DNA of 64,000 nt from a bacterium. GTDB lineage: Bacteria > Bacteroidota > Ignavibacteria > SZUA-365. Shown here piece after piece: positions 1 through 64,000 of the stretch (positions are counted from its first letter, which is position 1; each line of letters starts with the position of its first letter). A program made the position numbers and the translations under genes. The stretch covers positions 85,572 to 149,571 of the forward strand of contig JAHLLD010000003.1 in NCBI GenBank assembly GCA_020444325.1, written 5' to 3'. The notes under the pieces are model-generated. The model was given only the letters and a program-made list of their open reading frames with translations. It had not been told where the DNA came from and ran no database searches.

Positions 1-279
1 GCTGCCAAACTGCACGGCAGCGGCATTTATGCGAATTGCCTGCACCCGGGCGTTATCGGCACAAAGCTGCTGCGTGAGGGATTCGGAATCGATGGCGCTT
101 CACTCGAGGAAGGTGCCGCAACGTCGGTGTACCTCGCGTCGGAGGACGATGTGGCGGATGTTTCCGGAAAGTACTTCGTACGGAAACAGCAAACCCCTTC
201 GTCTGAAACGAGTTACGACCTTGAGCTCATGCGGAAACTCTGGGAAGTGTCAGAGGGTCAGATTTACGGGGAAGGGTGA
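1..279 (+). CDS. Short-chain dehydrogenase/reductase (SDR), C-terminal part
   Basis: The reading frame is open from base 1 to the TGA at 277-279, giving the last 92 residues of a protein that starts before the window. It contains NCLHPGVIGTKLL, the N-x-x-H-P-G-x-(V/I)-x-T segment that follows the YxxxK active site in classical SDR enzymes, especially the retinol-dehydrogenase-like group. The Rossmann nucleotide-binding half and the catalytic Tyr/Lys are outside the window. The likely role is an NAD(P)-dependent oxidoreductase; the substrate cannot be told. It ends 10 bp before the stop of the convergent glycosyltransferase gene. Confidence 0.75.
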   Translation, partial: AAKLHGSGIYANCLHPGVIGTKLLREGFGIDGASLEEGAATSVYLASEDDVADVSGKYFVRKQQTPSSETSYDLELMRKLWEVSEGQIYGEG

Positions 280-288
280 CGGGTGAAA

Positions 289-1404
289 TCAGCCGGCATG
301 CTCATGCCATTTTTCAGAGATGAAGGCAGACATTTTTTCCGCGTAGACGGACCGGTCAAAGGACTCGGCATGGCTTCGTATCGACTGCGAATCAAATGAC
401 ATTGCAGTGAATCTTTCGATGGCATCGGTCAGCGAACCGACAGTCTGCTCGGGGAAAAGCGTTCCGCTTAATCCTTCGATCACCGTTTCCGTCGCGCCAC
501 CGCGTCCATAGGCTATGACGGGCTTGCCTGAAGCCATGGCTTCCACGGGCACGATGCCGAAATCCTCTTCCCCGGGGAAAAGCAGGGCGCGGGACGAAGC
601 GTACGCTTGTTCAATCCCGGTATCGTCAATCCACCCCTCCATTGTCACTGTCGGACCCGCCAGACGCGCGAGACGCTCTTTTTCGGGCCCATCACCGATA
701 ATTCGCAGCGGCACCTTCAGTGTATTCGCCGCCTCAATGGCGAGATCTACGCGTTTGTATGGTACGAGGGCGCTGACGACGAGGAAATTCCCGTCATTAT
801 CCTCTGTCGGGGTAAATCGCGCTGTTTCGACAGGTGGATGGATGACCGTTGATGTGCGGCCATAAATGCGTTCTATGCGTTCAGCGACATACGCGGAGTT
901 TGCGATGTAATGATGCACGCGTGAGGCCGTGCGCACATCCCATCGGCGCAGCCGTGCGGCGGCAAGACGAATCAGTGCCAGCTGCAGACTCCCGGTGTTC
1001 GACTTGTTGAAATACTGGTCGAACATGTCCCACACATATCGCATCGGCGTGTGTACGTAGCTGATATGCAGGGCATGCGGCGGCACACGCACACCCTTGG
1101 CGACGGCATGACTGCTGCTGACGATGAGGTCGAACTCTGAAAGATCCAGCGACTCGATGGCACGGGGGAACAGCGGGAGGTAGTGACGGTAACGGGTTTC
1201 TGCCATGGGCATGCGCTGCAGGAAACTGCTGCGGATGTCGTGGCTTCGAATGGTTTCGCTCACCTTTTCCGGATATGCGATAAGCGTATGAATGGGCGCT
1301 GCAGGGAAGAGTTCGCACAGCACTTCCAGACACTTTTCCCCTCCGCGCATGCCGGTGAGCCAGTCATGGACGAGCGCGGTGTTTGCGGGGATTTCTGCGG
1401 GCAT
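289..1404 (-). CDS. Glycosyltransferase family 4 (GT-B fold)
   Basis: The protein has 371 residues. The N-terminus (ALVHDWLTGMRGGEKCLEVL) is the usual start of GT4 enzymes related to WbaZ/mannosyltransferases. The C-terminal half has a nucleotide-sugar domain with VSALVPYKRVDLAIEA and the E-x7-E signature EEDFGIVPVEAMASGKPVI. It probably transfers a sugar from a nucleotide donor during polysaccharide or glycolipid synthesis at the inner face of the membrane. The frame stays open up to 1632, but that would run into the divergent hydrolase gene. I chose the ATG at 1402-1404 because the conserved domain begins right after it. The acceptor is unknown. Confidence 0.85.
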   Translation of the reverse strand: MPAEIPANTALVHDWLTGMRGGEKCLEVLCELFPAAPIHTLIAYPEKVSETIRSHDIRSSFLQRMPMAETRYRHYLPLFPRAIESLDLSEFDLIVSSSHAVAKGVRVPPHALHISYVHTPMRYVWDMFDQYFNKSNTGSLQLALIRLAAARLRRWDVRTASRVHHYIANSAYVAERIERIYGRTSTVIHPPVETARFTPTEDNDGNFLVVSALVPYKRVDLAIEAANTLKVPLRIIGDGPEKERLARLAGPTVTMEGWIDDTGIEQAYASSRALLFPGEEDFGIVPVEAMASGKPVIAYGRGGATETVIEGLSGTLFPEQTVGSLTDAIERFTAMSFDSQSIRSHAESFDRSVYAEKMSAFISEKWHEHAG

Positions 1405-1405
1405 G

Positions 1406-1433
1406 TTGTTCCGTACCGTGAATTCAGTATACT
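1406..1433 (+). promoter_or_regulatory. Candidate promoter for the alpha/beta hydrolase gene
   Basis: TTGTTC (1406-1411), a 16-bp spacer and TATACT (1428-1433) lie 40 bp before the ATG at 1474, in the short gap between two divergent genes. This is a pattern match only. Confidence 0.3.
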
Positions 1434-1473
1434 TTGCATGACAAGATAGAAAAGTGCCAACAGAAAGCGTAAC

Positions 1474-2313
1474 ATGATGCACGATCCGTTTATCATACTC
1501 AATCGCCACAGTGATCGCATTTTCGGAGACGTTCACCTGCCGGAGAAGGCGGAGGGATCTCCCGTTGTCATCATCTGTCACGGCTTCAAGGGATTCAAGG
1601 GGTGGGGCGGTTTCCCCTGGGCTGCGGAACATTTCGCGCTGAAGGGACTCACGGCGGTACGCTTCAATTTTTCACTGAACGGTGTGGAAGAGGAATTCGG
1701 ACAGTTCACCGCACTCGATCGCTTCGCGCGCAACACCATCAGCAGGGAGCTCGATGACCTGGCAGACGTGGTCGCCGGAATCCGGGAAGGAAAATTGATC
1801 GATGCGGAAATCGACCGCAGCCGCATCGCCGTTATCGGTCACTCACTCGGTGGTGGCGTGGCCATCGTACATGCAGCGGAGGATCGTAATACGCGCGCGG
1901 TCGTATCCTGGGCGGGCGTCTCCAATTTCGATCGCTGGGGAAAGAAAACAAAGGAGCAGTGGCGCAGGGAAGGGAAGATGGAGATTCAGAATGCGCGTAC
2001 CGGACAGATGATGCCCATGGATGTAGTGATGCTCGACGATCTCGACGCGAACCAGACACGATTCGACATTCCCGCAGCAGCGGCGCGGCTGGAATCGCCG
2101 CTGCTCGTGCTGCACGGGCAGCAGGACGTATCCGTTCCGATTGAAGAGGGACGCAGAAATGCACAGGCCGCCACACATCCTCAGAGCAGGATTATTGAAA
2201 TCCCGAACACCGATCATACTTTCGGCGTGAAACACCCGTTTGAAGGACCCACGGCGTCCTTCAGAGATGTGGTCGAAAAAACGTCATCCTGGCTATGGAA
2301 GGCCTTCTCCTAG
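1474..2313 (+). CDS. Alpha/beta hydrolase, dienelactone-hydrolase/acyl-peptidase type
   Basis: The protein has 279 residues and no signal peptide, so it is probably cytoplasmic. The oxyanion-hole region is VVIICHGFKGFKGWG. The nucleophile elbow is GHSLGG with Ser124. A C-terminal LVLHGQQDVSVP strand carries the likely acid, and NTDHTFG carries the catalytic His. The fold fits a serine esterase or peptidase of the dienelactone hydrolase clan; the substrate is unknown. It is transcribed divergently from the glycosyltransferase with about 70 bp between them. ATG codons at 1474 and 1477 are both possible starts. Confidence 0.8.
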   Translation: MMHDPFIILNRHSDRIFGDVHLPEKAEGSPVVIICHGFKGFKGWGGFPWAAEHFALKGLTAVRFNFSLNGVEEEFGQFTALDRFARNTISRELDDLADVVAGIREGKLIDAEIDRSRIAVIGHSLGGGVAIVHAAEDRNTRAVVSWAGVSNFDRWGKKTKEQWRREGKMEIQNARTGQMMPMDVVMLDDLDANQTRFDIPAAAARLESPLLVLHGQQDVSVPIEEGRRNAQAATHPQSRIIEIPNTDHTFGVKHPFEGPTASFRDVVEKTSSWLWKAFS

Positions 2314-2337
2314 CCTTTTTTCGCCTCTTAAATTGTC

Positions 2338-2393
2338 AATTATGCAGAAAGTGCATATTTCCAGCGTGGGAAATATGCACTTTCTGCATAATT
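2338..2393. repeat. Perfect 25-bp inverted repeat made of two palindromes 33 bp apart
   Basis: The arms at 2338-2362 and 2369-2393 are perfect inverted copies around a 6-base loop. Each arm holds a 17-bp near-palindrome, TATGCAGAAAGTGCATA at 2341-2357 and its reverse complement at 2374-2390. Their centres are 33 bp apart, the same spacing as in the array at 21808-21890. The element lies between the convergent hydrolase (stop 2313) and propeller gene (stop 2437). It lacks a clear T-tract on either side, so it is not a standard intrinsic terminator, although it could stop transcription from both sides. Confidence 0.9.
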
Positions 2394-2436
2394 ATTCAGG
2401 CGGAGAGCTTCAGGCTTCGCGCGCGGAGATGTTCGC

Positions 2437-3690
2437 TCAGTTCACAACGGTGAACTTGGCGACACGAACTTCGTCATGCGTCGTCAGCCGGTAGAGATAT
2501 ATGCCGTTGCTGAGCGTCGACGGATCCCAGCTGATATCCCATCGGCCCGGACTGCAGCTCTCTTCAAACAGCGTGGTGATCTGTCGACCGAGCAGGTCGT
2601 GGACTCTCAGCGTCACCATGCCGCCGCGCACGACATCGACGGCGACATGCGCCACGCCTGTCGCGCTGCGCGATACGGGCTGCGGCCAGGTCGAGGAAAT
2701 GGAAACACGTGATGGATACTGTGCTTCGATGCGATTGACAGCGAGTGTGCCACCGGAGGTTGTCCGCATGACCGTCGTGTTCCATCCTGCCACGCATCCG
2801 GTTTTGCTGTCGATGAAGGATACCGATTCGAGGTTGACGTCGGTATTGCTTTCCTGCGCTGTCCATGTCTGTCCTGCATCCCAGCTTTCGAGAACGATGC
2901 CACCGTATGCTGCGATCACGGCGTGATTGCGTGTCAGATGCTGCACGCCGCTCAGACGATATGCGGAAAGCGGGAGATTTGCTGTTGCAGGATTCCACGT
3001 TTTCCCATAGTCCGTACTGCGCAGTATTGTCCCGTTGATGCCGCAGACAACGATGGTACTGTCATCGCCGAAGGAAACCCCGGTCAGTTCGAGGTCCGTT
3101 CCGCTGCTCGATTTGCTCCATTTCTCGCCGCCATTGACCGTGCGGCGAATCGTGCCTTTGTTGCCCACGATGATTCCAACGTCTCCGCGGAAAGCGATTT
3201 CATTGTAATTATTCAGTCCGGAGCTTTCGTTTGTGAACGTCGCTCCGCCATCGGTGGTGGAGAGTACGCGTGCACCGCGTCCGACAACCATCCAGTTATC
3301 CGCGTCGAAAAAATGCACGTCGAACAGTGCATCTGACGTACCGGTGGTGAGCATCTGCCATGAGAGTCCGGCATCTGTCGACTTCATTGCCACGCCGCCA
3401 TTGCCGAGGACGACGCCGAGGTCGGCACTGTACCAGCGCACACGGCGAAGGACGTCTGTCGCTCCATTGCTGATTTCCTGCCAGCTTCCGCCGGCATCAC
3501 CGGAACGCAGAAGCAATCCATCGCTTCCGACGGCCACAATTACCGAAGCATCGAGACAGCCGACGGAAAACAGTATGTCTTCTCCTTCCTTGTGTTTTTC
3601 AAACCAGCCTTTCTGTGCATGCAGCGGAACGGAGAGAAGGAGGAATGACAGGATCAGGAAGAGCGAGAATACGGAAGCAATGTGTTTCAT
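2437..3690 (-). CDS. Secreted YCF48/BNR-repeat beta-propeller protein with T9SS sorting domain
   Basis: The protein has 417 residues. A signal peptide (MKHIASVFSLFLILSFLLL, ending at LHAQ) is followed by about six or seven repeats carrying the S-x-D-x-G-x-x-W type motif (for example LRSGDAGGSWQ, MKSTDAGLSWQ, LRSTDYGKTWN). This is typical of YCF48/photosystem-assembly-like propellers. The last 80 or so residues form a T9SS type A sorting domain (VHDLLGRQITTLFEE, then NGIYLYRLTT). The protein is therefore likely exported and anchored or released at the cell surface; its partner is unknown. The frame is open 30 bp further upstream, but the ATG at 3688-3690 opens directly into the signal peptide. 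Confidence 0.85.
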   Translation of the reverse strand: MKHIASVFSLFLILSFLLLSVPLHAQKGWFEKHKEGEDILFSVGCLDASVIVAVGSDGLLLRSGDAGGSWQEISNGATDVLRRVRWYSADLGVVLGNGGVAMKSTDAGLSWQMLTTGTSDALFDVHFFDADNWMVVGRGARVLSTTDGGATFTNESSGLNNYNEIAFRGDVGIIVGNKGTIRRTVNGGEKWSKSSSGTDLELTGVSFGDDSTIVVCGINGTILRSTDYGKTWNPATANLPLSAYRLSGVQHLTRNHAVIAAYGGIVLESWDAGQTWTAQESNTDVNLESVSFIDSKTGCVAGWNTTVMRTTSGGTLAVNRIEAQYPSRVSISSTWPQPVSRSATGVAHVAVDVVRGGMVTLRVHDLLGRQITTLFEESCSPGRWDISWDPSTLSNGIYLYRLTTHDEVRVAKFTVVN

Positions 3691-3775
3691 AGTCTGATGT
3701 GGTCTGTTCAACGGTTTCAACTAATCAAAACTTATAATTGCAAACCCTACATGACAATAAACAGCGGGTTAAATC

Positions 3776-3818
3776 TTTGAAAGAAAATGCCCCGTCACCT
3801 TGGGGGTAACGGGGCATT
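3776..3818 (-). terminator. Intrinsic terminator after sucC
   Basis: The segment at 3786-3818 folds into a stem of about 14 bp (AATGCCCCGT... / ...ACGGGGCATT) with a short loop. Read leftwards, it is followed by a T-rich run (TTTTCTTTC). It lies 53 bp after the sucC stop. Confidence 0.85.
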
Positions 3819-3870
3819 TGTAATAGGAAGGGAGCGAACGAGACAAAATGCCATCGTTCGAGGCGAGCAT

Positions 3871-5073
3871 TTATGCTGCGATCGCCTGCGTGACTTTCTC
3901 TGCCGCTTCGCGGAAGTTATGTGCGACGAGGAAATCGATGCCAGAATTCTCGAGAATGACAGCGGCCTCTTCAGCATTGGTCCCGGCGAGACGCACGACA
4001 ATGGGCACCTTGATGTTGATGTTTTTCGCGGCCTGTACCACACCGTTCGCGATGCGGTCGCAGCGCACGATGCCACCGAAAATGTTGATCAGAATCGCCT
4101 TCACATTCTTGTCACTGAGAATGATGCGGAAGCCCTGCTCGGTGGTCTGCGCACTTGCGCCACCGCCCACATCCAGGAAGTTTGCGGGGTCACCGCCGGC
4201 CAGCTTGATGATGTCCATCGTACCCATCGCGAGTCCGGCACCGTTGACCATGCAGCCCACATTGCCATCGAGCTTGATGTAGTTGAGATCGAATGCGGAG
4301 GCCTTGACTTCGAGGGGATCTTCCTCGGCCTTGTCGCGCAGCTTGATGAAATCCGCATGACGGAACAGCGCATTGTCATCGAGATTCACCTTTGCGTCGA
4401 GAGCGAGCACATCGCCTTCTTTCGTAAGGACGAGGGGATTGATTTCGAAAAGACTGGCGTCAAGCTTGTCATATGCATTGGCCAGCGCCATGAGGAATTT
4501 CACGGCATTCTTGAAGGCAGTTCCGGAGAGTCCGAGTCCGAACGCAAGCTCGCGCGCCTGATACGCCTGGAAACCGATCTTGGGGTCAATGGCGACCTTG
4601 AGGATTTTTTCCGGGGTCTCAGCGGCAACCTTCTCGATCTCCATACCGCCTTCTGTGGAAACCATCATGACGTTGCGCGACTGCGCGCGGTCGAGCAGCA
4701 TCCCGGCGTAGAATTCCTTGTCAATGTTGACGCCCTGTTCGATGAGTACGCGACGGACGATCTTGCCTTCTTCGCCGGTCTGAATGGTCACGAGCAGATT
4801 CTTCAGCATCTGTGCTGCGTACTTCTCAACCTGCTTGAGTGTGGTGGCAACCTTCACTCCACCATCGAGAATCAGTTTGCGCGACTGCGGATCGAGAATC
4901 TTTCCCTTGCCGCGGCCACCTGCATGAATCTGCGATTTCACGACCCAGACCTTGCCACCAAGTTTCTTCGCGACATTCACCGCCTGCTCGGGCGTCGTCG
5001 CTACGCCGCCCTCGGGCGTGGGGACATTGAACTTTCTCAGTATGGCCTTTCCCTGGTACTCATGGATTTTCAT
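3871..5073 (-). CDS. sucC: Succinyl-CoA synthetase (ADP-forming) subunit beta
   Basis: The protein has 400 residues, close to the usual 386-400. It begins with MKIHEYQGKAILRKFNVP, the standard SucC start, and continues with an ATP-grasp domain (KSQIHAGGRGKGK). The subunit-interface loop GAGLAMGTMDIIKLAGG and the C-terminal INIFGGIVRCDRIANGV ligase segment are both present. It catalyses succinyl-CoA + ADP + Pi to succinate + ATP + CoA together with SucD in the TCA cycle. sucD is not adjacent, so the two subunits are encoded apart. A GAAGGAA ribosome site precedes the ATG at 5071-5073. Confidence 0.97.
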   Translation of the reverse strand: MKIHEYQGKAILRKFNVPTPEGGVATTPEQAVNVAKKLGGKVWVVKSQIHAGGRGKGKILDPQSRKLILDGGVKVATTLKQVEKYAAQMLKNLLVTIQTGEEGKIVRRVLIEQGVNIDKEFYAGMLLDRAQSRNVMMVSTEGGMEIEKVAAETPEKILKVAIDPKIGFQAYQARELAFGLGLSGTAFKNAVKFLMALANAYDKLDASLFEINPLVLTKEGDVLALDAKVNLDDNALFRHADFIKLRDKAEEDPLEVKASAFDLNYIKLDGNVGCMVNGAGLAMGTMDIIKLAGGDPANFLDVGGGASAQTTEQGFRIILSDKNVKAILINIFGGIVRCDRIANGVVQAAKNINIKVPIVVRLAGTNAEEAAVILENSGIDFLVAHNFREAAEKVTQAIAA

Positions 5074-5097
5074 GCGCCGTTCCTTCTAATAAATGGG

Positions 5098-5126
5098 ATA
5101 GTATGTAAGCTCAAATCATTTGTCTA
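5098..5126 (-). promoter_or_regulatory. Candidate promoter for sucC
   Basis: On the minus strand there is TAGACA (5126-5121), exactly 17 bp, then TACTAT (5103-5098), 24 bp before the sucC ATG. The spacing fits a sigma70-type promoter with a short leader. Confidence 0.45.
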
Positions 5127-5210
5127 GAATAAGGCATTTACAAAAATGCAAAAAACCGGGACAAATTCCAGATCGCACGCAATCTGCGAACGGTCTGCAT
5201 TTTGCTGAGC

Positions 5211-5290
5211 ATGGAAAAATGAAAAGATGGAATAATGGAATCATACTGTAAATGTCATATTTCCATTCTTCCATCTTTCAATATTTCAAT
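5211..5290. repeat. Imperfect 31-bp inverted repeat in the sucC upstream gap
   Basis: The left arm at 5211-5241 and the right arm at 5259-5290 are imperfect inverted copies built on GAAAGATGGAA-AATGGAA. The segment is AT-rich compared with its surroundings and lies between the start of sucC and the end of the dipeptidase gene. It looks like a small dispersed hairpin element rather than a terminator, because no T-tract follows. Confidence 0.65.
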
Positions 5291-5328
5291 ACTCGGCAAG
5301 TACCCTCGGTGTGAGGACTCGGCGCTGA

Positions 5329-6501
5329 CTACCCGCACACCGCGTTGAATACGCGGAGGAAGTTGCCACCCAGGATGGCGCGGATGTCGGAAGGGGAATA
5401 GCCGCGGTGGAGCAGTTCGCGGGTGAGGAGGGGGAGGTCGGTAACGTCGGCGAGTCCGACCGGAGTATACCCGATGCCATCAAAATCGGAACCGAGTCCG
5501 ACATGCGCGACGCCGGCGATTTCCACGGCGTGATCAATGTGGTCGGCGACGGTGTGGATGGTCGCGAGTCCGGCCCTGTCTGCGCGGGCGACCAGGGCAT
5601 CGACGGACTCTTCATAATCCCCGCCGCGTTCGGGATATTTTTCTTGAAGTTTGCGCTGCTCTGCGAGCAGGTCCTTTGCCAGACGTATTTGTTCTTTCCC
5701 GAGTCCCGCTTTGATAAAGCCGGGATAGAAATTCACCATGGCCACACCGCCGTTTTTCGCGATGGCTCGAAGCTGCCTGTCGGTGAGGTTGCGGTGATGA
5801 TTGCGCAGCGCTTTTGAGGCGGAATGGGATGCAATGATGGGGTTGCGTGTGGTCTTGATCACATCCCAGAACGATGCCTCACCGAGATGCGAAACATCGA
5901 TGAGTACACCGAGCGAATCGAGCAGACGCACGAAATCATGGCCTTTTGCAGAGAGTCCGCCTTTGACCTTGCCCGCGCTTTCATCCTTTGAACAGGTCGC
6001 CCAGTCAGAGCTGTAATTCCATGTGAGCCCGAAGCAGCGGAGTCCACGAGCGTAGAGCTGATAAATGCGCTCCCGTTTCCCATCGATACAACGTCCGCCC
6101 TCAAGCGCGATGATACCGGCGATGCGTCCCTCATCCGTCGTGCGTTTCAACGCCTTTGCCGAGGTGATCACGCTGAGAAGGGAGGGATTGCGCGCGGCGA
6201 TGGCGTGCAGCGAATCGATTTCCGCGAGGGCGAACTGCCAGGCGGCGTCATGCTTTCGTTTCGAGGGTACCCAGATCGAAAAGAGCTGCACATCGAGTCC
6301 CCCGGCGGCAAAGCGCGGGAGGTCCGAGTGTCCCTTCGCGTTCCACGATTCCATCTCACCGCCGGACATCACGCGTCCGAGAACATCGTTGTGTCCGTCC
6401 ACCACTGTCGCCTGCATGTGAAGAGCTCGGTAGTCTTTCTGCGCGAGCAGGGTGAAAGGGAAGAGAAGAATGATGAGCAGGGAAATGCGTAGTACAGACA
6501 T
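5329..6501 (-). CDS. Membrane dipeptidase, peptidase family M19
   Basis: The protein has 390 residues with a signal peptide ending at LLAQ. The metal-binding HxD motif is in VDGHNDV (His37, Asp39). Family signatures follow: LIDVSHLGEASF, IIASHSASKALRNHHRNLTD and VGLGSDFDGI near the C-terminus. M19 enzymes are zinc dipeptidases, some acting on D-amino-acid or beta-lactam substrates, and here it would act in the periplasm. It follows the HhH-GPD gene with a 9-bp gap and so is probably in an operon with it. Confidence 0.92.
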   Translation of the reverse strand: MSVLRISLLIILLFPFTLLAQKDYRALHMQATVVDGHNDVLGRVMSGGEMESWNAKGHSDLPRFAAGGLDVQLFSIWVPSKRKHDAAWQFALAEIDSLHAIAARNPSLLSVITSAKALKRTTDEGRIAGIIALEGGRCIDGKRERIYQLYARGLRCFGLTWNYSSDWATCSKDESAGKVKGGLSAKGHDFVRLLDSLGVLIDVSHLGEASFWDVIKTTRNPIIASHSASKALRNHHRNLTDRQLRAIAKNGGVAMVNFYPGFIKAGLGKEQIRLAKDLLAEQRKLQEKYPERGGDYEESVDALVARADRAGLATIHTVADHIDHAVEIAGVAHVGLGSDFDGIGYTPVGLADVTDLPLLTRELLHRGYSPSDIRAILGGNFLRVFNAVCG

Positions 6502-6510
6502 GATATTGCG

Positions 6511-7416
6511 TCAGAATGGGAATTTTTCAGCGTACCAGTCACGGGTGACGTCCATCCACATGACCAGTCCCTTCCATTCTTCGAAGGGAGCGTAATAGGC
6601 CTCGATGGCTTCGTCGGCGACGGGACTGCCGTTGTTGTGAATATCCGCGAATTTGGACCGGCACCAGCTGTCGAGTCCCAGTTTATCGAAGCGTCCGAGC
6701 AGTTTGAGAAGATTGCTCGCCGCATACTCACCCACGCCTTTGATCGCGCGCAGTTCCCGGTACAGCTCTGGCGAGGGGAGGGTGCTGTCGCGGAAGGCTT
6801 CTATGTCGAGTTCTCCGCGCGTGCAGCGCCGGGCCAGCTCAAGGACAAATGGAGCGCGGTACCCGAGTTTGACTTCACTGCGCAGAAAGGCCTCACTGCT
6901 CTCGGCGATGGCCTGGGGGACAGGAAATGGGCGAGCGTCGCCTGAACCGATGCCAAAATGCTGTATCAGGCGCTGATTCATCTGCGTGGTCAGGGACCAG
7001 CTGCAGTTTGTGGTCAGTATCATCTTGACGACATCCTCAAAAAATGAGGCGCCACGCAGCATGCGACCCGTATTCCGGCGTGCAATCCATGAGAAGGTAC
7101 TGTCATCCCGAACGCGAGCATAGAAAGGTCTGAGATCGAGATTCAGATGCAGGATATCCTCCGCTGCGTTCTGAGCATTCGCCAGCGCTCGCTGCGAGAG
7201 CCGTCTGCGATGTTCGACTTCGACGGCGACGCGGGATTTTCCGGCAGGGGAGAACTGCAGATCCATCACTCGATCGGCATCGTCCCGCAGCGCATAGCAC
7301 AGCACTCCGCTCGCGGTATCGAGGCGGAAAGGAAAAAGAGCACACCATCCATGTGAATAGACGGTGTGCTCAAAATGAAAACGAGGGGGAAGTGAGAGAT
7401 TGAGGGCAGTGTTCAT
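6511..7416 (-). CDS. HhH-GPD family DNA glycosylase-like protein
   Basis: The protein has 301 residues. The C-terminal half carries the helix-hairpin-helix IKGVGEYAASNLLKLLG followed by LGLDSW, where Asp249 fits the catalytic aspartate of the HhH-GPD superfamily (AlkA/OGG1-like enzymes). The N-terminal half resembles the beta-sheet domain of AlkA-like proteins. It probably removes damaged bases; without a Lys at the usual position it would be a monofunctional glycosylase. It sits between the Hc1 histone gene (17-bp gap) and the M19 gene (9-bp gap), all on the same strand. Confidence 0.8.
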   Translation of the reverse strand: MNTALNLSLPPRFHFEHTVYSHGWCALFPFRLDTASGVLCYALRDDADRVMDLQFSPAGKSRVAVEVEHRRRLSQRALANAQNAAEDILHLNLDLRPFYARVRDDSTFSWIARRNTGRMLRGASFFEDVVKMILTTNCSWSLTTQMNQRLIQHFGIGSGDARPFPVPQAIAESSEAFLRSEVKLGYRAPFVLELARRCTRGELDIEAFRDSTLPSPELYRELRAIKGVGEYAASNLLKLLGRFDKLGLDSWCRSKFADIHNNGSPVADEAIEAYYAPFEEWKGLVMWMDVTRDWYAEKFPF

Positions 7417-7433
7417 GCGCGCTGCGTCCCTTC

Positions 7434-7616
7434 TCAGTCTTCCTCGCTCTTCTTAATGGACTGCACTTCCATGCGCACGTCCTGGGCGAACTTCTTGACT
7501 TCGTTCATGTGCTTGCGAAGCCGGGTACCGGCGGATTTGTTTCCCTTCTCATAGAACTTTTCAAAGTCCGATTCGAAGGACTGGACAAGAGCAAGCAATT
7601 CCTGGTAACGGTTCAT
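7434..7616 (-). CDS. Histone H1-like protein Hc1 (nucleoid-associated)
   Basis: A 60-residue basic, helical protein: MNRYQELLALVQSFESDF, then KFYEKGNKSAGTRLRKHM. The FYEKGNKxAGTRxRK core is typical of the short Hc1-like proteins of Bacteroidota, related to the N-terminal domain of chlamydial HctA. It is expected to bind DNA and help compact the nucleoid. A very good ribosome site (CAGGAGG) lies a few bases before the ATG, suggesting strong translation. It is the first gene of a likely operon with a DNA glycosylase. Confidence 0.88.
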   Translation of the reverse strand: MNRYQELLALVQSFESDFEKFYEKGNKSAGTRLRKHMNEVKKFAQDVRMEVQSIKKSEED

Positions 7617-7749
7617 ATGACCTCCTGGTTATTAATCACTCATCAGATGATGCGAATGCACGTAATATACGATTTCAGGCTTTTTTCCAAAATGGGCAGG
7701 GCAGGGAGATGCATTTTTGTACATTGCAGGGGAACAGACGGATTTCTCC

Positions 7750-8784
7750 ATGAAATGCTTCCTTTCCCTCTCGCTGATCCTGACATTGACCGCTCTTCCG
7801 GCTGCCTTCGCGCAGGAGCATGCCGCCCTGTGGCCGAAAATCGAGTCCTTTGATTCCGGTTATCTCCAGGTTTCCGATCTGCACAGCATTTATTACGACC
7901 GCAGCGGAAATCCGGATGGTGTGCCGGTTTTCGTGCTTCATGGGGGACCCGGAGGATCGACGTCCCCGTATTACCGCCGCTTCTGTGATCCGACGTATTT
8001 CCAGATCGTGTTGCACGACCAGCGCGGGGCGGGACGCTCGAAACCCTATGCGGAAACGAGGGAAAACACGACCTGGGACCTTGTGGAGGATATCGAGCAA
8101 CTGCGCAAACATATCGGGGCCGAGCGTATCGTGCTGTTCGGCGGGTCGTGGGGAACGACACTGGGACTCGCGTACGCCGAGCGGTATCCGGATCGTGTCC
8201 TCGGACTCGTCCTCCGCGGGGTATTTACCGCAACGAAGGAAGAAATCGATTGGTTTTATCACGGAGGGACAGCACATCTGTTTCCGGACCAGTACCGGGA
8301 ACTGCTTGACGCGCTGCCGGACCCGGACCGTCGTCCGCTTCCTGCGTATCTGTATGAGCTGCTGCAATCACCGGATTCCCTGACGCGCGCGAAATATGCA
8401 AGAGCATGGACGAAGTACGAGGCCGCCGCCAGTAAAGTGGATGCGGATTCGAGTCATATTCGTCAGCTCAACAACTGGCTGGAAGGCAACAATCCGCTGT
8501 CATTCGCGCTTTTCGAGAATTACTACATGGCCAATGACTGTTTTCTTGAGCCTGATCAGCTCTGGAAGGATATCGACCGCATTCGTGATATCCCGGCGTT
8601 CATCGTCAATGGGCGCTTCGACGCCATCTGTCCACCCATAACCGCCTGGCGTCTGTACCGCGCCCTGCCGCACTCACGCCTGGTCCTTACTTTCGCCTCG
8701 GGGCACTCGATGGCGGAGCCGAATACGGAAGCAGCCCTCGTGCAGGGCTTCGAATGGCTGAAAACCAAACTGGAGGAGAAATGA
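7750..8784 (+). CDS. Proline iminopeptidase-like alpha/beta hydrolase (S33), secreted
   Basis: The protein has 344 residues and a signal peptide (MKCFLSLSLILTLTALPAAFAQ). It contains HGGPGG (64-69), DQRGAGRS (90-97) and the nucleophile GGSWG with Ser133, all diagnostic of prolyl iminopeptidases of family S33. NGRFDAICPP and SGHS near the C-terminus supply the acid and the His. It would release N-terminal proline from peptides outside the cytoplasm. An ATG 33 bp upstream is in frame, but the start at 7750 opens directly into the signal peptide. Its stop overlaps the start of the aldolase gene (ATGA). Confidence 0.9.
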   Translation: MKCFLSLSLILTLTALPAAFAQEHAALWPKIESFDSGYLQVSDLHSIYYDRSGNPDGVPVFVLHGGPGGSTSPYYRRFCDPTYFQIVLHDQRGAGRSKPYAETRENTTWDLVEDIEQLRKHIGAERIVLFGGSWGTTLGLAYAERYPDRVLGLVLRGVFTATKEEIDWFYHGGTAHLFPDQYRELLDALPDPDRRPLPAYLYELLQSPDSLTRAKYARAWTKYEAAASKVDADSSHIRQLNNWLEGNNPLSFALFENYYMANDCFLEPDQLWKDIDRIRDIPAFIVNGRFDAICPPITAWRLYRALPHSRLVLTFASGHSMAEPNTEAALVQGFEWLKTKLEEK

Positions 8785-9488
8785 GCAGCATCGATTATAC
8801 CGACCTCCGGCATGATGTGGCGGAGCATTGCCGCGCCATGCTGCGCGCGGGACTCACAACAGGCTCGGGCGGTAACATCTCCGTTCGTCTCGAAAACACG
8901 GATCGCATGTGCATCAGTCCTTCAGGCATCCCGTACCACGAGATGCGCGTGGAGGAAGTACCCATCATCGATTTCGACGGAGAACACAGCGATACCGACA
9001 CGCAGCCCTCCAGCGAGTATCCCATGCATGCCGCGGTCTACCGGGCGCGACCCGACGTCACGGCCATCGTTCACACGCATTCCCCCTATGCCACCACCTT
9101 CGCCTGTCTGCGTGAACCCATCCCCGCGTCGCATTACCTTGTCGGCTTTGCGGGTCCGCGGGTCCCTGTCGCCCCCTACGCCACGTATGGCAGTGAGGAA
9201 CTGGCGCGCAATGCAGTGGAGTCGCTCGGGCAGGAGTATCATGCGACACTGCTGGCAAATCACGGGCTGCTGAGCGTGGCATCGTCCATTGAGCGGGCTT
9301 TCGCCATTGCCGAAGAAATCGAGCTCGTCGCACGCATCCACTACCAGGCGCGTTGCATCGGGACGCCGGTAATTCTTGACGACGAGGAAATAAAGCGTGT
9401 GATCCGGAAGTTCAGAAGTTATGGCGTGCGGTCATCCCATGCCGCCGATGACACCCGGCTCGACAATTACGATGGTGAAGGGAGCTGA
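8781..9488 (+). CDS. Class II aldolase/adducin family protein
   Basis: The protein has 235 residues. It has the substrate-phosphate loop TGSGGNISVR (28-36), catalytic Glu79, and Zn-binding His98, His100 (VHTHSPYA) and His161 (LLANHGLL). This matches L-fuculose-1-phosphate and L-ribulose-5-phosphate-4-epimerase type enzymes, so it probably cleaves or epimerises a sugar phosphate in the cytoplasm. A GGAGGAG ribosome site directly before the ATG at 8781 decides the start, and the ATGA overlap points to translational coupling with the peptidase. The exact substrate is unknown. Confidence 0.87.
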   Translation: MSSIDYTDLRHDVAEHCRAMLRAGLTTGSGGNISVRLENTDRMCISPSGIPYHEMRVEEVPIIDFDGEHSDTDTQPSSEYPMHAAVYRARPDVTAIVHTHSPYATTFACLREPIPASHYLVGFAGPRVPVAPYATYGSEELARNAVESLGQEYHATLLANHGLLSVASSIERAFAIAEEIELVARIHYQARCIGTPVILDDEEIKRVIRKFRSYGVRSSHAADDTRLDNYDGEGS

Positions 9489-9496
9489 GCGGTCGC

Positions 9497-11194
9497 ATGG
9501 AGTTCCTTCCCGTCAGTAAAGCGGAAATGCAGCGGCTCGGATGGTCGCAATGTGATGTCATCCTCGTCAGCGGCGATGCGTATATCGATGCTCCGCAGAT
9601 CGGTGTCGCCGTTATCGGACGCGTGCTGGTGGATGCCGGATTTCGTGTCGGTGTCATCGCACAGCCCGACATGCATTCGGGGGAGGATATCAGCCGTCTC
9701 GGGGAACCGCGGCTGTTCTGGGGCGTGACCGGGGGCAGCGTGGATTCGATGGTCGCCAACTACACGGCGCTGCAGAAGAAGAGACGGTCGGACGACTATA
9801 CTCCGGGAGGTGAAAACACGCAGCGGCCCGATCGCGCCGTCATCGCGTACAGCAATCTCATCCGGCAGTATTTCAAGGGCACGGTGCCCATCGTGCTCGG
9901 GGGACTCGAAGCGAGTCTCCGTCGCATCGCACATTACGATTACTGGAGCGACGCGGTCAGACGCTCCGTGCTTTTCGATGCAAAGGCCGACCTCCTGGTC
10001 TATGGCATGGCAGAGGAGACGGTTGTGCAGCTCGCCCGGTCGCTGGCGGAAGGGGAACTGCCGCGTGCTCTGCCAGGCACATGCATCATTGAGAAGACTG
10101 CACCCGATGCCTATCTGCAGTTGCCTTCCTACAAGATTGCGCGCAGCGATGTGGACTCCTTCCTGCACATGTACCGGGTGTTTTACGACAATACCGATCC
10201 CGTGACGGCGAAAGGACTCGCACAGCAGCATGGAGACCGATGGCTCGTGCAGCATCCGCCTCCCGCCTATGAATCCCAGGTGCAGCTTGACCACGTGTAT
10301 GGACTTCCGTTTGCGCGGGATGCGCATCCGACATACAGGAACAAGGGTCGTATTCCAGCGCTCGATACCATACGCTTTGCCCTGCAGACCCATCGCGGCT
10401 GCTACGGCGAATGCAATTTCTGTGCTATCGCCGTGCATGAAGGACGACGGGTACGCTGGCGCAGCGAGCGCTCGGTTCTCGATGAGGCAGCGTCATTTTC
10501 CTCACATCCGGCGTTCAAGGGTGTGATCCCCGATGTCGGGGGTCCCACCGCCAACATGTACGGTTACGAATGCAGCAAGAAAATCGAGAAGGGTGCATGC
10601 ACGGAAAAACGCTGCGTTTACCCCACGCTCTGCAAACAGCTGCCCGTGGATCACAGCCGCTACACACGTTTGCTGCAGCGAATCCGTGCACTGCCGGGGA
10701 TGCGGCATGTTTTCGTCGCCAGCGGGATCCGGCACGATCTCGTGAAGGAAGACCGCTCCTGCGGCATGGATTTCATGGAGCAACTCGTTTCCCATCACGT
10801 GTCAGGACAGCTCAAGCTGGCCCCCGAGCACAGTGACGACAGTGTGCTCGGCGTCATGGGGAAAGGGGGCGTGCAGGATCTGCTCGACTTCCGCGAACGA
10901 TTCTATTCCATCTCGAAGAAATCGGGGAAAAAACAGTTCCTCACCTATTACTTCATCGCCGCCCACCCAGGTTGCGAAGAAAAGCATATGCGGGCGCTGA
11001 AATCGTTTGCTTCCACGGAACTTCAAATCAATCCGGAACAGGTACAGATTTTTACGCCCACGCCTGGAACGTGGTCAAGCGTCATGTATCACACGGGGAA
11101 AAACCCGTTTACCGGGGAGCGCATGTTCGTAGAAAAGGGGTTACGAGGGAAGCGGTTGCAGAAAGACATCCTGCACACAGCAAAAAAAAGATGA
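9497..11194 (+). CDS. YgiQ family radical SAM protein (UPF0313)
   Basis: The protein has 565 residues. The N-terminal region (WSQCDVILVSGDAYIDAP) is a B12-binding-like domain typical of YgiQ. The radical-SAM cluster motif is CYGECNFC (Cys302, Cys306, Cys309), preceded by FALQTHRG. The C-terminus (KNPFTGERMFVEK) is also characteristic. YgiQ proteins bind a [4Fe-4S] cluster and S-adenosylmethionine; their reaction is not established. The gene follows the aldolase by 8 bp and may share its transcript. Confidence 0.93.
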   Translation: MEFLPVSKAEMQRLGWSQCDVILVSGDAYIDAPQIGVAVIGRVLVDAGFRVGVIAQPDMHSGEDISRLGEPRLFWGVTGGSVDSMVANYTALQKKRRSDDYTPGGENTQRPDRAVIAYSNLIRQYFKGTVPIVLGGLEASLRRIAHYDYWSDAVRRSVLFDAKADLLVYGMAEETVVQLARSLAEGELPRALPGTCIIEKTAPDAYLQLPSYKIARSDVDSFLHMYRVFYDNTDPVTAKGLAQQHGDRWLVQHPPPAYESQVQLDHVYGLPFARDAHPTYRNKGRIPALDTIRFALQTHRGCYGECNFCAIAVHEGRRVRWRSERSVLDEAASFSSHPAFKGVIPDVGGPTANMYGYECSKKIEKGACTEKRCVYPTLCKQLPVDHSRYTRLLQRIRALPGMRHVFVASGIRHDLVKEDRSCGMDFMEQLVSHHVSGQLKLAPEHSDDSVLGVMGKGGVQDLLDFRERFYSISKKSGKKQFLTYYFIAAHPGCEEKHMRALKSFASTELQINPEQVQIFTPTPGTWSSVMYHTGKNPFTGERMFVEKGLRGKRLQKDILHTAKKR

Positions 11195-11334
11195 AATTTT
11201 CACGAAGATCGTGAATCCCTGCGCGATCTTGCTGCATCCTACTCCTGGAGCTGAAGACCGGCTACTCCTAAATATTTCCTTCATTGGAGAAACGACCTGC
11301 CGGAATTTCGAGAGAATTGCAACATGGAGCAGCA

Positions 11335-13251
11335 ATGACCAACAAAAAACGTACCTTTTTCTTTTCCATCCTCATTATTATTCCTCTCCTGGCCCTCACC
11401 GGATGGGCTTTCTGGTCGGACATGATCAACATGATGCTGCCGGCGGACAGTCGTCCGGGGAGCATCACCTACGTGGCTGAGCCTGTGACGCAGGAGCAGT
11501 TCGACGCCATCGCTGATCAGCTTACGGGCGAATTCGATATGGAATTCAAGCACATCGACATTTTCCGCGAAGCGGGCATCACCGAGTATGAGGGACCGCA
11601 GACCTGCCTTTCCTGTCATGAGGAAATCACTGTTGAGGATGCCGCGAGCGGCAACGAGAAAACCGTCAACCTCATGCACAACCTCCTGACATCAACGCAC
11701 TATCGTTTCTTCACCGAGCGTCACCCGAATGTGTACGGCTTCAACGGCAAGCTGGCCGATAATTTCGCCATGGGAAAAATCAATCGTCCCTGTCCCAAGC
11801 CGGGTAGCTTCGCGATGACCGCCTGGGCGGACCTCGTGGTCACCGAGCATGGCGACACGCTTTCCGAGGGCTGTGGCCAGTGCCATATCGGCGGCCAGTA
11901 CCAGGCGCCGCTTGGTGAAATGATGCCGGGTTATGAAACCACGCAGGATGAAAAAGATGCCATTGACTGTCTGATCTGCCACTCGCAGGGATATGACATG
12001 AACCGCAAGCAGGTGACGATGGACGACAACGGACTCAAGCGCTGGGAAATGGACCGCAGCATGCGTGCCGCGATGTCGGTTACGACAACAACGTCGCAGA
12101 CCTGCCTGCGCTGTCACCAGCACAATTTTGGCGGCGACATTTATATCGATTCCACCGACACCTCGTTTTTCCAGAGCATGCTGAACACAGGCCACGAGCG
12201 TCCCCGCGTCCTTCACCCTGGATCCAAGCGCGGCACGCCGTTCTCCCCGAGCTGGGATGTGCATGCTGCTGCGGGACTGAACTGTACGGACTGCCACACC
12301 ACCGAAGGTCACTACATCGCAAAGGGCCAGCATACCACGACGATGATGACCAATGATCTGCCGGATGTGGATGTGGCATGTGCGAACTGTCACACCAATG
12401 AGCCGCATGAGGAAAATGAGGAGATCGCCGAATTCCTCAACATGCATACCGAGAAAGTGGCGTGCGTGACCTGCCATATCCCCTCGCTGCAGGAAGACAA
12501 TGCCACGCGCCGCGATTTCGACACACCGATGTATGAAGAACACCCGGGTGTGTACGTGTACACAGATATTGAAAAGTTCACCCAGCCGAAGCAGGCAATG
12601 ACCTACGTCTGGTGGAACGGTGATGCGACCTTCCTCGGCAATGCCATCGGTGACAATCCCAACGGGGAAGACCGCTACGTGTTTTACAAGCCGACGCAGA
12701 AGTGGCCTGAGTACCAGGACTACGACTACAGTGAATGGTACGAGCGCGTGATGCGTCCCATCGCCAAGAAGCGTCCCTCCAAGCTGTATGCCATGAAAAT
12801 CTTCAACGGCAAGCAGCACATCGACCTGCAGAATATCGGTCCCTTCGGTGGCATGTTCGTGCCCTACAATCTCCCGACCTATTATCGCACCGGCGATCCT
12901 GACAAGGCCGCTTCCGTGGAAATGGCGAAAGACATGATGAAGATGATGTACGGCACCATGTTCAAGTACTACATGATGGATCAGTTCATGCAGTACATGG
13001 ACGATGGTACCGGGAAATACATTACCGAATGGCACACCGAGCCGTATGAGGACGTGCGCCTGGTCAAGCAGGGCAAGGTGGAACCCCGCTGGATTCCTGC
13101 CGATGCCAACATGGAAATCAGTCACGCCGTGCGCCGCAACGGAGCGCTGACCTGCCAGAACTGTCATGCCGAAGACGGTGTGCTTGACTGGAAGGCCCTC
13201 GGTTACAGTGACGAAGACGTGGAAATGTATCAGATGAATCCTCTCGAGTGA
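11335..13251 (+). CDS. Octaheme c-type cytochrome, tetrathionate reductase (OTR) family
   Basis: The protein has 638 residues with an N-terminal membrane anchor or signal (FFFSILIIIPLLALTGWAF). Eight CXXCH heme sites lie at about residues 91, 180, 212, 257, 317, 349, 377 and 607. The C-terminal ISHAVRRNGALTCQNCH and DWKALGY are characteristic of the OTR family, known from Shewanella to reduce tetrathionate, nitrite and hydroxylamine. It would act in the periplasm as a terminal reductase; the physiological substrate here is not proven. The ATG at 11335 is preceded by GGAG and opens into the membrane segment; an in-frame ATG 51 bp upstream has no such support. No quinol dehydrogenase gene lies beside it. 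Confidence 0.93.
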   Translation: MTNKKRTFFFSILIIIPLLALTGWAFWSDMINMMLPADSRPGSITYVAEPVTQEQFDAIADQLTGEFDMEFKHIDIFREAGITEYEGPQTCLSCHEEITVEDAASGNEKTVNLMHNLLTSTHYRFFTERHPNVYGFNGKLADNFAMGKINRPCPKPGSFAMTAWADLVVTEHGDTLSEGCGQCHIGGQYQAPLGEMMPGYETTQDEKDAIDCLICHSQGYDMNRKQVTMDDNGLKRWEMDRSMRAAMSVTTTTSQTCLRCHQHNFGGDIYIDSTDTSFFQSMLNTGHERPRVLHPGSKRGTPFSPSWDVHAAAGLNCTDCHTTEGHYIAKGQHTTTMMTNDLPDVDVACANCHTNEPHEENEEIAEFLNMHTEKVACVTCHIPSLQEDNATRRDFDTPMYEEHPGVYVYTDIEKFTQPKQAMTYVWWNGDATFLGNAIGDNPNGEDRYVFYKPTQKWPEYQDYDYSEWYERVMRPIAKKRPSKLYAMKIFNGKQHIDLQNIGPFGGMFVPYNLPTYYRTGDPDKAASVEMAKDMMKMMYGTMFKYYMMDQFMQYMDDGTGKYITEWHTEPYEDVRLVKQGKVEPRWIPADANMEISHAVRRNGALTCQNCHAEDGVLDWKALGYSDEDVEMYQMNPLE

Positions 13252-13275
13252 GTGTACGCTCACTGAGCTCCAGGA

Positions 13276-13312
13276 AAAGGGCGTCCCTCGCAAGAAGGAC
13301 GCCCTTTCTACA
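13276..13312 (+). terminator. Intrinsic terminator after the octaheme cytochrome gene
   Basis: AAAGGGCGTCC (13276-13286) pairs perfectly with GGACGCCCTTT (13297-13307) around a 10-base loop, 25 bp after the stop. The T-tail is short (TTTCT). Confidence 0.75.
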
Positions 13313-13399
13313 TATGCCAAATATCACGACATTTTTGTATCTTTTTTCCTCGGGAAACGTACTGAGAAGAATGAATCCTGTTTTTCAAATATCGGAGTA

Positions 13400-16267
13400 A
13401 TGATGAACCGATTCCTACGTGTTGCGACTGCTGTTGTCCTGTTCGCTGCGCTGCCGATGCTGCTGCATGCACAGGAGCAGGAGAGTGCTATTTCCTCCCT
13501 TGGACTTGGAAGCAAACTCCCTGTAAATCCGCTCGTGAAAATCGGGAAGCTCGAGAACGGGCTGACCTACTACATCATGCAGAACAAACGGCCCGAGAAC
13601 CGCGCGGAAATGCGTCTCGTTGTCAATGCCGGATCCATCCTTGAAACCGATGACCAGCAGGGACTCGCACATTTCTGTGAACACATGGCATTTAACGGTT
13701 CCGAAAATTTCAAGAAAAACGAACTCGTCGAGTACCTCGAGTCCATCGGTATGCGCTTCGGATCCGATCTGAACGCCTATACCTCATTCGATGAGACCGT
13801 GTACATGCTTGAATTGCCGATGGACGATGAAAGCGTCGTTGACAAGGGCATGCAGGTGCTGGTGGACTGGGCCTCGGCGCTGTCATTCGAGAACGAAGAG
13901 ATCGACAAGGAACGCGGTGTGATCATGGAAGAATGGCGCAGCAGGAAAAGCGCAGCGTCCCGCATTCGCGACAAGCAGTTCCCTGTTCTGCTGCACAATT
14001 CGAAGTATGCAAAGCGACTGCCCATCGGTCAGCCCGAAATTATCGAAAACTTCGAGTACGATACGGTGAAGAAATTCTATCGCGACTGGTATCGTCCCTC
14101 GCTGATGGCAGTCATCGCGGTGGGCGATTTCGATGTCAGCCAGATGGAAGAAAAGATCAAAGCCAAATTCGGCGGGATCGAAAAGCATCCGAATCCCCCG
14201 AAGCGTGAGACCTTTGAGGTACCTGATCATGATCAGTTCCTGTTCACCATCGAATCCGATCCCGAGGCGACGTCTACCAGTGTCAACCTGTATCACATGA
14301 TGGATCCGGAGGTGGATCGCAGGGTGATGGACTATCGTTCATCGATGATTCCGCAGCTCTACAGCCAGATGCTCAACGCCCGTTACAGCGAGCTGCTGCA
14401 GGACAAGAATCCTCCGTACATCTTCGCGTCCTCAGGCAAGGGCGGCTTTGTGCGCGCGAAAGATGTGTATGTCCTCAATTGCGGAGTGAAGGACGGTGGA
14501 ATCGCACGCGGCTTCGAGACTCTGCTCACTGAGGCCGAACGCGTCAAGCAGCACGGTTTTCTCGAGACCGAGCTCGAGCGTGCGAAAACCAATATCCTTC
14601 GCAGAATGGAGCAGATGTACGAGGAGCGCGAGAAAACCCGTTCCGGCAGTCATGCGTCTGAGTTCGTTCGCAATTTCCTCACCGAAGAGCCGATTCCCGG
14701 TATCGAGGTGGAGTACGAACTGTACAAGAAGTATCTTCCGACCATCACCATCCGCGAAGTGAACAAGCTGACGGATGAGCTGCTGCGTGAGGACAACAGG
14801 GTTCTTGCCGTGAGCATGCCCGAAAACGAAAAATATCCCAAACCGACGGAAGAAGAACTGCGTGCCATCATCGCGAAGGTCGAAGCCATGAAGCTCGAAC
14901 CGTACGTCGATGAGGTTGCCAACAAGCCGCTGACTGAAGTCCCCGGGCAGTTCGCGAAGGTGACGGCAGAGAAGTCGTACGACGATGTCGGCATCACGGA
15001 ATGGACGCTGGGGAATGGCGTACATGTGCTGCTGAAACCCACCGATTTCAAAGACGATGAGATTCAGTTCGCCGCGTGGAGTCCGGGTGGTCACAGCCTG
15101 TCGACAGACGCCAATTACCCGAGTTCGTCGATGGCTGACGCACTGGTCAGCGCCGGCGGTGTGGGTGATTTCGACGTCATCAAACTGCGCAAGGCCCTGA
15201 CCGGCAAGGTCGCGAGTGTCAGTCCGAGTATCACCGAAGAGTCCGAGGGCTTCTACGGACAGGCTTCGCCGAAGGATGTCGAAACCATGCTGCAGCTGGT
15301 GAACCTGTATTTCAAGGCACCGCGCAAGGACACGACCGCGGTGGAGAGTTTCAAGGAGCGCATCGGAGGCTTCCTTGCCAATGCCCGCAATCGTCCTGAA
15401 AGTGTGTTCGGCGATACGCTGACGAAGGTGCTCTACCAGGATCATCCCCGTCATCAGCCGATGACAGAAGAGTGGCTCAAGGGACTCGATCTCGAAGTGG
15501 CATACGATTTCTATCTCGACCGCTTCAAAGACGCGAGTGATTTCACTTTCATGTTCGTGGGGAATTTCAAGCCGGAAGAACTCAAGCCGATGGTCGAAAC
15601 CTGGCTCGGTTCGCTGCCTTCAATCAACCGCAAGGAAACCTGGGGCGATCCCGGCATTCGCTACCCGAAAGGCGTGATCAAGAAGAAGGTATACAAGGGC
15701 ATCGACGACAAGTCCATGGTCACCGTCGTGTTCACAGGCGACCACAACTGGTCGTACGAAAACAACTACAAGGCGAATGCTCTTGAAGAACTGCTCACGA
15801 TCAAGCTTCGCGAAGAGATACGCGAAGAAAAGGGCGGTACCTATGGCGTTGGTGTGCGCATGGGCCTGGACAAGTCACCGGTCGGGGATTATGCCCTGAT
15901 GATTCGCTTCGGCTGCAAGCCGGAACGTGTCGACGAGCTTACCGCGACCCTCTTCGACGTCCTCAACAGCGTACGAAATGAACCTGCCGATGAAGAGACC
16001 ATCAACAAGATCAAGGAGATTCAGCGCCGCGAGCGTGAGACAAATCTCAAGGAGAATGGATGGTGGCTCGGACAGATGCGTGCATCGCTGTCGTACGGCG
16101 AGCCGCTTGATCGCTGGATGCAGTACGACGCACTGGTCGACGCACTGGATGCCGATATGCTGCAGGAGACAGCACAGAAGTATATCAACATGGACAATTA
16201 CGTGCAGGTCCAGCTTTTCCCCGAGGAGAAGCCGGATGATGCAACAGGCGACGTCTCCGCCGAGTAA
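13400..16267 (+). CDS. M16 family zinc metalloprotease (insulinase/pitrilysin), secreted
   Basis: The protein has 955 residues with a signal peptide (about residues 1-25, ending LLHAQ). The inverted zinc motif HFCEH (91-95) identifies the M16 active domain, and the distal metal-binding Glu is expected in ENEEIDKERGVIMEEW. A second, inactive M16 half follows (from about 520, including SPGGHSLSTD). The two-domain length matches PqqL/pitrilysin-like enzymes that degrade peptides in the periplasm. A GGAG ribosome site precedes the ATG pair at 13400 and 13403. A strong terminator follows. Confidence 0.95.
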   Translation: MMNRFLRVATAVVLFAALPMLLHAQEQESAISSLGLGSKLPVNPLVKIGKLENGLTYYIMQNKRPENRAEMRLVVNAGSILETDDQQGLAHFCEHMAFNGSENFKKNELVEYLESIGMRFGSDLNAYTSFDETVYMLELPMDDESVVDKGMQVLVDWASALSFENEEIDKERGVIMEEWRSRKSAASRIRDKQFPVLLHNSKYAKRLPIGQPEIIENFEYDTVKKFYRDWYRPSLMAVIAVGDFDVSQMEEKIKAKFGGIEKHPNPPKRETFEVPDHDQFLFTIESDPEATSTSVNLYHMMDPEVDRRVMDYRSSMIPQLYSQMLNARYSELLQDKNPPYIFASSGKGGFVRAKDVYVLNCGVKDGGIARGFETLLTEAERVKQHGFLETELERAKTNILRRMEQMYEEREKTRSGSHASEFVRNFLTEEPIPGIEVEYELYKKYLPTITIREVNKLTDELLREDNRVLAVSMPENEKYPKPTEEELRAIIAKVEAMKLEPYVDEVANKPLTEVPGQFAKVTAEKSYDDVGITEWTLGNGVHVLLKPTDFKDDEIQFAAWSPGGHSLSTDANYPSSSMADALVSAGGVGDFDVIKLRKALTGKVASVSPSITEESEGFYGQASPKDVETMLQLVNLYFKAPRKDTTAVESFKERIGGFLANARNRPESVFGDTLTKVLYQDHPRHQPMTEEWLKGLDLEVAYDFYLDRFKDASDFTFMFVGNFKPEELKPMVETWLGSLPSINRKETWGDPGIRYPKGVIKKKVYKGIDDKSMVTVVFTGDHNWSYENNYKANALEELLTIKLREEIREEKGGTYGVGVRMGLDKSPVGDYALMIRFGCKPERVDELTATLFDVLNSVRNEPADEETINKIKEIQRRERETNLKENGWWLGQMRASLSYGEPLDRWMQYDALVDALDADMLQETAQKYINMDNYVQVQLFPEEKPDDATGDVSAE

Positions 16268-16291
16268 GTCCCGCATCGAAAAAACCTGACA

Positions 16292-16334
16292 AGCGTCCCT
16301 GACCGGCATTCGCGGCAGGGACGCTTTCCTTTTT
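16292..16334 (+). terminator. Intrinsic terminator after the M16 protease gene
   Basis: AGCGTCCCTG (16292-16301) pairs with CAGGGACGCT (16316-16325), followed by TTCCTTTTT. Confidence 0.9.
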
Positions 16335-16390
16335 ATCCTGCGCAACGTACATTCCCGTAATCCATTAACTCCGAAATACGGGGATGGTCC

Positions 16391-16927
16391 ATGGCTCCTG
16401 CTACCCTGCAAAAACCCGCCGTCATCGTCCTGTCGCATCACCCATCACCACTCGGCAATCTGCATATCGCCAGTTGTGACGGGGCCGTCTGCTACCTCGG
16501 CTTCGAGCGTAAAGGCTATCGCGAGGATCTCTATGCCTATCTGGGACGCTACCTCAAACACTTCGACGTGCAGTCCGACAAGGGCCAACACGACAGCATC
16601 CACCGTCAGCTCGACAGATACTTCGAAGGACGCGTGAAAAAATTCCGCGTCAAGACGCATCTCTACGGGACGGAATTTCAGCTGCAGGTGTGGACGGCAC
16701 TTCGCTCCATTCAGTACGGCAGCACCAGCAGCTACCGTGCCATCGCCGACTACGTGGGCAATCCCGACGCCTCCCGTGCCGTCGGCCAGGCCGTCGGCCG
16801 CAACCCCATCTCCATCATCATACCCTGTCACCGTGTCATCGGCGAAAACGGCACCCTCGTCGGCTACGCCGGCGGCGTCGACCGCAAGAAAAAATTGTTA
16901 AAGCTCGAAGGCGCCCTCCTGGTTTAG
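16391..16927 (+). CDS. ogt: Methylated-DNA--[protein]-cysteine S-methyltransferase
   Basis: The protein has 178 residues. The active-site motif IIPCHRVIG contains the acceptor Cys146, and the conserved YGSTSSYRAIADYVGNP and GYAGG flank it. It removes O6-alkyl groups from guanine by irreversible transfer to this cysteine. The length fits Ogt rather than Ada, because no N-terminal AraC domain is present. The stop codon lies only 3 bp before the left inverted repeat of the GxxExxY cassette. Confidence 0.95.
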   Translation: MAPATLQKPAVIVLSHHPSPLGNLHIASCDGAVCYLGFERKGYREDLYAYLGRYLKHFDVQSDKGQHDSIHRQLDRYFEGRVKKFRVKTHLYGTEFQLQVWTALRSIQYGSTSSYRAIADYVGNPDASRAVGQAVGRNPISIIIPCHRVIGENGTLVGYAGGVDRKKKLLKLEGALLV

Positions 16928-16930
16928 TAT

Positions 16931-17517
16931 TATCAATGGGAACACGGATCCTCACGGATCGTACGGATTTTCACGGAAAAAGGGAGTAGGGAGAAGAGGT
17001 TGGGTTCTGACTTGCAGGCCAATGGTGGGGAAGTGACTTTGGTGTAAATACCATAATCAGGGAGAATGCAATGCTGCATGGGGAGATTACGAGGGATATC
17101 ATTCGTGGATTTTTTGATGTGTACAATACTCTGGGATACGGTTTCCTCGAACGGGTGTATGAAAACGCACTGGCTCTGGAATTGAAGGAATTGATGCTGC
17201 AGGTGGATCGTCAGGTCAAGATTGATGTGTACTACTACGACGATCGGGTTGGCACGTATTTCGCCGATATGGTCGTGGAGCGAAAGGTGCTGCTGGAACT
17301 CAAAACAGCTGATACTATCAACAATGAGCACATTTCCCAGCTGATTAACTATCTGAGATCTACAGAATATGAAGTTGGTTTGCTGTTGAATTTTGGCCGC
17401 CAGCCTCAATTCGCACGCAGAATCTTCACCAACAACCGAAAGGGTGTAATATCAGACATCTCTCCGAACCTCCGTGAGGATCCGTTGGATCCGTGAAAAC
17501 CCGTGTTCCCTTTGATA
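16931..17517. mobile_element. Putative 587-bp cassette: GxxExxY gene between 46-bp inverted repeats
   Basis: The left arm (16931-16976) and the reverse complement of the right arm (17472-17517) match at 38 of 46 positions. Both arms are built from CACGGATC-type units and start with TATCAA-GGGAACACGG. They enclose one gene (17071-17496) and leave only 3 bp to the ogt stop and 4 bp to the arfB stop. The right arm supplies the gene's last codons and its stop. No transposase is present. This is my interpretation from repeat geometry; I cannot see a target-site duplication. Confidence 0.6.
17071..17496 (+). CDS. GxxExxY protein, PD-(D/E)XK nuclease-like
   Basis: The protein has 141 residues. The signature GFLERVY (G-x-x-E-x-x-Y) lies at about residues 25-31. 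It is followed by YFADMVVERKVLLELK, which has the D-x(n)-E-x-K arrangement of PD-(D/E)XK nucleases (PDDEXK_3 family). The cellular role of this family is not established. The last nine residues, from NLREDP on, are encoded by the inverted repeat that bounds the cassette. The start ATG at 17071 follows GGGAGAATGCA, a plausible ribosome site. Confidence 0.88.
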   Translation: MLHGEITRDIIRGFFDVYNTLGYGFLERVYENALALELKELMLQVDRQVKIDVYYYDDRVGTYFADMVVERKVLLELKTADTINNEHISQLINYLRSTEYEVGLLLNFGRQPQFARRIFTNNRKGVISDISPNLREDPLDP

Positions 17518-17521
17518 GCAC

Positions 17522-17932
17522 TTACGGGTTCTGACGCAGTTTCTTCTTCTCGCTGCGTCGCTTTTTATCCTCGAGGCGTTTGAGGTTGGATGCGCGGGTG
17601 GGACGGGTTTTTTTCCGGGGTTTGGGCGGGGAGAGGGCGTGGTGGATGGCGCGGGCGAGGCGGTCGCGGGCATCCTGGCGGTTGCGTTCCTGTGAGCGGT
17701 AGCGGCGTGCTTCGATGATGAGTACGCCTTCTTCATTGATGCGGTTCTTCTCCATTTTCAGCAAGCGTTCACGCACATCCTCTGGCAGAGAAGGAGAGTG
17801 CTGTACGTCGAAACGCAGTTGAACCGCGGTGGCGACTTTGTTGACATTTTGTCCCCCGGGTCCCGATGAGCGCACGAAGCTTTCTTCGAGTTCGCTGTCC
17901 GGTATGTGTATGTCCGCCGTAATCGCCAGCAT
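17522..17932 (-). CDS. arfB: Alternative ribosome-rescue factor / peptidyl-tRNA hydrolase ArfB
   Basis: The protein has 136 residues. It contains the catalytic GGQ (Gly26-Gly27-Gln28) in RSSGPGGQNVNKVATAVQL, as in class I release factors, and a basic C-terminal tail rich in Lys and Arg that enters the empty mRNA channel in ArfB/YaeJ. It lacks the codon-recognition domain of RF1/RF2. It hydrolyses peptidyl-tRNA on stalled ribosomes. It is convergent with the GxxExxY cassette. Confidence 0.93.
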   Translation of the reverse strand: MLAITADIHIPDSELEESFVRSSGPGGQNVNKVATAVQLRFDVQHSPSLPEDVRERLLKMEKNRINEEGVLIIEARRYRSQERNRQDARDRLARAIHHALSPPKPRKKTRPTRASNLKRLEDKKRRSEKKKLRQNP

Positions 17933-17984
17933 GTACGAAACTAACGATTGCGGCTCCTTCCATCAATTCCTTCCTCCCGAATTC

Positions 17985-18013
17985 TTGACATAATCGCGGC
18001 GAATGCGTAGCAT
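17985..18013 (+). promoter_or_regulatory. Candidate promoter for the membrane protein / nuclease operon
   Basis: TTGACA (17985-17990), 17 bp, then TAGCAT (18008-18013). The next gene starts at 18248, so the leader would be about 230 nt. In the rest of the 17933-18247 gap I see only a short inverted repeat around 18055-18080 (ACGGACA/TGTCCGT) and no convincing gene. Confidence 0.4.
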
Positions 18014-18247
18014 AGGCGCATCTGTTATGTAGTATTGATCTGTTGCACGGACAGGTTTCCGCCTTGTCCGTACACGCGACAGGCAGCTGCGACGTTCCAG
18101 GGGAGTACGGAACTGTGGCTGCGGCAGAGTGGATTAGCGCTGAAATGAGGCGTTTCGTATGTGGCAGGTTCCGTGGTGGCAGCGGCATCGGTCGAAAACG
18201 GAATTTCAGCAGTGGCATGCTTGTATCACAGCTGAGCGAGGTATGGT

Positions 18248-18781
18248 ATGGATCCAAATCTATGGCATCTGGACTGGGAACGAACGTTTGAGGCGTTGAT
18301 GGGCATCGTTGTGCTGTCATTCGTTGTCGAGCGCGCGGTTTCGCTGCTTGTGGAATCACGCTGGTGGATCGGGAAATTTGAAGACAGCAGCGTGGCGAAA
18401 AAACGGAACGCAGTGGCACATACGGTCACATCCGACCCAGCTGCCGGCGAAGGAAATGCCGGGACAAAACCGGAGAACGCGTCGACTGCAGGAAACGTGG
18501 CAACCGCCGCAGAACAACCACTGCCCGCACAGCGCTATCCTCTGAAGGAATTGTTGGCTTTCCTGGTCGCGGTGCTGATTTGCTGGCGGTGGGATTTTGA
18601 CGCGGTAAGCATTATTCTGCTGACGGAGACGACGACGAAAGTGGGTGTCGTCATCACCGCAGCTGTCATCGCAGGGGGCAGCAAAGCTTCGATCAAGCTC
18701 TTCCACGATGTGTTCAACATGCGTTCGAGCGCGTTGCGGGAGAAGCAGCAGAACAGTGGCAATGTCGACGGACAGAGGTAA
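18248..18781 (+). CDS. Small membrane protein of unknown function
   Basis: The protein has 177 residues. Hydrophobic segments lie at about 14-36 (ALMGIVVLSFVVERAVSLLV), 100-117 (LLAFLVAVLICWRW) and 133-150. They are separated by a low-complexity Ala/Thr/Pro/Glu-rich loop (about 55-92). I recognise no family. GAGG lies 7 bp before the ATG. The secreted nuclease gene starts 6 bp after its stop, so the two are probably co-transcribed and may work together at the membrane. Confidence 0.75.
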   Translation: MDPNLWHLDWERTFEALMGIVVLSFVVERAVSLLVESRWWIGKFEDSSVAKKRNAVAHTVTSDPAAGEGNAGTKPENASTAGNVATAAEQPLPAQRYPLKELLAFLVAVLICWRWDFDAVSIILLTETTTKVGVVITAAVIAGGSKASIKLFHDVFNMRSSALREKQQNSGNVDGQR

Positions 18782-18787
18782 GGAGCA

Positions 18788-19864
18788 ATGAAAACAGTAT
18801 GGATACTGATGCTGACCATTGTGGTCAGTATGACTTCACTGCATGCCCAGCACTATTACGTGGAGGCGAGCAGATCCGCTATTGTGCGCACGCAGCCGGA
18901 CAGGAATGCCGAGATGATTTTGCGTATGACGCAGGGGGATCAGCTCAATCTCGTACGACTCGAACAGACGGACACCTATTACGAAGTCGTGCTGCCGGCA
19001 GGGGGCAGCGGCTGGGTTTCGCGCTATGTGGTGCGGGTGCATGAAGGGGAGGCGCCGCATCCGCTGGGTGCATCTTCTTCCACGGAGGTGGCAAGCGGGC
19101 CAGTCGCGGACGTTACCAGTCTCGGCGAACCGGTGGCTTACCAGGTCCTTCGCAGACGGGCCTACAGCGCAGGTTATGATCCGAGGCTGAAAATTCCTGT
19201 GTGGGTGCAGTACACGCTCACGAAAGCACATTCGGAAGCCGATGATGTTGATCGTTCCAACGCCTTCGGTGATGATGAGGATATACATGAGGATGGCAGG
19301 GCATACAATGTTGACTATGACCAGTTAGGGGATGGCTATGTGAAGGGACACATGGCGCCGGCGGACGATTTCCGTTGGAGTGCGGAGGCTGAACGCGAGA
19401 CGAATCTGCTGACGAATATCGCACCGCAGATAGGCAGCGCTTACAACGGCAGCGTCTGGAAACGTATCGAGAACAGCGTGCGCGACTGGGCGGAAAGCCG
19501 CGGTGAAATCACCGTCATCACCGGACCGGTATTCTTTTCCCGCGACAGCATTGTGACGAAACCGGATTCTCTCACGCAGCCCGGTACTGCCCGGCAGGTT
19601 GTGTACAACGTACTCGGAGAACATGAGGTAGCAGTTCCCACTGGATTCTACAAAATCATTGTAGACGCCACAGGCACGCGGCCCGAGGTTATTGCGTTCC
19701 TTGTCCCACATTACGAAACGCACACAGATGCAGAGCGAAGCATCGCCCGCTACATCGTAAGTGTCGACGAAATCGAACGGGTCACCGGAATTGATTTTCT
19801 TCCTGAGCTGGAGAATGGAGTAGAAGCTGAGATTGAGAGCCAGCGCGCCCCCGGACTCTGGTAG
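18788..19864 (+). CDS. Secreted SH3 domain / DNA-RNA non-specific endonuclease (NUC1)
   Basis: The protein has 358 residues with a signal peptide (to LHAQ, about residue 21). A bacterial SH3-like region (about 25-80, ending GGSGWVSRYVVRV) is followed by a NUC1 domain: YDQLGDGYVKGHMAPADDF, ETNLLTNIAPQ and GEITVITGPVFF. In the family the motif is usually D-R-G-H; here it reads V-K-G-H, keeping the general-base His but not the Asp-Arg. The protein would cut nucleic acids outside the cytoplasm, with the SH3 domain perhaps binding the cell wall. AGGAG precedes the ATG. Confidence 0.85.
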   Translation: MKTVWILMLTIVVSMTSLHAQHYYVEASRSAIVRTQPDRNAEMILRMTQGDQLNLVRLEQTDTYYEVVLPAGGSGWVSRYVVRVHEGEAPHPLGASSSTEVASGPVADVTSLGEPVAYQVLRRRAYSAGYDPRLKIPVWVQYTLTKAHSEADDVDRSNAFGDDEDIHEDGRAYNVDYDQLGDGYVKGHMAPADDFRWSAEAERETNLLTNIAPQIGSAYNGSVWKRIENSVRDWAESRGEITVITGPVFFSRDSIVTKPDSLTQPGTARQVVYNVLGEHEVAVPTGFYKIIVDATGTRPEVIAFLVPHYETHTDAERSIARYIVSVDEIERVTGIDFLPELENGVEAEIESQRAPGLW

Positions 19865-19950
19865 AAACGATCAGTTTGAGCTGCTAGAATACCATTCAAA
19901 TCATTCATGAGGATGCCCCCATTGCTTCCTTATGTCTCTGCTTGATATGC

Positions 19951-19979
19951 TTGACCGGGGAACTGATAGCACCTATCTT
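19951..19979 (+). promoter_or_regulatory. Candidate promoter for the PAS gene
   Basis: TTGACC (19951-19956), 17 bp, TATCTT (19974-19979), 59 bp before the ATG at 20038. Confidence 0.45.
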
Positions 19980-20037
19980 CTTCATATTAGTGGACCTTAT
20001 TCTGCATTACCCGGCTATTCAGTAAATCGGACGTTCG

Positions 20038-21225
20038 ATGAAAGAAGAATATGAATCAGAAGGAAAGGCTGCAGAGTCCGTCTCATTTTCTCCTGAAGCA
20101 TGGTTCAAACTGCTTGTCGAGCGGGCATTGTCAGGGGTGTATATCATACAGGAAAGGGAGGTCGTTTATGTGAATCCCCAGATGGGGGAGATTCTCGGCT
20201 ACACCCCGGAAGAGCTGATTGGCACTGATCCAATACGTCATGTTCATGAAGAGCATCGGGAATGCATGGCTGAGCTGCATGAAATGCGCCTCAGCAATTT
20301 TGGTCCTGGCGAGCGACTGGAAATTAAAGTCGTTACCAGCAGTGGTGAAGCTCGCTGGGTGGAGCTTCATTCCGTTTCAGCCAAGATTGCCGGGAAGCGT
20401 ACGGTGCTGGGAAACATGCGGGATATTACTGACAGGAAGAAGGCTGCAGAGTATGCGCTGGAGCATCAGGTCATGATGCAGCTCATCACAGAGAATATGG
20501 CGGATGTGCTCTGGGTGATGGATCCCGAAAGCAGGCGATTCAGGTATGTCAGTCCATCGGTACAGCAGCTCCGTGGTTTTACTCAGGAGGAAGCCATGCA
20601 GCAGTCCCTCGAAGAAGCACTCACTCCAGAATCATTGGAACGCGTTCTGGCGATCATGGATTCTCTTGTGCCGCGCCTTCTGGCCGGAGAAGATCTCGGC
20701 AGAACACTGGTCGAAGTTCGGCAGCCATGCAAGGACGGCCGGATCATCGACACCGAAATCTATGTAACCGCATACCAGGCCGATGATGACAGTACGCTTA
20801 TTGTGGGCGTCACACGCGATGTCACCGAGCGCAAGGCACAGTCGAAGCGCTTCGAGATATTCAGCAGGACCTTGGATCTGATGAGTGAGGCTGCTTTCTG
20901 GTTTGGAACTGACAATCGTTTCACATATGCGAACGCCGCAGCATGTGCTTCTCTGGGATACACCCTTGATGAATTAGTCGGAATGGATTTGTCCGTCGTC
21001 AATTCAAATGCGACTTCGGAACAGATGGAGTACGTTTGGAAAAAACTCCGCTTCGGAATTCCTCACATTGCTGAATCGCATCATACACGGAAGGATGGCA
21101 GCACCTTTCCCGTCGAAACACGATCCTTTCTGGTACATATCGACGGCAAGGAATACTGCTACGGAACTGCCATTGATATTCAGGATCGTTTGCGTGCGAG
21201 GCAGGAACAGGCCGACTCCGGATAG
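20038..21225 (+). CDS. Three-PAS-domain sensor protein without an output domain
   Basis: The protein has 395 residues. There are three PAS/PAC repeats at about 20-135 (GVYIIQEREVVYVNPQMGEILGY), 145-262 and 275-388 (AAFWFGTDNRFTYANAAACAS). PAC-type ends appear after each (for example NMRDITDRKKAAE and GVTRDVTERKAQ). The protein stops about 10 residues after the third PAC, where a histidine kinase would normally begin. It has no signal peptide and no membrane segment. It could sense a ligand and act by protein contact, or it could be a truncated kinase. Confidence 0.85.
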   Translation: MKEEYESEGKAAESVSFSPEAWFKLLVERALSGVYIIQEREVVYVNPQMGEILGYTPEELIGTDPIRHVHEEHRECMAELHEMRLSNFGPGERLEIKVVTSSGEARWVELHSVSAKIAGKRTVLGNMRDITDRKKAAEYALEHQVMMQLITENMADVLWVMDPESRRFRYVSPSVQQLRGFTQEEAMQQSLEEALTPESLERVLAIMDSLVPRLLAGEDLGRTLVEVRQPCKDGRIIDTEIYVTAYQADDDSTLIVGVTRDVTERKAQSKRFEIFSRTLDLMSEAAFWFGTDNRFTYANAAACASLGYTLDELVGMDLSVVNSNATSEQMEYVWKKLRFGIPHIAESHHTRKDGSTFPVETRSFLVHIDGKEYCYGTAIDIQDRLRARQEQADSG

Positions 21226-21294
21226 CGCACAAAAGGGGAGCGACGCGCTCGATGACGTTGCTATTCTTGCCAATCTGTGGCGAAATGCCATCAA

Positions 21295-21319
21295 GAAAAT
21301 ATGCAGAAGCTGTATTTTC
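21295..21319. repeat. Degenerate single copy of the TATGCAG-AAA-CTGCATA palindrome
   Basis: GAAAATATGCAGAAGCTG then TATTTTC forms an imperfect dyad with the same core in the gap between the PAS gene and the MaoC-like gene. It is shorter on the right arm than the other copies. Confidence 0.5.
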
Positions 21320-21347
21320 GGGTGGGAATGGGAGAGGGAAGGCTCGG

Positions 21348-21782
21348 TCAACCTTGCCTTCGAAAAAGATAGGTGCCATCCATTTCAAGCACGCGATCGT
21401 CGTTTTGTCGGTACACGGCGTAGGTGAGTTTGACCAGTCCACGATCCGGTCTGCTTGTCGCACGGGTTTCGCGCACTTCGATATCCACGCGCAGTGTGTC
21501 GCCCGGATGGACGGCCCGCAGGAAGCGCATGTTTGTGAATTCCAGCACGGCGACGACCTGATCGAACCAGCCGCTGGCGCGAACGAGTCCCATGGCCACG
21601 GCCAGTATCATCGGTCCGGTCACCAGGCGTCGCGGATGTCCGATTTCCTGTGCTCCTTCATCGTGCAGGAACATCGGCAGGTGCAGTCCCGCCACATCGA
21701 GAAACACATCAAGCTCCTCCGCCGTCACCGTCCGTTCCGGTGTTGTGACGGTTAGACCCTCGGAAAAATCCTCAAAATACAT
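21348..21782 (-). CDS. MaoC/hotdog-fold dehydratase-like protein
   Basis: The protein has 144 residues with a MaoC-like hotdog domain: YFEDFSEGLTVTTPERTVT at the start, then RLVTGPMILAVAMGLV and LEFTNMRFLRAVHPGDTLRVDIEV. Family members hydrate enoyl-CoA esters. The usual active-site loop G-D-x-N-P-x-H is replaced by GLHLPMFLH, so the catalytic Asp and first His are missing and the protein may be non-catalytic or have another activity. The ATG at 21782 has an ideal AAAGGAG site 6 bp upstream, so I prefer it to the longer frame that runs through the repeat array. Confidence 0.82.
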   Translation of the reverse strand: MYFEDFSEGLTVTTPERTVTAEELDVFLDVAGLHLPMFLHDEGAQEIGHPRRLVTGPMILAVAMGLVRASGWFDQVVAVLEFTNMRFLRAVHPGDTLRVDIEVRETRATSRPDRGLVKLTYAVYRQNDDRVLEMDGTYLFRRQG

Positions 21783-21807
21783 GTCAGCTCCTTTCCAGCA
21801 TGCGGAA

Positions 21808-21890
21808 TATGCAGAAATTGCATGTTCCATGGACTCAAAATATGCAGAAACTGCATAATACCGGGCGAGTAAATATGCAGAAACTGCATA
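21808..21890. repeat. Array of three 17-bp palindromes at exact 33-bp spacing
   Basis: Copies lie at 21808-21824 (TATGCAGAAATTGCATG), 21841-21857 and 21874-21890 (both TATGCAGAAACTGCATA). Their centres at 21816, 21849 and 21882 are 33 bp apart, separated by two unrelated 16-bp spacers that both end in AAA. The array sits 25-110 bp upstream of the MaoC-like start codon, where an operator would be expected. The same 33-bp register occurs at 2338-2393. Confidence 0.92.
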
Positions 21891-21901
21891 ATTCGCAGCC
21901 G

Positions 21902-21930
21902 GGGTGTGCTTTACATCACAAAGCACACCC
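21902..21930 (-). terminator. Hairpin after the 21963-24227 gene
   Basis: GGGTGTGCTTT (21902-21912) pairs perfectly with AAAGCACACCC (21920-21930) around a 7-base loop, 33 bp after the stop of the leftward propeller gene. There is no T-tract, so its action as a terminator is uncertain. Confidence 0.55.
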
Positions 21931-21962
21931 TGGCGTGATAGGTGAAATGTACCTGTCGTGGG

Positions 21963-24227
21963 CTATTGCAGCCGGACGGGAAGCACGGTAGCCGTATTCC
22001 GTGTTCTGTCACTGAGGAGCAGGAAGTAATTACCGGATGGGATTCCTTCAAGTGAAACCGGAAGTTGATGCACACCTGCTTCATGGAAGCGACCTGCAGA
22101 CAGCATGCGGAGTTTGCGTCCCATCACATCGAAAATCGCAACGTCGAGACGCGCTGCATGGGCGAGTTCGACACGCAGCGTCAGGTCGCCGTGAGCAGGT
22201 TGGGGATACAAGGATGCGGACATGGGCAGCGCCGCGGTTTCGATGTCCTCCACAGCGACAGCAGGAGGAATCGGCGAACGCAGTACGCCGCATCCGCGGG
22301 TGCCTGCGTAGAGGTAGCCTTTCTCGTCGATACAGATTGCGGTGATTTCCTCGGTCGGCAGGCCGAGCGAAAAGCTGAACCACGAAGTCATATCGAATGA
22401 AGCCAGTATGGCAGTGCCCGACCCGGTTACGGCCTCACCTCTGGCGTCGAATGCGTGTCCACCAAGAAGGAAGAGATATGAGGCATCCCCGTCCGCATCA
22501 ATAACGCTGAACGTGGATTGCATGCTCTGCGGAACGAAGTTGCCGCCTCCCATGCTGCTGTATCCATAGGAATACAGAGGGTCGCCGAGTCCTGCGATCA
22601 GTCCGCCATCCAACATAGGCAGCACATTCAGAGCATCGCCATCGAGAATTTTGTCCCATTCGACACCTCGATCGGACGAGAGGAACAGACCATTCTCTGT
22701 TGCCGCGAACAGCTTGTCATCTGCATAGCGGTAGAGCTGGCGGATTTTTCCGAGTCCGGGATTGTATGCGGGTGCGGACCAGTGAAAATCATCGTCGAAA
22801 GGATACAGGAAACTCTTTCCCGTTTCAACATTCACATCGCTGAGCAGCATGGTATTGTCACTGAATTCGACGATGCTGTTCAGTCTCCCCTTGATCCAGC
22901 TTTCGAAAAGGAGCGGCTGCCATCGCCAGCTTTTTCCCGCGTCACTGCTGCGGTATATGTAATCATGCATCAGGTCGCCACCGGGCAGGATGGTGAAGCG
23001 GGTCGGAATATCGGGGTTCGGGTAGGTGTATTTCATGGTATCGCTCCACTGCCACGAGTCGCCGAAATCTCTGCTGTGCATTACGCCAGTGACATGGCAG
23101 CTGTCCATAGCCGCGAGCACGCTGCCATCGAGGAATAGCAGGTCCGAGACATACCCATATCCACAATCGAGGCGCGTGCTGCTGCCGTCCGCCGTATCCA
23201 CGCGCAGGAAGCCATCGAGCGTGGTTGAGACGAGCAGATCGCCATCCGCCGTGAGCATAAGATTCATCGCATCGATATCCCTGCGCAGCCATTTCCAGGA
23301 TGACCCTTCGTCGTAAGAGACGAGTACGCCGCTTGTGTCGGGACGCAGTCGCTCGGGCGGTGCACCGTAGAAGTCGGTTCCGATACCGAGGTAGAGTGTA
23401 CCGGATGGTCCTTCAATGATGGCACGTGCGCGGACATCGCTGTTGCGGCTGAGGACAGGGGCGAAGCTGGTGACCGGGTGCATCCAGTTGGCGGAGCGCA
23501 CGAAGACCGTGCCTCCATAACCCGTAATCACCCGTCCCGAATCCGAAGTCACAAGCAGTATGTCACTATGTGGAATCCGGATGGTCGCGCTGTCGTCTAC
23601 CTGATGGGAAGTATTCCAGGTCAAGCCCCGATCGAGGCTAATCCAGTTTCCCCCCCATGAGCGCGAACAGACTATCCATCCGCGGTCATTCATCGCGAAT
23701 TTCCTTGGCAGATCCAGCTGCGGATTCCTGGGGAAGGTCAAGTCGTCAGACAATCGCTCCCATGTCTCGCCATTGTCGGTGGACCGGTAAATGGCGCCAT
23801 ACTCCTGTCCTGCATAACAGTTTCCATCGCGCAGGCAATCGAGCGCGGTTGTGGCGCTGTCGTGCACCTGTGTCCATTTCGAGAAGTCTTTGGTACGCCA
23901 GATCCCCTCATCATTCGCACAGAGAATGCTGCGGTCGTTCGCCCATGCCAGTGCGTGCACCTTACCCCAGCTGGGAGTGACATCCTTCAGCATGCTCTCA
24001 CCGGGAGTATAGAGATACAGTCCGCGTCCATTGCGTCCCAGTCGTGATGAAGGCCCCGAGAACAGGAACCTGCCATCCCCAAGATCCAGCATGTGGGCCG
24101 CATAGCCGGCCTGGACATCCGTCACTGCCTCCCAATGTCCGAACTGTGCAGAACCCTCGCGAGGGAAAAGCGCGAAGATCATCGTGAACGATAGCCACAG
24201 CAGCGTAAACGTAGTTTTTGTACGCAT
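21963..24227 (-). CDS. Large secreted beta-propeller protein with T9SS sorting domain
   Basis: The protein has 754 residues. A signal peptide (FTLLWLSFTMIFALF, ending at EGSAQ) is followed by many BNR/YCF48-like repeats (for example IYRSTDNGETWE, VSYDEGSSWKW, MHSRDFGDSWQW, LSSDRGVEWDK), probably two propellers. A T9SS type A domain ends the protein (SLYPQPAHGDLTLRVELAH, VMGRKLRMLS, SGNYFLLLSD). It is likely a surface or released protein of unknown ligand. The ATG at 24227 is preceded by GGAGGG. A dyad, CTTACA-AA-TGTAAG, at 24286-24299 lies about 60 bp upstream and could be an operator. Confidence 0.86.
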   Translation of the reverse strand: MRTKTTFTLLWLSFTMIFALFPREGSAQFGHWEAVTDVQAGYAAHMLDLGDGRFLFSGPSSRLGRNGRGLYLYTPGESMLKDVTPSWGKVHALAWANDRSILCANDEGIWRTKDFSKWTQVHDSATTALDCLRDGNCYAGQEYGAIYRSTDNGETWERLSDDLTFPRNPQLDLPRKFAMNDRGWIVCSRSWGGNWISLDRGLTWNTSHQVDDSATIRIPHSDILLVTSDSGRVITGYGGTVFVRSANWMHPVTSFAPVLSRNSDVRARAIIEGPSGTLYLGIGTDFYGAPPERLRPDTSGVLVSYDEGSSWKWLRRDIDAMNLMLTADGDLLVSTTLDGFLRVDTADGSSTRLDCGYGYVSDLLFLDGSVLAAMDSCHVTGVMHSRDFGDSWQWSDTMKYTYPNPDIPTRFTILPGGDLMHDYIYRSSDAGKSWRWQPLLFESWIKGRLNSIVEFSDNTMLLSDVNVETGKSFLYPFDDDFHWSAPAYNPGLGKIRQLYRYADDKLFAATENGLFLSSDRGVEWDKILDGDALNVLPMLDGGLIAGLGDPLYSYGYSSMGGGNFVPQSMQSTFSVIDADGDASYLFLLGGHAFDARGEAVTGSGTAILASFDMTSWFSFSLGLPTEEITAICIDEKGYLYAGTRGCGVLRSPIPPAVAVEDIETAALPMSASLYPQPAHGDLTLRVELAHAARLDVAIFDVMGRKLRMLSAGRFHEAGVHQLPVSLEGIPSGNYFLLLSDRTRNTATVLPVRLQ

Positions 24228-24401
24228 GATAAACCCTCCAGAATGTTGTTTCCTCCACCCGCAATAAACGAGTTGTATGCCTGAACTTACAAATGTAAGC
24301 AGGGAAAGGCAAGTGCGGCGGCGAATTGCTGGCAAATCGCAGTGCTAATATGTATTTTGCAAATGCATGGTGAGCGCAGCATGCATGCCTTACAGCACAT
24401 T

Positions 24402-24475
24402 GCCCCCGTAGCTCAGGTGGATAGAGCGACGGTTTCCTAAACCGCAGGTCGGGTGTTCGAGTCACCCCGGGGGTA
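24402..24475 (+). tRNA. tRNA-Arg (anticodon CCT)
   Basis: A 74-nt cloverleaf. The acceptor is GCCCCCG/CGGGGGT with a G-U first pair. The D arm is GCTC-AGGTGGATA-GAGC. The anticodon loop TTCCTAA gives CCT (decoding AGG), with an A-C mismatch at the top of its stem. The T arm is GGGTG-TTCGAGT-CACCC. The discriminator is A and the CCA end is not encoded. It is the only tRNA I see in the window and lies alone between two T9SS cargo genes. Confidence 0.93.
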
Positions 24476-24565
24476 CAAAACGTACAACAGGTTTTGCTGA
24501 AGTAACCCATGCAGTGTGTGGGAAGGATATAGTTATTCTTTCAGGCTGTGTGGAAGGAGGGCAGC

Positions 24566-26161
24566 ATGAATGAAAGTGCCGGGGTAGTAGAGGACATGGG
24601 GACGAACACAATGTCATTTGTGGACAGGGCACGGTTTGGCCGCTCTGCAATAACTCTGGGGGCAGTTGCTCTCTGGTTGTTCGCACTTTCAGTGTTGCCA
24701 AGCTCTGCGCAGCCCGTGGAGCGGCGATTGAGTTGGACGGATCAGGAAGCAACAGCGCACTGGCCCATCCGAATCGCGATATCCTCAACCGGTGTCCGCT
24801 GCGTGTCTTGGGAGAACGGAACACAATTTCTTTCACCGGCTGGACAGCAGGTTGGAGGAATCCTGGAGTCCCCGGCATGGATGGGAGGCGTCGAAGCTGT
24901 CGGACCGGGTACATGGGTCTTTCTGCGTTTGAAGGATTCTTCATGGAATGACACTGGTACAATACATTGGAGCAAAACCGTTACCATCGACCTTCGAACT
25001 GCGATGGCAGTGGAGTCGACACGCGATACCGTCATTCAGTTCTTCGGCCAACAGCCACCGTACAGTGAAGGTGACTACCACTGGGAATATGTGTATCGAT
25101 CTTATACGGTGAAAAGCGCTTCCGGATTACTGTTTGCCACTGCGGTGGGTGTCGATGACAGACCTGGGGGACTATTCTACAAGTGGAATGAAGCGCGCTG
25201 GTCTCTCTGGCGAAGCAGAGGGGATCTGGTCCGGCATTCCAGCAGGATCGGACAAAAGACGCTGTCCGGATATCTCCAGGATCCCCACGTATGCATGGCT
25301 GCGAAGAGTGCGAGTGGCTTGATGTATCTTCTGATTCGGGAACGGGAGGAAAGCGGCAGGGATGGATTCGCCGTCAGTCAGATTGACGGTAGCAGCGGCG
25401 AACGTCTGTTGACAACGACGTTGGATCCCATGCAAGCCACACACAACGGTGATATCGCGGATTTTGTGCCATATGATGATGGACATACAGAAGTAATCAG
25501 CCTCATTCCCGGCTCGGATTCACTTGTGGTGAGACGCTATGACGAGAGCGGAAGGGTGGATGATGAGATCCTGCTTTGTCCAGAAATAAACATTGTTGAC
25601 AATGAGGTGATTCGCGTAGGATGGCCAGACGCAAGTCATGTAATGCTGAAGAATGGGAATCACCTCCTTTCTTACAGTAGGAAGGATGCGGTAGACAGTA
25701 CGCATCTGTACATCGCGATGTATGACCGGGAGTGGAGTCCGGTAGGAACTCCCAGACGGGTCTCCAACGTCCCATCGAACCAGCAAATCTGTGCAGGACT
25801 CGCTGTGCACAACGATTCCGTCGCCATTGCCTGGCTCGATTCACGTGAACAGTACCCGGGAATCTACTACCGTTGCTTCCCGATTGATTACGTGACGGAC
25901 GTGAGTACTGCTCCAACTGCAGTACCGACACCTCTGTACGTGCACCCAAATCCTGTTCGTCAGGGTCAGGTTGCGTTCATCGAAATTGACGGCGCACAGC
26001 ACGAGGATCTCTTGCTCTTCGATGCACTTGGCCGTAAGAAACTATCGCTACCTGCGGAACAGCTCACGGTATTGCGGACAGCCAATCTGCCGCGGGGAGT
26101 ATACTTCCTCGTCTCACCGGGAGCGCAGGCTATACAGATGAAACAGCTGATTGTATTGTGA
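24566..26161 (+). CDS. Secreted protein of unknown function with T9SS sorting domain
   Basis: The protein has 531 residues. A long N-terminal segment contains the hydrophobic stretch ITLGAVALWLFALSVLP, ending at SSAQ. The middle region is beta-rich with repeated W/D patterns but no clear BNR motif, so I cannot name a family. The C-terminus is a T9SS type A domain (VHPNPVRQGQVAFIEIDG, FDALGRKKLSLPAE, RGVYFLVSPG). GGAAGGAGG 5 bp before the ATG at 24566 decides the start. The signal peptide is preceded by about 30 extra residues, unusual for this group. Confidence 0.8.
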   Translation: MNESAGVVEDMGTNTMSFVDRARFGRSAITLGAVALWLFALSVLPSSAQPVERRLSWTDQEATAHWPIRIAISSTGVRCVSWENGTQFLSPAGQQVGGILESPAWMGGVEAVGPGTWVFLRLKDSSWNDTGTIHWSKTVTIDLRTAMAVESTRDTVIQFFGQQPPYSEGDYHWEYVYRSYTVKSASGLLFATAVGVDDRPGGLFYKWNEARWSLWRSRGDLVRHSSRIGQKTLSGYLQDPHVCMAAKSASGLMYLLIREREESGRDGFAVSQIDGSSGERLLTTTLDPMQATHNGDIADFVPYDDGHTEVISLIPGSDSLVVRRYDESGRVDDEILLCPEINIVDNEVIRVGWPDASHVMLKNGNHLLSYSRKDAVDSTHLYIAMYDREWSPVGTPRRVSNVPSNQQICAGLAVHNDSVAIAWLDSREQYPGIYYRCFPIDYVTDVSTAPTAVPTPLYVHPNPVRQGQVAFIEIDGAQHEDLLLFDALGRKKLSLPAEQLTVLRTANLPRGVYFLVSPGAQAIQMKQLIVL

Positions 26162-26180
26162 GATTTCATCGTACGGAAAT

Positions 26181-26527
26181 ATGAAGCATCCATGTCATAC
26201 CCTGACGGTGATCGCATGCGCGTTGGTCGTTGTTTGCAGCGTGACGGGAGCGCAGCCCTTACAGGAAATTCGACTGTTCCTGTAAGACGACGCAGCTACA
26301 GATGTCCAGCTTCTGTCATCAGCGCTGTTGTTGGGGCCGTTGTGCTGGGATTGATCGCTATTGACCTGACTGCACCCCTGGAGCTCCGACATGCAGATTA
26401 TCCCGATGACGACGACCTGCTGCGGGTGCTTCGTCAGATCTGTGTGTACCCGAATGAACTTCCTGCTGAGCTCAGCTCGGCGATAGTATCATGCCGCCAT
26501 TGCAAATACGTGCAGAGCTGTCCTTGA
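26181..26527 (+). pseudogene. Possibly broken 5' part of a secreted protein gene
   Basis: An ATG at 26181 opens a good signal peptide (HTLTVIACALVVVCSVTGAQ) but hits TAA at 26283-26285 after 34 residues. A second frame from 26192 to 26527 then reads through a hydrophobic segment (VISAVVGAVVLGLIAIDL) and a C-rich tail, overlapping the next gene in a third frame. One explanation is a secreted-protein gene broken by frameshifts. Another is that 26192-26527 is a small genuine membrane protein. I cannot decide from sequence alone. Confidence 0.3.
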
Positions 26528-27003
26528 ACAGTTCGCAACTGCAACTGAGGGAGGTAGCACCGGGTCCGCCAGGCTCTGTAGAACTCATGAAGCTGGATAC
26601 GGCGACGCACCTCGCGATTGATCTCACAGCGACGACTAAAGACGGGAATGTGCTGCATGTTCGTGTTCGCGTGCACGATATCGATGGACCGGGGACCTAT
26701 CCCGTTCAAGTGGAGCAGCACTCTGCCGGACATATCTCCATCCGGGACGAAGCAAGTGGAATGAATGCATCTTTCAGCAAAACGAGCGGGGGAACTGTGA
26801 CGATCGAGGAACTTGACCTGGAGACGATGCGCTGTCGCGGTCGGCTCGACGTACATTTTGACCAGCCTCAGGCCCGCTTTCCGAATCACTCGCAGCTGTA
26901 CCTGCAGGGCAGCTTCGATCTGCCGGTATGGATTTCAACCGAGTATGATCTCAAACTGCATCGCCTGACGCGTCCTGCGGGATATAAGCTGATAGACCCA
27001 TAA
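26491..27003 (+). CDS. Hypothetical beta-rich protein, start uncertain
   Basis: The protein has 170 residues and no signal peptide or ribosome site of its own. The sequence (SFSKTSGGTVTIEELDLETM, then GRLDVHFD) resembles the repeated beta-strand pattern of small Bacteroidota secreted lipoproteins of the DUF6252 kind. Such proteins normally have a signal peptide, and the one at 26181 is in another frame, hence the suspicion of a frameshift. A strong terminator follows at 27099. Confidence 0.5.
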   Translation: MPPLQIRAELSLNSSQLQLREVAPGPPGSVELMKLDTATHLAIDLTATTKDGNVLHVRVRVHDIDGPGTYPVQVEQHSAGHISIRDEASGMNASFSKTSGGTVTIEELDLETMRCRGRLDVHFDQPQARFPNHSQLYLQGSFDLPVWISTEYDLKLHRLTRPAGYKLIDP

Positions 27004-27047
27004 CGCACATCCAGGCCCTCAAATGTACGCGTGTAGAAGGATTTTTG

Positions 27048-27076
27048 TTGACTTTGTCGCCGGGGGAGTGTACGTT
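27048..27076 (+). promoter_or_regulatory. Candidate promoter directly before a terminator
   Basis: TTGACT (27048-27053), 17 bp, TACGTT (27071-27076). Transcription from it would meet the terminator at 27099-27137 after about 55 nt, so it may make a short leader RNA or an attenuated transcript for the gene at 27298. In the rest of the gap 27004-27297 I see nothing else. Confidence 0.4.
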
Positions 27077-27098
27077 TGACCTATCCCTCCCTCCCCCC

Positions 27099-27137
27099 AT
27101 GGGCGTCACGGCATTAGCCGGGGCGCTCATTTTTTTT
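27099..27137 (+). terminator. Strong intrinsic terminator
   Basis: A 14-bp stem with one mismatch (ATGGGCGTCACGGC / GCCGGGGCGCTCAT, loop ATTA) is followed by eight T residues. It ends the genes that stop at 27003 and could also attenuate transcription into the gene at 27298. Confidence 0.9.
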
Positions 27138-27297
27138 GTACCCACTTCTCAAATTACCCAGCCTCCATCATGATTGCTAAGGAATGCATGCAAACCCGCC
27201 TTCCGTCGGATTTGATATTGGGCGAAAGCCTGTTATTTTTTTCCAGGTTCAATGTATCCGTTATATCGCTCTCTCCCCGTTCATCCCGGAGGCTTCC

Positions 27298-30200
27298 ATG
27301 AAACGTATCGCCACGTTCTTCGCACTTGTGCTTTTCCTCACTCCCATGTTTCTGCATGCGCAATGGCAGTCTGCCGGTGGACCGGATGGTGGGCGTGTGA
27401 ACGGACTCTATTCCTACAGCGGATACGTCTATGCAGGCACATACGCCGGGATATTCCGTTCTTCGGATGATGGGGATTCCTGGGAAGCCGTCTATGGCGG
27501 TATTAATCCCAGTGGCGTGTATCGTTTTGCCGTGCATGATGGACTCTTTTTCGCGGGTACCGCCATGTCCAACGTCCTGGTGAGTACGGATGGCGGTACG
27601 ACGTGGACAGAGGCTGCATCGGGCAGCGGCTCGCATGTACAGAGCTTCGTGAGCCGGACTTCCGGACTGTATGTCGGCAGCATCTGGGGCGGCGTGACAC
27701 GGACAACGGACTATGGTCAGACCTGGGAGGAGTTGAATACCGGCCTCCCTGTGCCGCGTCTCAGCTGTCTCGCGGAAGCGGGCACGGCTCTGCTCGCGGG
27801 CATCGGCGGCGGGGGATTGTATCGCAGTACCGATGAAGGCGCCTCGTGGACGGATGTATCCAATCCCGCACCTTCCGGACAGCTGCACTGCGCCGTGCAA
27901 CATCAGGGAGACGTCTACGCTTCCTTCCTGGGAAACGGTGTGTACAAATCGACGGATGCAGGGTTGTCGTGGAGCCGCATTCTGACCTCGACGTATGTGT
28001 ACGATCTCATTTCCGATGGCGCACGGGTGTATGGCGTAGACAACACCAGGTTGTGGTATACGGATGATGGAGGAAATACATGGACGGAACGGACCTTGAC
28101 GGGTTCACCCGCCGGGGGGTATTGCATCGAGAAAATCGGCGGCCGACTTCTTGTCGGGCACATCGCCGGTGGCGTAACCGTGAGCCTGGACGATGGTGTC
28201 ACGTGGTCGGAGAGCTCAGACGGACTGCGTGCAACTAATATCAACGCCGTACTGAAATCTGGACAGAATTTGTACGCGAGTGTTCAGGACGCCGGATTGC
28301 GGCGCAGTACGGACAATGGTGCTACATGGACGGTTTTGCCGGTGCAGCGCAACGGAAGTGTGCTGTCCGAACGAAACGGCACGCTTTTCTACGGAACAAG
28401 CAACGGTTTATATAGCAGTACGGACGATGGGGATTCCTGGCAGTTGATCAATGGCACGGGCTATGCTTTCAGGAGCATGTTCAACGCTCCCTCCGTCATG
28501 TATGCAGGTGCCAGCAATGGCAGCGTACTCGCATCGACCGATGATGGCGTCAGCTGGACCAAGCGCGGGGAAATCGGGGTCGCAACGGATATTGGATCCA
28601 TTGTTGACAATGGAACCGTGTTGATGGCCGGTACCTCCAATGAGGGCATTTTCGTCTCCACCGACGACGGCGCCACATGGGAACAGAGAAACAATGGACT
28701 CGGAGCGAATCCGAGCAGTCAGGATCTTATATACACTGACGGTGCCTGGTATTCTGCACGCACCCCCGGACTGTACAGATCCACCGATGACGGATTGAAC
28801 TGGCAGGTGATACCGAATGCCATTCGCCAGAGCAATTCCTACAGTATCACCGCAGTGCAGGGTGGAATCGTTGCCGGCACCTATGACGGTGGAGTGTATT
28901 TCTACGATACGGATGATTCCGTGTGGACGGATATCGGGAATGGCTATCTCGGTGTGGTCGTGCAGACGCTCGCGGCTTTTGGCGACAGCGTCTACCTCGG
29001 CTCCGGTGCAGACGGACTATGGCTGCGGGCAGTTTCGGATTTCAAGCCGAGTCCCGAGATCGCAGTGAGCCCGGCATCGCTGGATTTCGGTACCGTCGCA
29101 ACCACATTGACAAAAAAACTGAACGTGGAAGTTGAAAACATCAGTGACGCTGCGGTGCGACTTCGCACTGCTACAATAGTAGGTCCGGATGCCGCGGCGT
29201 TTTCCGCCGTCTTCAGCGGCAGCACTCTCCTGTATCATGGTGAGAAGAGCAGGGTGGAAGTCTCATTTGCACCGTCAGAGCTGCGCAGCTATTCTGCGGA
29301 ACTTGTCATATCCTCAAACGATGTCAGCACGCCGGAGCACAGGATCGCGCTGACGGGGAAAGGACTCGAGGTGCCTGCCGCCAGAGTGGAGCCGTTGTCA
29401 TACGACTTTGGGGATGTCGAGAGAGGGATGGAAAAAGACATGACCTTCCATGTCTACAACGACGGCAATCTCGATCTGGAGGTACAGATGCCGAAACTCG
29501 TGGGATCGGATGCTGCTTCATTCTCCCTGACCGGAAGCGCAATGACCATCGCTGCTGCTGATTCCGGTAGTTTTACCGTGCGCTTTGCACCTGATGCTGA
29601 TGGATTGAAACAGGCGACTGTTCAGCTCCAGACAAATGATCCATCGAAGCTTCTGGTTGAAATCCCCGTTTCAGGAACCGGAGTTCGTCCCGATCGTCCA
29701 GAGATCTTTGTCACGCCAACCGCTATTAATTTCCCGCCCACTGACGTCGGCAGCAGAAGCACAGAGACCATACGTGTAGAAAATCATGGTGGTGCGGATC
29801 TGCTGGTCTACCGCACGCTCATGGCCGGTACAGGCCGGAATGCCTTTATCGCGCGTGACGGCGACAGTCTGACCATCGTACCCGATGGCTTCGCTGAAAT
29901 AACCGTTGAATTCCAGCCTGAGGATAACCTTCCATACAGTGCGACGCTGAGGATTTCCTCGAATGACCCGAGTATTCCTTCTTTCCCGGTCTTTCTTTCG
30001 GGACTGGGACAGGGTGACGACAGTCCTGTGATCGAGCTTGAAAAATCTTCAATCAGTTTCGGCTTTGTCGCCGTCGGTTCCTCTCGCACCGAGGATCTGA
30101 AAATCACGAATGTGGGGCGCAGTCCGCTCAACCTCACCGGCTTCAGCTTCCAGGGCTTCGGTGCAGATCAATTCGCACTGCAGAACGGATCGGTCACCAC

Positions 30201-30636
30201 TTTGGGACCGAACCAGTCCACCACCATCACCGTAGCGTTCGTTCCAACGAGTGATGGAGTCAAGCACGCTGATCTTGTCGTCATGAGCAACGATCCCGTA
30301 CTCCCCAACGCACTCGTGACGCTCACGGGCAACGGTATCGTGTCTTCGGTTGAAGACGAGGCCATGCCGACCAGGACCGCGATACTGCAGTCATTGCCGA
30401 GTCCCGTCCGCTCAGTGGCACGCATCCCGGTACTTCTGCAGAACAAAGCGCATGTGCGTATTGAGCTCTTCGACCTGCTCGGCAACAGCATCACTATGCT
30501 TCAGGACGGCGAACTTTCCGCCGGGAAGCATTTCATCGCGTTCAATGCGACAGCCCTCCCGAGCGGAGTGTATTTCTGTCGCCTTTACACGACAGACGTA
30601 CTTCGCGTCAGGAAAATTGTTGTCGACAAAAGGTAA
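27298..30636 (+). CDS. Giant secreted propeller plus choice-of-anchor-D (ASH-like) repeats with T9SS domain
   Basis: The protein has 1112 residues. A signal peptide (IATFFALVLFLTPMFLHAQ) is followed by two propellers' worth of BNR-like repeats to about residue 575 (for example FRSSDDGDSWE, YRSTDEGASWTD, VSTDDGATWEQ). Then come four immunoglobulin-like choice-of-anchor-D/ASH repeats (VSPASLDFGTV, VEPLSYDFGDVE, VTPTAINFPPTD, LEKSSISFGFV). A T9SS type A domain closes it (RIELFDLLGNSITML, LPSGVYFCRLYT). It is likely a stalked surface protein. GGAGG before the ATG at 27298 decides the start. The ligand is unknown. Confidence 0.88.
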   Translation: MKRIATFFALVLFLTPMFLHAQWQSAGGPDGGRVNGLYSYSGYVYAGTYAGIFRSSDDGDSWEAVYGGINPSGVYRFAVHDGLFFAGTAMSNVLVSTDGGTTWTEAASGSGSHVQSFVSRTSGLYVGSIWGGVTRTTDYGQTWEELNTGLPVPRLSCLAEAGTALLAGIGGGGLYRSTDEGASWTDVSNPAPSGQLHCAVQHQGDVYASFLGNGVYKSTDAGLSWSRILTSTYVYDLISDGARVYGVDNTRLWYTDDGGNTWTERTLTGSPAGGYCIEKIGGRLLVGHIAGGVTVSLDDGVTWSESSDGLRATNINAVLKSGQNLYASVQDAGLRRSTDNGATWTVLPVQRNGSVLSERNGTLFYGTSNGLYSSTDDGDSWQLINGTGYAFRSMFNAPSVMYAGASNGSVLASTDDGVSWTKRGEIGVATDIGSIVDNGTVLMAGTSNEGIFVSTDDGATWEQRNNGLGANPSSQDLIYTDGAWYSARTPGLYRSTDDGLNWQVIPNAIRQSNSYSITAVQGGIVAGTYDGGVYFYDTDDSVWTDIGNGYLGVVVQTLAAFGDSVYLGSGADGLWLRAVSDFKPSPEIAVSPASLDFGTVATTLTKKLNVEVENISDAAVRLRTATIVGPDAAAFSAVFSGSTLLYHGEKSRVEVSFAPSELRSYSAELVISSNDVSTPEHRIALTGKGLEVPAARVEPLSYDFGDVERGMEKDMTFHVYNDGNLDLEVQMPKLVGSDAASFSLTGSAMTIAAADSGSFTVRFAPDADGLKQATVQLQTNDPSKLLVEIPVSGTGVRPDRPEIFVTPTAINFPPTDVGSRSTETIRVENHGGADLLVYRTLMAGTGRNAFIARDGDSLTIVPDGFAEITVEFQPEDNLPYSATLRISSNDPSIPSFPVFLSGLGQGDDSPVIELEKSSISFGFVAVGSSRTEDLKITNVGRSPLNLTGFSFQGFGADQFALQNGSVTTLGPNQSTTITVAFVPTSDGVKHADLVVMSNDPVLPNALVTLTGNGIVSSVEDEAMPTRTAILQSLPSPVRSVARIPVLLQNKAHVRIELFDLLGNSITMLQDGELSAGKHFIAFNATALPSGVYFCRLYTTDVLRVRKIVVDKR

Positions 30637-30679
30637 GAACGTACCAGAAAAGATAGAACGTACTGTTGGAGGTAGGACT

Positions 30680-31225
30680 ATGGACAGAAAGTACAGGTGT
30701 ATACCAGTTGTTGTGTTGATGCTGTTGCTCACTTCGGCGGTTCATGCCCAGGAAAGCGGGCTCCCAGCAGGTAGAAGTGCAGAATCACTGACTGGTATTT
30801 GGGAAATCGTATTTGAAAACGGGGAAAGCATGCGCCTGGAACTGCTGCAGCGTTCGGATTCGCTGTACGGGTACGAAGTCAACGGTGCGGAGATGATTCC
30901 ACTCCTGGGTACATGTTCAAAAGAAGGGCAACTGTACCTTCGTAGGCCAGACCCGTCGACTCCGACTGCAGATGCAGATGAGCAAGCGGGGAGTCTCAGT
31001 CCACTCGTTCATGAAATCACAGGCACTGTGCAGCACAATTGCACCAGCTTCAAAGGAGTGAAGCAGGTGCGCGATCAGGAATCCGGGGCCGTGCTCGATC
31101 AAAAAGCGTTCGCTGCCGCCAAACGTATCTACACCGATCTCCCGAGCTGGATGAACAGGGGAATGAATGCAGTGATTCTGCTGGAGGAGGCAGTGCCTGA
31201 CATGGACAAAGTGCCAGATCGTTAA
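30680..31225 (+). CDS. Secreted protein of unknown function
   Basis: The protein has 181 residues with a signal peptide (YRCIPVVVLMLLLTSAVHAQ). The mature part starts with a T-G-I-W-E-I segment and a beta-rich region (RLELLQRSDSLYGYEV), faintly like lipocalin-type DUF2147 proteins, but similarity is not firm. TTGGAGG before the ATG at 30680 gives the start. It follows the giant T9SS protein by 43 bp on the same strand and may share its transcript. Confidence 0.7.
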   Translation: MDRKYRCIPVVVLMLLLTSAVHAQESGLPAGRSAESLTGIWEIVFENGESMRLELLQRSDSLYGYEVNGAEMIPLLGTCSKEGQLYLRRPDPSTPTADADEQAGSLSPLVHEITGTVQHNCTSFKGVKQVRDQESGAVLDQKAFAAAKRIYTDLPSWMNRGMNAVILLEEAVPDMDKVPDR

Positions 31226-31312
31226 CTTCGATGAGCGAAATTTCCTTGAGTTGCTCCTGCATTTTGTCTCCAGGGAGATACTCTGGGCGGGGCTGCATCA
31301 CCGGCCTTCGCG

Positions 31313-31341
31313 TTGACATTGTTTGCCTGTTCGCGTATGTT
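31313..31341 (+). promoter_or_regulatory. Candidate promoter for the TlpA-like lipoprotein gene
   Basis: TTGACA (31313-31318), 17 bp, TATGTT (31336-31341), 61 bp before the ATG, in an AT-rich stretch. It is the closest match to a consensus sigma70 promoter in the window. Confidence 0.55.
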
Positions 31342-31401
31342 ATTAACCAATAAGCATATCCGATATTCTTATTTATTGTATTAGTAGCAAGGGGCACGAG
31401 C

Positions 31402-32304
31402 ATGAGGAGAAACGCAATCAATCGATGGCTGCGCGGATTGTTATTCGCTTTACTGACACTGGGCACTGCGAACATTGCTCAGGGTTGCAGCGATCATGCA
31501 GCGGGAAGGGAAGTGACCACACAGCCTTCCCTGGAGTGCTTTGCACATGAAACCGGGATGAAGGGGGAGTCACCGGAAGAACTGTTTTCAAAACCTTCAC
31601 TTGTGGTGTTCTGGTCCACCCACTGCTCTCCCTGTTTGAAGGAGTTGCGCAGAATGAACATGTTGGCGCAGGAGCATCCGGAAATCAGTTTTGTCTGGGT
31701 GAGTGGGCAGGATGATGAGAAGAAGATCGGCAAGCTGGCTGACACCCTGACGGCAATACATTTCATCCACGACCCGGATTCGACGGTCTGGCATGAGTTC
31801 AACCCGGAGAGTTGGGGCGTTGCCTATGCTTTCGATAAGTCAGGTACGCAGTTTTTGAAAGGATATTCATCCGAGATTACTGATGGAAACATCAATTCGA
31901 TCGCAATGGAGAAGTCCATCACGCGTCGTCACAGCCGGATTGGCTATCAGTTCAATTTCGATACAGAAGTTGGGTTCGGCGCGCATGAGTTCAGCTACAT
32001 CCCGCACGACAACGGTGAGGAAGTACAATTAACCAACAAATCCGCGACTTCGCTTGTTAACTATCTCCTTACCTCATTGTATGGAAACAAGGTTGAAATC
32101 GTCGAACGCAATGAGGCAAACGCTTCGACGCCGGTGAAAATGATCAGACTTCGCCTGCGTTACGACGAAGAGCAGAAGAAAGCTGCCTTTGAGCGTTTCC
32201 TCAAAATGTTCTGCGCGGGCTACGGAATTGTACTGGATCTGGAGAAATCGGCAGACGGGGAAGTGCAGAAGGTTATTGTCGATTATTCCGGTTATTCCGG
32301 GTAA
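31402..32304 (+). CDS. TlpA/ResA-like thioredoxin-fold lipoprotein
   Basis: The protein has 300 residues. The N-terminal signal ends in a lipobox (NIAQGC, Cys29). A thioredoxin-fold domain follows with VVFWSTHCSPC (Cys75, Cys78), the redox motif of TlpA/ResA-type periplasmic reductases. The C-terminal third (about 175-300) is a separate region with no recognised family; it may bind a partner or be a second domain as in other Bacteroidota thioredoxin fusions. It probably reduces disulfides or heme-apocytochromes in the periplasm. Confidence 0.83.
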   Translation: MRRNAINRWLRGLLFALLTLGTANIAQGCSDHAAGREVTTQPSLECFAHETGMKGESPEELFSKPSLVVFWSTHCSPCLKELRRMNMLAQEHPEISFVWVSGQDDEKKIGKLADTLTAIHFIHDPDSTVWHEFNPESWGVAYAFDKSGTQFLKGYSSEITDGNINSIAMEKSITRRHSRIGYQFNFDTEVGFGAHEFSYIPHDNGEEVQLTNKSATSLVNYLLTSLYGNKVEIVERNEANASTPVKMIRLRLRYDEEQKKAAFERFLKMFCAGYGIVLDLEKSADGEVQKVIVDYSGYSG

Positions 32305-32444
32305 CCCTTTTCGGCGAATAGTGTCTGATTATTGAAGCCTGCTGATACGAAAGCTCGACAAAACTGACCGGGACTGTCAAAGTCGAATCCTAAAGCGAAT
32401 ATTGAGCAGGTTCGAATGCACTGACTGATAGTTGAGGAGGCAGG

Positions 32445-33404
32445 ATGAAGTTGTCAGGGATATGTATTCTGGGGATTACCTTTATTCTACTGTGTTGTCT
32501 GCAGGCCTGTTCGGACGATTCTTCCGTCGACCCGGCGTCGCACCGTCCCACGGAGTTTACACCACCCACGTTGACATTTCCTGCGGATGAGGGAGTGATT
32601 TACGATCCACTACGCCTGGCGTGGGAATCCGGCTATGAGTACGATTCCTATCGACTGCAGATCAGTGAGGATGCGGGGTTTCAGTCCATGGTGTTCAACC
32701 AGGATGTGGGGACCTTCCTCGAGGTCATACCCCCCAAGTTCCTGGGTGACAGGGAGTATTTCTGGAGAGTTGCTGGACAATCGCCTGACACAGCGGTGTT
32801 TTCGGACGTTCAGTCATTCACTTTCTTCGTTCTCAAGGGACCGCTGGTACAGCGAACATGCGTGTTGACAGTGCATGGTGTGTATCTGCAGTTTATCGAC
32901 GAGGGAACAATGCACCCGGATTCAGTGCGTCCGTATTACCGTCCATATCGGTTGGATTCAGCGGCGATTGAGCGCTATGGAACAGCGGGACATCATTTTC
33001 TCGGATATGGACAAGATACCGCGCCGATTTTCGACATCGACAGCGCAGGTCCACATAAGTGGACCCTCGACCTGCAATTTGCTGAGGCGAGCGATGTCAT
33101 CTCAACACTGAAGTTCAAAGAGATCGCTTCCTGTGGAGGGTGGATGCCCAATATGACAGGCATCTGGTCAGAATGGTACTCCTTCGAGCTAAGCTGGCAA
33201 GGGCCATGGATGCGCTCAGGTACAGGTGGGTACTATGAAATTCGTGGCCCCGCTGCGGTCGAAGGCTTTTTCGAGGATATGAAATTGCAGGGATATCGCA
33301 CTTCTTCACCCCTGGGGCCGTCAACGAGTAACACAACCTGGTATCATGCGACAGGCAACGTCGCAGCGAAGGAAGACGCGTACATCCGACTGGAGTTTAT
33401 ATGA
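32445..33404 (+). CDS. Lipoprotein with fibronectin type III-like domain
   Basis: The protein has 319 residues. The signal peptide ends in a lipobox (CCLQAC). Residues about 35-130 resemble a FnIII fold (TFPADEGVIYDPLRLAWES, YRLQISEDAGFQSMVF, YFWRVAGQSPDTAVFS), as found in many Bacteroidota surface lipoproteins. The rest (about 135-319) is of unknown fold. AGGAGG lies upstream of the ATG. It overlaps the next lipoprotein gene by 4 bp (ATGA), so the two are translationally coupled. Confidence 0.77.
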   Translation: MKLSGICILGITFILLCCLQACSDDSSVDPASHRPTEFTPPTLTFPADEGVIYDPLRLAWESGYEYDSYRLQISEDAGFQSMVFNQDVGTFLEVIPPKFLGDREYFWRVAGQSPDTAVFSDVQSFTFFVLKGPLVQRTCVLTVHGVYLQFIDEGTMHPDSVRPYYRPYRLDSAAIERYGTAGHHFLGYGQDTAPIFDIDSAGPHKWTLDLQFAEASDVISTLKFKEIASCGGWMPNMTGIWSEWYSFELSWQGPWMRSGTGGYYEIRGPAAVEGFFEDMKLQGYRTSSPLGPSTSNTTWYHATGNVAAKEDAYIRLEFI

Positions 33405-33925
33405 TTATCCGTCCTGGTAGACGAATCGTCGTTGTTCTCGTCATGATCATGATACTGCTGCCCATCCTCACAGGCGCCTGCAGCGAGTCCCGGTATCCAC
33501 GTACCCCATTGGTGGACGTCCGCAATGATTCGCTGCTGATCGATCTTGACGATCGTGTCTCTTACGATGATGTGGCGGTGCTCCTGCTCTTCGGGGATGA
33601 ACACTTCAACGATTACTATTCCGATGCGATGCCGGATTTTTCTGAAGGTGGACGATTTACCATCCCGCTTGAATACTGGCATCGTTTCGATGCGGCTTCC
33701 ACGAAATACGAACATCCAGAGCCCGGTCGAAAACCGGATATGATATCTATCGCAGTCGATATCCCGGATGGTAGCGGGGTACTCTGGAATATCATGCTTC
33801 ACAATAACCAGTATCTGCTCCTGAACAGTGAGGGAGCGAACGCCGAGGGAGAGCGGGTTCCGGAATTGAACAGGGCGATGCCCGACTCCCTGAAACGTCT
33901 ACTCGCCAATCGTACGACGTCTTAG
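33401..33925 (+). CDS. Lipoprotein of unknown function
   Basis: The protein has 174 residues with a lipobox (PILTGAC). The mature part is acidic and rich in D and Y, without a recognised domain. Its start overlaps the stop of the preceding lipoprotein gene (ATGA at 33401-33404), which supports the start choice and suggests the two are made together. Confidence 0.72.
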   Translation: MIIRPGRRIVVVLVMIMILLPILTGACSESRYPRTPLVDVRNDSLLIDLDDRVSYDDVAVLLLFGDEHFNDYYSDAMPDFSEGGRFTIPLEYWHRFDAASTKYEHPEPGRKPDMISIAVDIPDGSGVLWNIMLHNNQYLLLNSEGANAEGERVPELNRAMPDSLKRLLANRTTS

Positions 33926-33989
33926 CCCGGAAGTGCCTTCATCCCACTTAATCCGCTGCCTGGAGAGCGAATTTATCGTACATTACACT

Positions 33990-34448
33990 ATGAACGCTTT
34001 TCGAATACTGATGGTACTTCTCGTCTGTTTGCTGGCCGCCAGCTCGCTGCAGGCGCAGACTGGCACGGGACAGACCGTGAAAGAGCCCAACACGATGTTC
34101 GAGTTGAAGGTTCGTGTGGACGGACATTCGGTCATCATCCGTAATGATGGGGATCAGAATTTCCGGCTCACCTCCATCGGTATTCTCTGGCAGGAGGGAC
34201 GAGGGTACTGGTCAAAGGAACCGGAAGACATGCATGTGCCGGCACATGACAGTTTGCGTGTGCAGTATGCAGACATTGTTGCGAACTATGACCCGAAAAC
34301 CGACGATGGCTATCCACGCGGTGTCATGATGATGCTGGAGAACGAGGATGGGAAAATCGAACCGCTGGCGTTCATCGGGAATGAAGTCGATGGGTACCAG
34401 ATCAACCCGTTGCTCGTCAGGGAAATGAAGCAGCGGCAGGAACGCTAA
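33990..34448 (+). CDS. Small secreted protein of unknown function
   Basis: The protein has 152 residues. The signal peptide FRILMVLLVCLLAASSLQAQ follows the ATG at 33990. The mature part is a single beta-rich domain (VRVDGHSVIIRNDGDQNFRL). I recognise no family. The gene ends tail to tail with the outer-membrane protein gene, the two stops overlapping by 4 bp. Confidence 0.65.
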   Translation: MNAFRILMVLLVCLLAASSLQAQTGTGQTVKEPNTMFELKVRVDGHSVIIRNDGDQNFRLTSIGILWQEGRGYWSKEPEDMHVPAHDSLRVQYADIVANYDPKTDDGYPRGVMMMLENEDGKIEPLAFIGNEVDGYQINPLLVREMKQRQER

Positions 34449-35293
34449 AACGTTGCCCGCGCGCCAACGGATAGGGTGAGGGCGCGCTTGAGTCCGTCAA
34501 AGTTGACATCACGCTGCAGGAGGGGAAGCGCCACCTGTCCGAGAAGCGCGTACGATTCGTTGAGGTCGTACGATGCAGTGCCAAGCACGTTTACCTGCAG
34601 CTGATCACTGTCCTCCACATTGTAGAAGATATCCTGGTTGACAACGAACGGAAACTGGCGACTCGATTCGCCGAGGCGCTTGATCGCGATTACCTCGAGT
34701 CCGAACCCGATGTCACTGATGAAACTGCTGTATCCGACCCGCCCGATAAAATCGTCACTGCGCTCGAGCCGGTCGATGCGATTGTCGCTGCGTCCTGTGC
34801 TCAGCTGATATCCGATAGCGAACAGCCATTCCGCGTATTCATACGAAGCGCCAAGGATCAGGTCATTGGTGCCGAGTCCGGGCTGATACGCCTGGGGAAG
34901 ATTGTCCTCATTCACCGGTCCCGTAGCCAGTTTCCCGCCTGCCTGCAGGAAGAGCTGCTGCTGATGCTCCTGCCATACGCGCTGACGCCAGAGCAGGATG
35001 AGATCCCCGATGCCGCTGGTGCTGCCCAAAGGACCGTCAATGGTCCTGTACGGCAGGCGGACAATCAGTGCGGAATTCTCAAACAGATCCACCAGAGCAT
35101 CCAGCTGAATGGTGTGGAATGTGAGATCCTCATCGCCGCCGGACTGTCCATAAACGTAACGCAGCGCGACCTGATGACGTGAGTTCGTGGGAGCCGCACC
35201 GATAACGCAGGCGCCCGCATCCGAACACTGGGCAGTGACGTCCTGCGAGATAAATCCAAGCAGCAGGAGGAGCAGAAGTAGGCTTTTCCGCAT
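34445..35293 (-). CDS. Outer-membrane beta-barrel protein
   Basis: The protein has 282 residues. A signal peptide (LLLLLLLLGFISQDVTAQ) is followed by alternating hydrophobic/polar strands such as HQVALRYVYGQSGG, ALIVRLPYRTIDG and GDLILLWRQRVW, and the chain ends in a Phe (ARATF), as outer-membrane barrels do. It resembles proteins often annotated as putative metal-resistance or transporter barrels (MtrB/PioB-like or transporter family), but no specific role can be given. The start at 35293 opens into the signal peptide; a longer frame would have none. Confidence 0.72.
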   Translation of the reverse strand: MRKSLLLLLLLLGFISQDVTAQCSDAGACVIGAAPTNSRHQVALRYVYGQSGGDEDLTFHTIQLDALVDLFENSALIVRLPYRTIDGPLGSTSGIGDLILLWRQRVWQEHQQQLFLQAGGKLATGPVNEDNLPQAYQPGLGTNDLILGASYEYAEWLFAIGYQLSTGRSDNRIDRLERSDDFIGRVGYSSFISDIGFGLEVIAIKRLGESSRQFPFVVNQDIFYNVEDSDQLQVNVLGTASYDLNESYALLGQVALPLLQRDVNFDGLKRALTLSVGARATF

Positions 35294-35433
35294 AGATGGC
35301 CTCAAAAATTGAAGTTGAACGTTCTGCATTCCCAACATGCACGGGTCGCAGGTTGTTCCTCGTAAGGGGGAAATGTATATTTCAAGATGTAATTGATCCA
35401 TGAAAATCGCTTTTCCATCAACGAGTTACCTCC

Positions 35434-37149
35434 ATGCGCCTCTCTCAGTACTTCATTCCCACACTCAAGGAAATTCCCGCAGAAGCGGTCATTCCCAGTC
35501 ACCAGCTCATGCTGCGCTCAGGCATGATTCGCGGACTCTCGTCCGGAATCTACTCACTGCTTCCGCTTGGCTACCGGGTCTGGAAGAAGGTCATGACTAT
35601 CATTCGCGAAGAAATGGACGGGATAGGCGGCATGGAACTGCATCTCCCGGCCCTCAATCCGAAGGAGATCTGGGAAGAAACCAATCGCGTCGAGGCCTTC
35701 GGCGACACCATGTTCCATATCAAGAATCGTGAACTGGTGCTGGCCCCGACGCATGAAGAGATCATCACACATCTCGCGCAGGCTTTCGTGCACTCGTACA
35801 AGGATATGCCGCAGATCTGGTATCAGATTCAGACGAAATTCCGCAACGAACCCCGCCCGAAATCCGGTGTCATTCGCAGTCGCCAGTTCCTGATGAAAGA
35901 TGCGTATTCCCTCGACAATAGCTGGGAGGGACTCGACGAGAGCTATCAGAAACACTACGATGCGTATTGTCGCATTTACTCGCGCTGTGGACTCAATTAC
36001 TTCGTGGTTGGTGCTTCCAGCGGTGCCATGGGTGGTACGGGATCACAGGAATTCATGGTGGAATCCGATGCCGGTGAGGACCTCTGCGCTTTCAACCTCG
36101 AAAGCGGATATGCCGCCAATATCGAGGTGGCGACGTCACAGCTGCCCGCGGTCACACGGTTGGATGAAAACCCCGCGGCCGAGAAATTCGACACGCCCAA
36201 TGCAAAGTCCATCGATGACCTGGTCGAACAGCACGGTGTAATTGAAGAGCGCTGCGCCAAGGCGCTGGTGTATTTCGCAGACGATCAGCCCTGGCTGATT
36301 TTCATGTCGGGCAACGATCAGCTCAATGAAGCCAAGCTGCAGGGCGTCCTCAAAGCCAATATCATTCGTCCCGCGCACGATGAAGAACTGCTGGCCCTTA
36401 CCGGAGCAAATGCCGGTTCCATCGGACCAATCAATCTCAAGACGAAGCTGCGTCAGATCGCAGATCTGCGTCTGAAGAACGCCAACAATCTGGTCAGTGG
36501 CGCCAATGAGAACGGCTTCCATTATCGCCATATCGATATCGATCGCGACGCCGACATCGAGTCCTATTACGATCTGCGTACCGTCATCGAGGGTGAACCC
36601 GATCCGGTGAAGGGACTGCCTCTCAACGTGAAAAAAGCCATCGAGGTGGGACACATTTTCAAACTCGGAACGAAGTACTCCGAGGCGCTCAAGGCCAATT
36701 TCCTTGATGCGGAAGGCAAGGAACATCCCATTATCATGGGCAGCTACGGTATCGGAGTCGAACGCATCGTCGCCTGTCATATTGAACAGCGGCATGACAA
36801 GGATGGTATCTGCTGGCATCCGTCAATCGCACCCTTCCAGATCCAGGTTACCGGACTGAAGGTCGAAAGCGATATGGTGCGTGAGCATGCCGAGAAGATT
36901 ACGGCCGACCTGGAAGGCGCAGGACTCGAGGTGCTCTATGATGATCGCACTGGTGTCAGTCCAGGCTTCAAATTCAAGGACGCCGACCTGCTGGGTATGC
37001 CGGTGAATGTGATTGTCGGCGAAAAACATCTCAAGGACGGCAACGTTGAGATCAAGGTGCGCCACAGTGGAGAACGTCATGTGCTTCCCCTGGCGGACGT
37101 CGTCTCGAAGTGTGAGAATTTGGTTACAGAGCTGATGGAAGAGAACTAA
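35434..37149 (+). CDS. proS: Prolyl-tRNA synthetase (bacterial type)
   Basis: The protein has 571 residues, the usual bacterial length. It has class II motifs: LRSGMIRGLSSGIYSLLPLG, TKFRNEPRPKSGVIRSRQFLMKDAYS (motif 2) and MGSYGIGVERIV (motif 3). The YbaK-like editing insertion lies between motifs 2 and 3 (about 230-380), and the C-terminal anticodon-binding domain ends the chain. It charges tRNA-Pro and clears Ala-tRNA-Pro. Confidence 0.97.
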   Translation: MRLSQYFIPTLKEIPAEAVIPSHQLMLRSGMIRGLSSGIYSLLPLGYRVWKKVMTIIREEMDGIGGMELHLPALNPKEIWEETNRVEAFGDTMFHIKNRELVLAPTHEEIITHLAQAFVHSYKDMPQIWYQIQTKFRNEPRPKSGVIRSRQFLMKDAYSLDNSWEGLDESYQKHYDAYCRIYSRCGLNYFVVGASSGAMGGTGSQEFMVESDAGEDLCAFNLESGYAANIEVATSQLPAVTRLDENPAAEKFDTPNAKSIDDLVEQHGVIEERCAKALVYFADDQPWLIFMSGNDQLNEAKLQGVLKANIIRPAHDEELLALTGANAGSIGPINLKTKLRQIADLRLKNANNLVSGANENGFHYRHIDIDRDADIESYYDLRTVIEGEPDPVKGLPLNVKKAIEVGHIFKLGTKYSEALKANFLDAEGKEHPIIMGSYGIGVERIVACHIEQRHDKDGICWHPSIAPFQIQVTGLKVESDMVREHAEKITADLEGAGLEVLYDDRTGVSPGFKFKDADLLGMPVNVIVGEKHLKDGNVEIKVRHSGERHVLPLADVVSKCENLVTELMEEN

Positions 37150-37218
37150 ACCGCAAGCTCCGATGTTCTGCTATCAATGAGAAGATCCATCAACTTTCAC
37201 TTAATACGAGGCTAGTAC

Positions 37219-37737
37219 ATGCTGAGCAAAACCATGGTCGAGAAGCTCAACGACCAGATCAACATCGAGTTTGAATCCTCGAATCTCTACCTGCAGATGG
37301 CCGCCTGGTGCGCCTGGAAAGGATACGAGGGTGGAGAGACTTTCCTGCGCATGCATTCCGAGGAAGAGCGTATGCACATGATGAAGCTTTTCAGCTATGT
37401 CGGTGAAACCGGTGCCCTCGCGAAAATCGGCAGCACGGAGCAGCCGAAGCTCGAGTTTGAATCCCTTTCCGACATGTTTGAGCAGATTCTCTCGCATGAG
37501 AAATTTGTGACCAGTAAGATTAACGAATTGGTTGCGTCCGCTTACGAGGAAAAGGATTTCTCGACGCTGAATTTCCTCCAGTGGTACGTCGCTGAGCAGC
37601 ATGAGGAAGAGACGCTCTTTAATGCACTCCTCGACAAGATCAAGCTGATCGGACACGACGGCCGCGGACTGTACCTCATCGACAAGGAACTCGGCAAGCA
37701 GGCTGCACGCGCCGCTGCCGCTCCCGCCGGTGAATAA
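37219..37737 (+). CDS. ftnA: Non-heme ferritin
   Basis: The protein has 172 residues. Ferroxidase ligands are at the same positions as E. coli FtnA: Glu17, Glu50, His53, Glu94, Gln127 and Glu130. It stores iron as a ferric core inside a 24-subunit shell. The C-terminus adds a short Ala/Pro-rich tail (AARAAAAPAGE). A GAGG site precedes the ATG; it lies 69 bp after proS. Confidence 0.96.
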   Translation: MLSKTMVEKLNDQINIEFESSNLYLQMAAWCAWKGYEGGETFLRMHSEEERMHMMKLFSYVGETGALAKIGSTEQPKLEFESLSDMFEQILSHEKFVTSKINELVASAYEEKDFSTLNFLQWYVAEQHEEETLFNALLDKIKLIGHDGRGLYLIDKELGKQAARAAAAPAGE

Positions 37738-37762
37738 GTCCTGACAAGTATTTTCTGCAATA

Positions 37763-37795
37763 GCGGTCCCGTGTTGAACGGGACCGTTCTTGCAT
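37763..37795 (+). terminator. Intrinsic terminator after ftnA
   Basis: GCGGTCCCGT (37763-37772) pairs with ACGGGACCGT (37778-37787), followed by TCTTGC; the T-tail is weak. Confidence 0.75.
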
Positions 37796-37799
37796 ACAG

Positions 37800-37828
37800 T
37801 TGCCTTTGACTCCTGTTTGATGTACAAT
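37800..37828 (+). promoter_or_regulatory. Candidate promoter for ppa
   Basis: TTGCCT (37800-37805), 17 bp, TACAAT (37823-37828), 48 bp before the pyrophosphatase ATG. Confidence 0.42.
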
Positions 37829-37875
37829 GGGAGGCGAAAAACCCCCGCTTTCAAAACCATTCTCAGTAGAACACC

Positions 37876-38487
37876 ATGGCCTTTCCCGCACCTTTTTATC
37901 GTTGGCGTCCCCATCCCTGGCATGGACTCGAAGCAGGACAGACGCCACCTTCGCTCGTCAATGCATATATCGAAATCACGCCATTCGACATGGTCAAATA
38001 TGAACTCGACAAGCTGACGGGATACCTGCATGTCGATCGTCCACAGCGCTCTTCCGCGCTGCCACCGACGCTGTACGGGTTTGTTCCGCGAACCTTCTGC
38101 GGACGCCGGGTCGGCGCGCTTATGCCGAGCGCGGAGAAAGGAGATGGCGACCCGCTCGATATCTGCGTGCTCAGCGAGCGTCCGATCAATCGCTCTGACG
38201 TCGTGCTGCAGGCGCGCGTAGTCGGCGGACTCGCGATGAATGATCACGGGGAGGCGGACGACAAGATCATCGCCGTGCTCAACAAGGACAGCTTCTGGGC
38301 GAATGTGAAGGATATCAACGAGCTTCCACCTGTGCTTGTCGAGCGTCTGCGACACTATTTCAGCACCTACAAGCTCGTCCACGGTGAACCCCACCACGTC
38401 TCCATCGAACGCGTCTACGGCCGCGAAGAGGCGGAAAATGTCATCCTCGCCGCCATGGAAGATTACCAGGAGGAATACGGGGAGTAG
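37876..38487 (+). CDS. ppa: Inorganic pyrophosphatase, family I
   Basis: The protein has 203 residues. The metal-binding [10 protein letters not shown] (family I D-x-D-P-x-D signature) and the conserved K-Y-E-L-D near the N-terminus are present, with the typical [11 protein letters not shown] substrate loop. It hydrolyses pyrophosphate to drive biosynthesis. The protein is soluble and cytoplasmic. It ends just before a repeat element. Confidence 0.93.
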
Positions 38488-38494
38488 GAAGGGT

Positions 38495-38650
38495 CAGATT
38501 ACAAATTGCAGATTACAAATTGCAGATTACTGCAAGCAGATTTCTGCAATCTGTCAACAGGGATTGATTCCACGTTGCCACCAGGCCTTCGGGGACACGA
38601 CATGGGAATCAATCCCTGCTCCTGATAAGTTCGGGATCTGCAATCTGCAA
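38495..38650. repeat. Composite repeat element filling a convergent gap
   Basis: Two direct 14-bp units CAGATTACAAATTG (38495-38508, 38509-38522) plus a partial third are followed by a 14-bp inverted pair CAGGGATTGATTCC (38558-38571) / GGAATCAATCCCTG (38605-38618). Flanking AATCTGCAATT-type sequence on the right mirrors the left units. It fills the space between ppa and the convergent gene ending at 38651. It has no gene. Confidence 0.75.
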
Positions 38651-41413
38651 TTATTTGAGCACCATCATCTTCTTCGTGACGCGGGTGTTGCCGTAGGTGA
38701 GGTGATAGAAGTAGGCACCGCTGGGGATGGCGGTGGCGTCGAAGAACACGTGATGCGTGCCGGCATGCTGCTGACGGTCGACGAGTGTACTGACCGTGTT
38801 GCCGAGCGCATCGGTGATTTTCAGCTGCACAGCACCGGTATGAGGCAATGTGTAGCGGATCGTTGTTACGGGGTTGAAGGGGTTGGGGTAATTCTGCTCA
38901 AGTGTGAAGTCGGAAGCGACAGCATCCCGGATTTCTACAGGAATTTCATTTGAATATGTTTCGCTGCCGTCGGTATCAACCTGCTTGAGTCTGTAGTAGA
39001 GCAGATCGCCTGCGGGAAGGGCGTTGTCGACATGCGAGTACAGCTGCAATCCTGCCGAGCTGCCTTTTCCATCAACAAATGCGATTTCTTCCCAGCCGCC
39101 GAAACGGGTACGGCGTTCAACGGCAAACCCGCGGTTGTTGGATTCATGTGACGTTCTCCAGTCAAGACGTACATTGCTGCCATCTCTCCGTGCCGACAGG
39201 TTGAGCAGCTCGACGCCGAGGGTGACGCCCAGACTGTAGACACTGCGTCCATGCGTGGCCGCATACAGCTTCCCCGTTGTGGGATGCAGTTCGAGATCGA
39301 CAACGACGACCTTGGGCATTCCGTCGCCCAGGATTTCCCAGTTCTCTCCGCCATCCGTTGTCGCATACACGCCGAAATCGGTGCCGACGAACAGTTCATT
39401 CGGCATTCCGTAGTTGATGGCCAGCGCATTGGTGGGAATGGCCGGCAGATTCCCTGAGATACTTTCCCATGTTTCCCCGGCATCCGTAGTTTTGAAAACG
39501 CTTTCGTCGATGTAGTGCGAGAAGCACGCGTACACCGTGTTCGGATCGGTCGGATGGAAAACGATATCATTCGTATTCCTGCCCGAGGGCAGACCTTCGG
39601 CTTTCAGATCCCAGTGGCTCCCGGCATCGGTCGTCCGGTATATCTGTCCGTTGGTGTTGCCGACATACATGATATCAGGGTTCAGCGGGGAGACGGCGAT
39701 GTAGGTGATGCTCTTGGATGAATCCATATCCCCGTGAAACGGTACCCAGAGCAAGCCACGATTCGTCGTCTTATAGAGCTGCTTCGTTGTGGCGGTAAAG
39801 AGGATTGAAGGATCGGTGGGATGAATTTCGACCGGCGTCACCCAGCGTCCCTTCCCGTAAAGTCCGTCATTGATCCCGGTCCAGTTTTTTCCACCGTTCA
39901 CGGTGCGCAGATGAGATCCGTTCTGATACTCGGCATACTTGATGTTCGGGTCTTCGTAATCGAACACGCAATATCCGCCGTCACCGCCTGTCTGATGTTC
40001 CCAGTTTGCGTGAGCGGTATCAGAGCCGTGGTTACTCCCGTTGTCCTGCGTTCCTCCCATCATGTCTCCCGGGTTGGGAAGAGAAATGCCCAGCTCATAG
40101 AACTGTGTGATTGCGATATCGTCGTTGCGCGAGCGGTAGGTGATACCTCCGTTGTCCGAAACATACAGTCCGCCGTCATTGCCGACGAAGCAAATGTCGG
40201 GTGAGGAAGGACTGAATTCGATGGCATGCTGATCCACATGCAAACCGCCGCGCGGCGAAAAATTCCGTCCGCCGTCCAGGCTCAGATACAGTCCGACACC
40301 GCCTGCAAGCAGCATATTGGGATTCATGGGATGCACGGCAATCTCGCAGTTGTACCAGCCGTAGGTGTTGAAGAAGTTCCGCGGGTTGTCCGCCGGCATG
40401 GTTCGTTCCCAGCTCTCCCCGCCGTCCGTACTTTTCATGACAGCAAGTGTCTTGTTCTTGTAAGGATCCTTGGAACCGGTCAGAAGCGCGTAGATGATCT
40501 CAGGCTGTGATCTGCAGAGGTCGACGGCGCAGCGGCCGATGCTGTCCGTTCCCACGCCCATGTCGAGCACCTCCCAGGTGCGTCCGGTATCTATCGAGCG
40601 AAGGATGCCGGCATTCTGTACCGCGGCATAGATGAGTGAATCGGAGGTCGGATGCAGGACGAGGTCATGGGCCACGCCGCCACGTGTCTTTTCCCAGCTC
40701 ACGCCACCGTCGGTGGAGCGGAAGAGTCCCTGCCGTGCCGCGACGAAAACGATGCTGTCGATGCTGTGATGCACACGAATACAGCCGATGTTTTTCGCAA
40801 AGTTATTGCTGATCACATCCCAGGTCGCACCTGCATCCGTGGACTTCACAACGCCGACTCCGGGATAGGAATCCGCACTGCCATTGGCTTCACCAGTACC
40901 AACGTAAATGATATCAGGGTTGCTCGGGTCGATGTCGATGCTTCCCATCGCCATGGTAGGCAGATCATCTGCTACAGGATAAAAATGGGGCACGTCGGCC
41001 GTGGCGTTGGTGGATTTCCAGATCCCGCCGTCAGCGGCGGTGAAGTATACAATGCTGGAGTCCGTCGGATGGATGGCAACACCGGTGAGGCGTCCCCCGA
41101 TATTGGAGGGTCCCACGAGCTGCCATGCTGCAGCCGCGGTGCCGTTTTTCTTGGAAAGGGAGACCGCGGGACGGTAGACGGACATCTTCTGTGTCTGCCG
41201 CCAGGCTTCCATGCGTGCTCCTTCCGGTATGGTCCCATCAGCCTCCTCGCGTCCATCGCGGAACCAGCGATAGCGTTGATGAATCCACTCTTCGCTGTCT
41301 CTGTAGAGCGAAAGCTGATCTGCGGGTTCTACCGGATTGTAGGGAATATCGGATTGTGCGAAAACGGGGAGTGCTGTAGCGAACAGCAGAAGAAGGGTGG
41401 CAAACGTCTTCAT
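38651..41413 (-). CDS. Very large secreted VPS10/sialidase-like propeller protein with T9SS domain
   Basis: The protein has 920 residues with a signal peptide (FATLLLLFATALPVFAQ). Many repeats of the form S-T-D-x-G-x-x-W follow (KSTDAGATWD, RSTDGGVSWEK, KSTDGGESWER, KTTDAGETWES), interleaved with PTDSSIVYFTA / PSNPDIIYVGTGE segments. This is the pattern of VPS10/sialidase-related propellers, probably two. A FnIII-like region (about 770-835) precedes a T9SS type A domain (NYPNPFNPVTTIRYTLP, LTYGNTRVTKKMMVLK). It is likely exported to the surface; its target is unknown. The start at 41413 opens the signal peptide. Confidence 0.88.
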   Translation of the reverse strand: MKTFATLLLLFATALPVFAQSDIPYNPVEPADQLSLYRDSEEWIHQRYRWFRDGREEADGTIPEGARMEAWRQTQKMSVYRPAVSLSKKNGTAAAAWQLVGPSNIGGRLTGVAIHPTDSSIVYFTAADGGIWKSTNATADVPHFYPVADDLPTMAMGSIDIDPSNPDIIYVGTGEANGSADSYPGVGVVKSTDAGATWDVISNNFAKNIGCIRVHHSIDSIVFVAARQGLFRSTDGGVSWEKTRGGVAHDLVLHPTSDSLIYAAVQNAGILRSIDTGRTWEVLDMGVGTDSIGRCAVDLCRSQPEIIYALLTGSKDPYKNKTLAVMKSTDGGESWERTMPADNPRNFFNTYGWYNCEIAVHPMNPNMLLAGGVGLYLSLDGGRNFSPRGGLHVDQHAIEFSPSSPDICFVGNDGGLYVSDNGGITYRSRNDDIAITQFYELGISLPNPGDMMGGTQDNGSNHGSDTAHANWEHQTGGDGGYCVFDYEDPNIKYAEYQNGSHLRTVNGGKNWTGINDGLYGKGRWVTPVEIHPTDPSILFTATTKQLYKTTNRGLLWVPFHGDMDSSKSITYIAVSPLNPDIMYVGNTNGQIYRTTDAGSHWDLKAEGLPSGRNTNDIVFHPTDPNTVYACFSHYIDESVFKTTDAGETWESISGNLPAIPTNALAINYGMPNELFVGTDFGVYATTDGGENWEILGDGMPKVVVVDLELHPTTGKLYAATHGRSVYSLGVTLGVELLNLSARRDGSNVRLDWRTSHESNNRGFAVERRTRFGGWEEIAFVDGKGSSAGLQLYSHVDNALPAGDLLYYRLKQVDTDGSETYSNEIPVEIRDAVASDFTLEQNYPNPFNPVTTIRYTLPHTGAVQLKITDALGNTVSTLVDRQQHAGTHHVFFDATAIPSGAYFYHLTYGNTRVTKKMMVLK

Positions 41414-41534
41414 GGCTTTTGCAGCATTGTGAGTGAGCGAGATCTGGCGGCGCAGGATTCCGGGCTGGAATCTGCATCCGGCTATTACAGCAATATCTCC
41501 ACTCGTAGAAGCAAATCCAAGAAAAAACGGTCGA

Positions 41535-43298
41535 TTACTGCGATTGGCGAATCTCCAGCGCATGCATGTCTATAATCACATCACCATTGATGGCATGGAT
41601 GGTGAGCATGCCGCTGCCGAGCTCGGAGGTGAGTCGCGGACTGTCGAAGAGCTTATCCTTTGCCATGCCGATGGTGTTGCCATTGACGGTGCGTTGGCCG
41701 TGGTAGGTGAAATCGAGTTTCTCTCCGTCCATCGTCGTGTAGCGGATGCGCATGTCGCTGTCGAACGCAGAGGTGTCGATGACGGTTTTATGCAGTTTCT
41801 GCATAAAACTCTTGAAGGAACCGGCTTCGTTACGTCCGATCACCTGAACGATGACGCCATTGCGCAGCTCATTCGAGACGAAAAGCGGCTTCCCCTGGCT
41901 GTCGGCGATACGGAATTTCTTCAGCGGATACATCCCGATGTACACATCTCCCGTATTGATACTGATCCATCCTGACTTGAGCGTATCGACACGCATGTCC
42001 CTGGGATCAGCGGGCAGGTAGCCTATGATGAGCGGAAAGCGCTTCACCTCCTCGAGGTCATAAAGCGCAATGAGGGTGTTCCTGTGCTGGAAGACATCCT
42101 CGAATGGCGATCCCCCGACCATTTTCGTCACGGTATCGTAGTACGGATCGACCAGGCCGATATTGCGGAACGCGATTTCATCGCTGTGGGGAAGAAACGG
42201 CAGCAGGGAGGCGGGGTCGGACCACGGGTGCATCACGAACAGATTCGCGGCGCTGGTCGGATCTTCAGGGATCCATGTTACATCCCAGCTGTGCTGCTCG
42301 CGCGCCTGCACTTTTCCGCCCGGGATGGAGCCGAGTGCGTACAGTGGATCCATGTAGGTGTAACGGACGACATCGTCGACGACAGGTACGAGTCCGCTCC
42401 GAATCTGTTTCGCGGGACGCTTGCGCTCCCAGCTCTCATACGGTTCGCGGCGGACGGTGGCGAGTTCGACAATCGCAGGGTGCGGCTGGAAATCGCTCAA
42501 CAGAGCGAAATACTGTGCGCGGCCGTATACCCTCGGTCCATCTCCAAAATACAGCCAGGCGATCGATGACATCCCGTTCGCGACGGGAAGCGAGAGAGTC
42601 GCCGGGTCACGTTTCTCGCGCGAATGCGCGCCGCAGTAACTGCCGTTGAGATAATCATGCGCAAAATCGGCCAGCAGCCACTGCGCCATGAGTTCAGCCC
42701 GCAGGCGGAGATCTTCGTCTCGCGCGAAATCCCGCAGCAGAAGCATGGACATGAAGAACATGCTGGCGTAGGTGGGGGAGTCGAACTCCCGCTGTCCTCT
42801 CTCGGTGCTTTCGCGTATCCAGTTCAGAAGAAAATCCTGTGCGTCATGCACATTTTCTTCCCGGGATTTTCCATTGAAAAAATGTGCGTCGGGACTGAAG
42901 TATGTCGATGCGAGATACAGCGCGGTGTAATACGCGACGCGCTCGTGCTCGCCCTGCAGGGGACGAATGGGGAAAAATTCCCAGATGGATTCGATACGCT
43001 CCCGCAGGCTGTCGCTGAGTTGCGGCCGCACATGGATGTACGAAGCCGTCATCTGAAAGCGCTCAATGACATCGGGCGAAACACTCGATGTGAGTGCACC
43101 CAGCATTGCGAGTCCTTCCTCACGATGTACGGTATCGAGAACGCGTGCCGTCGCGGCAGGATAGTTGGCGTCGATGTCAGCCGTCGTAAAGAAGGTGCGT
43201 ATGCTGTCACGCCGCACGGAGATATCAAGCTGTGCGGCCACGGGCTGTGTGGCAGCAATCGAGAGAAAGAGTATGAAGAGAAGGGCTTTAGCTTTCAT
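41535..43298 (-). CDS. Secreted protein of unknown function, possibly alpha/alpha-toroid
   Basis: The protein has 587 residues with a signal peptide (MKAKALLFILFLSIAATQPVAAQ cleavage region). The central part is helix-rich (AELMAQWLLADFAHDYLNGSY, ANGMSSIAWLYFGDGPRVYG), resembling polysaccharide-lyase or heparinase-like toroids, followed by a beta-rich C-terminal half. I cannot assign a family. A repeated palindrome (41786-41808) is read in frame as MQKLH at about residue 500. It begins 1 bp after the stop of the upstream propeller gene, so the genes are translationally coupled. Confidence 0.7.
   Translation of the reverse strand: MKAKALLFILFLSIAATQPVAAQLDISVRRDSIRTFFTTADIDANYPAATARVLDTVHREEGLAMLGALTSSVSPDVIERFQMTASYIHVRPQLSDSLRERIESIWEFFPIRPLQGEHERVAYYTALYLASTYFSPDAHFFNGKSREENVHDAQDFLLNWIRESTERGQREFDSPTYASMFFMSMLLLRDFARDEDLRLRAELMAQWLLADFAHDYLNGSYCGAHSREKRDPATLSLPVANGMSSIAWLYFGDGPRVYGRAQYFALLSDFQPHPAIVELATVRREPYESWERKRPAKQIRSGLVPVVDDVVRYTYMDPLYALGSIPGGKVQAREQHSWDVTWIPEDPTSAANLFVMHPWSDPASLLPFLPHSDEIAFRNIGLVDPYYDTVTKMVGGSPFEDVFQHRNTLIALYDLEEVKRFPLIIGYLPADPRDMRVDTLKSGWISINTGDVYIGMYPLKKFRIADSQGKPLFVSNELRNGVIVQVIGRNEAGSFKSFMQKLHKTVIDTSAFDSDMRIRYTTMDGEKLDFTYHGQRTVNGNTIGMAKDKLFDSPRLTSELGSGMLTIHAINGDVIIDMHALEIRQSQ
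41786..41808. repeat. Single copy of the 17-bp palindrome, extended to 23 bp, inside a CDS
   Basis: TTTTATGCAG-TTT-CTGCATAAAA has perfect 10-bp arms. It lies within the gene at 41535-43298, read as F-M-Q-K-L-H-K on that strand. Confidence 0.85.
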
Positions 43299-43299
43299 G

Positions 43300-44337
43300 T
43301 TACTGCATCCACAGATCACTGACGTATCCGAGACGAATGGAAAAAGGTTGCCAGGTCTTGCCGCGGGAATCGGAAATGAATGAGCCGTTTTCTGCGCCTG
43401 CGTAGACACGGTCCGGCTGCCGGGGATCAAAGAGCAATGCATTGATATTGAGGTTTGTCAATCCACCGCTTGCGAACTCCCATGTCTTGCCGAGATCGCT
43501 GCTGCGCATGACGCCGGTGATGCGGGTGCCAATAAGCAAGGTGCTGCGGTCGCGCGGGTCGAACACGGCACATTTGACGGAGGGGAAGCGCAGACCTTCG
43601 TTGCGGTTTGTCCACGACCTGCCACCATCCGTACTGACCCATATCCCGTCCTGTTCGCTCCAGGCGAGCAGGTGCGTCGGATCCTTCGGGTGCGCCTGCA
43701 AACCGGAAAGCGGCTGCGATTCGAGTCCGCTCCGTCTCCAGCTCGCTCCCTTGTCCGCCGACCGATACACGCCGTCGTTGGTCGCAATGAGCATGCTGCC
43801 CGGTACGCGGAGGAGCTGCGTGACATAGGTGCCGTCAGGTGTAGAGAGTCCTGCATTGGAAGTGTTCCAGCTTGCGCCGCCGTCTTTGGAGAGGAATATC
43901 CCTTCCGTCGTTGCAGCCCAGATGCCGGTAGCGTCCATTTCAATGTCGAGCACCGCCGGCATATCCCATCCGCTGATCAGTTTCCAATCCTCGCCCGCGT
44001 TGCCGCTTTCAAGCACCCCATAATCGCTGCCCAGCAGCACATGCGCACTGTTTGCAGGATCAACGGCAATGGCGTTGACGGCACTTGTGATCCACCCGCG
44101 ATTCATCCAGCTCTCGCCGAGATCGGTACTGACGGCGAGTCCCTGGTATACCGGTGCGGCATTGGAGAGTCCCGCAGGTGGCGGTGCATAGTAGAAGCTG
44201 ATATAGAACGGATGCTCCTGCGCCTGCAGTGTCATGCTGCAGAACAGCAGAGTGAGGAAAAGCGGGAGTTTGCCGCGGCGAAAGAAAAACGCGCTGCGCC
44301 GGTTTTGCCGCGATGCCTGTAGTCTTGTCGGACGCAT
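43300..44337 (-). CDS. Secreted seven-repeat BNR propeller protein without sorting domain
   Basis: The protein has 345 residues with a signal peptide after a basic start (LPLFLTLLFCSMTLQAQ). Exactly seven S-x-D-x-G-x-x-W-like repeats (STDLGESW, SGNAGEDW, SKDGGASW, SADKGASW, STDGGRSW, SSDLGKTW, SDSRGKTW) predict one closed seven-bladed propeller. It has no T9SS domain, so it may stay in the periplasm. It starts 2 bp after murA ends and its stop is 1 bp before the next start. Confidence 0.84.
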   Translation of the reverse strand: MRPTRLQASRQNRRSAFFFRRGKLPLFLTLLFCSMTLQAQEHPFYISFYYAPPPAGLSNAAPVYQGLAVSTDLGESWMNRGWITSAVNAIAVDPANSAHVLLGSDYGVLESGNAGEDWKLISGWDMPAVLDIEMDATGIWAATTEGIFLSKDGGASWNTSNAGLSTPDGTYVTQLLRVPGSMLIATNDGVYRSADKGASWRRSGLESQPLSGLQAHPKDPTHLLAWSEQDGIWVSTDGGRSWTNRNEGLRFPSVKCAVFDPRDRSTLLIGTRITGVMRSSDLGKTWEFASGGLTNLNINALLFDPRQPDRVYAGAENGSFISDSRGKTWQPFSIRLGYVSDLWMQ

Positions 44338-44339
44338 GA

Positions 44340-45683
44340 TCAGTAGTCCTCACTGTCGACGCGCTGTATGTCGGCGCCGAGATTTCTCAATTTCAATTCG
44401 ATGGCCTCGTATCCCCGGTCGATGTGATAGACGCGAAGCACTTCGCTGCTTCCGCGTGCGATGAGTCCTGCGATGATCAGGGAAGCGCTCGCGCGCAGAT
44501 CTGTCGACATCACGGTTGCTCCGGTAAGATGGTCCACCCCGTGCACGATGGCCACGTTTTTCGTTACATCGATACGGGCGCCCAGGCGCTGAAGTTCCGG
44601 TACGTGGTTGAAACGGTCGAAATACACCGTATCGGTCACCACCGAACTTCCCCCGGCGGTACTCATCATCGCCATCCACTGCGCCTGCATATCGGTCGGG
44701 AAACCGGGATAAATGGATGTTGTCGCGTCAACCGGCTGCAGTGATCCTTCGCTGCGCAGGGTGATGGTGTTTTCGGTGACCGCGATTTCGCATCCAGCCT
44801 GTCGCAGCATGTCGAGCGGTACGGAAAGATGTTCATGCTGTACGTTCTCGAGCGTGACCTCTCCTCCGGTTGCGGCAGTGGCAGCCAGGAAAGTCCCTGC
44901 TTCAATACGATCGGGGATATTGCTGTCGTCCGCGGGATGCAGTTCGTCGACGCCTTCGACGGTCAGGCAGTTACTGCCGATTCCGTCGATGCGGGCACCC
45001 ATGCGGACGAGGAAGGACGCCAGCTGTGTGATTTCCGGCTCGACGGCAGCATTGCGGAGTACGGATTGTCCTTTCGCCAGCACCGCCGCCATCAGGGCAT
45101 TACCCGTTGCGCCGACGCTGGAAATTTCAAAGTCGATTTCTGTACCCTGCAGCGCGCGCGCCTGTGCGATGACATAGCCGCCTTCGATGCTGATTTCTGC
45201 ACCCAGCGCCTCCATGGCCTTGAGATGCAGGTCGACGGGTCTCGGACCCCAGGCACAGCCGCCGGGATAGGAAACACGCGCGTGTCCGTAGCGGCCGAGA
45301 AGGGGACCCAGCACGTAGAAGGACGCACGCATTTTCTTCACCATCTCATACGGCGCTTCGTGGCTGTGCACCCTGCTGGTGTCGAGTTCGATCGTCGTGC
45401 CCGGATGGCGGATCTCTACGCCCATCGTTTCGAGCAGCTGCGACATGGTTGAAATATCACGCAGGCGAGGCGTGTTGGCAAGGCGGCAGCGTCCACTCGT
45501 CAGTAATGCCGCAGGCATCAGTGCGAGGGAGGCGTTTTTTGCTCCGGATATCGTCACGGATCCCTGGAGACGATTTCCGCCGCGTATGATGAATTTGTCA
45601 AGTGATGGCAATGGTACCGGATGCGAAAGGTGCGACAGTAGTGGCAGAAAAGTACGTGAATTGCGCTGTTCAATGCAATGCAT
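44340..45683 (-). CDS. murA: UDP-N-acetylglucosamine 1-carboxyvinyltransferase
   Basis: The protein has 447 residues. The fold starts at DKFIIRGGNRLQGSVTISGAKN. The phosphoenolpyruvate-adduct cysteine is Cys143 in YPGGCAWGPRPVDLHL, equivalent to E. coli Cys115. The last part, VHGVDHLTGATVMSTDLRASASL, is also diagnostic. It makes the first committed step of peptidoglycan precursor synthesis. The ATG at 45683 has a GGGAGGG site and gives a 28-residue extension before the usual DKF start; a TTG just before that residue is an alternative. It opens an operon with two secreted proteins. Confidence 0.95.
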   Translation of the reverse strand: MHCIEQRNSRTFLPLLSHLSHPVPLPSLDKFIIRGGNRLQGSVTISGAKNASLALMPAALLTSGRCRLANTPRLRDISTMSQLLETMGVEIRHPGTTIELDTSRVHSHEAPYEMVKKMRASFYVLGPLLGRYGHARVSYPGGCAWGPRPVDLHLKAMEALGAEISIEGGYVIAQARALQGTEIDFEISSVGATGNALMAAVLAKGQSVLRNAAVEPEITQLASFLVRMGARIDGIGSNCLTVEGVDELHPADDSNIPDRIEAGTFLAATAATGGEVTLENVQHEHLSVPLDMLRQAGCEIAVTENTITLRSEGSLQPVDATTSIYPGFPTDMQAQWMAMMSTAGGSSVVTDTVYFDRFNHVPELQRLGARIDVTKNVAIVHGVDHLTGATVMSTDLRASASLIIAGLIARGSSEVLRVYHIDRGYEAIELKLRNLGADIQRVDSEDY

Positions 45684-45704
45684 ACTCGCTTTTCCCTCCC
45701 GCGT

Positions 45705-45733
45705 TTGCGGTGCCACACGCATTTGCCTATATT
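45705..45733 (+). promoter_or_regulatory. Candidate promoter for the 45772 gene
   Basis: TTGCGG (45705-45710), 17 bp, TATATT (45728-45733), 39 bp before the ATG, in the 88-bp gap divergent from murA. An overlapping TATTTTTG also matches the classical Bacteroidetes -7 box. Confidence 0.45.
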
Positions 45734-45771
45734 TTTGCAATTCCGTGATTTCAACTCACAGGACACTATCC

Positions 45772-46587
45772 ATGGGATCCTACGGCAGCTATTTTGTCAG
45801 GGCGTTGCGCAATCCTGTCGGTCTGCTGACGCTTGCCGGATTCGGCGCCATCAGCCTGGTATCGATGAATCCGATTCCGCTGTTTATCGGACTCGGACTC
45901 GAAGCAGGGTTTGTGACCGTTGCACCGATGCTGCCCGCGTGGCGGCGTCGCGTGGATGCAAAAGATGAACAGCGCCTCGTCGAAGAGGGGGAAAACAGGG
46001 CGAAGGAAATGCTGCGCAAGCTGCCCGACTCACAGCAGCAGCGCTACAGAACCCTGCGGCAGACGGCAGTCAGCATCCGCGAGAATTATGCCCGCTACAA
46101 CGACGCAAGCCGCAACTATCTCGAGCAGCTTTCCGGCAGACTCGATGACATGCTGCTGCGTTACCTGCGGATGCTCATCACCGAATCCAACTACACGAAA
46201 CATCTCGCCGAGCACAGCGCCACGGAGCTCGAAGGTCGTATCCGCTCACTGCAGGATGAAATGGCGCAGGATGATGAACGTGTCAGAACGATCAAGGAAA
46301 AGCAGCTCAGTATCCTGCAGCAGCGCCGCGAAAAGCTCACGAAGGCTGATGGCGATCGCGAGGTGCTCGCCGCACAGCTCAGTACGCTTGAAGAATTGAT
46401 GCAGCTGCTCAAGGAGCAGGCCATCACGATGAAGGAACCGGATGAGATGAATGCGCAGCTCGATTCTCTCATGTCGGAAATCGAACATACCGAAGACACG
46501 GTCACCGCACTGGAATCTTCCTTCGAGACGCTGTTCGATCGCGAATTGCGTGCAGCGGAAGAGCAGAAGCGGCTGCAGTCAGAATAA
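45772..46587 (+). CDS. Membrane-anchored coiled-coil protein of unknown function
   Basis: The protein has 271 residues. Two hydrophobic segments near the N-terminus ([16 protein letters not shown] and [21 protein letters not shown]) are followed by a long charged, heptad-rich helix to the end (about 65-271: [19 protein letters not shown] and similar). This suggests an inner-membrane scaffold. I recognise no named family. The carboxyltransferase gene starts 16 bp downstream on the same strand. Confidence 0.78.
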
Positions 46588-46603
46588 AACGGAGAAAACA
46601 CGC

Positions 46604-48151
46604 ATGTCCGAAGAAAATCGCAAACGTCTGCATGAACTGCGGGAGATGTCCCGCCAGGGTGGCGGAGAAAAACGGGTCAAGGCGCAGCACGACAAGGGGA
46701 AATTTACCGCGCGTGAGCGGCTGGAAATCCTTCTTGATCGCGGCAGTTTCGAGGAAATCGACGCCTTCGTCAGGCATCGGTCCCACGACTTCGGACTCGA
46801 CAAGCAGCATTATCTCGGCGACGGCGTGGTCACGGGTACAGGACGCATTGACGGACGCCTGGTCTTCGTCTTCAGTCAGGATTTTACCGTCTTCGGCGGC
46901 TCGCTTTCGGAAGCGCATGCGGAGAAGATCTGCAAGATTATGGATATGGCGATGAAAGTCGGTGCGCCGGTAATCGGACTCAATGACTCGGGCGGCGCGC
47001 GCATTCAGGAAGGCGTGGTCAGTCTCGGCGGGTATGCCGATATCTTTCTTCGCAACACCCTCGCTTCCGGCGTGATTCCGCAGATCAGCGCGGTGCTCGG
47101 TCCCTGTGCCGGCGGCGCCGTGTATTCTCCTGCCATCACCGACTTCATCTTCATGGTGGAGCAGAGCAGCTACATGTTTGTCACGGGACCCAACGTGGTC
47201 AAAACGGTCACGCATGAGGATGTTACCTCTGAAGATCTTGGTGGTGCCATGACGCACGCAGGCAAAAGCGGTGTCGCGCACTTTACGCATGAAAATGAAG
47301 TGCAGACGTTGACGCAGCTGCGTCGGCTGATGAGCTTCGTTCCGCAGAATAATATGTCCTGCGCCCCCCGCGTGCCGGCTACGGATACCCCGGATCGTAT
47401 GGACGAAGGGCTCAATACCATCGTGCCCGACAATCCGAACAAGCCCTATGACATCAAGGAAGTCATCCGTATGACCGTGGATGACGGGGATTTCATGGAA
47501 GTGCAGGAAAGCTATGCCGCCAACATCGTCGTGGGCTTCGCACGCTATGATGGACGCTCGGTCGGTATTGTGGCGAATCAGCCTGCCGTGCTCGCCGGCG
47601 TGCTCGATATCGACGCATCGCTCAAGGCCGCACGTTTCGTGCGTTTCTGCGACTGCTTCAATATTCCACTCGTCGTTTTCGAGGATGTGCCCGGTTTTCT
47701 GCCAGGGACCGAGCAGGAATGGCGTGGTATTATCAAGCACGGGGCCAAACTCCTGTATGCCTTCGCCGAGGCCACCGTTCCGAAAATCACCATCATCACG
47801 CGGAAGGCTTACGGCGGAGCTTATGACGTGATGAACTCAAAGCATATTCGAGGGGATTTCAATTTTGCCTGGCCATCGGCGGAAATCGCCGTGATGGGAC
47901 CCAAGGGCGCGGTAGAGATCATTTTCCGAAAGGACATTACCGCATCGAAGGACCCCGAGGCCGCACTCGAAGAGAAGATCAATGAGTACAGGGAGAAGTT
48001 CGCGAATCCTTTCGTCGCGGCGGAGCGTGGATATATCGACGACGTCTTCGAGCCGATGGAAACGCGTCCCCGCATCATACGCGCGCTCGATATCCTCGAA
48101 GACAAGGCCGATTCCAATCCGCGGAAAAAGCACGGCAACATCCCGCTCTGA
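46604..48151 (+). CDS. Acyl-CoA carboxylase carboxyltransferase subunit (PccB/MmdA type)
   Basis: The protein has 515 residues with the two crotonase-like carboxyltransferase halves. Signatures are [20 protein letters not shown] and [16 protein letters not shown] in the N-half, and [15 protein letters not shown] and [16 protein letters not shown] in the C-half. It transfers carboxyl groups between biotin and propionyl-CoA or acetyl-CoA, or acts in methylmalonyl-CoA decarboxylase. The biotin carboxylase and biotin carrier are not adjacent. A GGAG site precedes the ATG at 46604. Confidence 0.92.
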
Positions 48152-48201
48152 CAGCGGGCGAATCATGCCGATCTGAAGGTTGAATACGGGGAGGGGGAAG
48201 G

Positions 48202-49647
48202 TCAGCGCACGATGATGCGCTGCATAGTCGTGGATGCTCCGGAGGTTGCCGACAGGAAATATGCTCCTGCCGGTAGTTTCGCGGTGTGTACGGCAATACT
48301 CTGCATGCCCGCTTCCAGCTCGCCATCCCACAGCGTCTGAATGCGCTTTCCTGAAATGTCCCACAACGCCAGTTGCACGTGGGAATATTCCGCGAGTTCC
48401 AGCGTCACCGAACCGGTTGCGTGCAGCGGATGCGGCGCTACACTTCGGATGTGCAGAGTCGATGCGACTGTTGCCGGGGGCGACTGCGCGTCGACGACAT
48501 CGCCGAACAGGTACTCCAATGCGAGATCGATATGGGCGCGCCAGTTTCCCCAGCTGTGTCCCTCGTGAAATTCCCTGAAGTTGTATTCATACTGACCGTT
48601 TTCGAGCACCTGCAGGAAATTGAGCACCTTGCTGCGTAACACGGGAATATCATAGGTACCAAGGTCGAGATACAGGCGCAGCGCCAGCTGGGGTCCGTCC
48701 GAGAACCGTGTGAAAATCTCGGGAAGGACATAACTCGACTGCGCCGCGACCTTGCCGAACACATCAGGGTATTTCATGGCGATATACAATGCGACATTGC
48801 CGCCGTTCGACGAGCAGCCGACGACTGCGCGGGCTTCTGCGTCCTTTCTCGTGCTGTAATCCCTGTCCACGGTGGCCATGACTTCTTCGATCACGAAACG
48901 GGAAAAATCATCGATCTGATTTCCCGCATATTCCGCGTTGCGATTCACCGGCGGAAGGAAAACGGCAATGCAGGGCGGGATGCGTCTCTCATATATGAGA
49001 TTGTCGAGTACTGTGGTTGCATGGGCAAGGTCGATGTAATGAATGCCGTCGTGGAAGAGGATGACAGGATACTCTCCGCCGAGGCTGTCATACCCGGCAG
49101 GCAGATACACACGTCCCTCCCGTGTATTCTGCAGCAGTGTACTTGCAAAAGTCCTTCTGATCAGGATGCCCTCTGGCACCCCTGCCTGGGGATAGATTTC
49201 AGCCGGAGGGATATATGCCGGCATACGCAGTTCGGAAATGGGACCGATTTCGCCCGGGGCGGTGTAAGGATTCAGGGGATCGGTGTCCCACACTTCCTTG
49301 TTGATGACGAAACTGTAGTCGAGTCGCGCATCAGCTTCAAATGTGTCGCTGCGATACCAGAGAGAAGTTGTCGACAGCCTGGTGAGGGGGGAGGCCTCCG
49401 GATTCCAGTTGTTTCCGTCCCCAGCAAGAGCGACTTCCTGCGCATCTGCGTCCAGGTATACGCGATACACCGTCGTGTCATTCACGATGAGCGGGAAAGC
49501 CGGTACGACGGTCAGAAAGCTGTCGACCATGAACTGCCGCCGCTGTTCGGGCGCATTCTGAACACGAACAATGAGTTCAGGAAAATCCTGCGCCGCCAGA
49601 GGCTGGCAGAGAAGGAAAAGGAAAATCAACGTGGAAAATCTATGCAT
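48202..49647 (-). CDS. Secreted esterase (enterochelin-esterase-like) with T9SS domain
   Basis: The protein has 481 residues with a signal peptide (STLIFLFLLCQPLAAQ). An N-terminal CBM48-like beta domain (about 60-130, AGDGNNWNPEASPL) is followed by an esterase D/Fes-like alpha/beta hydrolase (about 160-375). It has VILFHDGIHYID, the nucleophile elbow GCSSNGG and HEGHSWGNW with the catalytic His. A T9SS domain ends it (VAPHPLHATGSVTLEL, AGAYFLSATSG). It probably hydrolyses an ester or siderophore-like substrate at the cell surface. It follows the AlkD gene by 20 bp. Confidence 0.88.
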   Translation of the reverse strand: MHRFSTLIFLFLLCQPLAAQDFPELIVRVQNAPEQRRQFMVDSFLTVVPAFPLIVNDTTVYRVYLDADAQEVALAGDGNNWNPEASPLTRLSTTSLWYRSDTFEADARLDYSFVINKEVWDTDPLNPYTAPGEIGPISELRMPAYIPPAEIYPQAGVPEGILIRRTFASTLLQNTREGRVYLPAGYDSLGGEYPVILFHDGIHYIDLAHATTVLDNLIYERRIPPCIAVFLPPVNRNAEYAGNQIDDFSRFVIEEVMATVDRDYSTRKDAEARAVVGCSSNGGNVALYIAMKYPDVFGKVAAQSSYVLPEIFTRFSDGPQLALRLYLDLGTYDIPVLRSKVLNFLQVLENGQYEYNFREFHEGHSWGNWRAHIDLALEYLFGDVVDAQSPPATVASTLHIRSVAPHPLHATGSVTLELAEYSHVQLALWDISGKRIQTLWDGELEAGMQSIAVHTAKLPAGAYFLSATSGASTTMQRIIVR

Positions 49648-49667
49648 GGAGTGCTGTCTGTCGTATT

Positions 49668-50372
49668 TCAGCGTATGGATTTTTTCTCTAAACGCGCAAT
49701 AATTTCAGGTTTATGCAGTTCACGCAGCGCATCGCGGGCGATCCACCGGGCCGGTCGCGAATCACGTGCCGCCAGTCCCTCTGCACAGGTGATCGCTCTT
49801 GCGTGCAGCGCCAGGTTGCGCTTGCCTATCTGACGCAGTGCCCAGTTCACTGCTTTCTTGACGAAGTTCCGGTCGTCATCAGCTGCCGACTCGATGAGCT
49901 GCAGCCAGGATTCAAATTGGCTGTCTGGGACGTCCTTCGCATGAACGGCAAGGCTGGCAAGCAGCGCGAAGGCGGAACGACGGACAAATTCCTCTTCCCG
50001 CGTATGCCAGGCGAGAATCTTCTCCTGGGCAAACGGCGTTTTCCGAAAGAGATTGTTGCATACCTGGTCCGTCACATCCCATGAATCGAAATCAGCCGCC
50101 CAGCTGTCCATCTGCTCAGGGGTTACGAGGGCGGGATCATCACAGAATGCGCAAAGCAGTCTGGCGTCGTGCACGCCGGTGTCCCAGAGTGCAAGCGCAA
50201 GCGCATGCTGCCTGCCGACAACCTTTGCCAGCGCCCGGATGGAGGGCATGGAATTCCCGAATGCTTTCTCGGTATTGATGCCGAAACGTGCCATGCCCTC
50301 GAGATTCGTCTTGTCGCCGCTGCGGCGAAGTTCATCGAGTACGGCGTCAACATTCTCCTTGATGGTGTCCAT
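49668..50372 (-). CDS. DNA alkylation repair protein (AlkD-like HEAT-repeat)
   Basis: The protein has 234 residues. The helical repeat pattern with YGINTEKAFGNSMPSIRALAK-like start, FDSWDVTDQVCNNLFRKT and DDRNFVKKAVNWALRQIGKRN matches AlkD-type DNA glycosylases, which excise N3- and N7-alkylated bases by contacting the DNA backbone. It is divergent from the MarR gene. Confidence 0.9.
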   Translation of the reverse strand: MDTIKENVDAVLDELRRSGDKTNLEGMARFGINTEKAFGNSMPSIRALAKVVGRQHALALALWDTGVHDARLLCAFCDDPALVTPEQMDSWAADFDSWDVTDQVCNNLFRKTPFAQEKILAWHTREEEFVRRSAFALLASLAVHAKDVPDSQFESWLQLIESAADDDRNFVKKAVNWALRQIGKRNLALHARAITCAEGLAARDSRPARWIARDALRELHKPEIIARLEKKSIR

Positions 50373-50398
50373 GAAGCAAAATATATACGACCTTCAAT

Positions 50399-50932
50399 AT
50401 GAAACAACGCAACTCTGCATTGACATTGGGAAAAAAACTGGCGATTTTTGTTGCAAAATATTCAAATTTGAAATATTTGAAGAACGCAAAGAAATACGGA
50501 AACAGGGAAGACGAAGCGCTGGGCATGTGGATCAAGCTTGCACGCGCGTACGCCACGTTCAACCGGGAGTCGGTCAAGGATATCCGCAGTTACGGACTGA
50601 CACAGCCGCAGTTCGGTGCACTCGAGTGTCTGCTGCATCGCGGACCGATGACTATCGGTGAACTTTCGCGGAAAATGCTCGTCAGCGGGGGGAACATGAC
50701 CTGCGTCGTCGACAATCTCGAGAAAGAGGGTCTGGTGCATCGCAGGCACTCGGATGAAGATCGGAGAGCCGTCATCGTGGAGTTGACCGAAAAAGGAAAG
50801 ACGATGATCGGTAAAATCTTTCCGACGCATGCGAAGCGCATCGCCGAGATCGCTGACGTGCTCGACAGCGAAGAGCAGGCGACACTCGCGGCGCTTTTGA
50901 AAAAACTCGGTCAGCGTCTCAACGAACACTGA
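50399..50932 (+). CDS. MarR family transcriptional regulator
   Basis: The protein is up to 177 residues. The core domain (SYGLTQPQFGALECLLHRG, MLVSGGNMTCVVDNLEKEGLV, SDEDRRAVIVELTEKG) is a winged helix with dimerisation helices. I list the longest ATG frame, but its start has no ribosome site and leaves only 26 bp to the divergent AlkD gene, and its first 78 bp are AT-rich and contain promoter- and operator-like sequence. Family similarity seems to begin at about residue 27, so a TTG at 50477 is the more likely start; ATG 50525 would cut into the first helix. Confidence 0.85.
   Translation: MKQRNSALTLGKKLAIFVAKYSNLKYLKNAKKYGNREDEALGMWIKLARAYATFNRESVKDIRSYGLTQPQFGALECLLHRGPMTIGELSRKMLVSGGNMTCVVDNLEKEGLVHRRHSDEDRRAVIVELTEKGKTMIGKIFPTHAKRIAEIADVLDSEEQATLAALLKKLGQRLNEH
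50420..50481 (+). promoter_or_regulatory. Candidate promoter and MarR operator
   Basis: TTGACA (50420-50425), 17 bp, GATTTT (50443-50448), then TTCAAATTTGAA (50461-50472), a perfect 12-bp palindrome that overlaps TTCAAAT-N7-ATTTGAA (50461-50481). AT-rich dyads like these are typical MarR-family sites, consistent with autoregulation and possibly control of alkD. Confidence 0.5.
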
Positions 50933-50961
50933 TCCGTCCCTGGGATTGAACTGCTGATACC

Positions 50962-50990
50962 GGTGCCGAACTTCGGCATTTGTGTTTTTT
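50962..50990 (+). terminator. Intrinsic terminator after the MarR gene
   Basis: TGCCGA (50964-50969) and TCGGCA (50973-50978) form a short stem with a 3-base loop, followed by TTTGTGTTTTTT. It overlaps a weak TTCGGC-17-TATGTT promoter for lutA (50972-51000). Confidence 0.65.
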
Positions 50991-51030
50991 GTGCTATGTT
51001 ACGCCCTGAACACCAGCACACGAGGAAGCA

Positions 51031-51762
51031 GTGAAGGTCTCGCTTTTTATCCCCTGCATCACCGATCAGCTCTATCCCTATTCAGGGATGAATATGCTGC
51101 GCGTTCTCGAACGTGCCGGTGTGGATGTGCAATATGACGAAAAGCAGACCTGCTGCGGACAGCCGGCGTTCAACACTGGCTATCATGAGGAAGCGCGCAC
51201 ACTCGCGGAGCGCTTCCTGGACATTTTTGATGGTGACGGATCGGATGCCATTGTTGCCCCTTCGGGATCCTGCACCACGATGGTGAAAGCGTTTTACGGC
51301 GATCTGCTCGAACTCAGTGCGCCATACCGGGAGAAGGCGGAGCGCGTGCGCGCCCGGCTGCACGAATTCACATCATTTCTCGTGGATGTGCTGCATTGTG
51401 AGGATCTGAATGCCAGCTTCGAGGGTCGCGTGACGGTGCATGATTCCTGTCATGCGCTTCGTGAATTGCACGTCAAGGAACAGCCACGACGCCTGTTGCG
51501 CAGGGTGAAGGGACTTCAACTCGTGGAAATGGACAGGGCGGAGGTGTGCTGCGGTTTCGGGGGAACCTTCGCAGTGAAATTCGCCGATGTCAGTACCGCG
51601 ATGACAGAGGAAAAACTGGAGTCCATCGAGCGCAGCGGAGCGGAATGGGTGACGGGAGTGGATTCGAGTTGTCTCATGCAGATCGATGGCATGCTCAGAC
51701 GCAGGGGCAGCAGCGCGCGCTGCATTCATATTGCCGACATTCTGGGTGGGGAAGCCGCATGA
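51031..51762 (+). CDS. lutA: Lactate utilization protein A, (Fe-S)-binding
   Basis: The protein has 243 residues. Two CCG-domain (DUF224) repeats with TCCGQPAFNTGY and EVCCGFGGTFAVK are typical of LutA/LldE, one part of the L-lactate dehydrogenase complex that passes electrons to the quinone pool. The start is GTG, preceded by CGAGGAAG. Its stop overlaps the lutB start (ATGA). Confidence 0.94.
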   Translation: MKVSLFIPCITDQLYPYSGMNMLRVLERAGVDVQYDEKQTCCGQPAFNTGYHEEARTLAERFLDIFDGDGSDAIVAPSGSCTTMVKAFYGDLLELSAPYREKAERVRARLHEFTSFLVDVLHCEDLNASFEGRVTVHDSCHALRELHVKEQPRRLLRRVKGLQLVEMDRAEVCCGFGGTFAVKFADVSTAMTEEKLESIERSGAEWVTGVDSSCLMQIDGMLRRRGSSARCIHIADILGGEAA

Positions 51763-53171
51763 GTTATCAGACACCCATCCAGCCCGAAAATCTGAAGGTG
51801 CTTGTTCAGGAGCGCATCCATGACAAAACGCTGCGTGGCAATGTCCGGCGAGCGACGTGGACCTCACTCGGCAAGCGTGCGGCTGTCGTTGAGGATTTTC
51901 CTGACTGGGAATTTCTCCGGACGCAGGGGCATGAAATCAAAAAGCATGTCATGCAGCATCTGCCCGAATACCTCGCGCGTTTTGAAGAGCGCGCAACAGC
52001 GGCCGGAGCACATGTGCATTACGCGGAAACAGCTGCCGAAGCCTCACGTATCGTCTGCGACCTCGCCGAGGAGACCGGAGAGCGTCTCGTCGTCAAGAGC
52101 AAGTCCATGACCACCGAGGAGATCGAATTGACGCCGGCACTCGAAGCGCGCGGACTCCGTACGGTCGAAACGGATCTCGGGGAATACATTGTGCAGCTCG
52201 CCAAGGAGCCACCTTCGCATATCACGGCACCGGCCCTGCACAAATCCCGCGGTGAAATCGGACAGCTGTTTGCCGAACAGCTCGGCATTCCTTTCACAGA
52301 CGACCCTGAAGAATTGACAGCTATCGCGCGTAAAATTCTGCGTGAGGATTTTCTGCAGGCGGGTGTGGGGATTTCGGGCGTGAACTTCGCCGTTGCCGAA
52401 AGTGGCAGTATCTGCATCGTGGAGAATGAAGGAAATGCACGTCTGAGCATGAGTTTGCCGCGACGGCATATTGCCGTCATGGGAATGGAGAAAATCGTCC
52501 CTGACTTCGAGAGTCTGGGTCTTTTCCTGAATCTTCTCGGACGCAGTGCGACGGGACAGCGCATCACCTGCTATACATCCCTCATTACTGGTCCTGCAAA
52601 GGACGCGGAACTCGACGGTCCGGAAGAGCTGCATATCGTCATCCTCGACAATGGCCGCTCACGGATGCTGGCAGAACCGCATCAACGCGAATCGCTGTAC
52701 TGCATCCGATGCGGGGCCTGCATGAACGTCTGTCCCGTCTATCAGAAGATCGGCGGACATGGCTACGGAAGCGTGTATTCGGGTCCCATCGGCAGCATCA
52801 TCACTCCGGTGTACAGGGGAGAACAGCGCTCGAAAGCCCTGCCGTTTGCCTCATCGCTCTGCGGTGCCTGCGCCGAAATCTGTCCCGTGCGCATCGACAT
52901 CCATCACCATCTGCTCTGGTGGAGAAAGCGCATCGTCGGTCACGGATACACGAAATGGACGGAGCGCATGGCCATGCGTCTCTTCCTCGCGGTTTCGCGT
53001 CGCAGCTGGCTTTTCGATCTGGCAGGTCGCCTGGCACGCGTATTCGCGCCACTGATCAGCAGAAAAGATGAAGGTCCGTCATTGCCTGTCTGGAGCCGGG
53101 AACGGAGTTTCCCGCAATTGCCCGACAAATCATTCAAACAGCTCTGGAGGCAGCACCGTGAACGCGCGTGA
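51759..53171 (+). CDS. lutB: Lactate utilization protein B, iron-sulfur protein
   Basis: The protein has 470 residues. The N-terminal LUD domain (about 50-300) is followed by ferredoxin-like clusters: CIRCGACMNVCP (Cys315, 318, 321, 325) and CGACAEICP (Cys368, 371, 375). It is the iron-sulfur subunit of the LutABC L-lactate oxidising system. The ATG at 51759 overlaps the lutA stop, so the longer upstream frame is not the start. Its end overlaps lutC by 14 bp. Confidence 0.95.
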   Translation: MSYQTPIQPENLKVLVQERIHDKTLRGNVRRATWTSLGKRAAVVEDFPDWEFLRTQGHEIKKHVMQHLPEYLARFEERATAAGAHVHYAETAAEASRIVCDLAEETGERLVVKSKSMTTEEIELTPALEARGLRTVETDLGEYIVQLAKEPPSHITAPALHKSRGEIGQLFAEQLGIPFTDDPEELTAIARKILREDFLQAGVGISGVNFAVAESGSICIVENEGNARLSMSLPRRHIAVMGMEKIVPDFESLGLFLNLLGRSATGQRITCYTSLITGPAKDAELDGPEELHIVILDNGRSRMLAEPHQRESLYCIRCGACMNVCPVYQKIGGHGYGSVYSGPIGSIITPVYRGEQRSKALPFASSLCGACAEICPVRIDIHHHLLWWRKRIVGHGYTKWTERMAMRLFLAVSRRSWLFDLAGRLARVFAPLISRKDEGPSLPVWSRERSFPQLPDKSFKQLWRQHRERA

Positions 53172-53865
53172 TCGCATCTTCCAGCGCATGCTCGAGCATA
53201 CCGCCAGCTCCGGGGCCGACGAAAATATGCAGAAACTGCATAATTCCCTGCGGGAAAGCAGTATCGCGGCATCGACCGGGGACGCCGAGCTCTTCGCACA
53301 GCGCGCTGGCGAAGCAGGTGCCGAGGTCGTGCATGCGCAAACCCTGGAAGATGTTCCGGAAGCTCTGGAGAATGTCCTGAGCGGTCTGGCCTCACTTGTG
53401 CTTTCCTCCGATCCTTCTTTCGATGCATCGGGACTGGCGCAATTGCTGAGCGCGCACTTCCGTTCACTTCACACCGTTGATGTTGCGGATTTGAAGGAAA
53501 CGCAGTCGGGTACCGGATGGAAGGCGCGTTTGGCTGCCATGGATGCAGGATTGGATATGGCGGTCGCAGGTATCGCGGATTCCGGTGCCGTGCTCATCCG
53601 TTCGCATGCGGTGGAGAGCCGTTCGATGACCCTGCTGCCAGAGATGCATATCGCTCTCCTCCCCGCGCAGCGCATTCTGCCTTCCCTGCATCATGCGGCA
53701 CCGTTGCTGCGATCAATGACGCATGCGCAGGGACACAGCGCGGTGACACTGGTGGGCGGACCGAGCAAGACGGCAGACATTGAAAAGGTGCTGGTAACGG
53801 GAATTCATGGTCCCGCACGCTTTGTGATCGTTGTGATCGAGGCGGACCCGCGTCTGTCGCATTGA
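53158..53865 (+). CDS. lutC: Lactate utilization protein C (LUD domain)
   Basis: The protein has 235 residues with one LUD domain (ETQSGTGWKARLAAMDAGL, DSGAVLIRSHAVESRSM, LLPEMHIALL, then VTGIHGPARFVIVV). It is the third component of the LutABC lactate oxidation complex. Start GTG at 53158 with a CTGGAGG site. A repeated palindrome (53226-53242) lies in frame at residues 23-29, as N-M-Q-K-L-H-N, in the linker before the domain. Confidence 0.9.
   Translation: MNARDRIFQRMLEHTASSGADENMQKLHNSLRESSIAASTGDAELFAQRAGEAGAEVVHAQTLEDVPEALENVLSGLASLVLSSDPSFDASGLAQLLSAHFRSLHTVDVADLKETQSGTGWKARLAAMDAGLDMAVAGIADSGAVLIRSHAVESRSMTLLPEMHIALLPAQRILPSLHHAAPLLRSMTHAQGHSAVTLVGGPSKTADIEKVLVTGIHGPARFVIVVIEADPRLSH
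53226..53242. repeat. Copy of the 17-bp palindrome inside lutC
   Basis: TATGCAGAAACTGCATA, exact match to the two full copies at 21841-21890, lies within the coding sequence and keeps the reading frame (A-A before, A-T-T after). Confidence 0.9.
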
Positions 53866-53907
53866 GATGTATTCATCGTTACAATACAAGAAACTTGAGA
53901 GGTTATC

Positions 53908-54441
53908 ATGAGTGATCTGGTTGTCAGACTTCTCCCTGAAATCGAGGACATTCGAGATGAAGCCCTCCGGGCGAAGGTCCACGCATGCTGGCAGGAGGCG
54001 ATCGATTTTCGCGGGTGGACGGAAGAGCTGCTGCGCAGTATCCCGTTTACCCTGCTGGCCGACAATGTCTCGATCGCATTCATTGACCATGTCCGTGCCG
54101 TATGCAGAATGTGTATAGCCTGTGACGATATACTCACTGAAGTGCATGGTGAGAAGAAAACGCCGATCAACAGGGATTACCTCATCGCCGGCGCCCTGCT
54201 GGCAGATGTCGGGAAACTGCTCGAGTACGACCTTGTGGACGGCGCACCTGTGAAATCGGACTATGGCAAGCATATCCGGCACCCGTTCAGTGGGGTCGGA
54301 CTTGCGTTCAAGCACGGATTGCCTTCCGAGGTCATGCACATTATCGCAACGCACTCCAAAGAGGGTGCAGGAGAAAAACGGCTGCCTGAAAGTATCGTCT
54401 TTCATCACGCTGATTTTATCGATTTTGAACTTGTGAAGTAA
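53908..54441 (+). CDS. HD-domain-like protein with a substituted HD motif
   Basis: The protein has 177 residues. The order of motifs matches HD phosphohydrolases: FIDHVRAVCRM, then INRDYLIAGALLADVGKLLEYD, where the usual H-D is A-D, and IATHSKEGAGEKRLPES with FHHADFIDF. The lost histidine would weaken metal binding, so it may not act as a phosphohydrolase. It has a GAGAGG ribosome site and lies between lutC and the aconitase-like gene on the same strand. Confidence 0.82.
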   Translation: MSDLVVRLLPEIEDIRDEALRAKVHACWQEAIDFRGWTEELLRSIPFTLLADNVSIAFIDHVRAVCRMCIACDDILTEVHGEKKTPINRDYLIAGALLADVGKLLEYDLVDGAPVKSDYGKHIRHPFSGVGLAFKHGLPSEVMHIIATHSKEGAGEKRLPESIVFHHADFIDFELVK

Positions 54442-54476
54442 CCGCAGTACTGTTGTTTTTCACGGAGCACTCAGCA

Positions 54477-56444
54477 ATGGCGCAGAATCTCATTGAAAAA
54501 ATCGCCCAACTGCACACCGTCGACTCTGGATCGCAGCAGGTGCGCAGCGGGGATTACATTTATATTCGTCCCGCACACGTCATGACGCATGACAACACAG
54601 GTGCGGTGATCCCGAAATTCCGGAGCATCGGCGCGGCTCGCATTGCGAATCCACGGCAGGTCGTCAGCACGCTCGATCACAACGTGCAGGATACCAGCGA
54701 GAAAAACCTGCAGAAATACCGCAATATCGAAGCCTTTGCCCGTGAGATGGGGATCGACTTTTATCCTGCCGGACGCGGTATCGGACACCAGATCATGTGC
54801 GAAGAGGGATACGCCTGGCCCGGCAGCATGGTCGTCGCGTCGGACAGTCACAGCAACATGTACGGGGGACTCGGCTGCCTCGGTACGCCCATCGTGCGCA
54901 CTGATGCCGCGGCAATCTGGGCTACGGGACGCACCTGGTGGAAAGTGCCACCCGTGGCTCGCGTGCAGCTGCATGGTGCGCTGCCCGCAGGAGTCACCGG
55001 CAAGGATGTCATCATCACGCTTTGCGGACTCTTCAACAACGATGAAGTGCTCAACCACGCGATAGAATTCACGGGCGAAGGAGTCGCATCACTTTCCGTG
55101 GATCAGCGCCTGACCATCGCAAACATGACGACGGAATGGGGTGCACTCGCAGGCGTATTTCCCGTTGACGAGCGAACAATTGCCTGGCTGCGACAGCGTG
55201 CGGCGTTTGTTGCGGCACGTGGACTCGAGGGAGTCCCTTCGGATGAGGATGGTAACGGGTCGCATCCCCGCATGAATAATGCGCGGATCGACGCACTGGA
55301 GGCATACCGGATAACCGCGGATGAGAACGCCTTCTATTCGCGTGAAATCACGTTGAACCTGGCAACCGTGCGTCCCCACGTCTCCGGTCCCAATCACGTG
55401 AAAACCATGACATCCATTGCAGAGATGAAGCAGCGGCAGCTGCCCGTCAACAAGGCGTATCTCGTATCCTGTGTCAACAGCCGTGTCGAGGATATCGCCG
55501 AAGCCGCGTCCGTCGTGCGTGGCAAGCATGTGGCGGAAGGCGTCGAATTTTATATTGCCGCAGCGTCAAGTGAGGTGCAGGCAGCCAGCGAGGATCGCGG
55601 AGACTGGCAGGCGCTTCTTGATGCAGGGGCAATTCCGCTGCCTCCGGGTTGTGGTCCCTGTATCGGACTCGGTATGGGACTGCTGAAGGATGGCGAAGTG
55701 GGCATTTCGGCGACCAACCGGAATTTCAAGGGCCGCATGGGATCGAAAGAAGCGGAGGCCTACCTGGCGTCGCCGTCGGTGGTCGCCGCTTCAGCGATCG
55801 CGGGTGTCATCGCGGCGCCGGTGGATTACGACAGTGTCGCACCCGAAGCCACGATGCTCACCAATGAACGACCATCGGCCGGCGACAGCGAAACCGTGAT
55901 CGTGGATGGCTTTCCTGCTGTCATCAGGGGAGAACTTCTGTACTGTCATCAGGACAATCTGAATACCGACGGTATCTATCCCGGCAAATACACGTATATC
56001 GACGACTTCACGGCCAGTCAGCAAGCGGAAGTCGCGATGGAGAACTACGATCCGGCCTTCCAGGAACTGGCCAGAGAAGGTGATATCCTCATTGGGGGAT
56101 TCAATTTCGGCACCGGCAGTTCACGTGAGCAGGCTGCGACCGCACTCATGCATCGCGGCATCCGTCTCGTCGTTGCCGGTTCGTTCAGTGAAACTTACAA
56201 ACGCAATGCCATCAACAACGGCTTTCTGGTTGTGGAAGCTCCGGGACTGGTGGCCGAGCTGCGCAGCCGATTTGGTACGGATGCGCCGACTGTTCGCACC
56301 GGGATCGAGGCGGAACTGGATTTTTCGCGTTCGGAGATCGTGGCGGACGGAAAACGCTATGGCATTGATCCTGTTGGTCCCGCTGCGCAGGAACTGATAC
56401 TTGCCGGGGGACTCGAGTCCTGGGTGAAATCGGCTATCAGCTGA
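54477..56444 (+). CDS. Aconitase/homoaconitase family hydratase
   Basis: The protein has 655 residues with fused large and small domains. Fe-S ligands are Cys332 (LVSCVNSRVED) and Cys392/Cys395 (PPGCGPCIGLGMG). The swivel domain has FGTGSSREQAATAL. It probably interconverts hydroxy-tricarboxylates such as citrate, 2-methylcitrate or homocitrate, and its length fits aconitate hydratase-like and homoaconitase proteins. ATG at 54477 follows GGAG. The PrpD gene comes 41 bp later, suggesting a shared pathway. Confidence 0.92.
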   Translation: MAQNLIEKIAQLHTVDSGSQQVRSGDYIYIRPAHVMTHDNTGAVIPKFRSIGAARIANPRQVVSTLDHNVQDTSEKNLQKYRNIEAFAREMGIDFYPAGRGIGHQIMCEEGYAWPGSMVVASDSHSNMYGGLGCLGTPIVRTDAAAIWATGRTWWKVPPVARVQLHGALPAGVTGKDVIITLCGLFNNDEVLNHAIEFTGEGVASLSVDQRLTIANMTTEWGALAGVFPVDERTIAWLRQRAAFVAARGLEGVPSDEDGNGSHPRMNNARIDALEAYRITADENAFYSREITLNLATVRPHVSGPNHVKTMTSIAEMKQRQLPVNKAYLVSCVNSRVEDIAEAASVVRGKHVAEGVEFYIAAASSEVQAASEDRGDWQALLDAGAIPLPPGCGPCIGLGMGLLKDGEVGISATNRNFKGRMGSKEAEAYLASPSVVAASAIAGVIAAPVDYDSVAPEATMLTNERPSAGDSETVIVDGFPAVIRGELLYCHQDNLNTDGIYPGKYTYIDDFTASQQAEVAMENYDPAFQELAREGDILIGGFNFGTGSSREQAATALMHRGIRLVVAGSFSETYKRNAINNGFLVVEAPGLVAELRSRFGTDAPTVRTGIEAELDFSRSEIVADGKRYGIDPVGPAAQELILAGGLESWVKSAIS

Positions 56445-56485
56445 CACCCGCAGCATGCATCATCATTCAACGTAAGGATACATGT

Positions 56486-57853
56486 ATGGAAAAAAGTGTT
56501 TCAAGGCAGATTGCGGAATTCGCGGTCGCACTGCGGTATGAAGACCTTCCAGAAGCCGTCATCCATGAGGTCAAACGTTACCTGTATGACTCCATCGGCT
56601 GCGCGTACGGATCGTCGCATACGAAGGATGTCGGTATCATCAGGGACATTTACCTGGAGATGGGTGGCACGGAAGAAGCCACGGTCATTGGATTCGGCGA
56701 CAAGATGCCGGCAGTCAATGCTTCACTGGTCAATTCGCTGATGATACGCGCGCTCGATTTCAACGACATTTACTGGAAGGAAGACCCCAGCCATCCTTCC
56801 GACATTATTCCAGCTGCACTGGCAGCCGGAGAAAAAGTGAACGCATCGATGAAGAGTGTGATAACTGCCATCGTCCTGGCCTACGAGTTCGAGCAGCGGC
56901 TCTGTGAATTCGCCGTTCCCGGTGTGCGTGAGCGAAAATGGCATCATGCGACTCTGACGCAGTTCGTTTCGCCGATCGTCGCCGGAAAAATGCTCGGTCT
57001 CGACGTCGATCAGATGGTCCATGCCATCGGCATCAACGGCAGCCATAATCACACCATTGGTTGTCCCACCGCCGGCAAACTGACAATGATGAAAAACACG
57101 GTGGACCCCATGGCAGTGCAGGCTGGTGTGTTCGCTGCACTCATGGCCCAGAAGGGATACAGCGGCACCGAAGCGGTGTTTGAAGGGAAGGAAGGACTGA
57201 TGGATGTGTACGGTCCCGACTGGGATATGGACAAGCTGCTGGGTGGTCTCGGGGATTCATGGAAAATCCTCGAATGCAGCATGAAGGCATTCCCTACGGA
57301 GGCGTTAACGCATACGCATCTCAGTTGCGTTCTCAAGCTTGTAACGGAAAACAACATCAGTCACGAGCAAATCGAGGAAGTGCGTGTGACCACGATTGCA
57401 CGTGCCTGTGACATTCTTTTCGATCCGCACAAGTATCGTCCCGATTCCCGTGAGACGGCGGATCATTCCCTGCCTTACTGCATTGCGGCTTGCCTGGTCG
57501 ATCACAAGATTACCACGCAGTCTTTCTCTGACGAGAAACTGAAAGACCCGCGCATCTGGGAAGTGATCGACAAAATCAAGGGTGAGGCTTCCGAGGAATT
57601 TGAACGCATGTTCCCGGCGAAGCAGCCTTCCCGTGTGGTCATCCGTACCACGGATGGGGACGAATACACCGAATACCTCGAGTATCCCAAGGGCGATCCC
57701 AGAGAGCCCATGACGGAAGAGGATCTCGACAATAAATTCATCGCATTGTCCGGCAAGCTGCTGCAGGCCGACGCACAGCAGAATAAAAAGGATATCATCT
57801 TCAGTGCGGAGCAGTATTCCGCACGTGATTTCATGAAAAGTCTGATTGTATAG
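56486..57853 (+). CDS. MmgE/PrpD family dehydratase
   Basis: The protein has 455 residues. The family is recognised by MEKSVSRQIAEFAVAL, IIPAALAAGEKVNASMK and GINGSHNHTIGC, with a long C-terminal domain (ITTQSFSDEKLKD). Family members dehydrate 2-methylcitrate (PrpD) or decarboxylate cis-aconitate. Next to an aconitase-family gene, a 2-methylcitrate or cis-aconitate role is likely, but it cannot be fixed by sequence. Confidence 0.92.
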   Translation: MEKSVSRQIAEFAVALRYEDLPEAVIHEVKRYLYDSIGCAYGSSHTKDVGIIRDIYLEMGGTEEATVIGFGDKMPAVNASLVNSLMIRALDFNDIYWKEDPSHPSDIIPAALAAGEKVNASMKSVITAIVLAYEFEQRLCEFAVPGVRERKWHHATLTQFVSPIVAGKMLGLDVDQMVHAIGINGSHNHTIGCPTAGKLTMMKNTVDPMAVQAGVFAALMAQKGYSGTEAVFEGKEGLMDVYGPDWDMDKLLGGLGDSWKILECSMKAFPTEALTHTHLSCVLKLVTENNISHEQIEEVRVTTIARACDILFDPHKYRPDSRETADHSLPYCIAACLVDHKITTQSFSDEKLKDPRIWEVIDKIKGEASEEFERMFPAKQPSRVVIRTTDGDEYTEYLEYPKGDPREPMTEEDLDNKFIALSGKLLQADAQQNKKDIIFSAEQYSARDFMKSLIV

Positions 57854-57859
57854 GAGGAT

Positions 57860-57883
57860 GCCGGACGATGTATGTCGTCCGGC
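57860..57883 (+). terminator. Hairpin after the prpD-like gene
   Basis: GCCGGACGA (57860-57868) and TCGTCCGGC (57875-57883) form a perfect 9-bp stem with a 6-base loop containing the ATG at 57872. There is no T-tract. It may end the upstream transcript or block the start of the sensor gene. Confidence 0.6.
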
Positions 57884-60800
57884 GTTCCTGAGATGACCAG
57901 TTCCGGCAGATATCACCTCATGCACGCAACTGCGTGCATCCTGCTCTTCGGCATGTGCCTTGCACCTTCGCTGCGCGGGCAGGATGTGGGACACATGCGC
58001 TTCGAGCGGCTGACCGTCGAAGACGGTCTGTCGCAGGGTGTTGTCACCGCAATGCTGCATGACCATTCCGGATTCATGTGGTTCGGGACCAAGGATGGAC
58101 TCAACCGCTACGACGGGTATACCTTCGTGCAGTTCCGGAATGAGTCCGACAACGTGAATTCGCTTGGCGACAATGCTATTTCGGCACTTGTCGAGGATTC
58201 TCTCGGACAGATATGGATCGGGACGGAAGGTGGGGGACTGCACCGTTATGATCCGCAGAGCCGGCGCGTGCACAGGCTTCCTTATGCGCTTCCCGAAGGA
58301 CTCAGTGAAGCCGGACGCATTATACGGACATTGTGTTTTGACAGCCGTGGTGTGTTGTGGATCGGTACGGACGGCGAAGGGTTGTTTGCCTACAATCCAG
58401 CGGACAGTTCCGTCCAGCATTTCCTTGGTTCAAATACCAGCGGCAGCGCACTGCTGACAAATAGTATACACGTCATTCAGGCAGCTGATCGCAACCACCT
58501 GTGGATCGGGGGGCACGGAAACATCGTGTACCTTTTCGATATCCTGAATGGCAGTTTCAAACATTTCCGACTTCCCGTACCGGGGAGCGGACTGGGACCT
58601 GCCGACGGTATTCTCGATCTTGCCACAGATGAAGAAAACCAGCTATGGGTTGCGACGACAGGATTCGGGGTGTTCCGCATCGATCGCGAAACAGGAAACA
58701 TCTCGTCCCTCGATATTCCCAGTCGTCCCGAAGGGTCAAACCCGCTGTTTGCACGCGCACTCATGGTTGATTCCAATCAACGTCTCTGGATCGGGACCGA
58801 AGACCACGGCATTGTGGTCTATCATCTCAGGAAGGGGCGGTGGGAGTTTCTGAAGTCAGGGCAGGAAGCGCAGTATCACTTCGGTGACATTGGCATCCTC
58901 ACTCTCCTCGAAGACCGTATCGGAAATATCTGGGTCGGTACCAACGGGAAAGGACTTCAATTCACCTCACCGGCTTCAAAGGATTTTCATCTGCTCAGGA
59001 CGCACGTAAAAAATCCTTCCGCAATGACAATAAGAAGCTACCGTGGAATCTGGGAGGAGGGTGATTCCGTTCTCTGGCTCGGTGGGTACGGTGGTCTGAA
59101 CCGCTGGGACAGGAAAACCGGCCTTATCAGTGTCGTTGACCTCGGCTATCGGTCGGAAAGTGGGGAGGCCGCGGCGCAGTACTCCCGGGCAAACGCGCAT
59201 TGTTTCTGTCCTGATCCGTCTGATCCTGATGGCGGGCTCTATGTTGGTTCGGAGGGAGGCGGATTATTCCATCTCGATCTGCGTTCCCGCCGTGTCCGCA
59301 GAGTACCCGCAGGATATGCGGACGACAGTCATGCGCTCCGCGGATTCAGTGTGTATGACATGATCGCTGATGATGCCGGGAACCTCTACATAGCAACTGA
59401 TATCGGAATGTCACGGTATCAGACTGGAACGGGGCGCTTCACGCATTACATCCATGATCCACAGAATCCGCACAGTATAAACTCCGGCGGAATCTCAACC
59501 CTTTACCGGGACAGCAATGGTTTTCTCTGGATCGGATCGGAGCGTGGCGGACTCGGACTCTTCGATCCGGTGACGGAGGACTTCACTCGCTTCGTCCATC
59601 GAGATGGAGATCGAACCTCACTGAGCAGCAACAGGGTGTATTCGATATATGAAGATATCCGCGGCGTGCTGTGGATCGGTACCTCACTCGGTCTCAATCG
59701 TATGGACCGGCAGAGTACCACTTTCAGGCATTTCAATCGGCTCGACAATTTCCCGAATGAAGTCATCTACGGTATCCTTCAGGACGAGCAGGGGCTGCTG
59801 TGGCTGAGCACGAATGAAGGACTTGTAGTATTTCATCCGTACCGGGGTGTGATAAGCACATATGACGTCAGTGATGGATTGCAGGGAAACGAATTCAACA
59901 GCTCGGCATATTTTGAAGCGGCGAACGGCGAAATGTTTTTCGGTGGCGTCAACGGATTGACTTTCTTCCATCCGAAGCAGATTCGTCGCAATCCCTTTAT
60001 TCCACCCGTGCAGATTACCAACTGCCACATCGGAGGAAAGGAGGTACAGCTCGCGCAGAACGCCGAAGGAGAATACTCCCTGGAATTCCAGTACACTGGC
60101 GAGACCATCAGTTTCGAATACGCGGCACTGAGTTTCTACAGGTCAGAAAAAAACCAGTACCGATACCGGATGGACGGTGTTCACGAAGGATGGATGGAGG
60201 CAGGACACAACAGGCAAATTACCTTCGTCGCCCTGTCTCCCGGGGAATACACGCTGCACATTCTCGGATCAAACAATGACGGTATCTGGAACAACGAAGG
60301 GGTGCAGGTTGCCATCACCGTTCTCCCGCCGTTCTGGGGCAGCTGGTGGTTTCGCCTGCTCGTCGGTGTTCTCGTCCTTGGTATTGCGCTGCTGATTCTT
60401 CGCTGGCGGCTGAGTATTATTCGGAAACAGGAAGTGCAGTTGACGAAAACCGTGGAGGATCGCACAGCGGAACTGCGCCATTCGAATGCATCCCTGCTGC
60501 AGGAGATCGAGGAAAGGAAACGGGCGGAGGCGGAAGCGTACAGGGCAAATGCAACGAAAACGGAATTCCTCGCGCATCTCAGCCATGAGATACGTACACC
60601 GATGAACGCGATCCTCGGCTACACCGAGCTGCTCTCTGACAGAATTGAGGACCCCGAGTTGAAAGATCAGCTCCACAGCATCGAGCTGTCGGGCAACAGC
60701 CTTCTGCGTCTGATCAACGATATCCTTGACCTGTCGAAGATCGAAGCGGGCAGGCTCGAACTGGAGTTCGATGCGGTGGACCTCAGGGCACTGTTGCATG

Positions 60801-61702
60801 AGATTCAGACCGTTTTCGAATTCCAGTTTCAGCGGAAGGATCTGCACTTTGAGGTCCGTGTCGATGAACAGCTGCCTCAGACAATGTATATCGACGAACT
60901 GCGCACGCGGCAGATTCTCTTCAACCTGATCGGCAATGCCGTCAAGTACACCGATGAGGGCGGGATAACCGTGCATGTGTCACAGACGGACAGAACGCGT
61001 GAGAGCTTTACGCTGGTCATGACCGTGTCGGATACCGGAATAGGTATCCCGCCCGCACAACAGGAAATCGTGTTTGAGCCTTTCCGTCAGGCAAAGCGCG
61101 CCCGTCTGGCCGATGCTCGTGGGTCGGGACTGGGACTTGCGATCACGCGCAGGCTGATCGACATCATGCAGGGAAGCATTCAATTACAGAGTAAAGTAGG
61201 ACAGGGATCGACGTTTCGTATACGTATACCAGATATCCGTTTCCCCGAGGAAGAGGCGGAACAGGAAGCAAGGCGTGAGGGGGATGCGGAGCGCGATGCT
61301 GCGTCGGCGCGACCCGCGACAGTGTATACAGAAGATGTGCGACAGGTGACAGCAATGGATAGTACGCAAGACAACAGTCGGCAGCCGGATTCCGCGGAGC
61401 ACACTGAGGAAACGATTTCCGAGCCGCGCCGTCTCGAGCTTTCAGCGTTCCTGCAGCAGCTTCGGCACGAGGATCTTCCCCTCTGGCAGGACGTCTCGCG
61501 CAGCTATCACATTCAGCAAATGGAACAGTTCGCCCAGCATGTCCACGATGCAGCGTCCTCATTTGCGTATACCCCGCTTGTGGAGTGGAGCGGCACACTA
61601 CTCGCACAGGTCAAACGCTTTGATATGGAACACATCCCGCGTACATTAGAGAAATTTCCCGATCTTCTGGAAAATCTCGCGGCACAGTGCCAGAACGCCT
61701 GA
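57872..61702 (+). CDS. Large propeller-type sensor histidine kinase
   Basis: The protein is up to 1276 residues. A signal-like segment (about 24-41) leads into two-component regulator propellers (about 45-720; repeats like GFMWFGTKDGLNRYDG, LWIGTDGEGLFAYN, GFLWIGSERGGLGLF), a Y_Y_Y domain, a membrane segment (FRLLVGVLVLGIALLILRW, about 824-845), HisKA with His905 (FLAHLSHEIRTPMNAILGYTEL) and HATPase (NAVKYTDEGG, DTGIGI, GSGLGLAI). A C-terminal helical domain (about 1190-1276) usually follows a receiver domain, which is missing here. The start is uncertain: ATG 57872, 57893 or 57920. Confidence 0.87.
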   Translation: MSSGVPEMTSSGRYHLMHATACILLFGMCLAPSLRGQDVGHMRFERLTVEDGLSQGVVTAMLHDHSGFMWFGTKDGLNRYDGYTFVQFRNESDNVNSLGDNAISALVEDSLGQIWIGTEGGGLHRYDPQSRRVHRLPYALPEGLSEAGRIIRTLCFDSRGVLWIGTDGEGLFAYNPADSSVQHFLGSNTSGSALLTNSIHVIQAADRNHLWIGGHGNIVYLFDILNGSFKHFRLPVPGSGLGPADGILDLATDEENQLWVATTGFGVFRIDRETGNISSLDIPSRPEGSNPLFARALMVDSNQRLWIGTEDHGIVVYHLRKGRWEFLKSGQEAQYHFGDIGILTLLEDRIGNIWVGTNGKGLQFTSPASKDFHLLRTHVKNPSAMTIRSYRGIWEEGDSVLWLGGYGGLNRWDRKTGLISVVDLGYRSESGEAAAQYSRANAHCFCPDPSDPDGGLYVGSEGGGLFHLDLRSRRVRRVPAGYADDSHALRGFSVYDMIADDAGNLYIATDIGMSRYQTGTGRFTHYIHDPQNPHSINSGGISTLYRDSNGFLWIGSERGGLGLFDPVTEDFTRFVHRDGDRTSLSSNRVYSIYEDIRGVLWIGTSLGLNRMDRQSTTFRHFNRLDNFPNEVIYGILQDEQGLLWLSTNEGLVVFHPYRGVISTYDVSDGLQGNEFNSSAYFEAANGEMFFGGVNGLTFFHPKQIRRNPFIPPVQITNCHIGGKEVQLAQNAEGEYSLEFQYTGETISFEYAALSFYRSEKNQYRYRMDGVHEGWMEAGHNRQITFVALSPGEYTLHILGSNNDGIWNNEGVQVAITVLPPFWGSWWFRLLVGVLVLGIALLILRWRLSIIRKQEVQLTKTVEDRTAELRHSNASLLQEIEERKRAEAEAYRANATKTEFLAHLSHEIRTPMNAILGYTELLSDRIEDPELKDQLHSIELSGNSLLRLINDILDLSKIEAGRLELEFDAVDLRALLHEIQTVFEFQFQRKDLHFEVRVDEQLPQTMYIDELRTRQILFNLIGNAVKYTDEGGITVHVSQTDRTRESFTLVMTVSDTGIGIPPAQQEIVFEPFRQAKRARLADARGSGLGLAITRRLIDIMQGSIQLQSKVGQGSTFRIRIPDIRFPEEEAEQEARREGDAERDAASARPATVYTEDVRQVTAMDSTQDNSRQPDSAEHTEETISEPRRLELSAFLQQLRHEDLPLWQDVSRSYHIQQMEQFAQHVHDAASSFAYTPLVEWSGTLLAQVKRFDMEHIPRTLEKFPDLLENLAAQCQNA

Positions 61703-61727
61703 TCTCCAAGCATTTCCTGGATTCCAC

Positions 61728-62819
61728 ATGAAGCGCAGTCGCCCTCTTCTGCTCATCGTTGATGATGTATCAAAGAATCTTCAAGTCCTCGGAAATTTTC
61801 TCCGGGAAGAGGACTATGACATCTCGGCAGCGATGAGTGGCAAGCAGGCAATTTCAATCGCAATTGATACGCAGCCTGATCTCATTCTTCTGGACATCAT
61901 GATGCCGGAAATGGATGGCTTCGAGACCTGTCGTCGGTTGAAAGCGGACGAGCGTACGAAAGAAATTCCCGTCATCTTTCTGACGGCACGCACCGATACC
62001 GAGGATGTTGTCAAAGGCTTCTCGCTCGGGGCGGTTGACTACGTGACAAAGCCCTTCAACAGGCTGGAGTTGCTTGCACGTGTTTCCACGCATCTGGCGC
62101 TCCGGTTTTCGAGAGAGGAACTGCAGAAGACCATCAGGGACAAGGATAAGTTCTTCTCCATCATCGCCCACGACCTGCGGGGTCCCCTCGGCAGCTTCAT
62201 GAGTATTGCCGAATATGTATCGGAGAACCTGCACGACCTGGATCTCGAGGATGTGCGAACGCTCTTCCGGGAAATGCAGCATACGGGCAAGGGTGTGTAT
62301 GTGCTGCTCGAGAATCTGCTCGAGTGGTCGCGGATTCAGCTCGGTACGATTCAGTACAATCCGGAGGATGTCGATATCGCATCCATCGTTGAGAGAACGT
62401 ACCGTTTGCTCCGTTCCCAGGCTGAACAGAAAGATGTGACACTCAATGTGGATACGTCTTCACAGCTTGTGCAGGCTGATCGTAACATGGTGTCTACCGT
62501 GCTGCGCAATTTGATTTCAAACGCAATCAAGTACACTCCGCGCGGTGGAAGCATCAGCGTCACGCTCATGCCGCGGACGGGTGAAAGGAAACTCTATGTC
62601 TCCGTGCAGGATAGCGGGGTGGGGATGGATGAGAAGCGTGTGAAGGACCTGTTCGATATAACGCAGACGAGAAGTACGCCGGGGACGGAGAAAGAGAAGG
62701 GATCAGGGTTGGGATTGATTCTCTGCAGAGAGCTGATCGCGCTGCATGGACAGGACTTGCGCGTCGAATCAAAAAAGGGTGAAGGCAGTACGTTTACCTT
62801 CACCCTTGCAATGAACTAG
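61728..62819 (+). CDS. Response regulator/histidine kinase hybrid
   Basis: The protein has 363 residues. An N-terminal receiver domain has phospho-acceptor Asp56, Thr86 and Lys108 (ILLDIMMPEMDGFE, VTKPFN). A HisKA domain with His148 (FFSIIAHDLRGPLGSF) and a HATPase domain (NLISNAIKYTPRGG, DSGVGM, GSGLGLILCRE) follow. This REC-then-kinase order allows phosphorylation-dependent kinase control and completes the phospho-chain for the neighbouring sensor 26 bp upstream. It has no membrane segment and no output domain. Confidence 0.93.
   Translation: MKRSRPLLLIVDDVSKNLQVLGNFLREEDYDISAAMSGKQAISIAIDTQPDLILLDIMMPEMDGFETCRRLKADERTKEIPVIFLTARTDTEDVVKGFSLGAVDYVTKPFNRLELLARVSTHLALRFSREELQKTIRDKDKFFSIIAHDLRGPLGSFMSIAEYVSENLHDLDLEDVRTLFREMQHTGKGVYVLLENLLEWSRIQLGTIQYNPEDVDIASIVERTYRLLRSQAEQKDVTLNVDTSSQLVQADRNMVSTVLRNLISNAIKYTPRGGSISVTLMPRTGERKLYVSVQDSGVGMDEKRVKDLFDITQTRSTPGTEKEKGSGLGLILCRELIALHGQDLRVESKKGEGSTFTFTLAMN
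62771..62807 (-). terminator. Intrinsic terminator of the DUF362 gene, inside the convergent CDS
   Basis: AAGGGTGAAGG (62775-62785) pairs perfectly with CCTTCACCCTT (62797-62807). Read leftwards it is followed by TTTTTT. The hairpin lies within the last codons of the response-regulator/kinase gene and so serves the leftward gene. Confidence 0.85.
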
Positions 62820-62834
62820 CACTTCCGTTGCGTG

Positions 62835-63953
62835 TTATCCGGCGTTTGCGGTCGGATACACGCCATGCTGATGATACTGTTCGAACAGCTTTCCCCAGGC
62901 TGTGTTTTTCTTCCATTCCTCAAACACTTTACTGTCTTTGATTGGCCAACGGTAGTAGTCGTGATAGACTTCTGAACCGGCGACGAACATATGCACCAGT
63001 GGGGTGTGGAAGAAGAGCTTCTGAATGCCTTTCAAGGGACCGAACCACAGGAGGTCACCAACGCGACTCGCGCCGTTGTCACCGACCTGGAAGCCCCAGT
63101 TCACATTGCTGATATCATCACCGACGATTTCTATCTCGCGTACGTCGCCGTTACCGAGTCCCCGATCATGTGCCAGGCGCACGTATTTCAGATCACTGAG
63201 CGGATCGAAACCCATCATTTTCGCCGCGACTGCGTCGATGGCAACCTGATCTGCACTGGCGAGAATAACGTTTTTGATTTCGGGGAACATGGTACGCGGA
63301 CCGGGACCGTTTCCGGCTGTCGTACCGTCCATCACCGCAAACACGCCACTGTGAATTTCCTTCTGAATCGCCAGCAGGTCGACCAGCGTTTCATGAATCC
63401 AGGAATGCGTATAGTGACGCTTGGTGTTGAGGAGTCCGCCAAACGCATTTTTCATCGCGCCTGTCGTCGTCGTATAGATGTGGCATTTCACCGTCGGAAG
63501 GTGCACGATGTTTTTGCCGAAAAAATAATCCGGGATATAGATCCCTTCAGGGTAGATTTTGGGAAGTACGAGCATATCGGCTTTCGGCTCGTATTTGACC
63601 CATTTCATGTCCTCATCTTTGAAATTGAAGAGCACGGGGATGTCGTACTCCTTGAAGATGGGGACGTACCCGTTCAGATCTTCACCCTTGAACGCATCCG
63701 TGACAACCGTTTTGTTCTGGACGCAGGTGATGTCCTTGTAATCGTGCTTCCGCAGCCCCTGCACGACGGACTCCATCTGCCACGGCGTGGTATTTGCCCC
63801 GGGAAACGGGAAATGCCAGCTGATATTGTCTTTCAGTATCGTGGTGGAGGATGGGTCGAGAGCTTCCTGCATTCCGGCCATTTCCATCAGGCGGATATGG
63901 TCTTCAATCACCGTCTCAGGTGTTGTGTGCAGTACGGCAACTTTGCTTTTCAT
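62835..63953 (-). CDS. DUF362 domain-containing protein
   Basis: The protein has 372 residues. The DUF362 signature region (VHLPTVKCHIYTTTTGAMKNAFGGLL, VFAVMDGTTAGNGPGPR, ILASADQVAIDAVAAKMMGF) is clear. Most DUF362 proteins carry a 2[4Fe-4S] ferredoxin region elsewhere in the protein or in a partner; no C-x-x-C cluster is seen here. The function is unknown. It is convergent with the kinase operon; the start at 63953 has GAAAGAAG upstream. Confidence 0.88.
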   Translation of the reverse strand: MKSKVAVLHTTPETVIEDHIRLMEMAGMQEALDPSSTTILKDNISWHFPFPGANTTPWQMESVVQGLRKHDYKDITCVQNKTVVTDAFKGEDLNGYVPIFKEYDIPVLFNFKDEDMKWVKYEPKADMLVLPKIYPEGIYIPDYFFGKNIVHLPTVKCHIYTTTTGAMKNAFGGLLNTKRHYTHSWIHETLVDLLAIQKEIHSGVFAVMDGTTAGNGPGPRTMFPEIKNVILASADQVAIDAVAAKMMGFDPLSDLKYVRLAHDRGLGNGDVREIEIVGDDISNVNWGFQVGDNGASRVGDLLWFGPLKGIQKLFFHTPLVHMFVAGSEVYHDYYRWPIKDSKVFEEWKKNTAWGKLFEQYHQHGVYPTANAG

Positions 63954-64000
63954 GATTGGTCTTCTTTCAGGTCAGGTAGATAATGACAATGATGCTGGCT

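Follow-up and report, generated by a model that had tools for sequence, protein, structure and literature searches.

A 597-bp segment between ogt and arfB in the window (the whole 64,000-nucleotide stretch of bacterial contig JAHLLD010000003.1 that was analysed) is one copy of a widespread and apparently undescribed kind of small mobile element that occurs in bacteria and archaea. It carries one gene, encoding a GxxExxY protein, between inverted repeats. In the genome of the window, this single window-type gene stands beside many gene-less copies of its own ends. We consider it probable that these gene-less hairpins and the GxxExxY elements together constitute a repeat-bounded mobile family whose nuclease acts on its own ends, and we infer that the nuclease drives the spread of the element.

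Composition of the element between ogt and arfB

The element spans positions 16926–17522. Its parts and its two neighbours, which domain matches identified as an Ogt-type methyltransferase and an RF-1-domain ArfB, are as follows.

16391–16927, + strand: ogt (O6-methylguanine DNA methyltransferase), left neighbour; its stop codon TAG (16925–16927) abuts the element
16926–16977, + strand: left terminal repeat, with the outer box TATCAATGGGAAC and four CACGGAT/TACGGAT units
16978–17070, + strand: internal leader, with a Shine-Dalgarno-like GGGAGA at 17060–17065
17071–17496, + strand: GxxExxY protein gene (141 aa), predicted PD-(D/E)XK nuclease, TIGR04256 / PF13366
17471–17522, − strand: right terminal repeat, inverted; holds the last codons and the stop codon of the nuclease gene
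17522–17932, − strand: arfB (RF-1 domain peptidyl-tRNA hydrolase), convergent right neighbour; stop codon at 17522–17524

The original prediction described two matching ends that contain repeated units, lie 3–4 bp from the stop codons of ogt and arfB and, on the right, encode the end of the GxxExxY protein, and our analysis confirmed this description. Of the 46 bases of 16931–16976, 38 are identical to the reverse complement of 17472–17517. Pairing continues outwards as far as 16926–16977 and 17471–17522 (42 of 52 identical). The local inverted-repeat score is 54, whereas controls of the same geometry slid along the whole window reached 29 at most; as none of these 1,009 controls attained the score of the element, a chance match of the two arms was ruled out. 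The left-arm units CACGGAT, CACGGAT, TACGGAT and CACGGA start at 16943, 16953, 16962 and 16972, corresponding to a spacing of 10, 9 and 10 bp. The 46-bp arms are separated by 3 bp from the ogt stop codon and by 4 bp from that of arfB, and the last GxxExxY residues (REDPLDP) together with the TGA codon at 17494–17496 are encoded inside the right arm. Because the upstream gene is co-directional and no sigma-70-like promoter was found in the internal leader (16978–17070), expression of the GxxExxY gene probably occurs by read-through.

Elsewhere in the window, 1.3 kb from the element, residues encoded at 18788–19861 comprise a DNA/RNA non-specific endonuclease domain together with a probable signal peptide and, at the N terminus, an SH3-like domain. 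DNA repair genes adjoin three elements or clusters of this genome, those in the window (ogt), at L003 on contig C10 (mutS-like) and on contig C16 (dinB-like), which may be coincidence.

The GxxExxY protein is a predicted RecB/Cas4-like nuclease

The protein matched TIGR04256 (GxxExxY) with 123.8 bits (cut-off 35) and Pfam PDDEXK_3 (PF13366) with 129 bits (cut-off 22), in agreement with its initial assignment as a PD-(D/E)XK-type protein. Residues D66, E76, K78, Q90 and Y94 are invariant among 67 sequences, and the D, E-x-K and Q-x-x-x-Y motifs are thereby complete. Ten columns were invariant in a first and most diverse set of 15 sequences and eleven in the set of 67; G22, G24, E27, Y30, D66, E76, K78, Q90 and Y94 are invariant in both. 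Whereas a sequence search of the PDB returned no relatives, the AlphaFold2 model (pLDDT 87.5) had as its top Foldseek match the Cas4 protein SSO0001 (PDB 4ic1; E 5e-4, VIA Z 9.4 over 97 residues). Its further fold neighbours include lambda exonuclease, LHK exonuclease and archaeal Hjc, and the lead of 4ic1 over these other nucleases is small. Judged by its motifs and modelled fold, the window protein is a RecB/Cas4-like PD-(D/E)XK nuclease in its predicted activity.

The part of the C terminus that lies within the right arm is modelled as disordered (residues 123–141 mostly have pLDDT values below 50), as would suit an end whose role rests in its DNA sequence. Comparison of the GxxExxY genes of G000 and G002 gave dN 0.32 and dS 2.9, the latter near saturation, and the resulting dN/dS of about 0.11 indicates that the protein is under purifying selection. 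A phage origin was rejected, as no relative was present in 50,697 phage records and none was confirmed in viral contigs; plasmids yielded only eight relatives, all of them distant.

Gene-less copies of the ends are dispersed in the same genome

The original prediction proposed a search for further copies of the ends with and without the gene. In the genome of the window (4.65 Mb), the left end gave 59 matches, ruling out a repeat unique to the ogt–arfB locus, and CACGGATNNNCACGGA with one mismatch allowed gave 66 matches, compared with 3 for the reversed pattern. Most of these copies form close inverted pairs that enclose no gene: at least 16 such pairs, counted by hand from the match coordinates, were identified against the one pair with a window-type gene. 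The regular gene-less pairs measure 105–106 bp from GGAAC to GTTCCC and share a conserved core near GAAAGCGCTCGC; one copy, folded as an RNA of 119 nt, is predicted to form a single long hairpin (−72 kcal/mol). The genome contains three GxxExxY genes, and only that of the window has window-type ends. Those on contigs C1 and C10 are likewise enclosed by inverted repeats, of sequence GGAACGCGGATTATCGCTGATTGGTCGCGGATT and CTTGGGGGCACAAAGACACGAAGACACGAAG, respectively.

Two further arrangements were observed in this genome. On contig C16 (92318–95674, L340), several gene-less palindromes are clustered within 3.4 kb near a DNA polymerase IV (dinB)-like gene. The end of contig C22 (16802–17109, L024 and L025) is made up of tandem units TCCCATTGATCAGTGTCGTCCGTTTTGTCCGTGT with the outer box of the palindromes and represents a shorter derivative.

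Inverted repeats flank most members of the GxxExxY family

For a survey of the family, GTDB genomes supplied 80 named relatives of the window's clade, to which about 100 further loci with GxxExxY genes were added; 169 distinct genes with usable flanks were scored alongside 1,056 positional controls. An inverted-repeat score of at least 32 was reached by 113 of these genes (67%) and by 0.66% of controls, and a score of at least 40 by 79 genes and 0.28% of controls; none of 15 arfB genes scored for comparison reached the threshold. A strong inverted repeat is absent at about a third of GxxExxY genes, which counts against our preferred explanation.

In the flanks of the window's clade, RCNGAT hexamers are spaced by 9, 9 and 10 bp, and pairs at distance 9 occur 98 times upstream and 79 times downstream, compared with about 2 expected. 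The consensus of 65 ends from 47 loci, AATRGAACRCRGATGACACRGATnnRACnGATWWnCACRGAT, retains this spacing sharply and contains the outer box ATRGAAC. Such ends were identified in 11 named bacterial phyla, including Bacteroidota, Ignavibacteriota, Acidobacteriota, Chloroflexota, Thermodesulfobacteriota and Cloacimonadota, and at two archaeal loci. At variable columns, the two arms agree more often within an element (0.54) than between elements (0.39; 0 of 5,000 permutations), which would follow from selection for pairing or from copying of one arm by the other.

In Citrifermentans and Geomonas (L128 and L136), an element occupies the same cytochrome c biogenesis junction. In G179 (C30:42629–43312), at least 13 copies of ACAGATGGCCACAGATNNACACAGAT, 47 bp apart, adjoin a GxxExxY gene at C30:43459.

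The repeat dialect follows the protein clade

The sequence of the ends varies with the clade of the protein that they enclose. Proteins with GYGFLEKVYENAL, the clade of the window, have ends of the AATRGAAC consensus with its 9, 9, 10 spacing; those with GPGLLESVYE often have CRCRRAG units spaced by 8 bp; those with GNGFQEVIYQRAL have ends starting with TCTGAA, and those with GCGFLEIVYKDAL have ends with CACAGAA. When these four dialect labels were placed on the protein tree, 8 changes were required, compared with a mean of 27 and a minimum of 23 for shuffled labels. Since the class rules were set after inspection of the data and T-type units were also found with some GPGLLES proteins, the match between clade and dialect is strong and not one-to-one.

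Protein and repeat also co-occur across genomes. Among 296 genomes of the phylum, the median number of T-unit triplets was 12 in the 47 genomes with a window-type protein and 1 in the 147 without any GxxExxY (p = 2e-16, uncorrected for shared ancestry). G-dialect repeats were present in 43% of genomes with a G-type and no window-type protein and in 3% of those with neither, again uncorrected for ancestry, and in each of the two strata the T repeats go with the T protein. Counting against our preferred explanation, some genomes have the gene with few repeats (0 in G028 and G256), and others have many repeats with no detected GxxExxY (39 in G166 and 22 in G175). G166 is one exception to the rule; another is G065, which contains 364 T triplets and GxxExxY proteins of other clades only.

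These data bear on the possibility that another enzyme, such as a RAYT, an IS transposase or host recombination, moves the palindromes, and that GxxExxY was captured between two of them, either as a passenger or as an accessory nuclease that processes repeats. Such a capture would be in accordance with the locus of Citrifermentans bremense (L128), where the gene lies between two complete palindromes and not between two single arms, and with genomes such as G166 and G175, in which many repeats occur with no detected GxxExxY. However, a passenger would not lead us to expect that the end dialect tracks the GxxExxY protein tree or that G-type and T-type repeats should each occur with the matching type of protein, and no RAYT-like ORF was recognised in a crude motif inspection of three stretches beside the palindrome cluster on contig C16. 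We regard the involvement of another enzyme as unlikely and favour a family whose own nuclease acts on the repeats.

Occupied and empty junctions

The window copy is an old resident of the ogt–arfB junction and not a fresh insertion. In the congener G002 this junction is occupied by a GxxExxY gene whose protein shows 62% identity; its two arms have a sequence of their own and agree at 34 of 38 positions. G003, G006, G009 and G011 have gene-less repeat remnants there, and together these observations indicate that the junction has been occupied for a long time. The recent landing between the convergent genes envisaged in the original prediction is thus not borne out. At the same time, the remnants in four relatives rule out a gene fixed at this place in all relatives, and the two observations that would have spoken against mobility, a gene shared by every relative and ends confined to this locus, were both absent.

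The proposed search for empty junctions in relatives identified contiguous empty sites in Flavobacterium. In Flavobacterium odoriferum (L162), a 468-bp window-type element separates two genes that touch in G470, G374 and G334 (84–86% identity) as well as in G441, G429 and G476. The empty junction reads ...AATTTATAATGGAAAAT and the filled one AATCTTTAG-TATGAACACTGATT...CATCTGTGTTCAAAACATT-ATGGAAAAT. The insertion point coincides with an overlap of stop and start codons, and both genes retain a stop and a start. The anticipated target duplications were not seen: none is clear at this site, the only one at nucleotide resolution, nor was any excision product of the element observed. At a second Flavobacterium junction, flanked by what we take from the reading frames to be a sugar-nucleotide cupin gene and a WecB-like (epimerase) gene, F. 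succinicans has a window-type element, G377 and G324 have GxxExxY genes that belong to another clade and carry different ends, and no GxxExxY is present at this junction in the remaining relatives inspected. The presence of different elements in different species indicates that the same spot was filled more than once. Gaps at the two Flavobacterium junctions in G369 and G318 were considered and are not repeat elements. Together with the dispersed gene-less copies and the family-wide ends, the filled and empty sites support the original view of a mobile or selfish cassette, small in size and bounded by repeats.

Across all loci, the median distance from the upstream stop codon to the start of the left arm is 2 bp; the upstream gene runs in the same direction, towards the element, in 84 of 95 cases. 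The 3–4 bp gaps noted for the window are accounted for by this preference for a position directly behind a stop codon. The same preference might suggest that the repeats are host sequences with a task at 3′ ends, as bidirectional terminators or mRNA stabilisers, and that the gene uses them as a safe place. The long hairpins formed by gene-less copies are compatible with such a role, as is a gene-less palindrome that G011 has between the M16 peptidase gene and ogt, where G000, G006 and G009 lack it and have a hairpin followed by T-runs. Yet no terminator was recognised at the repeats of the window, and one arm alone lacks self-complementarity. Nor would such a role account for the clade-following dialect or the strict 9, 9, 10 spacing. 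We consider this explanation quite improbable and retain the interpretation of a mobile family with its own nuclease.

Proposed mechanism

Each element consists of two inverted ends, with an outer box and several short units spaced by 8 to 10 bp in each end, and one small nuclease gene. The nuclease is predicted to recognise the phased units and thereby to bind its own ends, which would be easiest when replication lets the arms form a hairpin or cruciform, and to cut at the ends or at the target. Host repair or replication would then place the element, or a gene-less hairpin, behind another gene, a position that would be tolerated and from which read-through of that gene would transcribe any element that still has its nuclease gene. 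Gene-less palindromes with the same ends would use the enzyme in trans. To our knowledge, GxxExxY proteins are not among the established strand-transferases, which counts against this mechanism.

Comparison with known systems

Short extragenic repeats of the REPIN/RAYT type form hairpins as inverted pairs, exist in many gene-less copies and have one protein gene lying between inverted copies of the repeat class that matches it (PMC3116915; PMC2817692). The window family likewise has one gene between inverted repeats, a repeat dialect that goes with the protein clade, and dispersed intergenic inverted doublets that form hairpins. However, its gene encodes a PF13366 PD-(D/E)XK protein with no Y1_Tnp match and not an HUH tyrosine transposase, its arms are rows of phased 8–10 bp units with no palindrome within the arm, and its elements are found in bacteria and archaea of many phyla. 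Because the defining enzyme is absent, we do not classify the GxxExxY system as REPIN/RAYT, and we liken it to that system because it works in a similar way.

MITEs of DDE insertion sequences resemble the gene-less copies in being non-autonomous inverted-repeat sequences with the ends of a gene-bearing copy. No DDE gene lies between the ends studied here, and no clear target duplication was seen at the one site resolved to the nucleotide. Homing endonuclease genes, some of which encode enzymes of the PD-(D/E)XK fold such as I-SspI, are also selfish genes with a nuclease as their sole product, whereas GxxExxY genes are free-standing between other genes and have their own terminal repeats, many sites and gene-less copies. 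Cas4 and RecB-family nucleases share the fold and the active-site pattern D, E-x-K, Q-x-x-x-Y. Unlike them, GxxExxY proteins comprise only about 110 conserved residues, have no cysteine cluster among the conserved columns and do not adjoin CRISPR at the loci examined.

The intervening sequence (IVS) of Coxiella 23S rRNA, described as a selfish element of 428 nt, has terminal inverted repeats, a small S23p ORF and tandem GACAGAT heptamers beside it (PMC4990558), and is thus similar in size and layout to the window element. The latter differs in lying between ogt and arfB and not in an rRNA gene, in encoding a PF13366 nuclease and not an S23p four-helix bundle, and in belonging to a family with dispersed gene-less copies. 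An RNA-level element of the IVS kind would pair its arms in a read-through transcript, be removed by RNase III and spread by an RNA-linked route. Such an element would agree with the predicted RNA fold, in which 85% of the bases of the left arm are paired to the right arm, and with the repeat frames of genes from the IVS protein's family described below. We find it highly doubtful, as S23p and GxxExxY are not related, none of the copies under study lies in an rRNA gene and no reverse transcriptase is linked to the element. The reading of a DNA element with a nuclease acting on its ends is thus preferred here too.

Among 29 four-helix-bundle (TIGR02436) genes outside rRNA in Bacteroidota (from loci L310–L339), 12 lie between inverted repeats of short units. 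These loci have repeat dialects of their own, TAGCTATTAGCTTTTAGCTG, GCTAAGATTCTGAG and GTATCAAGATATGAGTATCAAG. That a second small gene, unrelated to GxxExxY, shares this type of repeat frame suggests a wider class. We put forward tentatively, as a realistic possibility, that GxxExxY elements form a mobile-element class of their own, spread across bacteria and archaea, which relies not on a transposase but on a RecB/Cas4-like nuclease that recognises rows of helically phased hexamers. Many of the common intergenic repeats of prokaryotes, such as (CACGGAT)n, (CACAGAG)n, (CGCAAAG)n and (CACGAAG)n, would then be the ends and gene-less copies of this class.

Significance

GxxExxY proteins are present in half of the 296 genomes of the window's phylum, and we know of no function assigned to this common family, nor of an origin for the common intergenic repeats CACGGAT, CACAGAG and CACGAAG. 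Among 5.39 million open papers, only two name the protein and neither deals with the repeats; CACGGATTTTCACGGA occurred in none, and six further repeat strings gave a single, unrelated match. Pairing each GxxExxY clade with its own repeat gives the family a testable function, and the matched protein–repeat pairs make specificity directly testable. A nuclease that recognises phased short units could serve as a tool. The finding would add a second type of enzyme, besides RAYTs, that is able to sustain hairpin repeats in genomes.
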